Shown one piece after another: positions 1 to 58,353 of a stretch of 58,353 nucleotides of DNA; within the stretch, counting starts at the first letter, position 1, and each line of letters begins with the position of its first letter. Source of the stretch: an uncultured bacterium (GTDB lineage Bacteria; Patescibacteriota; Gracilibacteria; Absconditabacterales; Absconditicoccaceae); NCBI GenBank assembly GCA_946611795.1, contig CAMOEC010000055.1, positions 1 through 58,353 of the forward strand, read 5' to 3'. The position numbers were made by a program, and so were the translations under genes. The notes under the pieces were generated by a model. The model was not told the DNA's origin, ran no database searches, and saw nothing but the letters and a program-made list of their open reading frames with translations.

Positions 1-105
1 ATTCCTGACTCCAAGCGGTCGTTGGCACCTCATCAGGACTTATCGCAGCCAGCTACGTCTTTCTTCCTCTTTTTTACCCAAGGCATCCTTTTATTGCTTT
101 TAAAT
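1..105 (-). rRNA. 23S rRNA, 5' end only (gene runs off the left edge)
   Basis: Reverse complement reads ...GGATGCCTTGG...GAGGAAGAAAGACGT...CTGCGATAAG..., matching the conserved bacterial 23S 5' end (GGATGCCYTGG...GAGGCGATGAAGGACGT...CTGCGATAAG). 5' boundary approximate. Confidence 0.88.
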
Positions 106-189
106 AGATTTATCTACTAAGAAATAGTGTAATATATTATGCCATTGTTAAGGATCTACATCTGCAACCAATCTTTTTTGATTGCGAGA

Positions 190-220
190 ATTATAATACA
201 CATCCACCCGATAAATGCAA
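190..220 (-). promoter_or_regulatory. Putative sigma70-like promoter for the 23S gene
   Basis: On the minus strand TTGCAT (215-220) and TATAAT (190-195), spacer 19 nt, about 80 nt upstream of the 23S 5' end. Confidence 0.45.
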
Positions 221-771
221 GAGATTTTTGCGATTTTTTTTATTAAGGTTTTATTTGGCCTTTTTCACCTTTTTGGGTCGCTTCGTTTTTTTAATTCTCA
301 AAAAAATTTTTAAAATTTGTGTTTTTTATCAAATGTCAAAATATTGTCTATTTTTTAATATTCTCTTAAATAGCAAGCCGCATTTCTCTTCATTTTTTAT
401 TTTTTATTATTTTGAACAAAAATTTAACATTTATTTTCTATAGATTTTTTTTTCTATAAATATAATGTATTTATACATTTATTATAGTAATATCTTATGA
501 TATACCTCTTATATTATCTTATTTTCATAAATATTGTTACATTTTGCATATGGTGAATCGATAAGCGAAAGGCTAAACATGATAAATGGAGGATTAGTGA
601 AAAAACATTATTAACTTTCAGTATTTTGTGATGACGAATTGGCGCTATTTTTGCTATAGACACCTTCAGACATAAAACAATAAAATCACGTTTTGTACGA
701 AAATTCTACTTAATTTGATTTATTCGAATAGCAATACTCTTAATATATAGTTTACTATCATAACATTATAT

Positions 772-1923
772 ATGTATTTTTCTTTTAAGACACAGCCAGA
801 AGATTTCCTTGTTAAAGAAGTACTTGAATACCCTCTAGACTGAATTTGAGACTTTTTCTATATATTTTTCGAAAAAAGACTTATCAATACTATGGATGTT
901 ATCAATACAATTTGCCATGAATACCATCTAAAAAGAAACCATCTCTGAATTTGCTGATTAAAAGATAAAGACTGAATAACCCAACAACGGATCAGTATCC
1001 ATAAAAAATATCTTCTACAATGTTGATGAGAAAACAAATTTCTTTCATTTATGCGCTGAATAAAATGAATTACAGATATCATCGACACCTGACGACATAG
1101 TTCTCCGCTTTCAGTATGAAAAAATAAATGAAACATTTTTACTATAACACTTAAAAAAAGAGAAAATTTACCAGAGCCTCTAAAAGATTCTATAAATACA
1201 AATCTCATAAATTTTCAAAAAAACTGAATACCAAATATATTCTGATACCAAAGATTTTGAAAGTGAAACAAAAATTTCAAAAAAGTTCTTAAAATACTCT
1301 CCTGAGAAGAAAAAATATCCGATAATTATGAACAGAAATTCAAATTTCAAACATTTGGTAGTCTTCGATTTAATGAATATATTATGAGAAGACGAGAAAA
1401 TTCTGACCTACTCATTGATTGAGACATCATGGTAAACTGACGAAACGCTTTTTGAACTAATATTTCTGTTTATAGCAAAAATAAATTACACCATTTTGAT
1501 TACCGAGAAGAGAAAAAGATTCACGAATGAAGCACTTTTCGAGAACCAAGCGAATTTCAACGAACAAGTGACTATATTAAATGAAAACGAATTCCAACCT
1601 GAATTGTACTATGAACAGAACAACTTGTTTGTAAAGACTGAACAGCATGAAGAATTTATGATGATTCTATCATAAAAGAAAGTAAATTCCTTGAATGAGG
1701 AGAAAACCTCTTAAGAAAAATTGGAATATTCTGATATAGAAGACCTCTTTGGATTATACCTCAAGAATTAGAACGAGACTGGAATAATTGAGATCTTTTT
1801 CTCAAATTTTTCCTTCCTACATGATGTTATGCTAGTAGTTTTTTAACATTTCTTCTTAAGGATATTGACCCTAAATGATGTGAATCAAATAATTTAAAAA
1901 TCCTTAGAATTAATCAACTATAA
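772..1923 (+). CDS. truD: tRNA pseudouridine(13) synthase TruD family
   Basis: TGA=Gly reading: MYFSFKTQPEDFLVKEVLEYPLDGIGDFFYIFFEKRLINTMDVI...GIAGLKDKDGITQQRISI...; TruD signature (DFxVxE, GLKDKxGxTxQ). Confidence 0.85.
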
Positions 1924-2958
1924 ATATATTCTTTTGTTTTCATTATGTCATTCTACTGTATCTGCATAATGAATTATTCACTGATCATCATGAAGATAAA
2001 AAATAGCGCTCGTCTTTTTATAGTTTAATAAAGAATTTACAGTCTCAGCAGTTGGAGATGATATTGGTGTTGGTGTTAATCAATAATTCTGCCTTGTATT
2101 ATACAAATTACTTGCATCATCTAAATTCTTTACAATATTTTCTCTACATTTACTATATACCAATTTCAAACCATAACATAAAGTTACATCCGCATCTAAT
2201 CTCATTCATTTATTCAATCTATTTACAAAGATTCATGCTATAATTGGTTTGTTTGTTATATTTTTTTCTTCGTTTTCTATTACTGAAGCTAATGTTAGAA
2301 TTCCATATGGAGAAATCTGAACTCAATCAACCTCAAAATCTCATCCATATACTGATCGAATTTTCTTTTCAAAGTTTTTTAATTGTGCTCTTATAAGTTG
2401 CTCATTAATGTCTATTCATTCTTCCAAATAATAGGTATCAGGATAAAGGAAACCTTCCAAAGATTTTCATTGAGGAATCATTATTAAAAATGGGAATTCT
2501 CACTTTAACGTTTCAATAAACTGTTGATTTTCAACTTTTGCAATATACGCTCCTGGAGCAATTAATCAATCTTCTGACAATTTAGCATCTATATCATATT
2601 TACTCCATCACTCAAGCAATGTTACATGAATATAATCACGTTGTGGCCCTTGAGCTATCAAAGATAACCGTTCTTCCTTTGTATACTCTCAATCCAATAC
2701 ATAGCGTCATTCTTGCAATAAAGGAACTTTTTCTGCATTATTTTTTAACCACAGTTTTAACATATATTTCTCTATAACTCAAAAATCATTGTAAAATTTT
2801 GATAAACTATCACCTTTTCCTATTGTAATAGATTTATTATCATAAACAAGTTTCGAATCATACATTGATGATGCAACAAAAATACATCAACAAATAAAAA
2901 CTAACAAAATAATAATCCAAACTTTTCCATTTTTTTTCTTAGTGTTTCTATACGCCAT
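1918..2958 (-). CDS. mltG: Endolytic murein transglycosylase MltG (YceG-like)
   Basis: MAYRNTKKKNGKVWIIILLVFICGC...LLEGWSKYDID...LEGFLYPDTYYL...ASVIENEE...IAGIFVNRLNKGMRLDADVTLCYGL; MltG motifs, N-terminal TM. Confidence 0.88.
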
Positions 2959-2970
2959 ACTATTTACTAA

Positions 2971-3930
2971 TTATAAAACATCTTCAACAATCGCTTCTTT
3001 TTTTTCTATCTTATATAATCAAAAGAATTTTGCTATAGAAAAGATTATATATCAAAGAATTGTAACCACCCAAACAAAAATCCTTATTACTCAATAAAAC
3101 AACAAATACATTCAAAAGACTGCTCATACTTGAAAAACAGGATTCTGATATATTTGATCTATCTGAGAAACTATAGCTTCACATACTTTATTATTAATGG
3201 AATCTTTAGTCTGAATAAATCAATCAACCATATTTTTTCTGAAAATATTTCGAGCTTCTTTTATTATTGTTGTATCGTTATTCTCTCAATCAATATGTTC
3301 TCAAGTAATCTCATCTGCATTATTATCCATATTTATTTGAAGCATATCATCATTTTGTTTAATCTCTATCTCATTAGGAATCCATCACGATACTGTACTT
3401 TTTAAAATACTTTCATTGATATGAGAAATCTGTTCACATTGAAATGGAAACTTTGTATTTATTCAAAGAATTGCAAATCAATATGTTATACTCGTTAGAA
3501 GAGTAAAAATATAACCTCATCTTGTAAAATATGTTAATCGACTAATTTCTCTTACATCATCAAAATAATCTCTTAAAAAGACCAAAAGACAACCTATTGT
3601 TATTAATGAAAGCCATATTGAAGTTAAAACTTGCCATGCAGGATTTGGGACTAAAAGGCAAAGTATTATTCCCAATAACAATAAAACTCCCCACATTATT
3701 CTTTTCTTAACTCACCTTACATCTATTGAGAGAAATATTAATTCTATAAAGAGTATACAAAAAAATATTCAAGAAGACAAAAAATCTTCTTCTCGAAAAA
3801 GTTTTTGAACCGACAATATATATGTTATTAAAGAACTTAATGAAAAGAAGAGAAATCTTATTGTTTGCTTTGATATTTTATTTTTATTCTCCATAATTTC
3901 TCTATTTTCCTTATATTCAACTTCTTTCAT
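2971..3930 (-). CDS. Hypothetical multi-pass membrane protein
   Basis: Open frame with TGA=Gly, MKEVEYKENREIMENKNKISKQTIRFLFFSLSSLITYILS..., several TM helices; TAATG overlap with the upstream prepilin peptidase. Confidence 0.7.
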
Positions 3931-4787
3931 TAAAAAATAAACATTCAAAATAAAGTATCTTTAAAGATTATTATTATAAAAACCGCCAACACCATTGATG
4001 GTAACAATGGTAAAGATTGACTAGCTAACTTTTCATTCAAAAAACGGCGAGCTCTTCTTGTTTGTTGCTTAGTTTGTAAGAAATACCAAATTATTCATAT
4101 TATTCAACTAAATATTAGAAAATAAAGTATTGCCAATATTTGATCCAATGTTCATAATCAAGTTCAAAGTCAAGCAAACAATAACGATCATAAGTAAGGA
4201 GACATTAAAATATCTCATATTCATAATCAATCTTCATTCATATGGTATCTTATTTTTACAATTCATTTTGCCATAAAATAGAAGACAAGAAAGATACAAA
4301 ACAAAGCCGCTCATCACCACAATACATTCCATGAAAACAAACCATTTCGTATAGCCAACAACAAAGCAACAAAACCACATATTAACAATGGAATATGTAT
4401 CTCATACCACATTACACTATAAACAACCATTAACCACAATATTCGTCAAGTTATCATCCAGTATAGAACAATTACTGTTCACTGACTATTCAGAAAATAC
4501 CAAACTAATCAAAAAATAATAGCTGATCATAATTCTAAGATTGGATAGAACCAAGAAATTTTCTTTTTACAATAACGACACCTTCATCTCTGAAAAATAA
4601 AACTAAACAATGGAACCAAATCCCATGGTTGCAATGTCGTTTTACAGTTTGGACATTCAGATCTTCAAAAAATAATAGACAATGTTTCTTCCATACTTTG
4701 ACTTTTAGCCCATCTAGACAAAATTACTGATCAAAAAGATCAGAATATTAATCCAAAGAAAATTGAAATTAAAAGTCAAACTGTCAT
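3930..4787 (-). CDS. Prepilin peptidase (A24 family)
   Basis: MTVGLLISIFFGLIFGSFGSVILSRWAKSQSMEETLSIIFGRSECPNCKTTLQPWDLVPLFSFIFQRGRCRYCKKKI...; two CxxC pairs, GSFxxV motif, later GYGDILMSPYLG. Confidence 0.88.
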
Positions 4788-4890
4788 ATAGAATCTTTTA
4801 GTTAAAAACTACACTTATTTATGTAAGGATTTTTCCGCCTTTTACAATATTTTATAATGTAATTTTCATAAAATTTTCAAAAAAAGAATC

Positions 4891-5745
4891 TCAAAATTCT
4901 ACTAAATAAGCAAAAAACACATCATGACAAAGAATGACAACAGCCAATGCTAAAACCATAGATGGAACCAAAGGAAGAGATCTTTCTGCCATTTCACTTG
5001 AAAGAAAATCTGCCTTTTTATTTAATATAATGTTTTGAATTAAATAAACTATGATACCAAAAACACTTGTAAGGATAAAAAATATTAAAACAGAGCAAAA
5101 CAATTCTTCCAAATACATTGTGGTAGATCAGATTCAAATATACAAGAGAGCTCATAAATAAGGAGAAATTATAAGATCTCACATTCAAACTCATTCATCT
5201 TCAGAATTATACTTTAACTTAGTATAATATAATGATCAATAATACAATATTACAAAAACTATAAAAAATACAAGCGCTCACCACAAAACACTCCAATCAT
5301 ATAGTCAAAATAGAATAGACAATAAAACTAATATTTCTCATAGAATTACCAATGGTAGGTTAATTTCATACCAAATAATGTCACATAAGCTAACTAATAA
5401 CAAAATCCAACTTGTTAACATCCAAAATATCATATGAAAAAACCCTAATTCACTAGTATAATAACATATAATACAGAATAAAAAAGCTGTCATTACTTCT
5501 AAAATCGGTTTTATAACCAATATTCTAGTATTACAAGTTTGACATTTATTCTTCTGAAAAAGAAAACCTATTATTGGCAAAAAGCACTTTCGATTAAGCT
5601 TTTTTTTACATTTTAGACATTTTGGCAATTTTAAAATTTCTGTCCATTTTATAATTTCAACATTTTCATGAATCGCCAAAATTAATGATCATAGCGATCA
5701 TAAAATAATTCATAGAAAACCATATAAACAGATTTTTATTACCAT
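4891..5745 (-). CDS. Second prepilin peptidase-like protein (A24 family)
   Basis: MVIKICLYGFLGIILGSLGSLILAIHENVEIIKWTEILKLPKCLKCKKKLNRK...KCQTCNTRILVIKPILEV...; CxxC pairs and GVGMGDLIISPYL; paralogous to 3930-4787. Confidence 0.82.
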
Positions 5746-5883
5746 AATCTTTTAAGATATAATTATTTAACTCTTATATCATTATCTTCATTTTTTTCAA
5801 ACCATTTATTCAACTTGTAAATTCAAAGTATTTATCTAGTATTGTTTCATTGTTAAACTTTATTTATTATTTCTTAATTTAGC

Positions 5884-6990
5884 ATGAAAATCTGAATTGT
5901 TTGACTACCAAATGTTTGAAAATCAACCCTTTTCAATGCTTTAACAAAATCATATGCTGCACCAGCAGAAAACTTTCCTTTTTGTACTATTGAACCTAAT
6001 GTTGGTATCGTTGATGTAAAAGATCCAAGAGTTATCGCTTTGTCCGAAATGTCTAATTCCCAAAAAATAGTGTATGCTCATACAGAATTTGTTGATATTG
6101 CAGGACTTGTTAAGTGAGCCAGCAAATGAGAATGACTCGGAAACAAATTTCTTTCTCACATAAGAGAAGTAGATGCTATTGTTCAAGTATTGAGATATTT
6201 TAAAGACACCGATGTTGTTCATGTTGAATGAGGAATAGACCCAGATAGAGATAGAGAAATTATTAATACTGAATTAATTTTTGCGGATCTTGAGCAAGTC
6301 GAAAGAGTATTACCAACACTACAAAAAAGAGCTAAGGTTCCACAAAACAAAGAAGATAAAAAAGTAGCAGAAGTTCTCGAAAAAATCCAAAAAGTTCTTC
6401 TTGAATGACAACTTGCCAACACAATAAGAGATGAGTTATCAGAAGAGGATTTAAAACTCATAAAATCATATAATTTTCTTACATTAAAGCCATTTATTTA
6501 TGCATTAAACATTTCACAAGAAGATATTCCAAATTCAGAAAATCTAAAAGCAGAATTTGAAAAGAAATTTAATGCTCCTGTTGCTATTGTTTGTGTTAAG
6601 CTTGAAGCTGAAATGATGAATTTCACAAATGAAGAAAGAGATGAATTCTTACAAGAGCTCCTTGAAATAAAGCCTGATTCAAAAATTCCAACTCTTGATG
6701 ATTTAATATCATTAGCCTTCAATCAACTTTGACTAATGTATTATTTTACAACATGAGAAAAAGAGACTAAGGCCTGGACTATCCCTCAAGGTTCTACTGC
6801 GCCTCAAGCAGCATGAGCTATACACTCAGATTTTGAAAGAGGATTTATAAAAGCAGAAGTTATCAACACTGATGTTCTTTTAGAAAGCTGAAGCTGGGCA
6901 AAAGCTAGAGAAAAATGACTACTTCGTCTAGAAGGTAAAGATTATATCGTTCAAGACTGAGATGTTATGATTTTTAAATTTAATGTATAG
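5884..6990 (+). CDS. ychF: Ribosome-binding ATPase/GTPase YchF
   Basis: [43 protein letters not shown]...; P-loop glycine is TGA; C-terminal TGS-like region [32 protein letters not shown]. Confidence 0.95.
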
Positions 6991-7151
6991 ACTGATATAC
7001 AAATGTTATAATGTCTGTTTATAACTGACTTAGTACGATTTTTGTTTATAAAATAAAGAACATTGTCAAGAACTAAATAAAAACTTTCTTTTGAAAATAC
7101 TTAAGAAAAGTTTAGGATGACTTTGTTCTTTTTTATTATTTCTTTTATTCT

Positions 7152-8081
7152 ATGAAAAAGAATATACTAAAAATTGGAAAAATAAGATGGATTCATTTAT
7201 CAAAACCAAGAACTGACGAACTTGAAGATATTATTAAAAATCTTGATCTCCACGAAATGGTTGAACAAGACATTTTAGAATCAAGTGCTCAGGATAAAAT
7301 AGACACCTATGATGATTGTGTATTTTTGATTATACACTTTCCTAAATATAACGAGAAACTTTGAAAGTATGTTTCAAATGAAATGAATGTCATTCTTTGA
7401 AAAGATTATATTATTACCATCACAAAATATCCAACCAATAATATCGAAAAGATAAGACAAGAATATGAAGAAGAAATTAAGGAAGAATGAGATGATACTG
7501 AAGAATACAAGATTTCTCCATACTATATTCTCTATAAAATTATCGATGTCATGTATGATAAGATTTTGTTGTGATTGAACAAATTTAACCAAGACCTTAA
7601 TGAAATTGAGAAACAAGTTTTTGACAAGAATTTTGTCGATAAAGACTTCTTAAAAACAATTCTTATTAAGAAAAGAAATGCTGTTCTTTTAAAAACCATC
7701 ATATCTCCTCAAGAAGAAATTTTAGTAGAACTACAAAAAGCTACAGCAAATTTTTATGAATGAGATCTAGATGTTTATTTTGAAGACCTTGAATATAAAA
7801 CAAGTAAGATATTATGACAAATTTCTATTATTCATGAAAATATAGATTCCATTTCTGAAATATTCAACACTATAACCAATATGATGACAAACACAAATAT
7901 TGGAATTTTGACTGTGTTAACTGTTATTATATGAATTATGACAATGATTAGTTGAATCTATTGAATGAATATTTCACTTCCTTGACAAGACAATGCTTAT
8001 GCTTTCACTTTTCTCATTTGTGGAATGCTAGTTATGGCACTCATCACTGTCTTTGTATTCAAGAAAAAGAAGTGGTTTTAA
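7152..8081 (+). CDS. corA: CorA-family magnesium transporter
   Basis: C-terminal TM pair with YGMNISLPGQ (CorA GMN motif); starts MKKNILKIGKIRWIHLSKPRTDELEDIIKN. Confidence 0.88.
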
Positions 8082-8941
8082 TTATGAAATTCTTCTCGTA
8101 AATCAAATATATTTGAAAATAATGAAGCTATTGTTAATGGTCCAATACCTCATGGTACTGGTGTAATATCCTGGACTTTATCAATTATTTTTTCTATATT
8201 CACATCACCAACAGCTTTTCAATCTTTATGACCATATCCTATATCGATAACTATCTGGTTTTTCTTTTCTCATATAAAACTCTCATCTATAAGATGAACT
8301 TGTCAAGTTGCTGAAAATATATAATCAGCTTGTTTAGTATATGATTTAATTTCTCACGGAGTATTGTTAATATCAAAACAAGCCAATACAGCACCTCTTT
8401 TTAAACACTCTAATGCTAATGGTTTTCAAACAATTGTACTTTGTCAAATAATGGCTACTTTTTTATTTCTTAGATTTCCTAAATTATAATAATCTAAAAT
8501 AGCCATTACTGCCTTAGGTGTTGCTGGTGTAAAAGACAACATATTGAAAAAACTTTTTCAGACCAACACTCAATTAAGCCCATCAACATCTTTTTCTGGT
8601 AAAATAGCTGATAATATTTCATTCTTGTCTTTAACTAAATCTTCTGGTAAGGGGAGTTGGACAATAATTCAAACACAGTCATCATTTTTATTTAGGTCAT
8701 TAATTAATTTTAAAATATCCTCTTTATTTCGAGTTTTTCCATCATCTTGTCAAAAAATTCTTGTCTCTAATCAGATATTTTCTCAATACTCCTTTTTACG
8801 CCTAACATAAACTTTTGATGAACTATTATCTCAAAAAAAGAGAATTGCTAAAAACTTATCCTTATTAGGAAAATATTTAATCACCTTCTTTTTTTGTTCT
8901 TCAATCATCTTTTCTGCAACAGGCTTTCAATATAGTAGCAT
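8078..8941 (-). CDS. folD: Bifunctional methylenetetrahydrofolate dehydrogenase/cyclohydrolase FolD
   Basis: SSKVYVRRKKEYGENIGL...GIIVQLPLPEDL...KDVDGLN...FTPATPKAVMAIL...IIGQSTIVGKPLALECLKRGA...DITPVPGGIGPLTIASL. Confidence 0.93.
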
Positions 8942-10170
8942 TATTTTATTTTTCAAATTAAAACATCTTTTGCTTTTTCTAGTTGTGAATCAATTCAGTT
9001 TTCAACATATCACGTAATATCAACTGATTCTTCTACATCTGGAATTATTCATTCATCATCAATAGAATTTCCATTTGGAGAAAACCGTTTTCAAACAGTA
9101 TATTTTAATGATGTTCCATCGTCAAAATCGAACAATGTTTGTATTGTTCATTTTCCATAAGACTGCTTTCAAACAAGTATCGCTCACTGCTTCTCTTTTA
9201 ACGCTAATGCAAAAATTTCACTAGAACTAGCACTTAGTCCATCTATAAGAACCACTGTTGGCATATTTTCTAATTCTCAGAATCATTTTGACAAATAATC
9301 TGTGTCTTGATAATTCTTATATTTTGACTTTACTATCAATTCTCACTGGGGAATAAAATGTCATGCTAACTGGACAGCTGACGTCAACAATCATCAACCA
9401 TTTCATCTAACATCAACTATTACTCCTTTTACTTTTTCTGACAAAATTTCCGAAATTGCGTGAGTAAACAATTTATTAGTCTGTTCTCAAAATGTTAAGA
9501 TTTCTATATAACCTATTTTTATTCAGTCTTTTTCATATACTTTTGATTTAACTGAAGGCACATCAATAACATCTCTTGTTACTTTAACTTGAAAATAATC
9601 TTTTTTTCCTTTCTTATTTACCCTTTCAATAAATAAGTCCACCGTAGTTCATTGTGGTCATCTTATTTTTTTTACTGCTTGAGTAACGGTTAGGTCTTGT
9701 ACTTCTCAGGTTCATATCATTACAATTCTGTCTAATGGTTGTATTCATACCTTATAAGCGGGTGTTTCTTTAACAACTTCTTCAACCTGAAGATAATAAT
9801 CTTTTTTTCAAACAACAATTCAGATTCATTCAATTGAATCCTCTCAAACCAATTCATTTTGCAGTCAAGAAAATTCCTCTTTATCTAAATATGTTGTATA
9901 TGGATCTCATATTCAATCAACAAAAGCTTTTGTTGCATTTTCCATCATTTCTATACTCTTTCAAGACAATAAGTCTTGATTATAATACTCCTTATCTAAA
10001 AGAAAAGAAACCTCTTCAATGCGTTTATATTTTTCAAATAAATTGTCGGATATTTCTATAATATTTCTATTATCAGAAAATTTTAAAGAAGCTGATATAA
10101 AGCCTATTAATATACCTAATAATAAAACAAAAAACAATTGCCATCCTTGTTGATTATTATTCTCTTTCAT
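8941..10170 (-). CDS. S41-family C-terminal processing peptidase (CtpA-like) with PDZ domain
   Basis: MKENNNQQGWQLFFVLLLGILIGF...DPYTTYLDKEE...GIGIVVG...VIVDVRGNGGGLLTSAVQLA...SASSSEIFALALKEKQGAILVGKQSYGKG. Confidence 0.92.
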
Positions 10171-10241
10171 TATTCTTGTAGTTTACTAAAACATTACTAT
10201 ATTATGTTGGTTTATATGTACTCATTTACTACTCCTTTGCA

Positions 10242-11000
10242 ATGAAGAAATTAAAAAAAGATATAATCAGACCAAATCTTTATGATTATTTAAAAGTCAT
10301 TGCACTTTTGGTAATGCTCCTTGATCATTTATGATACTACGTTTTTCCTGAATATGTTTTTTTAAGAGTTATCTGAAGAATTGCATTTCCTATCTTTTTG
10401 TTTTTGGTATGATTTTCTTGATCATATTCCTGGAGACGAGATATTCCAATCATAGGATTATTACTTTGGGGAGGTTCATATTATATTTATAATCAATATT
10501 GATTTTGATCTCCAGGCGCTAACATTCTCATATGAATAACTATTTCTAGATTTTTCTTAAACATTATCGACAAAAAAAATTATTATCGAATCCTTATTTT
10601 TTCATTTCTCTTTGTTATAATCCATCCTATTCTTTATAAATATGTTGATTATTGATCTCTATCTTTCTTTTTTGTTCTTCGATGACGAATTGCAAAAAAT
10701 CATAGTAAATACTTTTTCTTTTGAATTTTTCCTTTAATTTTATGTATCATAAATAATATTAACGTCTTCGACTTCTGATTCAAACACTGAGACTATAAAT
10801 ATTTTTATATTATACTTATTATTTATTTTATTTTTTATTGTTTTGCGTTTTCTCTTTCTAAAGAAAATCTTAATTTTCAAACATGAAAAAAATGGCGAGA
10901 TAATTTAATTCTCTGATTTTCAAAACATAGTTTAGCTTTTTACCGAATTCATATCGTAATACTTTATTTTATTGGACTACATAGATTTTGATTTCTTTAA
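10242..11000 (+). CDS. TraX-like / acyltransferase-type membrane protein
   Basis: MKKLKKDIIRPNLYDYLKVIALLVMLLDHLGYYVFPEYVFLRVIGRIAFPIFLFLVGFSG..., resembling TraX-family N-termini; multi-TM. Confidence 0.65.
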
Positions 11001-11560
11001 AAAGAATCAAATACTTGAGATAATGATGTCGATTCAATAATTGGATCTTCTTTTAATAATTCTTCAATTGGTATATTTTTTGTTTCATTACTTATTTCCT
11101 TTTGCTCTTCTACTTTTTTTTCTACTTTTTCTTCTACTGTATAAATAGGAGCCTCTTGAAAAACATTTTCTTTGAGATATTGACTTTGACGTCTCTCTTC
11201 GTCAATAACATCTTGTAATGTATTTTTTTCTGTTTGGTTTTTATCTTCAAGATTTGTCTTGTCTATTTGTTGTTTTAAATCATTTGGTTTGTCTACTATT
11301 CTTTCATTTACATCATATTCTCCATCTTTTAATAAAGCTTGTTCGTAATCATAATCAACTTGTTTCAGAATCCAAAATTTAGGATCAGTTGACAAATATT
11401 TTGTCAAAATAATATCCCATGCAACAGTAATATTTCTTTTTCATCTTATCAATTCATTAATTTCACTTGTCTTTTTCCCTATTTTTACAGAAAAATCCTT
11501 CTGAGTATATCAGCTTTCTTTCAAATATTCTGCTAATAACATTCAAGGATGCTGTAACAT
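10997..11560 (-). CDS. HigA-like XRE antitoxin domain with long charged C-terminal extension
   Basis: MLQHPGMLLAEYLKESGYTQKDFSVKIGKKTSEINELIRGKRNITVAWDIILTKYLSTDPKFWILKQVDYDYEQ...; HigA/VapI signature (HPG..L.EYL, FWL.LQ.DYD), then about 95 aa Glu/Lys-rich tail. Confidence 0.82.
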
Positions 11561-11579
11561 AATATTTATACAACATGAA

Positions 11580-11811
11580 ATTAAAAAATTCACTAATTCA
11601 TAGAATCGTAGAATTTTTATATTCTAAAAATTCACTGTTTCATAGAATCAGTTAATATTATAAACCTTTTTATTTTTTTTGCAAAAAAATTCACAAATTC
11701 ATAGAAATAGTGAATTTCAATACACAGAAAAATATATTACAAATTCACAAATTCATAGAAACAGTGAATTTATTATTTTTTTAAAAAAATTCACTTAAAT
11801 AGTGAATTTTT
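11580..11811. repeat. Array of about 5 imperfect palindromic repeats, consensus near AAATTCACAAATTCATAGAAACAGTGAATTT
   Basis: Copies near 11587 (attcactaattcatagaatcgtagaattt), 11629 (attcactgtttcatagaatcagtt), 11688 (attcacaaattcatagaaatagtgaattt), 11743 (attcacaaattcatagaaacagtgaattt), 11789 (attcacttaaatagtgaattt). Confidence 0.8.
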
Positions 11812-12456
11812 TTAAACTGTTAAACCTATACTGTATAATTGAAGATCTCATTTTTTCTTATCCTTCTTCTTTCAATATATTTCATCTCATACGATAGGAT
11901 ATCATATCGAAGAAAGATGGCTTCTTATTTGATGACGAATTCATTTCTGAATATTTATTATGAGTGTGGTAGTTTGTTCAGCATCGTTATACAAACTCTC
12001 CAGAATTTTTGTTTTAACACGGTGTAACCTATTGTCTATTTTTCTTCAATCTGTATTTGGTAAAACAACAACCATACGATCTTTTGAAAATTTATGATGT
12101 GCAATAGGGTAGTCTATAATATTTCAATTTTCCCTTATTCGATATCTTATATCTCAATAAACTTCTGCTATATAGTATTTATTTACTTTTCACTGTTTCT
12201 GTAACTCCTTATATTCCTTTTTTACCTCCTTATTCTTTGCAAAATAGAGGAGTCCTTTTGTTGGGGTATCTAATCTATTCAACAATCAATATTCATCTTC
12301 AGCACCAAATTCATTCAATAAAGACTGTATTACTTTATGATCTTTTTCTTCAAAAATATATTCTAGAAAAGATTTTTCTTTTCAAAAAGTTGTTGGAATT
12401 CAAGCCGGCTTCCAAATATAGAAACACCAATTATCTTCGTACCATACAAATTTCAT
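11812..12456 (-). CDS. RluA-family rRNA/tRNA pseudouridine synthase
   Basis: MKFVWYEDNWCFYIWKPAGIPTTFGKEK...EYGLLNRLDTPTKGLLYFAKN...KYYIAEVYGDI...GIRHQIRSHLSSIGYPIVGDEIYG. Confidence 0.88.
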
Positions 12457-12514
12457 CAACCCTTTATAATATAAACTGTCTCTTTTTATATAATTTCTAA
12501 TTTTAAAAACAAGA

Positions 12515-12540
12515 AAAAAAAGCCCGAAATCGGGCTTTTA
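12515..12540 (-). terminator. Rho-independent terminator downstream of secF
   Basis: AAAAGCCCGatttCGGGCTTTTTTTT on the minus strand. Confidence 0.8.
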
Positions 12541-12558
12541 TATTATTTATTATTCATC

Positions 12559-13506
12559 TTATTTAATTTTCTTATCTGTAAGTCTTAATAAGATATATGC
12601 TGTTGGTATAGCTACAAATAAACTACTCAAGAATGAAGCTATTACTCAAACTCATACTGTAAATGCAAATCTTTGAACAACTCAAGTTCCGAAAATAAAC
12701 ATTGAACATAATACTAACATTGTTGATAGAGATGTTCCAATAGATCTTCTAAATGTTTGCCAAATACTATCTTCTAATACATCTTTATATGAAAATTCTT
12801 TTTTAGAATGCTTCATTATATTCTCTCTTGCTCTATCGAATATAATAATAACATCATTAATTCCATATCCTATAATAGTAAGTATTGCAATAATAAACAC
12901 TGTATCTATTTGAATTGTTGAATCTAATCACATCCATAGTCAGTAAGCTCCAGCAGGAAGACTTATACTCAATATTGATGATAATAATACAACTGCTGCT
13001 AATACACTTGGTGCTATGTATTTTCTAATTGTTCAGAATGAGAAAATCATATATATCATCATAGCAATCAATCAAAAGATTAATGCCTTTACAGCTGTAC
13101 TACGCATATAATCTCAAACACTTGGTCAAATAACAGCCTGTGAAACAATATCATCTGCTGATGTTATTACTCCGTTTTCAATTAAATATGAAGGTACAGC
13201 TAATGATAGTTCATTAACTTTTTCATCAGAATCAAGACTTCAGTTAATCTTTAATTTTACTGTCTCTTCTTCTTGATCAACATTTACTTGTAACTTTGGA
13301 AAATTCTTTTCCTGAAGTGCTGTTACAAGATTGTTTTCAAAATTATCATCCTTTATCTCTCCATTAAATTCAATACTAACTCCTCCTGTAAACTCTTCAG
13401 AGAATTCTGCATTGAAGAAGAATAAAATCCATGATGCAATAGCTACTGTAACCGCAATACATAGCCAAAGATACCCATTTTTTACAATACCGAAATACTT
13501 TTTCAT
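12559..13506 (-). CDS. secF: Protein translocase subunit SecF
   Basis: MKKYFGIVKNGYLWLCIAVTVAIASWILFFFNAEFSEEFTGGVSIEF...TIIGYGINDVIIIFDRARENI...SIWQTFRRSIGTSLSTMLVL. Confidence 0.92.
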
Positions 13507-13562
13507 CCCTTTAGGGTTTAAATAAACTAAAATTTCTGTTTTTTATAGTATTTTTTTTAATA

Positions 13563-14306
13563 TTATTTTCAAGGAGAAGTCAAGCTTTCACAGTATTTTT
13601 TGGCTGCGTCTTCTTGAGCTTTCTTTTTATTTGTTCAAAATCCTGTTGCTATAACTAAATCTTTAACCATTATTTCAGAACGAAAACGAATAACATTGTG
13701 CTTATCATCAAACGCTTCTTCTATATCTCTGTAAACTGGTATTGTTTTATATTTCTTTTGAATATTCTCTTGTGCCATAGTTTTATATGATTTTACAGCT
13801 ATTGAAAGATTATTTATTTCTGCATATACATATTCTAAAACAAACTTCTCTGCTACTGTATATCATATATCTAATGCTATATATCATATTAATGATTCTA
13901 AAGCATCTGAAGTAATTGATGCTTTTTCACGTCAATTATTCTTTTCTTCTCATTTACTTATAAATAATTCTTTATTTAATCAAATTTTCTTAGCTACTAT
14001 ACTTAATGTCTCTTCCCTTACTAACGCTATCTTATATAAAGTCATTTCAGCCTCAGACATCTCTGGAAAGGTTAAAAACAATTTTTTTGCTATTATAGAT
14101 CATAAAATCGAATCTCATACAAATTCTAACCTTTCATTATGATCATATATCTCTTTAAAATCAGATGCATAAGATTTATGAACAAAAGCACAAAGAAACA
14201 AATCTTGATCTTTTATTAACTCAGGATCTATCCCTAATGTTTTTACATATTTTTTTAATTTTGAAATATTACTATAAACCTCTTGAGGAATTTTAAGATT
14301 CATCAA
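13563..14306 (-). CDS. rnc: Ribonuclease III
   Basis: ...FVHKSYASDFKEIYDHNERLEFVGDSILGSIIAKKLF...ITSDALESLIGYIALDIGY, C-terminal dsRBD ATGFGTNKKKAQEDAAKKYCE. Confidence 0.93.
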
Positions 14307-14323
14307 TTTTCTAATAAAATAAA

Positions 14324-15856
14324 TTAATCACGATAATTTATAATCAATTCATCTTGTTTAAATTTTTCGTTTGCAAGGTAATCCAAATAAGACTTTCATA
14401 ATATTACTTGAACATCAACTCAATCATATACTTCTACAGAATTTCAATAATCATCAACTATTACCTTAACTACTCATGTATTATATACAACTTGATCAAC
14501 TGGTATAAAGTTTTTTAATGCTTGTATTGTTCATTCAAATCATTCTTCTTTTGAACTTTCCGTATTTACAACAACAGTTGTTAATTCATAATATTCTTCT
14601 TCATCCTTACTTTCAGTAACATTTAGTCAAAACCTTTTCATTTTAGCTGCTAATCTTCACGCTATTTTTGCATTTTGTAATCAGTATTCTCTCAATATAT
14701 CTTTTGTTACTCAATTATTAACTCATATTTTTGCGTTTTCTACTGAAAAATTTTGAAGATGAGATATAAAGTCAGTATATTGATGAATTGTATCATAGTG
14801 AGATAAATTTCATGCTGAAGCTCACATTGGTAATAAAACAGAAGCTCATCAAAATAAATCTCTTTGTGGTGTATATAAGAAGCTACCTTTCTGTGTTATA
14901 TTAAATCTATCATAGCTATATGAAGTATTTAATCAAAAAGTATACATTTTTGCATCCTCTAAATACTGTACTCACCATAGCATTTCATTTAAAGAAACGT
15001 TTGTATTCACCATTTGGACATAACCATCATACAAATCTTTTGCCTTTCATAATGTTAAATTTCATCCCGAAAGTAACTTATCTTTTATTGCATTTATTAC
15101 TAATTGTTGTCTAAATGAACGGTCAAAATCTGAAGCATGTCCTTCAGCATGTCTTGATCTAGCGTATTTTAAAGCTAAATTTCAATCCATATGTTGCCAT
15201 CATTCTTCTACATGTAGTGGATCATATCCTTTTAGATTAGCATCTGGATACTGATAATCATGCAATGCGTATGGAACATTAATATCTACTCATCACAAAT
15301 CATCTACAATTTTCTTAAATCATGAAAAATCTATTGTTGCGTAGTATGGAATATTTAATCCTACTATCTTCTCTATTTGTTTTACATATCATGAAGCTGC
15401 TTCATGTAAATCTCTTGTACGTCAATAATATTGTGTAAACACTGAATTTATTCTAGATGTTCATCACAAAGGATTATTTACATATAAGTCTCTTGGTATT
15501 GATAACATTGAAATAGCTCACAAATCTGGATCCCAAGATACTACAATTGTAGAATCTGCCAAATACCCTCATCAATGTCATTCTCATCAATAACCAACAA
15601 GCAACATATTTACATTTCAAAATTCATCTTTCTGCATTGGTGTTCCTACTGTTTTACTCAATACTTTCACTGTTGATCTTGCTGTATTTTTAAAGAAAGT
15701 TTTCATTCCTTCAGCAAATGGTTGTATTAGAAACAAAATCAAAATAAACGAAACACACAACAAAACAATCTTATAAATTTTTGAATTAGAATCATTAGCT
15801 GTAATTTTTTTTTGTGTTTTACTTCACTTTAATTCTCATACTTTTCTTTTTTGCAT
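14324..15856 (-). CDS. LytR-CpsA-Psr (LCP) family protein
   Basis: N-terminal TM; NMLLVGYGGDGHQGGYLADSTIVVSWDPDLGAISMLSIPRDLYV...GGVDINVPYALHD...LKYARSRHAEGHASDFDRSFRQQLV. Confidence 0.9.
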
Positions 15857-15940
15857 AGGGAAAATTTCTCTTATAAATATTTTTGTGTTTTTCAGTATAT
15901 GAATATTAAGAGAAAATTCAAAGGAGTTTAAGAAAAAGAA

Positions 15941-15964
15941 AAAAGACCAATCATTTGGTCTTTT
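15941..15964 (-). terminator. Rho-independent terminator
   Basis: AAAAGACCAaatgaTTGGTCTTTTTTC on the minus strand, downstream of the SLH-like gene. Confidence 0.7.
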
Positions 15965-15972
15965 GTATACTA

Positions 15973-17544
15973 TTATCATACTAATGAGAATCTATTCTTA
16001 ACGTAATTATAACATCTCTGTCATTTTACCCATCTTGATGGTCAGTAGAATTTAGTTCATCACTTCCATTTTTCATAACAATATTCTACTTGTACAATTC
16101 AATTTGTTTTATAATCTTCAGGGAAATTCTTATGCCATCTATCATTCATTTGACACAATCAGAATGCGTGTCATGAATCTCAAACAGCTCCAATATCCCA
16201 ATTACCATTCTCACACTCAATCATATATACAAAATCCATACCTCATAACTTATATGCATATTGTACTAATGTTTGTTTATAATCATCTGTACTAAATCAA
16301 ACATGTAACAATACTCCATCATAATTTAGTTTTATTCATGAACCATTTATTTCTTCTGATTCATTCTTTTCCTGAGATCAGTTTGTTCATAACTTTTCTA
16401 TTTTATCTATCAAAGGATTTTCTTTTGGAATAATGTTTGAAAACAATCATAATCCTTGTAATTTATATAATGTATCAATTACATCCGACTTTATTTCAAA
16501 GTCTTGAGGTTTCTTATTATCTAATAGTTTTGACTTCTTTAGAATATATAAGTGTTGAGCATACCAATTTTCACCTTCTTGATTAAATCTATCTCAAAAG
16601 ATTAATCTTGATAATACTGTTGCAAATTCTGCTCTTGTTACATAAGCATTTGGTAAGAAATAATCTGTTTCTCATTCTGCTCATGTTCACATTATTTGAA
16701 ATCTATATGCTTGTTGGATGTATTCTTCTAAATCTCATAAACTACTATCTACATCAAGGAAATTTCATGAATTTTCTACAATATATTCTTTTCATAAAAC
16801 GTCTTTTGCAAATACAGACATTACTTTTGCTAGTTCAGCCCTTGTTAATGGCTCTGAAAATCTTGATTCATCAATTGTATTCATAGTTGTTATTTTATTT
16901 TCCTTTGCCCATTGATAAGCCTTTATTTCTTCATCTGTATATGTTTTTTTGCTTACTATTTCATTTTTTTCCTCTTGTTTTACTTCTTTTTCTTCCTGCT
17001 TTATTTCGACTACTGATTCTTTTTCACATGTTTTATCTCATGTATTATAGTTATATCCTTTTTCACATTCTTCTGTAAAACTACAATCTTCATTATATAT
17101 TCCGTGTTCTATATATAGAGGACTTTTTTTACAAATATTATCTGTTAATTCCTGGTTTTCTTCAACAGTATAATTTCATTCTCTTATAGAGTCTATACTT
17201 GGAACTGTTTCACAGTTATCAAATAATGCTAATTGTAAATTATAATTTTGATTAGCTTTTCAATTATACTTATCTGAAGACTCTACTATATTATAATACT
17301 CTGCATAATATTTATAGTCTTCACTATCTATTCATAAATATTTCATTGTTTTCCAAAATGGGAAACTTTTTTTCAATTTACCACAAACCTCCTTTCTTGC
17401 TTCACTTCAAATAGTTGTTGTGTTAATTCATTCTTGAATTTCATTATCGGCTGCCTGTGAAAATTGAATAGGCAATACTAAACTACTTACAGCTAATAAT
17501 CAAAAAGTAGATTTAAATATGTCTCTTAAAATTTTTCTTTCCAT
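15973..17544 (-). CDS. Secreted protein with SLH-like repeats and a C-terminal lysozyme/transglycosylase-like domain
   Basis: Signal peptide MERKILRDIFKSTFGLLAVSSLVLPIQFSQAA; two SLH-like segments (EPLTRAELAKVMSVFAKDVLG, NAYVTRAEFATVLSRLIFGD); C-term MDFVYMIECENGNWDIGAVGDSGHAFGLCQMN. Confidence 0.72.
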
Positions 17545-17741
17545 AACTTAATAAATCAAATAAAAACGATCATTATTTTTTCTTTCGTGTTTTCAAAAGA
17601 CTAATATATTATACACAAAAAATTAAGGAGAAAAAAAATAATGCGTTTATAACAGCAATTCATCTGGTTATTTTTTATATATTTGATTTATATATTGACA
17701 ATATAATAAATATTTCATATCCATTTTCCAGTAAAAAATAA

Positions 17742-17774
17742 AAAAAACCATTCGTTTTCATGAATGGCTTTTTT
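17742..17774 (-). terminator. Rho-independent terminator
   Basis: AAGCCATTCatgaaaacGAATGGTTTTTTT on the minus strand. Confidence 0.7.
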
Positions 17775-17790
17775 ATGTATTTATTGTTAA

Positions 17791-19176
17791 TTATTCTTCA
17801 TCTACTATTTCTTCATCTTCAACATCTTCTTCTACATTTTCTTCTTCGTTTTCTTCTTCGTTTTCTATTTCTTCATCATAATCATATACATAGTCTTGAT
17901 TATCAACATGTTCTTCTCATCATAAAAGACTTCCTATTAATTCTTCCACATCTTGTACATTTTCTGGTGTTTCAAATTTGTAATCAATTATTTTTATACT
18001 CTCAAATTTTGCTTTCATTTCTGCATTCAATGAATCACTTGTTATTTTAAAATTTGGATCTAGTTTTAAATTTTTCTCAGATAAAGATGCAGATATATCT
18101 CACTCTAAATTAAATAATTCTTGTACAAGTTCTCAATTTTTTGCTTCTACTTTAACTTTTACTCAATATGATGTTAAAGAAGGATTTAAATCAATACTAA
18201 TTATTACATCACTTGATTCAGTTTCTATATCAGAAATTGTAATCTTTATTGTCTCACCATCTTTTCAAAGAGTTTTCTTATTTATTGTATCTGTAATGTT
18301 TATTTTTTCTCAAGCTGTTAATATATCTATATTTTTTAAAATAAAATCTACCTTATCTGAAGAACGAATTACAAAATATGCTTCAGAATTTTCTATTTTT
18401 AAATCATCAAATAATTCATCAATTTCTTTGTCATTCATATTCTGCTGAGATTCTTCTCATGATAATGCTTTAGCTGATTCTTTCTTTTCTTGTTCATTTA
18501 TTTCTTTAACTAAATTTTTTATTTCTTCTTCATTAAAAGAAACTTTCCATGCTGGATATCAATCAAATTTTGTTAATTCTTTTTCTGCAAATATTTTATC
18601 ATTATCTTTCTTTTCTAAGTATGAATACATATCAAAGCTATTTTCTGAAGACATTCTCAACAAATTTGAATATTCTTCAGTATTCATTGTCAACCATTTA
18701 TCTTTAAATCAATTTACTATTTCAGTAATCATAGCTACATATTCCTTTTGATTTGACTCAATTGAAAAATCTAATAGCTTAAAATAGAGCTTAAAATCTT
18801 TTACAAGTGTATTTAGATCAAAACTAGCACTTTTTACAAAAAAACCATCTTCAACATTTGTATCTGTAGTTAATCCTAAAGATATTTTTCATTCAGTATC
18901 TTTAGATTTATTATCATTAACGATATCTGTTTTTAATACTAATGTTCCTTTTATAGAATCTCATGCATCATATTTTGTTTCTACATCCAATTTGTTTTCA
19001 ATTTGACTTCAAGTATCATTCATAAACTTAAGTATTTCCTTCGCTGTAGATGTTTGTTCTGAATAAACTTTTAATGTTTCTTCAAATGATAGTTCTGGAG
19101 CATTTGTTTTACATCATGTTAACATTATAGCTAGTAATGCAAGAGAAGAAAACAATCAAAAACTTTTAAATTTCAT
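17791..19176 (-). CDS. Lipoprotein of unknown function with acidic C-terminal tail
   Basis: MKFKSFGLFSSLALLAIMLTGCKTNAPEL: lipobox LTGC; C-term DYDEEIENEEENEEENVEEDVEDEEIVDEE. Confidence 0.75.
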
Positions 19177-19398
19177 TATTATCTATAAGTAATAAAATAA
19201 AATATTTAGAATTATCCAAATATTAATGAATAATTTATATTTATTCATATGTCTTTGTAAAGTCTAAATTTTTCAATCATTTTTAGTTTTTCTTTTCTTT
19301 TTTTAATACAAAAAATCTTTTTATTTTTTTGACTTTTTTAATTATTCTTTGTATAATTGTGAATGAGGTGATTTTAATTTTTATTTCAGTAGGAAAAT

Positions 19399-20523
19399 AT
19401 GAATTCAATCAATACGCCCTCAAGAATTGATATTGATGCTATTCTAGTCTGATTACAAGACCCGAATATTTCTGATATTCACTTAACATCATCTGGAAAA
19501 AGCTCATATAGATTAAATGGGGCAATTATTAAAGATGATAAAATTCCATTACTCAGTGAAGAACATATGGAAACTATCATCAAGCAATTATTCCAAAACA
19601 ATATCCAAAGTATGGATAAATTTATTTGTGATAAAGAAAGTGATTTCTCTTATGAATGAAAAAATTGAATTTCATATAGAGTAAACTCATTTTTTGAGAG
19701 ATGAAAAATTGGTATTGTTATTAGAAAGATTAGTCCTAATGTTAAAACACTTGAAGAAATGATGTTTTCTAACCTCGCTGATTGTATTAAAAGATATGTT
19801 CTTACTGCAAAAAAATGACTATTTTTAGTAACAGGTCCTACTTGAAGTTGAAAGTCTACCTCAATAGTATCAATGCTTGAATATATAAATAAAACAAGAA
19901 ATGATAATATAATGACTATTGAAGATCCTATTGAATATATTTTTAAATCAGACAAATGTATTATTTCTCAAAGAGAAGTTGGACATGATACATGGTCATT
20001 TAAAAATGCACTTAAATCTGTTATGAGAGAAGATCCTGATATTATTTTTGTTTGAGAAATTCGTGATACTGAGACAGCAGAAACAGTACTTTCACTTGCA
20101 GAAAGTTGACACCTTGTTTTCAGTACTTTACATACTTGATCTGCTTCTCATACTTTAGGAAGATTTCTATCTTTCTTCCCTGCTAATATGCAGGCTAGTA
20201 TCTCTGATAGACTTGCAGATATATTACTTTGAATTCAATCACAGATGTTGGTTAGAAGAGCAGATGTTAATGCAAGAATTGGTGTTTATGAATTTTTATT
20301 AAATACTACAGCAGTTAAGAATAATCTTAAAAAGATGGATTTTTGACAAGTAGATTCTATTATTGAAGCCTCAGCTAATGTTTGAATGATAACAATGCAA
20401 CAATATGCTAAAAAGCTATTATGAAAAAATCTTATTAATATAAAAGATGTTGAATATCTTTTTAAAAATGCTGATAATCAAAAAGCTCAATTACAAAATC
20501 AACAGATTCCTTTAACTCGTTAA
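19399..20523 (+). CDS. pilT: PilT-type twitching motility ATPase
   Basis: ...[43 protein letters not shown]...[57 protein letters not shown]. Confidence 0.94.
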
Positions 20524-20537
20524 TTATATAATAAGAT

Positions 20538-20807
20538 ATGACAGAACATTATTATTGATGATGAAATGGTGTAAAAAGATTATCAAGAGCTGAAATAAGA
20601 AAAATGAAAGAAAATATGCAAAAAACACCTTTAGTTCAAGAAAAAGCTAATAAATATCATCGCTTAGAAGAGGAAAAGGCTGAAAAACTATTAACAACTA
20701 TTGTAAATGAAGAAGAAAAAATAAGTAAAAAAAGTATTGATGAAGAAGAAAAACCTACAAAAAAACTATGATTGATAGATAGAATTAAAAAATATTTATT
20801 TTGATAA
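20538..20807 (+). CDS. Small hypothetical protein
   Basis: MTEHYYGGGNGVKRLSRAEIRKMKENMQKTPLVQEKANKYHRLEEEKAEKLL...KLGLIDRIKKYLFG; tightly spaced downstream of pilT. Confidence 0.6.
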
Positions 20808-20817
20808 TAATATTACT

Positions 20818-21222
20818 ATGACAAGCGCTATTCAACAGTATTTACCAGAAAATTTATGGAGTTTGGCTGAATGATTTAATATTCCTGAAGCTTTTTTGGA
20901 AAGCAATGCTTCTTTAATCCAATTAATTTTGGAATCAAAATCTCTTGCTGAACAAACAGAAAAACAAAACTGGTTTAATCTTCTTCCAATTATGTCTCAA
21001 GAACAAATTGATAAGCTTTATGATATTCTAACAAGAGAAAAACAAAAATTACAAGAGATTAATGATAAATATGCTAAAAAACAGGAAGAGATTAATAAAA
21101 AATATCAACAATCTTATAATCCTGAAACTTATTATCAAAATCAAGCAAAGATAAAAGAAGAAGAAAGTAAAACAAGAGATCAAGAACTTGTTGAAGCTGA
21201 TAATTTACTTACACAAATCTAA
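20818..21222 (+). CDS. Hypothetical coiled-coil protein
   Basis: MTSAIQQYLPENLWSLAEGFNIPEAFLESNASLIQ... continuous with ORF-track 20896..21222 once TGA is read through. Confidence 0.65.
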
Positions 21223-21227
21223 TATTA

Positions 21228-21710
21228 ATGAAACTTTTCAAAAAAATTTTATTTAGTTTTCTATGCTTATTTAGTGTATTCTGAAGTATTACAACTTTTG
21301 CTATAGAATGATCTAATAGTGAAGATTTTCTTGAACAAGCTTTTCATGAAGCAATAGAAAATGATACTGTTGTTTGAAAAGGTTTTGTCTGAACATCTAA
21401 ACAAAGTGTTTGAAATTATTTAATGTGAAGAACTACTGAAATTAACTTAACAGAATGAACTATGAAACATTGAAATTCCTTTGCTATTAGTGTTACTATG
21501 TTTTTAGTTAGAGCTACTCTTGTTCTCGCAATAACTATGATTATTTATAATTGAATTATGTTTGTTGTTAAATCTAGTAAATGAGAAGCTCCAAAAGATG
21601 TTTTAAAGAATATTATTTATATTATTATTTGAGTATTATTAGCTTTAGGTAGTCTTATTATAATTAATCTTGCTAGATCAGTTGGTTCAACTGTAATTAA
21701 TATATTTTAA
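21228..21710 (+). CDS. VirB2/TrbC-like pilin-type membrane protein
   Basis: Signal peptide MKLFKKILFSFLCLFSVFGSITTFA; two C-terminal TM helices separated by a short charged loop (VVKSSKGEAPKDVLKNIIY). Confidence 0.6.
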
Positions 21711-21728
21711 GTTTATTTATGTCTTACA

Positions 21729-22127
21729 ATGAAAACTAAAAAAATGGCAAAAAAGATTTTTACAATCATTATACTATGACTTTCTTTTTCTATGCCTATT
21801 TTTGGTGTCACTGTATTTGTTCCAAAAAATGGAACAACAAGTCCTGACGTTAAAATAAAAAGTTATCAAATAAGTTATGATGCTGATACATCAGAAGATA
21901 TTTTATTGAAAATTATAGATGTTTTTAATGATTATCTATGGCGAGCTTTTGGTATTGTTTGTACAGCAGTAGCAATTTATGGCTGATTTAAATTAATTAC
22001 TTCTAACTGAGATAAAAAAGCCATGAAACAATGAATTTGGGCTATTCTTTGATCAGTTATTGGTATTGTTATAGCAATGTTATCTTATATGATAATAAAT
22101 CTTATTGCAAATTTGAATTTTTCATAA
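21729..22127 (+). CDS. VirB2/TrbC-like pilin-type membrane protein
   Basis: Signal peptide MKTKKMAKKIFTIIILGLSFSMPIFG; helix-loop-helix IVCTAVAIYGGFKLITSNGDKKAMKQGIWAILGSVIGIVIAMLSYMIINLI. Confidence 0.62.
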
Positions 22128-22151
22128 TATTATTATCCTTCACTTATATAT

Positions 22152-22184
22152 AAAAAAAGATGATTCAATAATCATCTTTTTTTT
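22152..22184. terminator. Bidirectional terminator between convergent genes
   Basis: AAAAAAGATGATtcaatAATCATCTTTTTTTT. Confidence 0.75.
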
Positions 22185-24456
22185 ACGCTTCATTTAATTG
22201 ATTTCTCAAATCTTTTACTATATTACTAACACTAGATGGTCATTCTTTTGCTGACATATATGCTCAATAAGGAGCTTGATTTCAGCGGTATTCATTAGGT
22301 TGTTTATAATTCTTTTGACTTGCAATAAATCATTTTCAATCTGGTCATCTGTTTTCTAAAAGATTTTTTATCCATGGATATTTATCTTTTCAATAAACCT
22401 TTTGATACTCTTCAACTCTATCTTTTATAACTCATGTTGCTGCGTCGAGTCATTCTTGCCATGTATTAAATGTTCTTTCAGATCAATCATCCGTATTTCA
22501 AACATTTCATGGATTTCTTGTCCTTGCTCATTTTCATGCAGTTCAATACGAACTATCATTTTTAACCACAGCCATTATATATTCCACAGGAATATTATAA
22601 TCTTTACTTGATTTTATTATATTTTCAGTTGTTAAAGGTGATGATACTTTCTCTAATTCTCATTTTATGATTTCTTTCTTATTGTTAGATAAATTCTCTC
22701 AATAATTTAAATTATCAGTTTTTTCTTCTTCAATATTATCTGTATTTTCACTTCATTCTGTTTTTTCATAAAACTGTGAAGGTAAGAAAACCTCTGCTTC
22801 AACTCAATCTATAACATCATCTTTATTTAATGTTACTCAAGATATTAGTGTAAAAGCTAATGTATCAGCATCTTTCAAATTTTCTAATTTTTTCTTCTTT
22901 TTATACTGTCCTAATACTGTTTGTATATATCACTCAATAAAATTCGTTCTTTCAGAGTCTGTAAATGTTGTTTTCTTTAGTTTTAATATTTTTTTCTTTC
23001 AATCTTTAATTTCCTCAACATAATCTTTTCATTTGAAATCTTTTGTATTAATAGAACAAAGAGTTGATGGATTAATTAATTCTCAATTACTTCATATTTT
23101 TTTATTTATTTCATCCTTTATTAAGTCTATATCTATTGCAAATTTATCTTCATATTTAGAATCAACAGTTATTCAATAATTATTTAACAATGTTTTTGCC
23201 GTTCAAGATTCTATTTGTTTATTATTCATATAATTTTTATAAACTTCTTCTATATAAGATTTCTTTGTTGTATCTAAATCCCTATCAATTTTCTTTTTCT
23301 TCCATGCTTTTTCTATTCCTCAAATACCTCAAGAAAAACCTAATAAACTTAATACAAAAGATATTATTCATCATATTATTGGTTTCTTCTCAAGTTTTTT
23401 TAATAAACCTCGTGCATCAAATCAGAAAGAATTATTCACTGCTTGAGCCATATTTCAGAAAGAATCAATACTATCGATTAAATTATCTCATAATTTTTTA
23501 GTAGAATTCATAAATGAATCTGTTTTATCTAATACACCTAATATTTTTTTGATAGTATCAGGACTTTCTACCATTTGTATTGATCATAAATCAGCCTTCA
23601 TTTTACTTTTTCACTCTTCTAATTTTTTATTTAATTCTTCTTGTGAAAGAGGAGTTTTTAAATCAGTTAGATCAAATTGATCTCGAGATATTGTATTTAT
23701 ATTAACTGTTGTATCTGAATTTTCTCACTCTGATTTAAAATTATTATTAAATATAGGATTTTTTAGTAATTTTTCATATACTTCATATGGATTTTTTAAT
23801 TTTTTTGACTGTTCAACATTCTTTGGAAGAGAAATAAAATCTACTGCGTTTAATAAAGCCTTTCAACGACTATATGGAACTGTAAATTTTTTTGAAAAAT
23901 TATTTATTCCTGTAAATAATGAGCTAATACTTTCAACATTTAGTTTTGTTATTTCTCACAAAAAATTAACATTATTTTCATGTCATGTTTCTCTTAAAAT
24001 ATCCATAAGATACCATTCTGTTGCTGGAACAAAAATATCAGATATATAACTAGGTATACTCTCTTTTGAATCTATATTAAATTTTTTTTCAAAGAATTTT
24101 GTTAATACAATATTAGCTTTCCTAAAAATTTTCTCTAACCTTTGTTCAGGTGTTAAATCCTTTAATTCAGGATTATTATTAAATGTTGGATCATCTAAAA
24201 CTTTCAACATTTTTTCTTTTAATCATGTTCATTCAAGTATTTCATATGTGTGCAATGTATTATTTCAATATCTTTCTTTTTCTACTTGTCTTTTTAATTC
24301 ATCACTATCAACTTTTGTTTTTACTTGTTCCTTTAATGTTTCTGATTCTTTTTTACTATTATCAACTATTTCTTGTTTTTCAGTATCATTAGAAACATTA
24401 TCCTTTGTTTCTTGAGGATTATTAGGATTTTTCTTTTCATTTTCAGTTGATGTCAT
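22183..24456 (-). CDS. Large protein with C-terminal lytic-transglycosylase/lysozyme-like domain
   Basis: C-term ENIIKSSKDYNIPVEYIMAVVKNDSSYGTAGKGARTRNPGNVGNTDDGSERTFNTWQEGLDAATGVIKDRV; the rest has no recognisable family. Confidence 0.65.
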
Positions 24457-24684
24457 TATTCTATATACTAATAAATAGTCTTTATAATTATATAAAATAC
24501 TTGAAATAATTCAAAAAATCACTTATTTTTTGTTAGATATTTCCTTATTCTTTGTTTTTGTCTTTTATGATAAATAATATACATTTTTTAAATTTTTGTC
24601 TACTTATTTTATTAGTTGTTGTCTATATTTTCTTTTGTCTATTGTGACAATATTGACAAGTTTTTGACATTTAGTTTTAGACAA

Positions 24685-24716
24685 AAAAAAGAGTCTTTAA
24701 TATAGACTCTATTTTT
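24685..24716 (-). terminator. Rho-independent terminator downstream of the Hsp20-like gene
   Basis: AGAGTCTatattaaAGACTCTTTTTTTTG on the minus strand. Confidence 0.75.
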
Positions 24717-25053
24717 CTATTTCTAATACTATTTTTTCTGGAACTAATGCTTTTGGAATTACTATTTGAAGAATATTTTCTGGTGTCAATTTACTGTGAA
24801 TTTTATCAAAATATATTTGTGGTGGCAAATCTATTCTTTGTTCAAGATTTCACCAATAACATTCTTCCTTTATTGGAATTAAAGAATCTTTTAACTCTAT
24901 TAATTCCCTTTTTCATTGAATTAATAATTTATAATCTTCTATTTTTAAATTTAAACTATCCTTATTAACTCATCATAATGGCATTATTATTACTATTTCC
25001 TGTTCTGATTCATACATATCATATGGAACATATGGGTTTGTTTCTACTAACAT
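24709..25053 (-). CDS. Hsp20/alpha-crystallin-like small heat shock protein
   Basis: MLVETNPYVPYDMYESEQEIVIIMPLGGVNKDSLNLKIEDYKLLIQGKREL...LEQRIDLPPQIYFDKIHSKLTPENILQIVIPK. Confidence 0.72.
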
Positions 25054-25058
25054 ATTTT

Positions 25059-25631
25059 CTATATTTGATTAAAAATTTTCATTATTCTTGTTATTTCTTT
25101 TTTCTTTTCTTCAGGATTTTTTATATAATGAAGTATTATTTCTCAATCTCACTTTTCTCTATCTCATTCTGATAAGAATAGAAGATTTCAATTATTAAAG
25201 ATATTATATAACATACTATTTTTTACTATTGTTATTGTTTTAATATTTCTCACATAACTTGATTTTATATCTCTTTTAAAAAATCATGATTGATTATATC
25301 TTGTTAAATATTCTGGCGTTACTATTGAAAAATCCATCTTATAATCAACATAATACTTTACTACTGATGATATCGTCAATAAAAAACAATATAATAATAA
25401 CATAAATAAAGTAAATAATACTTTTATTGTATTATCATCTAGATTTATATAAACAATAATTCGTAGTGAAAATATAGCAATAAATCATCACAATATTGGA
25501 AATAATACTTTCACAAAAAGGAAGAGAAAACTTTTATTTAATACTAGTACGTTATTTTCTCCATATTTTTCGACCATTTCATTATATGCTTCATTTTTCC
25601 ATTCTGAGTCAAAATTAGAGAAGATCTTCAT
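25059..25631 (-). CDS. Hypothetical membrane protein, possibly bacterial PH-domain-like
   Basis: MKIFSNFDSEWKNEAYNEMVEKYGENNVLVLNKSFLFLFVKVLFPILGGFIAIFSLRIIVYINLDDNTIKV...; two TMs then a soluble domain. Confidence 0.6.
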
Positions 25632-25648
25632 AATACTTTATAATATTA

Positions 25649-26254
25649 TTAAAAAGTTGTAAATTTTGGAAATAATCTAACCATTACTCTTCCTATCATA
25701 GATTGATCAGATACTAAATAATTTGCTCATTGATAACATTGTCTAGAGAAACATGATAATGAATCTGATGTATGTCATCTATTATCTCACATTACAAAAT
25801 ATCAATTAGTTACTTCAAATTCTGTTTTATCTCATTGTGGAATTGTTTCTGCTTCAGGATATGTATAACTTTCATTTAATTTAAAACAATTCTTTCAATC
25901 TTCAGATTTTATTTCAGAATCTGGGGTTGTATTATTACAAATATATGTTTTATTATCTACAAATTTTACAGTTTCTCATGGTAATCATATAATTCTCTTT
26001 ATGTAAGGAATATCTTTTCATTGTGGAACAAATACTACAACATCTCACCTTTCAAAATTTCAAAATCTTTGTGTTATTTTTTCAACAATAATCCAATCAT
26101 TTGACTCAAAAGTAGGCATCATACTTACTCATACAACAGTATAAGGAGTTCCAATAAACAATCTTATAAATAATATTATTCAAAAAACTAATATCAAAAA
26201 TACTAGTAAATCGAATGTATCTAATCAGAATTTTAGTATTCTATTTCTTGCCAT
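25649..26254 (-). CDS. lepB: Signal peptidase I
   Basis: ...GTPYTVVGVSMMPTFESNDWIIVEKITQRFGNFERGDVVVFVPQGKDIPYIKRIIGLPGETV...GYFVMGDNRGHTSDS. Confidence 0.93.
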
Positions 26255-26287
26255 TTGTAATTATTTCTTATTTTTTAAATTCTTTAT

Positions 26288-26683
26288 TTAAAATGGAATT
26301 TCATCATCAAAACTTTCTATAGCTGCTTCCTCTATATTTTCAGAATCTGGAGCTTTTGAATCTAAAAATATAAAGCTATCTACTATTATTTCTGTTGAAA
26401 ATCTATCATGCCCTTCAGCATCTTGTCGTTTTCTTGTTCTTAATCTTCATTCAATATATATTCTCTTTCATTTAGTTAGATATTTTCATAATACCTCAGC
26501 TCAATTTCCATAAGCTACACATCTATGATATTCTGCATCTTCTAATATATTACCTTCTTTATTTTTATATCTTCTATTTGTTGCAATTGTAAAATTAACA
26601 ACTGCACTTTGTGTACTTTCAATTGTTTTTACTTGTAGTGTGTTAGTTGATCTTCCGATAAGCATTACTTTATTCAAATCCAT
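26288..26683 (-). CDS. ssb: Single-stranded DNA-binding protein
   Basis: MDLNKVMLIGRSTNTLQVKTIESTQSAVVNFTIATNRRYKNKEGNILEDAEYHRCVAYGNGAEVLGKYLTKGKRIYIEGRL...DDEIPF. Confidence 0.95.
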
Positions 26684-26818
26684 TTTCTAGAAAAATAAGT
26701 ATAAAACTGATTTATAATCAGTTAATATGTATTTATATTAATATAAAAAGCAAATGATTTTGAGCAAATAACTTCATTTTTAATAAAAAAAATAAAGGAT
26801 TTTACCTTTACTATTTTT

Positions 26819-26902
26819 TACCCGGAATGGGACTTGAACCCATACGGCCGTGAAGCCACCAGATTTTGAGTCTAGCATGTCTACCAATTCCATCACCCGG
26901 GC
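26819..26902 (-). tRNA. tRNA-Leu (anticodon CAA)
   Basis: GCCCGGGTGATGGAATTGGTAGACATGCTAGACTCAAAATCTGGTGGCTTCACGGCCGTATGGGTTCAAGTCCCATTCCGGGTA; long variable arm; CCA not encoded. Confidence 0.93.
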
Positions 26903-26956
26903 TTGTTAGTGCTCTTTATAATAATATACTATTTTTTTTCAACATTTTATTAAATT

Positions 26957-27030
26957 AGCGAGTGACGGGACTTGAACCCGCTGCCTCTTCCTTGGCAAGG
27001 AAGCGCTCTAGCCAAATGAGCTACACCCGC
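26957..27030 (-). tRNA. tRNA-Gly (anticodon GCC)
   Basis: GCGGGTGTAGCTCATTTGGCTAGAGCGCTTCCTTGCCAAGGAAGAGGCAGCGGGTTCAAGTCCCGTCACTCGCT. Confidence 0.93.
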
Positions 27031-27046
27031 ATAAAGAAGTTTATAA

Positions 27047-27457
27047 TTAAACTTCTATTATCTCTAAATCTTTTTCTTCCTTTTTCTTTTTTACTGATGA
27101 TGTTGTTATTAAATTAGTTGGTCATATAATAAGAATTAATACTCATAATACACAACTTAAGTCTCAAAAATATATATTATTCATTGGATCATCTAAAAAT
27201 ACTGTTTTTCACATTATTATAGCAGATAATCATATTACAAATAGTGTTGATCTACTAAATTTTATATGAATAGGATATATTCAGTAAAATATTGCTATAT
27301 ATGCACAAATTGCAATTAATATCATATAGAAAATTCAGTTCATATTTGCATATTGAGATTCAACAATTGATTTTCATATAATTCGAGAATATATAAGATA
27401 TCATGCAAAAATTCAAAAAATAATTAGTATTGATATTCTCTTAGCAAAATCCTTCAT
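27047..27457 (-). CDS. Hypothetical membrane protein
   Basis: MKDFAKRISILIIFGIFAGYLIYSRIIGKSIVESQYANMNWIFYMILIAICAYIAIFYGIYPIHIKFSRSTLFVIGL... Confidence 0.6.
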
Positions 27458-27742
27458 ATAAATCAAATATTATATAAATAACAGTTTAATATAAGTAAGA
27501 AAAAGATGTTATATTTCAAGAGTTTATTTTTGTTTATTATATAATAATATATTATATTAAATAATTAATTATTTTAATTTTATTTTTTTGTTTTATTTAT
27601 GTTAAATTTTTAAAATATAAGTTTATAATTAGAAAAATTAATTCTTTTATAAATGTTGAAAGTTTGTTAATATGTTTATTAAAGATAAAAAACTAATTTA
27701 TTGATTTTATTTTTTTTCAACATATTGTTAAAAATTTGTTAA

Positions 27743-28846
27743 TTAAAATATTTTATATTTTTCAAATCAATTTATATTATCTATTCCTATATTTCAATTA
27801 TTACTAATTATGTCATATTTGTTTTTTACTGATTCATATTCTTTTTTATCATTAAGATCAAAGTAATTAACATAATTATTTAGAATATTAATATTTTCTT
27901 TATATCGAAAAGGAAAGATAGTTCATAAGATTTTTGTATATGTTGTTGAAATTTTTTGTAATTTAGAATTATTTCTTAACATACTAGGTAATGTATTTAA
28001 AATATCTTCTTTTAGTTGTTCTTTGTAGTTTAATTGAAATTCTTTTAACTCTTCAGGTAATGTATCATAAATACTGTAATATTCGCAGTTTCTAGTATTA
28101 TCTATATATTTAATTTGTTGATTCTTTGTTGAAAAAGTAATAGATGTTTGTGGAGGTATTTTTAGAATGTTTCATAATTGATCTTGTATAATAATGTAGT
28201 TGCTATTACTGTTTGTTTTTGATGAGAATTCAAGTGAATAGTCCATGTTTTTGATAATATCATAATTAGTTTTTCAATTAATAATACTTATATTTTTTTC
28301 AAAGTACTCGTTTTTAAGAACTATATTATTTTGATTATTTCTGTTAGTTATATTGTCTTCAAATATGGTTGTTAAATAATAATTTTTTGAATTGATTATA
28401 TTATCCATATCAATTGGTTTTCTATACCACATTAGTAGTCATGTACAAATTATTGTGAATGAAATAATTGAATAAATGACGATAAAAAAAGTAGTTTGTC
28501 GTTTTTTTTCTCTTTTATAAATAGTTTCTTTTATAATAAGAAGCACTGATAAGTATAATATGAAAAATTCCCGTTTATTTAAATTAATTCAGTCTTGGAC
28601 GAAAATTAATAAAAATAGATATATTTCAATTATTACTAGTCATTTTTTTAACAATATTGTGTTCTTTTCTTTACTGTTTCGTGTAATTCAAATTATTGGT
28701 CAAATTATGGCTATAAGAATTCGTTCTATAATGTGATTTAAGAATATTTCATTATTATATCATAATCATTGTGTTTGTCGTAAAATAATGGCTATTAGTC
28801 ATTCAAGAAGTATGCTTATGTAAAATGGTTTTGATAATTTGTTCAT
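27743..28846 (-). CDS. Hypothetical membrane protein
   Basis: MNKLSKPFYISILLEGLIAIILRQTQGLGYNNEIFLNHIIERILIAII...; several N-terminal TMs then a soluble domain; open frame with TGA=Gly. Confidence 0.6.
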
Positions 28847-28903
28847 ACTTTGTTGATATTAAAAATTAATATAGGTTTGTACTTAAAATTTTAATATTGT
28901 CAG

Positions 28904-29968
28904 TTATTTTTCAATATTAAAGTTGAGATGCATATAATTGGTCATTTTATAATTCAAACATTTTGAAATTGTTTGTCTAACATTGTTTGATTGTTTTGAA
29001 ATTCTAATGTACTTGTTGTTTTTTCTAAAAAGAGGATCAATATATCTTATTTTTGTTCAATGATTTACATAATATTTATTTGTTGGTTCATTTTTACTAA
29101 TGTTTATTTTTTTTGCATTTTCTCGAATACTGTAACACTTACTTATATTTCAAATTTTACTTTGTTTTATTTTTTTTATTATTTCTTCTTCTTTAAGTAA
29201 ATATAAATCATTGATACTTATTTCATTGTTTTCTTTCATTATTTTAAGAATATCTGCAAGAAATTGCATTGAAAATCTTGTTTTATCAACCATATAGATA
29301 ATTGAAAGTTTACCCATAATTCTTTCAAAAAATTCCGCATGTTTTTTGTCTTTAAATCATAATTCTATTTCATTGTTTTCGTTATTTTGTATTTCAATGT
29401 TATTATATATTCTTTTAATACTGGATAATTTGTTGGTATTATATGTAAATAAGGCATTTGATAAGGTATATTCTAATCTATCAGCTGATAATTTTGGTGA
29501 ATCATTGTCGGCAATTGGGTATAAGTGATAATTGTTAATTTCATTAACTTCTATTCAGTCTTTTTTTAATAAATTCATAATTTCTTTTGAATTTATAATA
29601 GTTTTTGTGGTTAATTCTTCAGTTGATTCCTGTTTGTGATAATCTCAGTTCATATAATCAATACAATGTTTGAAAACAGGTGTTGATATATCATGAAATA
29701 ATCATGAAAGTGTCTGTTTTTTATCTTTAGTAAAATTTCGAATAATGAGTGCAACTCATATACTGTGTTCTAGACTTGAAAATCGACCTATATTGTACAT
29801 CTTTGAATAGAATGTACCACATGATACGCTAATGTATTGTTGTTTTAGCATTTCCTTTGTATTAGCATATTCTAGTATGAATTCTGGAATATCATCAGAA
29901 AGTATCTTATAATAGTCTATAAGAAGAGGATTAAATTTATAAATATTTTGTAGTTTTAATGGTGTCAT
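28904..29968 (-). CDS. HD-domain hydrolase-like protein
   Basis: ...FSSLEHSIGVALII.NFTKDKKQTLSGLFHDISTPVFKHCIDYMNGDYHKQESTEELT...NDSPKLSADRLEYT; H...HD...D pattern. Confidence 0.8.
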
Positions 29969-30089
29969 GTTTATTAGTAATATTAACTTTTTCTTCTATA
30001 ATGATTTATTGTCTTTTATCAAAGAAATTTGCGAAATAAAAAATTTTATCTATAATATTTTGGTATTTATATTATAAAAATAAAAATAA

Positions 30090-31037
30090 ATGAATGAGCA
30101 TTTAAAAGTTGTTGAGCAAATTGTTCAAGATATTAAAGATATTAAAATTCAATGAGCTACAAATATTGCTAAAGCTGCATTTGAAGTTATTATTACCGAA
30201 TCTGCTAATCAAGAATTTTCATCAAAAAATGAGTATATAGATTTTGTTAATAAATCTATGGAGATTTTGATTGCAGCAAGGCCAACAGAACCAATGCTTT
30301 TTAATTGAATGGATTATATTAAGTCTGAAATGGATAAATTAAAATCTGAAAATGATGTTAAAAAGTGCCAGGAATTAGTTGTACATGCTGCTCAATTTTA
30401 TTTAAATCTTATTAATGAAACAGCAGAAAGAGCTGTTTTAAATGGTTTATGAGTTATTAATGAATGAGATAATGTATTAACTCATTGTCATAGTTCATCA
30501 GCAATCAAAACATTAAAATTACATAAAATTAAATGAGTAAATTTTAAGGTTTATAATACTGAAACAAGACCTTTATATCAGGGAAGAAAAACTTCAGCAG
30601 ATTTAATAGCTGCTGGTATTGATACAACAATGGTTGTTGATGGTGTTGCTCCTTTTTTAATGGATGAATCATCTTGAACTGATCTTATGATGGATTGTGT
30701 TATAATTTGATGTGATGCTATTAAATTAGATTGAGGAGTTATTAATAAAGTTTGAAGTTATAGTGTATGACTTTCTGCTTTATATGCTAATGTTCCTGTT
30801 TATATTGCTTGAAATTTATTAAAAGTTGATGTTCATGATAAAATTCAGATAGAAAGAAGAGAATCTCATGAAGTTTGGGAAGATTCTCCAGATTGATTGA
30901 ATTTTTTAAATTTTGCTTTTGATAAAATTCCTCCTAAATTCATAAGAGGTATTATTACAGAATTTTGAATAATAAAACCAAGAGATATTAAAAAAACAAT
31001 TGAAGAACACTATCCTTGGATGAAAATTAAGAAATAA
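30090..31037 (+). CDS. eIF2B/ribose-1,5-bisphosphate isomerase-like protein
   Basis: ...LVVHAAQFYLNLINETAERAVLNGLGVINEGDNVLTHCHSSSAIKTL...VYNTETRPLYQGRKTSADLIAAGIDTTMVVDGVAPFLMD...DCVIIGCDAIKLDGGVINKVGSYSVGLSALYANVPVYIAG. Confidence 0.88.
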
Positions 31038-31050
31038 TAAAGATTAAAAT

Positions 31051-31084
31051 AAAAAAATATCTGCTATTAAAGCAGATATTTTTT
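31051..31084. terminator. Bidirectional terminator
   Basis: AAAAAATATCTGCTattaAAGCAGATATTTTTT between convergent genes. Confidence 0.8.
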
Positions 31085-34000
31085 AAAACTCAGATAAGTT
31101 TATTTCTTGTTCTAATTTATTTCAATAAAAGTCTTCAACTGTAGCTTTTATTATATTATTGGTTGTTGAAAAGTTCGTAGCTTGTCCATTAAATTTATTA
31201 ATATTTCATCAATTTGTATCTGTAATAATTCAGTTTTTAACTCAAGAAATATTATCATCAAAGAGTAGTGTTACGTTAAATGATCAGTCTTCATTTTTTA
31301 TAACAGTACTTCATTCTTTATTAAAGTAAGGTACTTCTGTATCTTCAGATACAATATTAATTGATGTTGAAACAGATTTTGTAGCATTATTGTTATCTAT
31401 AGCTGTAATTCATAATGTATGATTTCAGTTTTCATAATTAGAGAGATCTATTTCTTTTGATCAGTAGATTTCTGTACTATTATCAATAAATGATTTTATA
31501 TTATCACCATCAAGAGTTATATTAATTTTTTTGATAGCAATAGGCGATTTTATAGAGTAAACAACATTATTTTTCTTAGCAAAAGTTTGTTTATTCTGTG
31601 GTCTTATAAAAGTTATTTCTATACTATCATTTGTTTGAGGTTCTCTTTCTTCACAGTAATTAGTTGGTTCTTCTACAAAGAGATTAGTATTTCAGCTCAT
31701 TGCTTGTTCTCTATGATATTTCTTTATATCTTCAAGGTCGTTATTTCCTGGCATAAAACTGTATGCTTGTATAAGATAACCTTTTTTTATTTGATCGTTA
31801 GGTGTAAGTGGACTTACTTTTCAATAACAAGATGTATCTATTTCTAATTCTGATACTGGTCATTCTACTTCTCATGGAATATGTCCATTAAATCACATAG
31901 TATCGATAATTAAATCAGCTGGCGTATTTTCTGCAGGAATTTTACCAGATATTTTTGAAATCTTTAAAGATACAACATCTCTTATAGGCATTTCTTCGTT
32001 TGAAAGATAATTGTTTTCAAGAAGAGATGATAAGAATGCTTTAATACTGTTTGCATGTATTGTACCTCAGAAAGCATTTCTATTCATGGCTGCCGCATTT
32101 GCATTACCAGCCCACATTAGAATAACTTTTGAAGGTGTATAAGCAGCTAACCATCAGTCTCTTGGACGAGATCATTTATCTGTTACTACATTTGATGTTC
32201 ATGTTTTTAATGCATAAGTTAATCACTTTACATTAAATTTTGTTGCCCAGGCTCAAATTCTGTTGCTAGGATCTGAGAGAATTTTCCACATTAAAGATAT
32301 AACTCATGCTGGTATAATATTATTTTTTTCTTCTACTTCTTTTTTATAAAGGATTTCTCAATTGTTATTCTTAATTTCTAATATAGGATTTATTTTAGCT
32401 GGTTTTTCTCTTGTTAGATTTGAATAAGCTTCAGCCATTTGTAACATACTTACTTCTCAGGCTCCAAGAGCAAGTGGATATCAGTATTCAATATTATTCT
32501 TAATTCATTCAAGTCATAAGCTTTGTAAGAAAGGTTTTGCTACTTCTTCTCATCATAGAGCTATAAATAATTTTACTGCAGGAATGTTTCTACTAAATCA
32601 TAAAGCCTTTTTTAGAGGTATTGGTCATTCAAAAGCTCAGTCTGCATTATGAGGAGTATCTTTACCAGCTTTGAATTCTATATCGTAGATAGGTGTATCG
32701 AGTGTTAATGGTAATTTTTCAAATCATAGTGCATAGATAAGAGGCTTTATTGATGATCATGATTGTCTAGGATTTCTTACCATATCATTCTGACCTTGAA
32801 TTTCATTATTGAAATAGTCTAATGATCAAACATATGCTAATACATCTCAGTTAGTTGTATCTGTATATAACATAGATCCATTAGTTGCTCAGTTTTCAAA
32901 GAATGAATTACCATTATTAATTAGTGCAGATTCTGCTAATTTTTGAATATTATAATCAAGAGTTGTTTTTACTATAAGTCATCATTCAGCAGTAATTCAA
33001 CTACCATATTCTTTTTCTAGAAGGTCTTTGATCCAAAAAACGAAGTGAGGAGCTTTTATGTCAAATGATTTCTTTTTAAATTCCATTGTAAGTGATTCTA
33101 AAAATGCATTTTTTAATTCTTCTTCAGTTATTTTTCCTTCTTCATATATTCTTCATAAAGCAAATTCTGCTCTTCAGTTAACATATTTTACATTATAAGT
33201 TTTTCATTCAACTGTAATAGTATTAGGGCAAAGTGATATTATAAATTTAATGAATGATTCACTTGTATTTTTATTTGAAAAATTAGCACCTTTAATCATG
33301 TCTCTATACTTAAGAAGAACATTTGATTTAATGTTTCATTCAAAAGGATATTCTTTTCAGTTTCAATCAGTAATTTTAAATATTCCCATAAGAGACTTTG
33401 ATTTATATGGGTCATATGTTGTAGGAGCTTTTGGTATTGCTGCTAATATAGCTGATTCTATAATATTTATGTCTTTTGCAGATTTTCAGAAGTATGTTTT
33501 ACTAGCGGCTTCTACTCAATAAGCATTATTTCCTAAAAATACATAGTTTAAATAAAGCTCAAGAATTTTTTCTTTCATTTTTTCTTTAACTTCTGAGCTA
33601 CTTAGATTTTTATTTTCAGCTTTAATTTGCTTTTGTAATACGTTATTTAATCTTTTTGCAAGGATTATTTGTTTTAATTTATAGTCAACCTTTTGTAAAA
33701 ATGTTCCTCAGAAAGGTCTTTTTAAATTCATAACGTTAGTAATTAATTGCTGTGTAATTGTTGATCCTCATCATGCATTTTGTCCTATCATTGTTTTAAA
33801 TCATGCTCTGAAAATTCATATAGGATCAAGTCCTTCATGTTCCCAAAATTTTTGATCTTCAACAGCAATAATAGCATCAATCATATGTTGATTTATGTCT
33901 GATAGTGGAACAAATTCTCTGTTTTCTGAAAATATTTTATATAATTCTTCTCAGTTTCTATCAGTGATAATTGTTGCTTGAGACATTGTCATATTTTTTA

Positions 34001-34196
34001 CTTCACTTACATCAGGAAGATCTTTAAGTATTCTTATTTGTATATAAGCAAAAGCTCAAGCTATTCATAGAAAAATAAGTGAACATAGAATTCATAGGAT
34101 TCGTTTTTTCCATTTTATTTCTCATTTTTCAGGTGAATTAAATGTTCTTGTTGTGAATTTTTTAGGTGTATATGCATATAAAGGATTTCTTTGCAT
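31083..34196 (-). CDS. Class A penicillin-binding protein (glycosyltransferase + transpeptidase)
   Basis: AVEDQKFWEHEGLDPIGIFRAGFKTMIGQNAGGGSTITQQLITN...[28 protein letters not shown]...RQSGSSIKPLIYALGFE...YALKTGTSN; C-terminal Ig-like extension. Confidence 0.95.
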
Positions 34197-34277
34197 AATA
34201 TAAATTTAACTTATAAAATATAATCTTACTTTTTATAGCTATTTATATGATGAAAACAAGGAGAATTATAATACGAA

Positions 34278-34304
34278 AAAGGAATACTTATCAAGTATTC
34301 CTCT
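34278..34304 (-). terminator. Rho-independent terminator
   Basis: AGGAATACTTgatAAGTATTCCTTTTT on the minus strand. Confidence 0.7.
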
Positions 34305-34327
34305 ATATATAATTTACTAATTTTTTA

Positions 34328-35419
34328 TTATTGATATATATAACCAACGATATTAGGATTATTAATATTATCTATTCTTTGTGTTACGATAAATCTTCCT
34401 GCAAAGTTCATATCTTCAATAGTCATTTCTCAAGCTGATGAATTAACTGAAAGTACAATTCATACATGTCATGCTGAGCTTCTAAGATTTTTATATACAA
34501 CTATTGCTGAAGGTCTTGGTGTTTGTCCTACGCTAAATCCAGCTGCTTTTGCATTTGCATACCAATTAACTGCATTACCTCCAAATGGTCTATCTTGTTT
34601 ATTAGCACTAGTGTATTTGAATATATTTGGTGATTTAATAGCAGCATACCATGTACAATAACCAACTGCGAATCCGTTTGTTATTTTTGGATTATAATAC
34701 CATTGTTTTAGAATCTTAGATTTTCAAGTATTTCTAACTGCTGTTGAAGTAGTAGTATTTGTATTAGTATTACTTCTTGAATTATTATTAACAGTACTTG
34801 TTTTAGTAGTTGTCTTTTTAATTACTTTTGGTTTTATAACTTCATCTTTCGGAAGAACAGGTTGAGCTTTTTCTAATAATCAAATATCGTATGCTCTTTG
34901 TTCTGTAACATTAATGAATAATTCTTGTCAAGGATATAGCATTTCACTATCATCAGAGATGTAGTTTAATGTCATTAAGTCATCAATGTTTAGTCTATAG
35001 AATTCTGAAAATAATTTAAGACTCCATTCTTTTTTTACAACATAGAGAATTCATTCTTCGTTATCACTAACGATGAGTTTTTGTCATGGTTGTATAGAAT
35101 CTCATAATTTATTTAATTCTTTTAACTTTTTTTCAGGAACTCAAAATTCTTTAGAAATTTTTTCAATAGTATCTCATTCCTGAACTATATAATGAATGAT
35201 AGGAGTATCTCCTTCATCGTCAGTTGTAATATTTATATTATCTGGATTAATTCCAATTGTATCATCTTCACTTCATATGAAGTTTGGATTTACTTTTATC
35301 TTCTGATCTTCAATTGAATTTGAGAAAGCATCTGCTCTAACAACAATAATTGTAAATAAGAAGATAACTAAGCTTGTAAATAAAATTCTTGTTTTACTTA
35401 CTCTTGAATTTCTTGTCAT
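34328..35419 (-). CDS. LysM repeat + CHAP-domain cell-wall hydrolase
   Basis: Two LysM repeats (HYIVQEGDTIEKISKEFGV, LYVVKKE.SLKLFSEFYRLNIDDLMTLN), Thr/Asn linker, CHAP GYCTWYAAIK...AGHVGIVLSV. Confidence 0.85.
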
Positions 35420-35440
35420 TAACTAGGATATCATAAATGG

Positions 35441-35527
35441 CGGAGGGAGTGGGATTTGAACCCACGAACCGAGTGATCGGTTAACAGTTTTCAAGACTGC
35501 CGCATTCAACCGCTCTGCCATCCCTCC
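35441..35527 (-). tRNA. tRNA-Ser (anticodon UGA)
   Basis: GGAGGGATGGCAGAGCGGTTGAATGCGGCAGTCTTGAAAACTGTTAACCGATCACTCGGTTCGTGGGTTCAAATCCCACTCCCTCCG followed by an encoded CCA (35438-35440). Confidence 0.94.
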
Positions 35528-35700
35528 ACTAAACAACAAATAGCACAACAATAATGTAGGGTTGAATGAGTTTTACGACTAGCAGTATATTTAAATGGTC
35601 TTGATTTTCAAGTGAAAAGTTATATATTGATTTTTAGTAGTTGATTAGTGTATTTTTTCAAAGAATGGATTGTTAAAAATTTAAATATATTTGATGTTTG

Positions 35701-36222
35701 ATGCGCTATATAGATAAATTAAAAGTTTTTTATCCTTTAGAAACATGAAAGGATAATAAAATACTTAGAGCATGATGAGAAAAAGTGACCAAATTTGATG
35801 ATGATTTGGAAGAATTTTCTGAAATATTAATGGATTTATTATGGGAATATGATGGAGTTTGATTGGCGGCTCCTCAAATTGGTAGAAATATTGCTGTTAT
35901 TTGAACGACTCAGTGGAAAAAAATGCCAAAATGAAAAAATGCAGATAAAGATTTTATTTGAGAAACAGTCTTGGTTAATCCTGTTATTGTTGAAAAATCA
36001 GATGAGTTACAAGAATCTGAAGAGGCTTGTCTTTCATTACCATGAGAACAATGATTTGTTGAAAGACATCAATGGGTTGTTGTAGAATATCAAGATATAA
36101 AATGAAAAAGTAAGAGGCAAAAATATAATTGATTTAATGCATGTGTTGTACAACATGAAATAGATCATTTGAATTGAATTTTGTTTACTGATAAAATGAT
36201 TAGAGAAAGTAAGAAAAAATAA
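35701..36222 (+). CDS. def: Peptide deformylase
   Basis: YDGVGLAAPQIGRNIAVI...EACLSLPGEQGFVERH...NACVVQHEIDHLNGILFTDKM; all three PDF motifs, several glycines as TGA. Confidence 0.93.
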
Positions 36223-36232
36223 TTATTTTATA

Positions 36233-36278
36233 ATAAAAAAAAGACAGTAGTTTTTTGTGAACTATTGCCTTTTTTTAT
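36233..36278. terminator. Likely bidirectional terminator
   Basis: A-run, imperfect stem around AGACAGTAGTT/AACTATTGCCT, T-run; between convergent genes. Confidence 0.55.
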
Positions 36279-36283
36279 TACTT

Positions 36284-37297
36284 TTATTCAAAAGCTTTTA
36301 AATCTTCACATACTTTTCTAAAAGGACATGTTTTACATTTTTCTTCGTCTTGTGTACGAGAAAATGTTGTTGAAGATATTGGTTGATTTTTAAAAGGATC
36401 TTGATCTACTAAAAATGTTTTTTGAAAGTTTGTGTCTTGAATTATTAGTTTTATTATTTCATCAATATCTTCTTGTGTTATTTTTCCTCAATAGGTGTTT
36501 GTACTAGGAAGATATAGCTCATGTGATTCAATTTCATTATCTCATAATTCAGGACTTCTATTCTTTTTAAGAATAGTTTTTAGTGCGTATATTCTAAGTT
36601 GTTCTGGTATTCAAAATGAAGTTTCAGGCTCTTTACCTGTTTTCCAATCTAGAATAAGGTATTTATTATTACTAAATTTTATTCAGAAGTCTGGACTTGC
36701 CATTATTGAAATATCTTTTAATTCTGGAATTCAGCGTGTATCAACTCTCATTGATTCAAAATCGGGATTTTTAGGATTTTCGATGTATATAGGATATTTT
36801 AAATCAACATAATCTTTTATTTTTGAAACTCGTGGAGATTTGATGAAATTATCAAGATTTGTCCAAACTTTTTGTATAGTTTCTTCTAATTTATCATCTA
36901 TGTTTTCTCAATAGTAGTGTTCACATAATCATCCTCGTTCTCAAAATGCAGGTTCTTCAAATTTTCTATTTTTTGAATTATCAAAATCATAGTGCATTTC
37001 TTCAGCTATACCTTCTTTTATTTTATTAATATTTTCAGTTGTATCTTCATTATTCTTAAGAAGATTAAGATAGTCAGAGATGAGATAATGTGTTTTTTCT
37101 CCTATCCACATTTCTAATGTTTTTAATTTTTTGTTAATAACTCATGTTTCTCGGAGTTTTTGGTCTATTTTTTTTAAGGAAAAAGTATAGTAATTCAGAA
37201 AATATTTTTTTTCACAATATTCAAGTGTTGATATTCTTGTATGAGATCGACTTAATTTATTTGTTTTACGGTGTCTGTTATGGAAGTTTCTATACAT
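36284..37297 (-). CDS. PD-(D/E)XK nuclease-like protein with Cas4/AddB-type cysteine cluster
   Basis: STLEYCEKKYFLNYY...IMASPDFGIKFSNNKYLILDWKTGKEPE...EEKCKTCPFRKVCEDL: D...DWK core plus C and CxxC-x5-C. Confidence 0.82.
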
Positions 37298-37432
37298 TTT
37301 CCGCAATTAAAGGATAAATATTTATATACTTTTAGTATTGTTTTTAATAAAAGCAAGAGCATTTTTTTTAAAAGTACTTGTAAATTAGTTTTAAATTTAT
37401 AAATAAGAATTGTTATAAATAAATTGTTAAAG

Positions 37433-38299
37433 ATGGATATTATTAGTGATTTTTTATTGAAAGTTCCTGGTTATGTCGATCTCCTAATAGAGTGGTTTTT
37501 GAATCTACCAATGCCATTACTAAGAGGAGAATTTTTTTTGCTTTTATTGATAATATTTTTTGCATTAATTTATTATCTTTTTAAGTCAGATAAATTATTT
37601 TTATATTATGGAAAGCGTTTTATTCTGCTTTTTGAATTGTGATTTGAGAAAATTTATTGATTCTTTGATGATATTTTATGAGAATCTCAGAAATTTTGGG
37701 TAAAGTCTTTTGTAATTTGAATATTTTTTGTAATACTTTTTTCTAATTTATTGTGATCTCTTGTTGATTTTTTGAATACGATGTTTCCATGATTAGATGA
37801 GTATATAATAGCTCCAACAACAGATGCTAATTTTAATGTAGCAATGGCATTTATAGTTGTTGTTTTAATGCTTTATCTTCAGTGGAAAAAATTTGGTTCT
37901 TTTAAATTTATTTATAGTTATTTACCAATATTTTGAAAGAATATTATATCTGTTGATAGAGAATGAAAATCTGCCTGGGTTTATTATCCTCTTTGGATTT
38001 TTGTAAAAATCTTTGATATTATTATTTCAATGTTTGTTTGAGTTCTTGATATTATATGAAATATAGCAAAAGTTATTTCTTTGTCATTTAGGTTAACTTG
38101 AAATATGATGTCAGGAACAATTCTTTTGGGGATGTTGGTTATAGGAATGAATTCTTTAACGAGTAGTATTTCTTGAGCAGAATTTCCTATATTATTCCCT
38201 TTAATTGTTGTTTTACAGTGATTATTAGTTGCTGTAATTCAGGCTTTTGTTTTTGCTCTTTTGACTGCAATTTTTATAAAAGTTGCTACTGAAGAATAG
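37433..38299 (+). CDS. atpB: F-type ATP synthase subunit a
   Basis: Multi-TM protein opening the atp operon; ...LSFRLTGNMMSGTILLGMLV...LQGLLVAVIQAFVFALLTAIFI, typical subunit a C-terminal motifs. Confidence 0.9.
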
Positions 38300-38324
38300 T
38301 CTTTTATCCTATTATTATATATTT

Positions 38325-38780
38325 ATGAGTACATTAGGTCTTGTATGAGCGTGACTAGCTGTAGGTTTATGATGAATTTGAGCTGGTTTTTGAGAAGCTC
38401 TGATATGAGCTGCAGCAATGGATGCTATTTTGAGAAATCCTGATTTTAAGTGAAAAATTATGATTTTTATGATTCTTTTTATAGCATTGGATGAAACAGT
38501 TGCAATCTATTGATTAATTATTGCGTTACAGATTCTTTGAGTAGATCCTGCAAGTATGGCTAACCCTCATATGTATTTAGCTGCTTGATTAGCTGTTGGT
38601 TTACCTTGATTAGCTGTTGGTATTTGAGAAGGTTATGTTGCAAAAACAGCTGTTGAAAATATTGGTAAAAATCCTGAGTTGAGTTCTACTTTTATGATTT
38701 ATACTATTCTTGGTATGGCATTAGTAGAATCAGCTGCAATCTATTGATTAGTGGTAGCGTTTAATTTGATATGAGCATAA
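38325..38780 (+). CDS. atpE: F-type ATP synthase subunit c, tandem-duplicated (four-helix)
   Basis: MSTLGLVGAGLAVGLGGIGAGFGEALIGAAAMDAILRNPDFKGKIMIFMILFIALDETVAIYGLIIALQIL + YLAAGLAVGLPGLAVGIGEGYVAKTAVENIGKNPELSSTFMIYTILGMALVESAAIYGLVVAFNLIGA. Confidence 0.93.
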
Positions 38781-38805
38781 TTTTATCTTTTTTGTTATTC
38801 AGATT

Positions 38806-39294
38806 ATGGATATCCATGTTGATTTAGTTCTTGCTTGAATAATAAACTTTTTGGTTCTTGTTTTTCTTTTTAGAAAATTATTGGGAGATAAAATTGTTCA
38901 ACAGGTAGAAGAAAGAAAGGCAATGTTGGAAAAGTTAAAAAAGGCTGATGATGAATATAAGAAAATGATTGAGTTTGCTAGAAAGGAATCAGATTTAATT
39001 ATATCTAAAGCCGAAAGAAAGAAAAATGATTTGATTCATGAAGCTCATTTGATAGCTCAAGAAGAAAAATCAAAGATTATTAAGGAAGGACAATATAAAG
39101 TTGAATTAATGAAAGCTGATGCTCGTCGTGAAAATGAAAAGTTGGAAAAACAATTAAAAGGAGAGTGGGTTGATTCTGTTAAAGAAACTTCTAAGAAAGT
39201 TGTAAAGAGATTATTAAAACATGAAAAAGAATTATCTGACGATTATTTTTGAGTTTTGGTTGAGGATTTACAAGATCGTAATAAGGTTTTTTAG
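38806..39294 (+). CDS. atpF: F-type ATP synthase subunit b
   Basis: MDIHVDLVLAGIINFLVLVFLFRKLLGDKIVQQVEERKAMLEKLKKADDEYKKMIEFARKES...; N-terminal TM plus coiled coil, operon position. Confidence 0.88.
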
Positions 39295-39309
39295 ATTGAA
39301 GTGTTTTTT

Positions 39310-39762
39310 ATGAATAAAGATGTTGTATTAGAATCATTATTAAATGATAAAGATGTTTATAAAACACTTGATTATTTACGTGTTGTTCTTTTCTTGTTAA
39401 GAAAATATTGAAGAAAATTATTATTGCCTGAATATATAAAAGAAATTGAAAAAATTAATAAAGATGTTGTTGATTTGATATATCTTTTAGAAGGTATAAA
39501 GTTATTGAACATAAAGGATCTTTCAAGATTTATTCGTGAGTTGAAGGTTCAAGTTGAAAAAAAATATTTGGATTTTACTTTATATTCAAATGATGAATCA
39601 ACAATTGAGCCCTTAAAGAATTTTTTGGAAAAAAAGTTTTGAAAGGAATCCCATTTGGTGTTTGAAAAGATTCCGTCAGATAATTTAACTGTTTTAATGA
39701 AAGGTCATGGGTATTTATTTGATAGATCTTTAGAAAGTGATATAGATAAGTTATTAGAATAA
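39310..39762 (+). CDS. atpH: F-type ATP synthase subunit delta (probable)
   Basis: Position between b and alpha; MNKDVVLESLLNDKDVYKTLDYLRVVLFLLRKYGRKLLLPEYIKEIEK...; divergent. Confidence 0.7.
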
Positions 39763-39792
39763 TATTATTTACTATTTAATGTTTAGAATAAA

Positions 39793-41301
39793 ATGTCTGT
39801 TATTCAAGATTTGTTAGGACAAATTGAACAATGAATAAATCAAGCTCAGCTTAATGATGATTTTTTGAAGAGATGAGAAATTTTGGAATTAAAGGATTGA
39901 GTTGCTACAGTTGTTTGACTTGATTCTGTGATGTTCTCTGAGATAGTTGTATTTGATAATGGCGTTAAATGATTAGTTTTGGATTTATCTGTAGATTGAG
40001 TTGGTGTCCTTGTTCTTTGAGATTATTCAACTTTAAAACAGTGAGATTCTGTTCTTTCAACATGACGTGTTTTTAGTGTATGAGTATGAATGGAATACTT
40101 ATGAAGAGTTTTAAACTGAATTTGAGAACCAATTGATTGATGAAAAGATATAAAACCAAAGCAATATTGATTAGTTGAAAAAATTGCTCCTTGAGTAATT
40201 ACTAGAAAATCAGTTAATGTTCCTTTGGAAACATGAATAAAATCAATTGATGCTATGGTTCCTATTTGAAGAGGACAGAGAGAATTAATTATTGGTAACA
40301 GACAAACTTGAAAAACAACAATAGCAACAGATACTATTTTGAATCAAAAGGGAAAAGATGTTTATTGTATCTATGTAGCAATTGGTCAAAAAGAATCAAA
40401 AGTTAGAAGAATTGTTGAAATGTTGAGAGATAAGTGAGCAATGGAATATACTATAGTTGTAAATGCTCCTATTTCTGATCCAGCTGTTGTTCAATATATT
40501 GCTCCATATGTATGATGTGCTTTATGAGAATATTTTATGGAGAACTGAAAAGATGCATTAATTATTTATGATGATCTTTCTAAACATGCTGTTGCATATA
40601 GAGAAGTTTCTCTTCTTTTAAGAAGACCTCCTGGAAGAGAGGCTTATCCTTGAGATGTTTTTTATCTTCATTCAAAGTTATTGGAGAGAGCTGCAAGGGT
40701 TCAACCTGAATGGTGAGGATGAAGTTTAACAGCTTTACCTATTATTGAGACATTAGATTCTGATATTTCAGCATATATTCCTACAAATGTAATATCTATT
40801 ACAGATTGACAGATTTTTTTGGAAACAGATCTTTTCAATTCTTGATTTAAACCAGCTATTGATGTTGGATTCTCTGTTTCAAGAGTATGAGGTTCTGCAC
40901 AAACTAAAATAATGAAGAAAGTTGCTGGTAGATTAAGATTAGAATTAGCAACATATAACGAATTAGCTAGTTTCTCTCAATTTGCTTCTGATTTGGATGT
41001 TTCAACAAGAAGAAAATTGGATAATGGTGCTAAGTTGATGGAAATGTTGAAACAAACAAATGACTCACCTATTCCTTTTTATAAACAGGCTGTTTTAATT
41101 TATATGTGAATTAATGGTTATTTTGAGAAGGTACCAGTTGAAAATATTTCACAGATAGAGAAGTCTATTTATCAAAAAATGGATACAACATATTCTTCAC
41201 TTACTGATGATATTAAGGAAAAGAAGGATTTAACTCCTGAGATAGAATCAAGTATTAAAAAACTGATTTCAGAGGTATTGAAGGAAAATTGATATAATTA
41301 G
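39793..41301 (+). CDS. atpA: F-type ATP synthase subunit alpha
   Basis: ...[37 protein letters not shown]...[43 protein letters not shown]. Confidence 0.97.
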
Positions 41302-41323
41302 TTTTATTTAGTGGTTTTGATTT

Positions 41324-41803
41324 ATGTTGTTAAAGATTCATACAGTACATTGAGTTATTTTTGATTGAGAAGTGGAGAGAGTTGAATTACCAACGAAAGT
41401 TGGAGTACTTTCAATTTTGCCACATCATAATCCTTTAACAGCAATGATTATTCCTGGTATTGTGAAGTTTATACCTACGGAAAAAAGGAAAAGTGAATTT
41501 TTAGCTGATACTGAGTTCCTTTTTGAAGATGAAAAAATAACAATTGCTGTTTGAGAAGGAACTATTTATACTGATTGAACAGCTGTTATATTATTCGTGG
41601 CTTCTGCTACAGTTAATTTGAAATCAGATCGTGAGTCTTTGTTGGAAATGAAGAAAAATCTTGAGGAACAAATTAAGGAGATAAAAGCGAGTTGAAAATC
41701 TGATGAAATTGAAAGAGCTTATTTGAATCTTCAAAAATTGACTGCTGATATGGAGCTCTTAAAGATTAAAGAGAGAAAATGATGAAAGATAATACGTAAA
41801 TAG
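41324..41803 (+). CDS. atpC: F-type ATP synthase subunit epsilon
   Basis: MLLKIHTVHGVIFDGEVERVELPTKVGVLSILPHHNPLTAMIIPGIVKFIP; epsilon beta-sandwich signature. Confidence 0.9.
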
Positions 41804-41824
41804 TTTTACTTAATTGGTTTATTT

Positions 41825-42715
41825 ATGGCAAATTTAAAACAGGTAAGAACAAGAATAAAATCAGTTAAGAATCTTCAAAAGATTGTTAAGGCTTTGGAGA
41901 TTGTTTCTACTGTTAAATTGCAAAAATTGAAATGAGTAATCGTTTCTTATAAAGATTTTATGCAAAGTTTTTTGGAAGTCTTAAAAGTTGTAATTAAAGA
42001 AGTAAATCTTTTTGATTTTGATGAAAAATCATGGGATCCAAAATGAAGGAGATTGTTAATCGTTGTTACATGAGATAAATGATTATGTTGAAGTATAAAT
42101 TCAAGAATATTCAAAAGAATGGAAAAAAATTATTGACAAGCAAAAGACAATGTAGACATCTTTGTTATTTGAAAAAAGTGAGTAGAGTATTTTGTAAGAA
42201 ACTGATGGAATGTTGTTGGTTCTGCTATTATCTCTGATAAGGTTTTATTGGCTGAAATTAATCCTATTTCTGCATTCATTAAAGAAGCTTTAGAAGCGAA
42301 AAAATATTCAAAGATTAAGGTATATTTCAATTTTTATAAAACAACGATGAATCAGGTATTGACCAGATTTAAACTTTATCCTTTAGATGAAGAGAGTTTT
42401 GAATCGTTTCTTGAAAATCTTTGATTAAAAATGGATTTGCTTGAAGATATTAATGATAAATATTTAATGGTTGAACCAGATATAGATACTTTTAGATTTG
42501 ATTTTATGCAGCTTCTTATAAGGACAATTATTTTTTCTGCTGTTATCCATAATAAGACAACGGAATATGCTGCTAGAATGATGGCAATGAAAAATGCTAA
42601 AGATAATTGTAACGATTTGCTAGTTAACTTGAATTTGTTGTATAATAAGACCCGTCAATATAAGATTACTCAGGAAATTACTGAGATAGTTAGTGCAAGT
42701 ACAGCGATTGATTAA
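41825..42715 (+). CDS. atpG: F-type ATP synthase subunit gamma
   Basis: MANLKQVRTRIKSVKNLQKIVKALEIVSTVKLQKL...VVTGDKGLCGSINSRI...YAARMMAMKNAKDNCNDLL. Confidence 0.95.
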
Positions 42716-42741
42716 TATATTTTATTATTATTTATGAAAAG

Positions 42742-44229
42742 ATGGTAGAAAAGAAAACAGAAAAGAAGTCTGATGTTAAGAATGTAAAAGAGACTATGGA
42801 GGTAAAAGTTAAGGATGATGAAAGTATAGGAAAGATTATTTCTGTAAAATGAGTCGTTGTTGAAGTTTCTTTTGAACAACGCGTTCCAAGAGTTTATGAT
42901 GCATTAAAAGTTGTACCAAAAAATGCCAATGGTAAAAATGTTGTAATTGAGGTTTTACAGGTTTTAGAAGATGGTATTATTAGAGGTATCTCTATGGATT
43001 CAACAGACGGATTGAAAAGATGAGATTTAGTTATTAATACCGAATCTCCTATTAAAGTTCCTGTTTGAGAAGATGTTCTATGACATATTTTTAATGTATT
43101 ATGAGAGGTTATTGATTGATGAAAACAAGTTGATTGAAAGGAACAATGGCCAATTCATAGAGCTGCTCCAGAATTCTCTGAATTAGCTATTAGATCAGAA
43201 GTATTAGAAACTTGAATAAAGGTGATTGATTTGTTGGCTCCTATTTTGAAATGAGGAAAGGTTTGACTTTTTTGATGAGCATGAGTGTGAAAGACTGTCG
43301 TTATGATGGAACTTATTCATAATATTTGAGTTGAACATAGTTGAGTTTCTGTTGTAGCTTGAGTGTGAGAAAGAACAAGAGAATGAAATGATTTGTATAA
43401 TGAAATGAAGGAGTCTTGAGTATTAAATAAAACGGCTATGGTTTATGGTCAAATGAATGAAACACCAGGACCAAGATCAAGAGTTGCTTTAACTTGATTG
43501 ACAATGGCTGAATATTTTAGAGATAAAGAGGGTAAAGATGTTCTTTTGTTTATCGACAATATATTCAGATTTACACAAGCAGGTTCAGAGGTTTCTGCAT
43601 TATTGTGAAGAATTCCTTCTGCTGTTTGATATCAACCAACATTAGCAAGTGAGATGTGAACTTTACAAGAAAGAATTACTTCAACAGATAAGGGTTCTAT
43701 TACTTCTGTTCAAGCTGTTTATGTTCCTGCTGATGATTTAACAGATCCAGCTCCTGCAACAACCTTTACTCATTTGGATTCAACAATAGTTTTAAATAGA
43801 GCAATTGTTGATAAGGGTATTTATCCAGCTGTAGATCCTTTGGATAGTTATTCTCTTATTCTAAATCCTGATGTTGTATGAGAAAGACATTATAAAGTTG
43901 CTAAAGAAATTCAGAGAATATTACAAAAATATAAGGATCTTCAAGATATTATTGCAATTCTTTGAATGGAGGAATTAAGTGTTGAAGATAAAGTTACTGT
44001 TTTCAGAGCAAGAAAAATTGAAAAATTCTTTTCTCAAAGCTTTTCAGTTGCTGAACAATTCACATGAATGGAGTGAAAATATGTAAAACTAGAAGATACA
44101 ATTGAGTGATTTGAAAAGATTATAAAGTGAGATGTTGATGAAATTCCTGAAGACTTTTTTATGTATAAATGAACGATAAATGAGGTAATAGATGCGTATG
44201 AAGAAGATAAATTAAAGAGATGAGAGTAG
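42742..44229 (+). CDS. atpD: F-type ATP synthase subunit beta
   Basis: [25 protein letters not shown]...[19 protein letters not shown]...[39 protein letters not shown]; about 30 aa charged N-terminal extension. Confidence 0.97.
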
Positions 44230-44245
44230 TAATTGTGTTATATAT

Positions 44246-44287
44246 AAAAAACCCTGTTTAGATCAGTTTTCTAAGACAGGGTTTTTT
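44246..44287. terminator. Bidirectional terminator after the atp operon
   Basis: AAAAACCCTGttTAGAtcagtttTCTAagACAGGGTTTTTT. Confidence 0.8.
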
Positions 44288-44307
44288 GTTTATGTTTCTT
44301 CTTATGA

Positions 44308-47300
44308 TTAAATTTCTTCTTCGTCAACGCTTTCGTCTACTATTGCAATTCATGTGACTTTATCGTGAATGAATTGGTTTGTATCAGATGTCCAAAAGCA
44401 ATAAATGTTTGCTACAAAGTAGAAGAGGTATCATGTCATAATACTTGTTGTCATTGAGAGAGAAATCATGTTTTCTGATGCTCAGAATATTCTGAATAAA
44501 AGTGATATAATTATTCCAAGAATGATAGGAGATAATAATAGTCAGAATTTTATTATAATTCTTTTTAATATTTGTTTTTTATTAAATTTCTTTCCTTTTT
44601 CTGCTACAAGTTTTAAGTGAAGAAGAGATTGTCTCCAACCAGGTTGTCATTTACTGTTGCTTGTGAATTCTCGTAGGATGAGGAATATAGCAGTAGTAAT
44701 AAATAATGCAGTTATTCAGCTTTTTCAGTATATATTTTCTAATGCGTTAAATCAGAACATGTATTCTAATAAATAGATTACTCCTACAATGATTGTTGGT
44801 GTAACAAATATAAGTAGTGGTTTAAAAATGACTCTTCTTATAATTGTTCTTATTTTGTGTTCTCATTGGTATAGGACAGGTATTGCATAAAGTGTTACAA
44901 AAGTTCCGAATGAAAGTCAGAACATTATTGTATAACCAAGTAGAGCAAACATTCAATTTGAAAGGAGTGTTGCCATACCAATTACTGTTGTGAGAGTTGT
45001 ACTCAATATTGGTTTTAATCTTGATTTTGCACTTTCAATAATAGCATCATTACGTGTATATCAGTGTTTGACATTTTCGTTTGCAGTATCTATAAGAATA
45101 ATAGCATTGTTTACAATAATTCACATTAGAGCAACAAATCATATTAAGAACATCATTGAATATGGGTTTCCAGTAACTCGCATTCAATAAGTTGCTCAAA
45201 TAAATCACATTAAGAGGCTATAAGATATAATAATAGGTTGTGTGTAGCTATTGAATTGAAGAACAAGAATTCAGAAGATCATTATAAATGCGAATGCAAT
45301 TGATGCTAATAATGATTCAATCAAATCGGCATTTTCTGTCTGTTCTCAACCTTTTGAATAACTAATTCATTCAGGGAATTCGTATGAATCTCAGTATTCA
45401 TAAAGTTTCTCATTAATTCATTCTGCTTTTACTCATTGTAATAAGTTAGCACCAATGGTTACAGTTATATCTCAATCGTCTCTTGTGATACTAGTTACTG
45501 CTGGTTTGAATGTATAACTTCAGATGCTTGCAAGAGGAATTTGTCATGCGGTTGTTGTGATCGTTGTTCACATAAGTGTATCAGGAGATACTGTGTCATT
45601 AAAGTCGTCATATTTTAATTTTATATCATGTGTGTCTCAATCTATTTTTAAGCTACCTGCATCCATTCCATTAAGTGCTAAATAGAGTGATGGACCAATT
45701 GAGTTCTTATTTAATCATAATAAGGCAAGTTTATCATCGTTAAGTTCGAATACGAATTGTCATGGACTTTCTTTACTTGAATTTGTAATATTTTTAGTTC
45801 ATGGTAGAGATTTAAGGTAGTTTTCAAAATCTCTTGAAACTTTGTTTATTTTATCATGACTAACATTATCTTTTGCTTTTATTTTTATTCATACTTCACT
45901 AGATGATCACATTGAAGACGCATTAGTAACAGTTGAGATATTTACATCAAATCATTTTTGTTTAAGAAATTTTAAGTCTTCATTTAGTTGCGCTTCTATG
46001 TCGAAAGTTGTTCTTTCTCTGTCTTTGTGATTAATTAAATTTAATGTAATGGTGATTGTATTTCAGTTAACAACAGATGTATAACTATTTAATTCTGGTA
46101 TTTTAGCGAGCGTATCGTGTAAACCTTCGGATTTACTAAGCATTGTATCTGTTGTAAGTCATGCATCTGCTGTAAGTGTAATCGACATGTTTTCACTGTC
46201 GTAGCTTGGCATTAATAAGAAACCAATTTTTGGAGAAACAAACATTGCAGTTAAAACAAGGAGAATAATAGGTACTATTATCCATAAAGCACATCTTACT
46301 TTACTTTTTAGTGTTGCTTTTATTGATCTATCATATAAGTTAACGAGTTTCTCTAATATGATATCACGTTTTGTTAATACTGTATCTTCATCTTTTTCTT
46401 GCTTTCATTTTCTGTCGTTTTCAAGTATTAGTTTTTCGTCATTGCTTAAATACTGTTCAGTTTCTTTGTTCCTGCTATATATATTTTTGTCTTTTCTTGT
46501 GAGAAAAAATATGGTAGGAGTTCCTGTTAATGAAACAAAAAGAGAAGCAATTAATGTTGTAAAAATTGTTATTGGGATAAGAGACATAGCTTTACCCATA
46601 ACTCATGGAAGCATCATTAGTGGGATGAATACAACAACAGTTGTTGCAGTTCATGAAATAAGAGAGTTTTTATATGTTTTTACTGATAGTAGTGCAGCAT
46701 GTAATGGTGAATATCATTGTTTTATATTTTCACTAGCTCCTTGTATAATAACAGTTGCGGTATCAACGGCAATTCAAAGACAAATAATTAATGAAAAGTT
46801 TGTTAAAACATTCATGGTATATCCCATAGCATTAAGAACAAAGAAGGTTACAAAAAATGCCATAGGTATAGATATTGTTGCAAGAAAAGATTCCATTGCT
46901 CATACAAAGCACCATACAATTAAGAATACAACAAGGAGTGTTGAAATCATATTAACTACAAGGTCATTGTAGAGCTGTGATACTTTTTCTCAAAGGTCAT
47001 TAGTGTAAAAGTAACCAAGTCATTCATATTCATCTTTAGCCATTTCTTCGGCAATAAGTTTTTTTGCTTCTGTTGCTGCAGAAAGAACACTGGCAGATGA
47101 TTTTCTATTTACATTAAGCATTATTGATAGATTTCAAGACTGCTTTTCTCAGTTCTCAAAGTGTCAGATATTTATTTGTCCATTACTATCATATACTCTT
47201 TTAATAGTTGCTATAGATTCAAGAGGAATTGTTTTTCAACTAGTTAGTGTAATAGGTATTTGTCATAGTTCGTCAACACTTGTGATTTCACCATTTATTC

Positions 47301-48066
47301 TAAAAGAATATTCTTTTTCTCATAGTGTGTGAGTTCAAAGTGGTTGGCTTTTGTTAAATCCTTGTATGATACTTGAAATTTGTGTGATAGGTATTCAAAG
47401 TTGTGTAAGTCTATTTTCGTTTATAAGAACTTCTATGTCATATGATTCTGCTTTACTTGCTAGACCTGCTAATGATCTTGAACCATCATTTAATTCAATT
47501 GTGTCGATTTTTCCAACACCTTCTAAAGCTTTTTTAAGAGATATAGCTTTATCTTTTAGATAATTCTCATCATAACGGTCATCTTTTGAATAAAGAGCAA
47601 CAGAGAATATCATTGTTCCAATAAGGTCTGTATCTATTTGTGTTACAACAGGATCGTTTGCATCAGATGGAAATGATATTGTATTTATTTCATCTTGAAC
47701 TTTGTTTGCTACACTATCGACGTCTGCATTATTTTCGAGTGTTGCCATAATGGTAGATACGCTATCAGATGATGACGAGTCGATTGAATCTATTCAATCT
47801 AGTCAAGATATTTTATCTTCAATTTTTTTCGTAATAAGAGAATCAATATCTTCTGGGCTTCATCCAGGATATACAGTAACAACTGTTACCATTCATAGAT
47901 TAATTTCAGGAAATGATTCTTTTGGTATACGATATGCGGCGAAAGATCAAATAAGGATAACAAGTACTAATAGTAGAATAGTTGTCCTTCGTTGTTTAAC
48001 CCAAAATCAAAAAAATCCGCTTGATAATTTTGATTTTGCTTTTTTTAGTTGTTCGTCTTCTTTCAT
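44308..48066 (-). CDS. RND-family efflux transporter with C-terminal RDD-like membrane extension
   Basis: TTILLLVLVILIGSFAAYRIPKESFPEINLGMVTVVTVYPG...SIPMAFFVTFFVLNAMGYTMNVLTNFSLIICLGIAVDTATVI...FLIGFVALMGIIVNNAIILIDTANE; C-term SLLHLKLVAEKGKKFNKKQILKR...NQFIHDKVTGIAIVDE. Confidence 0.9.
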
Positions 48067-48280
48067 AATTAAAAATTTGTTTAAAAATCAAAAAATCAGT
48101 ATTTATTATGCGTTTTTCCCTTTTACTTGCAAGTATTTTTTCTATCAAAAAACTGATATATTTATGTAAAAAGTAAAAATGTAAAGTATTTAAAAAAGTA
48201 AGTTTGATTATTTTTTTGTAATTTTATTATTTTTGATGTAAAATTATTAAGAGAAATTTTATTAAAAATAATAATACACC

Positions 48281-48904
48281 ATGGTTTATATTCCAGAGGA
48301 ACTCATCGATGAAATTGAAGAACTCAAAGAGTTGTGAAAATATGATGAGGCTATTAGAATAGTTAATTCTATTCTTGCACGCGATCCTAAGAATGAGGAT
48401 GCTATTTTGCAAATTGCAGATATTCAATATCGTAAAGGTGAAATTGGAAAAGCAGATAAAGCCGTAGATTTTCTTAATGCTCAAAAGAATAATAATGATC
48501 CGTTGTGATTATATATTAAAGGACTTTTGGAAATGGAGAAAAATAATTGGAAGGATGCTAGAAAATATCTTCTTAAAGCGATGGAAATGACGAATGCTTC
48601 TAATCATGAAATTTTAAGATGCTATGGTTTATGTGAATATTGGTATGGTAATAGAGAAAAAGGTCTATCTTTCTTAAAGGATGCTTTTGTTATTGATAAT
48701 AAAGATGCAGAAGTTGTTTATAATTTGATTCAATTATATATACTTGAGCAAGAGTATAAAAAAGCTCAGGAAATGATTTCTTATTTTAATAAAAATAAGG
48801 ATTCTTTAAAATTTGTTGATAAAGAACTTGATTTTTATCAGACAAAGATTTCACTATTTGAAAAATTTATTAAGGCAAAAAAATTGTTTCAAATTAGAAA
48901 ATAA
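48281..48904 (+). CDS. TPR-repeat protein
   Basis: MVYIPEELIDEIEELKELGKYDEAIRIVNSILARDPKNEDAILQIADIQYRKGEIGKA...; tandem helical repeats. Confidence 0.75.
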
Positions 48905-48925
48905 AAATTTTATTTAACAAAATTT

Positions 48926-49867
48926 ATGATGAAAAAGACAGCAAACAGCTTTACTTTAAATCCTATTAGTGCGGATACAATTACAATATTGAGGGCTTAT
49001 AAAAGGCCTTTGTGTGCTATAAGTATTCTTATGTGAATATTGATATTCGTATTAAATGTTTTCTTTGCTTGAGCATTTTTGTGAAACACATTTAATGATC
49101 AAATGAAGGATAAACTAGGAATTTATATTTATCTTAATGATGTTGCTTCTACTGAAAAAGATGCAATTAATATTAAAACCGCATTGGAAGAAAAATGATT
49201 AAAGGTAAATTATACATCTAAAGATGATGCATTGATGTTTGTTGAGAAAAGAGTTCCTGATCTTACAGATACTTTTAAAAAGTATAATCTAAATAATCCG
49301 TTACCTTCAACATTATATATTAATTATTCAGATCAAAATGAATTTGCTATTGTTAAAGAAATATTAGAAGCAAATAAAGATAAAATATTAAATCTTAGTG
49401 ATGTTTCAGATAATGCAATTAAAACTCAAGAAAAGAGAGTCTTAACCGTTATTAATTTGTCTAATTTTTTGCAAAATTTTGCTTATTTGGTTGTATTCTC
49501 AATTCTTTTGACTGTTATTGCTTTTGCTATCTTCTTTTTGAGAACAATCTTTTCTAATTTTTATTCTGATATTCAGGCTAAAAAATTGCTATGAGCGACA
49601 GCCTCTCAAATTATTCAACCTTTCTTGAATGTGATTTTAATTGCTCTTATTGTTGCGTTTATTGTAGCAATTGCTTTGCTTGTTTTAACATCTATTCCTT
49701 TGAATTCTTATCTTAAGGATTTATTGGATGTTAGCTTGTTTGAATATGTAAGTATAATGAGTTTAAAAATATCTGCTGTTTGAATACTTGAGATTCTATT
49801 TATAGTTCTTTTGTTAATGGGGGTTTCTTATAGATATGTTTGGACTCTTCATAATAAGTTAAAGTAG
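48926..49867 (+). CDS. ftsX: Cell division protein FtsX-like permease
   Basis: N-terminal TM, extracellular domain (LGIYIYLNDVASTEKDAINIKTALEEKGLKVNYTSKDDALMFVEKRVPDL), three C-terminal TMs with IQAKKLLGATASQIIQPFL. Confidence 0.85.
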
Positions 49868-49882
49868 CAAAAAAAATAAATA

Positions 49883-49914
49883 AAAAAACTCAGATTTCTA
49901 TTCTGAGTTTTTTT
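49883..49914. terminator. Bidirectional terminator
   Basis: AAAAAAACTCAGAtttctaTTCTGAGTTTTTTT. Confidence 0.75.
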
Positions 49915-49926
49915 GTATATTAGGAA

Positions 49927-51018
49927 TTATTCTCAAGTGTATTGGTATAAACCTTTATCAATTCTTTTGAAGTCGTCTTTATATTTTTGAAGGTTAAGAA
50001 GAACTGTATTTTGTGAAACCATTTTTTGCTTTAAAACTTCTTTAGAAAGTTCTTTAGTATTCATTGGTCTATCGAATTTCTTGAATACTCTAATTAGAAT
50101 ATCTCTAACACTTCATCCTTCATATCCCCATTCTTTTAATCAGTATAGACCTAATCCTAAGTTAACAAATACATCGTTATGTTTTACAAGATCGTTATGT
50201 ACAGTATTAACTTTAACTTTACTATTAGGGAACCATTCCATGATTTTTGCAGGTAATTCTTGATAGTGGATTGGTTTATTTAATCTTCTCATAGTATAAA
50301 GCATTTTTAGCTTTACTGTTTTTGGATTGATATCATCAAAATCAACTAGTCCAATTTTTCAATCAAGGATAGACATATCTCTAACAATTGAGAAGAAGTT
50401 GATGTAGAATAAATCATTCTTTAAGAAAGGTATATCTCTAACATCATCAGCAAATTCATCTTTTAATACAGAAATGAATTCATATAAGTCTTGGCTTTCT
50501 TTTCTTTTATTGAAATGATCTTGACTGAAGATTACCATTTTTGTAAGGAGATCTTCATAAAGAGGTTCAATATAGAAAGCTTTAGATAGATATTTATTTC
50601 TTTTCAAATATGTAATATCGAAGTCTGAAACGAGAATTAATTTTAGTTCTTGTTTTGAGAACTTAAAAAGGTTTTTATTGATTATTTTTGAGATTAAAGA
50701 GTCTTCGCTAAGGATACCTCCATGAACTTCAAGGATTTTTTTACTTTCGCTTAATACGTTCATATAAACTTCATTTCCAACAATAAGTCTTCTGAATCTC
50801 ATTAGCGCTTGAGTCTCTATTTGTCTCACTCTTTCTCTGGTTAATGAGTATTCCTTTCAAATCTTTTGTAATGGAATTTCTTTTTCTCCATTCAATCAGA
50901 ATTTTCTCATCAAAACAAGCCTTTCTTTTGGTTTACAATAGATCAAGATATCTTTTAGCTGTGTTGATTCGATATCAACCTTAATCTTCTTGTCATCCAT
51001 TTTTACAACGAAACTCAT
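49927..51018 (-). CDS. Sigma-70 region 4-like DNA-binding protein with C-terminal HARE-HTH-like domain
   Basis: ILIYCKPKERLVLMRKFGLNGEKEIPLQKIGKEYSLTRERVRQIETQALMRFRR (sigma region 4); C-term RPMNTKELSKEVLKQKMVSQNTVLLNLQKYKDDFKRIDKGLYQYTGE. Confidence 0.78.
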
Positions 51019-51295
51019 TTTTTATCAAAATAATGGTATAAAGACTCTTTTAAGAGGTCCTTTATATAAAATAAAATCCTCTATTAGCAGTATAAGAAAG
51101 TGAAAAAGAATGTCAAGAATTTTATTGCATAAAATTAAAAAAAATGAAAAAGTTATTATATATTATATTTTTGTGGTTTATTTCTCTTTTTATTGTCTTT
51201 TGTCAATATATTTGGTTAAAAAAATAACTTTGATTTTTTGAAATATTTGAATTTTCGATTATAATTAGTTTTGAGTTTATATATTCGAAACTTCA

Positions 51296-53371
51296 ATGTT
51301 GGAAAGATTTCAAAACGTTGTTTATGATACAAATTATGCAATGCTAATTCCAAGCTGAGGTTTTGTCGTTATTCCAAAAGTGGTAGAAGCAAAAGAAGGT
51401 GAAGTAAAGAAAAAAAATGATCCTATGTGATGGATGGATTCTATATTGCAAAAAATTTGATTAGCTCCAGATTCAAAAGCTTCAAAAAAAAGTTGAGAAA
51501 ATGTTGAGAAAAAAGATAAAAAAACTGATAAACAAGTAAAAAATCAACCTGTGTTGGCACAACAAATAAGGGATTTGTTACAAATGCCAGATGAAGAATA
51601 TAGTGATAAAAAGCTTACAAGTGAATTAAGACAGTATATAAAAGAAGTTGATACGCATTATAATTCGTTATTGGCAGATTATAAATCTCATATAGCTCCG
51701 TCATATTGGAAAATTGAGACTCAAAAATTTAATGTTTCATGAATTTTGTGAAAGTGTTATTATACTCAAGAATATCCTAGTTATATTGATATGCTCTGGA
51801 CAAGAGATATTATGAGTATTCATGCTAAATGGGATATGAGTTTTTATATATATCCTGAAGATGATAGTGCTATTCAGTCAATGTTAAAACAAAAGGCTAC
51901 GCAATTAAAGGCGGAATTGTCTGATTCAATGCAAAAGTGAGTAACTATCGATAAGGATGTTGAACAGCAATATCGTGATGTTGAAATGATAAGAGAAAAA
52001 TTAACGACAAAAGAAGAAAGGTATTTTGAATTGTGAAATTATACTACAATATATGATTATGATGAAGAAAAATTGAGAGAAACAGGAAAGAAATTTGAAC
52101 AAAAGATTTCATGATTTTGAATAAGAGTTAAGAATGCTATTCAGAGAATGGATAATGGTTTTACAGCGAATTTACCTGTTTGTTTGGATGATATGTGAAT
52201 TGTGAGAAGTGCTGTTACTTCTTCATTAGCTGCATCATTCCCATTTATTTCAAGTGATCTTATTTCAAAAACAGGAATCCTATATTGAGTTAATGCACAT
52301 ACTGGAGGTTTGGTTATTTTTGATCGTTTTAATTCAAAACTTCCAAATATGAACAGTGTTATTCTTGCAACATCTGGTGCTTGAAAATCTTTTACAGTGA
52401 AATTGGAAATATTAAGATATCTTCTTAATTGAGTTGATATTATTGTAATAGATCCTGAAAATGAATACCGTTCTCTTTGTGAAAAAGTTTGATGAACTTA
52501 TGTAAATATTGCTACTTCTTCTCAGCAATTTTTGAATCCGTTTGATATGCCTCCAATGCTTGAGGATGTTGAATATGGTAAGTGAGATTTGTTACGTTCT
52601 CAAATTATGAATATGGTGTCTCTTATTCAAATTTTGATTTGAAAAATGACTCCTGAAGAAGAAGCACTTTTGGATAAAGCTTTGCAGAATACCTATGCAT
52701 TAAAGTGATTTACTTTTGATATGGATGATTATTCTTGAAAAACTCCTCCTTTGATGGAAGATCTTATGAATGTATTAGAGTGAATGCAGTGATGAGATCA
52801 GGTTGCTTTGAAATTGAGTAAATATGTTACATGAACATTCGGTAAATTGTTTAATAATTATACGAATATTGATATTAATAATGTATTAACAGTTTTTAGT
52901 ATCAGAGATGTTGAAGATGCTTTAAAAACTCCTGCAATGTTTAATGTTCTTAATTTTATTTGGGCGAAGGTTAGAGCAATCAAAAAGCAGAGATTACTAG
53001 TTTGTGATGAAGCTTGGATTATGCTTCAAAATGAAATTTCTGCAAACTTTTTGTTTGGATTGATTAAAAGAGCGAGAAAATATGGTTTATGAATTACTAC
53101 AATTTCACAAGATATTGAAGACTTTATTCGTAGTCCTTATTGAAAACCAATTGTTTCAAACTCTTCATTGCAAATATTGCTTAAACAATCTGTTACATCA
53201 ATAAAGTCTTTGAATCAATTGTTATGACTTTCTGAAGCGGAGCAACAGAGGTTGATATCTGTTTGAGTTTGAGAAGGTTTGATGTTTGTTTGAACACAAC
53301 ATGTTTGAGTACAAATTTTAGCTTCTCCGAATGAAAAGGATTTTATTACAACAGATGTTAGAAATACATAG
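51296..53371 (+). CDS. VirB4/TraC-family type IV secretion ATPase
   Basis: LPNMNSVILATSGAGKSFTVKLEILRYLLNGVDIIVIDPENEYRSLCEKVGGTYVNIAT...KQRLLVCDEAWIML...LFGLIKRARKYGLGITTISQDIEDF. Confidence 0.92.
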
Positions 53372-53383
53372 TGTTTTATTTTA

Positions 53384-54322
53384 ATGATGTTTATGATGGG
53401 AAAAAGCCGTTATGATAGTGATGTCATGTTCTCTGCAATGTCGGGGCTGCTTTTTTTCTGATTAATAATTCAATATTTGTTGAGAAAGAATAATAATCCA
53501 CGAGATGATGATGAAAAAATGTTTGTTAATTCGTGGTGTATTATTTGAAATTATGTGTTAATATTGTTATTGTTTTTTTTCTTAAATGTTATAATTTTTG
53601 AAGCAACTTCAGTTAGTTTGTTCTCTGTTTTTGCTAAGTTTTTTGGTTTTTTAATGTTATTTTTGATAGTTATTTCATTGCCATTAGTTGTGTCTTGAAA
53701 GAATATTCAGTTTCATAAAGTGGAGACAACAAGTGAAGATAAAAGACAAATATTGCTTTCTTTTGTTCCTTTTCTTTCTTCATATTTGTGGTTTTATTCA
53801 AAAAGATATGATGCTCCAAATTTTTGGTTAAAGGAAGCACAATTGTGGTTTTTGATTTTTCGGTTGTTCCTTTTCTTTTTTAATTCATGGATGGTTGCAT
53901 TAGTTTTTGCATGATTCTTACTTTTGAGAATTTTTTTCCTTATGATTTGAGGTGATATTTTTAGTAGTGAACAAAAACAAAGAATGAGACATCGATTCCT
54001 TGTTTATCCAGAGGAATCTTTTTCTGTTATTTTTGTTTTTATTAGACAATGAATTTCACTTCTTTTTAAGAAGAAGGAGGTATCAGTTGAAGAGTTGTTA
54101 AAATATCAAGAGAGTTATCGCTCTCCATGGAATGTAAAAACATATATTTTGACTTTGTTATTTGTTTGTGGTTTTATTCTTTTTGCTTATTATTGGTGGA
54201 GTATTTGATTATATCGAAAAATTCTTCCTATAATTTGGATTTTTGTAAGAATTTGAATATTATTTTATACAGGAAATAAAATACCTAAAATGCCTATTGT
54301 AGCAGAATTAACTTCAGAATAA
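53384..54322 (+). CDS. Hypothetical membrane protein of the VirB4 module
   Basis: MMFMMGKSRYDSDVMFSAMSGLLFFGLIIQYLLRKNNNP...; several TM segments; 12 bp after virB4-like gene. Confidence 0.65.
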
Positions 54323-54350
54323 CTTTAAATATTAATCTTTAAATTAAATA

Positions 54351-55319
54351 ATGATAAAAATGAAAACAAAATTAAAAAAAATGTTATGTTGATTATTTAT
54401 GTGAATAGGTTTGTTTTGATGAGTTTTTGGACTTAATGTCGCGAATTGAGCTGGTGGTAATGGTAATAATTTCGATTCAGTGATGGTAAGTTCAACACAA
54501 AGTATTCAATCACATCTTGATAATAAAATTGTGGAATGATCAAATCGTGATACAGCATTGGCAATTATTCAAAAGGTTATTGATGTCTTTTTCGAAGTAA
54601 TGGTTGTTGTTTGAGTTCTTGTTGCAATGATTGGATTTTATCAAATTTTGACATCTGGTGATGAATCTAAGATAAAAACATGAGTATTGACGTTATTATA
54701 TTGAGTTCTTTGAATTATCCTTATGTATTCTGCAAAATATTTAACAAGTGTTATTTTTTGAATGTATACTACGACGAGTTGAAGTGTTGTAACATCACTT
54801 TCAACTGTTGAAATTATTAGAACAATTTATGATGATATGATGTATCCATTTATTAAAATTGCAATCTATCTTTCATTGTGAATACTAGTTATTCTAATGA
54901 TGTTTCGTGTGTTTACTTATATTACATCACAAGATGAATCGACTAAGAAAAAATCAATGATGGTTATAGTTTGGACAACAATTGGTATGTTAATTATTTC
55001 TTGAGCAAAGCAAATTGTTGAAGCGGTTTATTGAAATCAGACATCTGTAATGAGTGGAAAAACAAATCTTTCATGAATAGGTTCAACAATATTTGATCCA
55101 TCAGAAATACCTATTGTATATAGTGTAATTAACTGGGCGTTATGATTAACAGCTTTTGTTCTTCTTGTGATGATTATTATACAAACCTACAAAATATTAA
55201 CAAAGCCAGATGATGCAGCAACGTTTACTTCGTTGAAAAAGACAATTATCTATGCATTAGCATGAATATTGCTTATTTGAGCAGCTTATCTATTATCAAA
55301 TTTGTTCATAATATGATAA
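54351..55319 (+). CDS. Membrane protein with three tandem VirB2/TrbC-like two-helix units
   Basis: Signal peptide, then VMVVVGVLVAMIGFYQILTSGDESKIKTGVLTLLYGVLGIILMYSAKYL / FIKIAIYLSLGILVILMMFRVFTYITSQDESTKKKSMMVIVWTTIGMLIISGAKQIV / LGLTAFVLLVMIIIQTYKILTKPDDAATFTSLKKTIIYALAGILLIGAAYLL. Confidence 0.75.
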
Positions 55320-55421
55320 TTGTGTGCTTGAAATAAATTTAAGTAAAGACTAAAAAATTTGACAATATTTGGTTTACGATTATAATCTTATAAAGCTTTA
55401 AAAAAATAAAAATATAAACTG

Positions 55422-56198
55422 ATGAGAAATAAAATTCTTTTGAGTACGGATACAATGGTTTGATATTGATTAGATATTATTTTTGATATGGCAAAACAAT
55501 GCTGATATACCGGTATTGATCTTGCTATTTCAAAATGATTTGATGCTTGGAATGAAAATTATGTTCAAAGTTTGGTGAAAAAATATGAATTACCTGTTTA
55601 TTCCGTTCAAACTTCATCGTTGTTAAATACAAAAGAAATGAATAAGGTCTTGGATCTTTGTGAGAAAACTGATTGTGATTTGATTACAATTAATGCTCCT
55701 AAGTATTTTGATTTTAAGTCTTATTCTTTCATTTCAAACAATATTTCAACTTATCAACAACAAAATCCAGCTTTGCATTTTGCTATTATAAATCCTGAAG
55801 ATACTAATATTTTTGCATTACCTATTCCTGCTTATCGTTTTAGTAATGTAGTTGATATTATTAAGAAATATGGCTGTAATCTAGCATTGGATATTTCAAA
55901 TATGAATAGTGAAGATTTAGAAGGAACTTTTATAAATAAACTAGATGAATTTGCTCCTTATTTATGAGTTGTCTATGTTTCAGATAAATCAAAAGAAGGT
56001 AAAACACATCTTTTACCATGAGAATGAATCTTAAAATTACCAACATTTTTCAGAAAAATTAGAAAGGCTTGATATCTCCGTCCATTTAGTGTTAAATTGG
56101 ATTTAACAAAAGAAGAATTGGCTGATTCTGATAAGATTGAATTGTTATTAACAAAGGCGAGAGAATATATTGAAAAATATAGTGAAGAAGAAGCTTAG
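55422..56198 (+). CDS. Xylose-isomerase-like TIM-barrel protein
   Basis: MRNKILLSTDTMVGYGLDIIFDMAKQCGYTGIDLAIS...ELPVYSVQTSSLLNTKEMNKVLDLCEKTDCDLITINAP...CNLALDISNM. Confidence 0.7.
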
Positions 56199-56245
56199 TA
56201 CTTTATTCTATTATGATAATGAGGGAAGATTTATTCTTCTCTTTT

Positions 56246-56749
56246 TTAAATGTTTAAATTTATGGTATCTCCTGTTTTTAATCAGATTTCATTTGCAACA
56301 CCACTATTAATTTCTATAGCCCATAAATTATCGTTATTTGGTTTATAAATAGGACAATCTTCTTGTTTGCATGGTGGTGCAGAAACAATGTCAACAACTT
56401 TGTATCCTGTTGTTAATCGTATTATATCTAATGGTATTAATGTGTTTTTCATCCAAATAGAATGTTTTCAAAGTCAATCGAAGGAAAAAAACATTCAACT
56501 ATCTTTTTCTAATGTTTCACGAAACATTAATCATAATTCTCTTTCTTGAGGTGTTTTTGCTATTTCAAGATTTATACATTTTTCATTAAAACAAAAATTT
56601 GGTATTTGTTTGGTTTCTTGTTTTGAGTTTATAGTTTTGTTTTGTATATGAAGGAAAAAGAAAAAGATAATAGCTAATTTTATGCTAATTATTATCGCGA
56701 ACCATTTAAGGAAACTGTTGAGTACTTTTTTATCGTTTTCTTTTCACAT
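56246..56749 (-). CDS. DUF192-family protein with N-terminal TM
   Basis: INLEIAKTPQERELGLMFRETLEKDSCMFFSFDWLGKHSIWMKNTLIPLDIIRLTTGYKVVDIVSAPPCKQEDCPIYKPNNDNLWAIEINSGVANEIGLKTGDTI. Confidence 0.85.
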
Positions 56750-56841
56750 CTATTTTGTGTTTTAGAAAAGTAATTAGTTTGCAATTGTAGTGTGAATTTT
56801 TATAATTCGCTTTGAATTTATCTTTTTTTGTTATAATTGCA

Positions 56842-58353
56842 ATGACACAAGTTCAACAATGAGAAAGAGATGTAAGAATTTGAAAAATTCAAAAATTACT
56901 TTCTATGGGAATACATCCATATGCTCAAAGTTTTAAAAAAACTGATTATATTGAAGATATTATAAAACAATATGAAAATGCTGAGTTGCGTGAAATAGAA
57001 ACGATTATTGAAAAGCCAGAGATTCAAGTAGCAACTGCTTGAAGATTAATGCTTTATCGTTCTCATGGAAAATTGGCGTTTGCTAAAATTCTTGATAGTA
57101 CTGGACAAATTCAGTTGATGTTTCATAGAGATCAATGTAGAATATTAAAAACAACTAAAGTTTCTGATTGAAAGATGGAAGATGTCCCAACAGAAAGTCT
57201 TGAATTCCCAGAAAGTGAAACAGGAGTAATGACGGCTTATAAGTTTGTAGAAAAAATGGTGGATATTTGAGATTTTATTTGAGTTAAAGGTGAGGTTTTT
57301 AAGACTCATAAATGAGAATTAACAATTTTTGTTTCAGAGTTTAAATTCTTATCGAAAGCTGTTAGACCTTTGCCAGAAAAATTCCATGGTTTAAGTGATC
57401 AAGAGGATTTGTATAGAAAGAGATATTTGGATATGACAATGAATCCTGAATCATATGCAAGATTTTTGTTTAAATCTAAGTTTTATAAAACATTAAGAGA
57501 ATTTTATTTTAAAAATTGATTTACTGAAATTCAAACTCCAATATTAGATAATGCTGCTTCAGGAGCTGCTGCTAGACCATTTATTACACATCATAATGAT
57601 TATGATGCTGATGTTTATTTGAGAATTGCGTTTGAAACATCATTAAAGAAAGCAACTGTTTGAAGATTTGAAAGAGTATTTGAAATTGGACAAGATTTTA
57701 GAAATGAAGGATCAGATCCATCTCATCTTCAAGAGTTTACACAAGTAGAGCATTATGCTGTATATTGGAATTATGAAGATAATATGCGTTTTACTGAGGA
57801 AATGTTTGATTATCTTTTTGATAATCTAGGAATATCAAGACAATTAAAGGTTAAGGATAAGGATTGAGTTGAAAGAGAAGTTGATTTTACAACTCCATGG
57901 GAAAGAATTGATTATACTAAATGAATATATGATGCTTGTTGAATAGATATTACAAAATATTGAATTGATGATGCTGATGTTTTGAGAAACGATATTAAGG
58001 CTAAGAATATTGAGTTTGAAGGAATGGATGATATGTGAACAACAACATTAATAGATTATCTTTATAAGAAAGTTTTGAGACCAAAGATTATAGGACCAGC
58101 ATTTATTTATAATTATCCTGTAATTATGCAGCCATTGGCAAGAATTTCTGATGCTGATAATGGTATTGTAGAACAGTTTCAATTGTTGGTTAATGGTTGG
58201 GAAATTTGTAAAGCATATTCTGAGTTGGTAGATCCATTGTTACAACAGGCTAATTTTGATAAGCAAGCAGAAGCTGCAGAAAGAGGAGATGATGAAGCTA
58301 CAAGTTGAGATGATGCATTTGTAGAAGCAATGGAATATGGAATGCCTCCTCAA
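56842..58353 (+). CDS. lysS: Lysyl-tRNA synthetase (class II), 3' truncated by the window edge
   Basis: [33 protein letters not shown]...[17 protein letters not shown]...[74 protein letters not shown]. Confidence 0.93.

What the first reader, a model, noticed from the sequence alone, without database searches (positions are those of the whole stretch)
11580..11811. Array of palindromic repeats immediately upstream of the HigA-like gene
The 250-bp intergenic region upstream of the HigA-like start holds about five imperfect repeats, ATTCAC(A/T)AATTCATAGAA(A)nAGTGAAT, each with inverted-repeat ends (ATTCAC...GTGAAT). The layout suggests a multi-operator autoregulatory region; the array is unusually dense for a single XRE regulator. 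A small mobile palindromic repeat is an alternative.
Basis: partly seen in the sequence, partly recalled or inferred. Interest (0 to 1): 0.6.

Follow-up and report, generated by a model that had tools for sequence, protein, structure and literature searches.

The report
Operator array of toxin-free HigA-like regulator
A row of five matching DNA landing sites sits just in front of a gene for a HigA-type DNA-binding protein, and a comparable row precedes that gene in all 26 SR1 (Absconditabacteria) genomes where this stretch could be read, so it is very probably the switch by which the protein controls its own gene, with no recognisable partner toxin.

Summary
The array is real: four 25-bp sites (TTCAC-nnn-TTC-nnn-GAA-nnn-GTGAA) and one 17-bp site (TTCAC-N7-GTGAA) between rluA and a HigA-family HTH gene, in a TGA=Gly SR1/Absconditabacteria genome. 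The 25-bp motif occurs nowhere else in the 1.31-Mb draft genome, so it is not a dispersed repeat. All 26 orthologues with readable upstream DNA have such an array (2-8 sites); ten weaker HigA paralogue loci have none. Arm spacing is almost only N7 (66) or N15 (45), against 0.35-0.38 in shuffles; N15 equals two N7 units offset by 8 bp. This matches the published two-dimer operators of GraA (TTAAC-N7-GTTAA) and P. aeruginosa HigA. Variable symmetric positions inside the sites do not covary, which argues against RNA hairpins. Sites bracket a promoter-like TTGCAA-N16-TATAAT. Best reading: a cooperative autorepression array of a toxin-free HigA-family regulator. No HigB- or RelE/ParE-type toxin family was found in the genome. 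All 27 orthologues end in [VI]FxxF; in several species murG follows directly. Binding and repression are inferred, not shown. Known operator type, new dense and toxin-less setting.

The parts
11589..11613 (.). Operator 1, 25-bp double site, degenerate right arm (TTCACTAATTCATAGAATCGTAGAA); in the predicted 5' leader of the regulator gene
11631..11655 (.). Operator 2, 25-bp double site (TTCACTGTTTCATAGAATCAGTTAA); one base from the predicted -10 box and covering the expected transcription start
11690..11714 (.). Operator 3, 25-bp double site, both outer arms perfect; 5 bp from the predicted -35 box
11744..11768 (.). Operator 4, 25-bp double site, both outer arms perfect; upstream of the promoter
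11790..11806 (.). Operator 5, single 17-bp unit TTCAC-N7-GTGAA; inside a perfect 16-nt-arm inverted repeat (11780-11816) just after the rluA stop, so it could also serve as an A/T-rich terminator of rluA
   Evidence: the double role is inference
11657..11684 (-). Predicted promoter of the regulator gene: -35 TTGCAA (11684-11679), 16-bp spacer, -10 TATAAT (11662-11657), flanked on both sides by operators; similar placement in several relatives
   Evidence: consensus match only; the number of such matches in the region is not above chance
10997..11560 (-). HigA-family regulator, 187 aa (TGA=Gly): HTH domain about residues 1-78, low-confidence tail, C-terminal tip VFDSF
11812..12456 (-). Upstream neighbour, RluA-type pseudouridine synthase; a neighbour only, not part of the system

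Best explanation
The array is a set of operators through which the HigA-like protein regulates its own promoter, most likely by cooperative repression. The unit site is a 17-bp palindrome, TTCAC-N7-GTGAA, for one HigA-type dimer. The 25-bp sites are two such units overlapped with an 8-bp offset, so that two dimers would sit on different faces of the DNA, as seen for GraA and P. aeruginosa HigA. Operators bracket and abut the promoter, so rising protein would exclude RNA polymerase and hold the protein level in a narrow range; several sites would make the response steep. The protein appears to act without a HigB toxin. Its tail, ending in [VI]FxxF, is probably where another factor (protease, chaperone or partner) acts on it. 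Where murG lies 9-21 bp downstream, murG would fall under the same control. Shown here: array, uniqueness, conservation, spacing, promoter placement, protein family, absence of known HigB/RelE-type toxin families. Inferred: binding, sign of regulation, cooperativity, tail function, murG control.
For: Genome-wide uniqueness. Same array type upstream of 26 of 26 orthologues with readable upstream DNA, none at 10 paralogue HigA loci. Family genomes without the orthologue have no 25-mer site. Spacing histogram with peaks at N7 (66) and N15 (45), shuffle means 0.35 and 0.38, maximum 3. Inner TTC/GAA conserved although sites were chosen by outer arms only. The array stays with this gene while neighbours change (rluA or others upstream; traX, murG or ksgA downstream). 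Promoter-like hexamers bracketed by sites in several genera. HigA family by TIGR02607 above cut-off and by fold. Published GraA operator AAATTAACGAATAACGTTAAGCATTCAGCTCAT contains TTAAC-N7-GTTAA and binds two dimers at opposite sides (PMC6393540); P. aeruginosa HigA likewise (PMC6987408); M. tuberculosis HigA2 site ATATCAC-N6-GTGATAT (PMC11205783).
Against: No binding or expression data. Some sites in relatives lie 200-380 bp upstream of the start codon, farther than simple promoter occlusion needs. Promoter-like matches in this A/T-rich stretch are not above chance in number. One relative has a second cluster of sites away from the gene (L086) and another has single units downstream of it (L020), so targets may not be limited to the own promoter everywhere. 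In GraA the distal half-sites are nearly non-specific, whereas here the outer arms are the best conserved part, so the division of labour within the site must differ.
Confidence: 0.85

Rival explanations
1. A dispersed palindromic element (REP- or MITE-like) that happened to multiply here.
For: Palindromic copies in a row in an intergenic region.
Against: No copy elsewhere in the 1.31-Mb genome with up to 3 mismatches; the array tracks one orthologous gene across genera and the sequences between the sites are not conserved as a mobile unit would be.
Confidence: 0.02
2. RNA-level element: the palindromes act as hairpins in the leader (attenuator, terminator or processing sites).
For: Each copy can pair with itself; the fifth copy sits after the rluA stop in a perfect inverted repeat with 16-nt arms.
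Against: Variable symmetric positions inside the sites do not covary in 61 distinct 25-mers or 38 distinct 17-mers; only the base pair just outside the 25-mer does. N7 and N15 spacings are explained by overlapping dimer sites, not by one hairpin. No Rfam match in the array. Three of the five sites lie upstream of the predicted promoter.
Confidence: 0.04
3. The sites are bound by a different regulator and the HigA-like gene is only its target.
For: There is no direct binding evidence for the encoded protein.
Against: The array is adjacent to this gene at all readable orthologue loci and is not found in family genomes that lack the gene; spacing and TCAC half-sites fit the HigA family.
Confidence: 0.06
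4. The operators belong to a complete but unrecognised toxin-antitoxin pair whose toxin is encoded elsewhere or is of an unknown family.
For: The protein is in the HigA antitoxin family, and such antitoxins usually repress their own operon.
Against: No HigB-like, ParE, RelE or HigB_toxin Pfam match in the genome; no small gene is kept beside the regulator across 25 loci. The genome is about 90% complete, so this is not excluded.
Confidence: 0.1

Closest known systems
GraA antitoxin and graTA operator, Pseudomonas putida (PMC6393540)
   Same: HigA fold; 17-bp TTAAC-N7-GTTAA geometry; two dimers on one operator; autorepression
   Different: One operator and a GraT toxin; offset between the two dimer sites 7 bp (read from the printed sequence) rather than 8; distal half-sites nearly non-specific. 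Here 2-8 sites, no recognisable toxin, strong outer arms
HigA (PA4674), Pseudomonas aeruginosa higBA (PMC6987408)
   Same: Central palindrome plus two distal half-sites bound by two cooperative dimers on opposite sides
   Different: Half-site TTAAC rather than TTCAC; one operator region in higBA; toxin present
HigA2 (Rv2021c), Mycobacterium tuberculosis (PMC11205783)
   Same: TCAC half-site in the palindrome ATATCAC-N6-GTGATAT; acts as a regulator
   Different: N6 rather than N7; binds inside higB2 and at further sites in the genome, not in a dense array before its own gene

Membership tests
HigA family (TIGR02607 / HTH_3) | Match above curated cut-off | tested here: met
   TIGR02607 50.6 bits against cut-off 47.7; HTH_3 28.4 against 23
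HigA family (TIGR02607 / HTH_3) | HigA fold | tested here: met
   AlphaFold2 block pLDDT 89-98 over residues 1-80; the best PDB matches are HigA/GraA-type antidote proteins
HigBA type II toxin-antitoxin module | Adjacent HigB-type toxin gene | tested here: not met
   Neighbours are rluA and a convergent traX; no small neighbour gene is kept across loci
HigBA type II toxin-antitoxin module | HigB/RelE-type toxin anywhere in the genome | tested here: not met
   PF05015, PF05016, PF06296, PF09907: no match; genome about 90% complete
HigA/GraA-type two-dimer operator | Palindrome with N7 between half-sites and a second, overlapping dimer site | tested here: met
   N7 and N15 peaks, 8-bp offset; GraA has N7 with a 7-bp offset, read from the published sequence
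HigA/GraA-type two-dimer operator | Cooperative binding by two dimers in vitro | not testable with these tools
   Needs purified protein and DNA
Dispersed palindromic repeat (REP/MITE) | Many copies across the genome | tested here: not met
   Only the four long copies of this array

The most novel reading that the evidence does not exclude
A toxin-free HigA-family regulator that has become a homeostatic sensor in Absconditabacteria: a self-limiting circuit with a dense two-dimer operator array, whose [VI]FxxF tail tip receives a signal (regulated proteolysis or a partner protein), and which in part of the group sets cell-wall synthesis through murG.
Probability: 0.2. Interest if true: 0.65.

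Novelty: new variant of a known kind. Interest (0 to 1): 0.45.

Why it matters
My literature searches (open-access library only) turned up no account of such a regulator in SR1 bacteria. The locus gives a concrete, testable circuit with a defined binding site, and shows a HigA antitoxin-type protein kept across genera together with its operators but without a recognisable toxin, which bears on how antitoxins become ordinary regulators.

Tried and rejected
Mobile repeat: rejected by genome-wide search. RNA hairpin: no covariation inside the sites and no Rfam match in the array (the weak sub-threshold hits lie at the GC hairpin near 12505-12600). Toxin partner: four toxin families absent. Wider regulon: a 25-mer search of 36 genomes found no other place in the own genome; in the family the one site off the regulator locus is in L086, and one in G038, outside the family, looks like chance. 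A first search of genome contigs with the single protein found nothing; with the alignment it gave 16 loci, 15 of them relevant. The second structure model, of a short orthologue, did not settle the tail tip: it forms the low-confidence end of a helix.

Full report
Setting. The window is contig C55 of a 1.31-Mb draft genome, about 90% complete. Reading TGA as glycine (table 25) gives long open frames throughout, and named relatives are SR1/Absconditabacteria, including Candidate division SR1 bacterium RAAC1_SR1_1, CP006913.1. On the minus strand the order is an rluA-type pseudouridine synthase (12456-11812), the array, then a 187-aa HigA-like gene (11560-10997); a TraX-like gene converges from the other side.

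Observation. The array holds four 25-bp sites and one 17-bp site at the coordinates listed under parts. The arms ATTCAC...GTGAAT occur three times in the window against 0.18 expected. With up to three mismatches the 25-bp motif is found nowhere else in the genome, and the reversed-pattern control gives 0. The 17-bp unit with up to one mismatch is hardly commoner than its control (37 against 33), so no wider set of sites is visible in this genome.

Comparative test. Orthologues were found in 27 species of one family, spanning eight genera: 25, clearly separated in score from other HigA proteins (at least 128 against at most 90 bits), and two more (G243, G244) through their sites. One (G018) lies at a contig edge without upstream sequence. 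The other 26 all have sites upstream; counted with at most one arm mismatch there are 2 to 8 per locus in the 25 loci. Ten loci of weaker HigA paralogues have no N7 or N15 site. Over the 28 loci the spacing between TTCAC and GTGAA is N7 in 66 cases and N15 in 45, all from the 18 orthologues; other spacings up to N22 give 0-2 each, and small numbers at N25, N28 and N29 (4-7) probably come from neighbouring sites. Shuffles give means of 0.35 and 0.38 and at most 3. Sites were selected by outer arms alone, yet the inner TTC and GAA of the 25-mers are strongly conserved. A 25-mer is thus two 17-mers offset by 8 bp, with weaker inner half-sites in this genome (TTCAT/TAGAA) and near perfect ones elsewhere (for example TTCACACATTCAGTGAATTAGTGAA in L018). 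In 36 genomes searched for the 25-mer, the family genomes without the orthologue had none.

DNA or RNA. If the palindromes worked as hairpins, variable symmetric positions should covary. They do not in 61 distinct 25-mers and 38 distinct 17-mers; the only excess is the pair just outside the 25-mers, which may be a one-base extension of the operator or shared ancestry. Nothing in the array matches Rfam.

Protein. The regulator passes the HigA antitoxin model TIGR02607; the closest solved structures by sequence and fold are HigA and GraA proteins, several of them bound to operator DNA. The HTH domain is predicted with high confidence and the tail mostly with low confidence. All 27 orthologues end in [VI]FxxF although total length varies from 102 to 283 residues; the paralogues do not. 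What the tip does is unknown; a degradation or docking signal is my inference.

Geometry against published operators. The wild-type GraA operator printed in PMC6393540 contains TTAAC-N7-GTTAA, the same spacing as here, and is bound by two dimers at opposite sides. P. aeruginosa HigA does the same on a central palindrome with two distal half-sites (PMC6987408). Reading N7 from the printed sequence, and an offset of 7 bp there against 8 here, is mine. M. tuberculosis HigA2 uses a TCAC half-site with N6 (PMC11205783).

Promoter and neighbours. A promoter-like TTGCAA-N16-TATAAT lies between operators 3 and 2, with operator 2 one base from the -10 box. In several other genera a similar pair of hexamers lies between sites, and in L016, L020 and L031 a site starts at or right after the -10 box. 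By number alone such matches are expected in this A/T-rich stretch, so the support comes from their placement across genomes. The upstream neighbour is often rluA; the downstream neighbour is traX, ksgA, murG or another gene depending on lineage. In several loci a murG gene follows in the same direction after 9-21 bp, which suggests shared transcription there but not in this genome.

Toxin. No HigB-like, ParE, RelE or HigB_toxin Pfam family is found in the genome, and no small gene is kept beside the regulator. About a tenth of the genome may be missing and unknown toxin families cannot be excluded.

Judgement. The kind of operator is known; the dense array, the absence of a recognisable toxin, the conserved tail tip and the link to murG in part of the group are the new aspects. 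Binding, sign of regulation and signal remain to be tested.

Noticed in passing
window:11000-11014 (C-terminal tip of the regulator) and its orthologues: All 27 regulators of this group end in [VI]FxxF after a tail of very different length; paralogues do not.
   Followed up: partly
L047, L053, L054, L056, L057 downstream of the regulator: A murG-type gene follows the regulator in the same direction after 9-21 bp; in L016 it is convergent.
   Followed up: partly
L086:2505-2653 (G004 contig 26): A second group of sites, TACACTGTTTCACTGAAACAGTGAA and TTCACTATTTGAGTGAA, near a contig end without an obvious gene; a possible second target.
   Followed up: partly
L020:2101-2288: Two single 17-bp units lie in the intergenic region downstream of the regulator.
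   Followed up: no
   Followed up: partly
window:12520-12545: GC-rich hairpin aagcccgaaatcgggctttt between secF and rluA, a likely intrinsic terminator.
   Followed up: no
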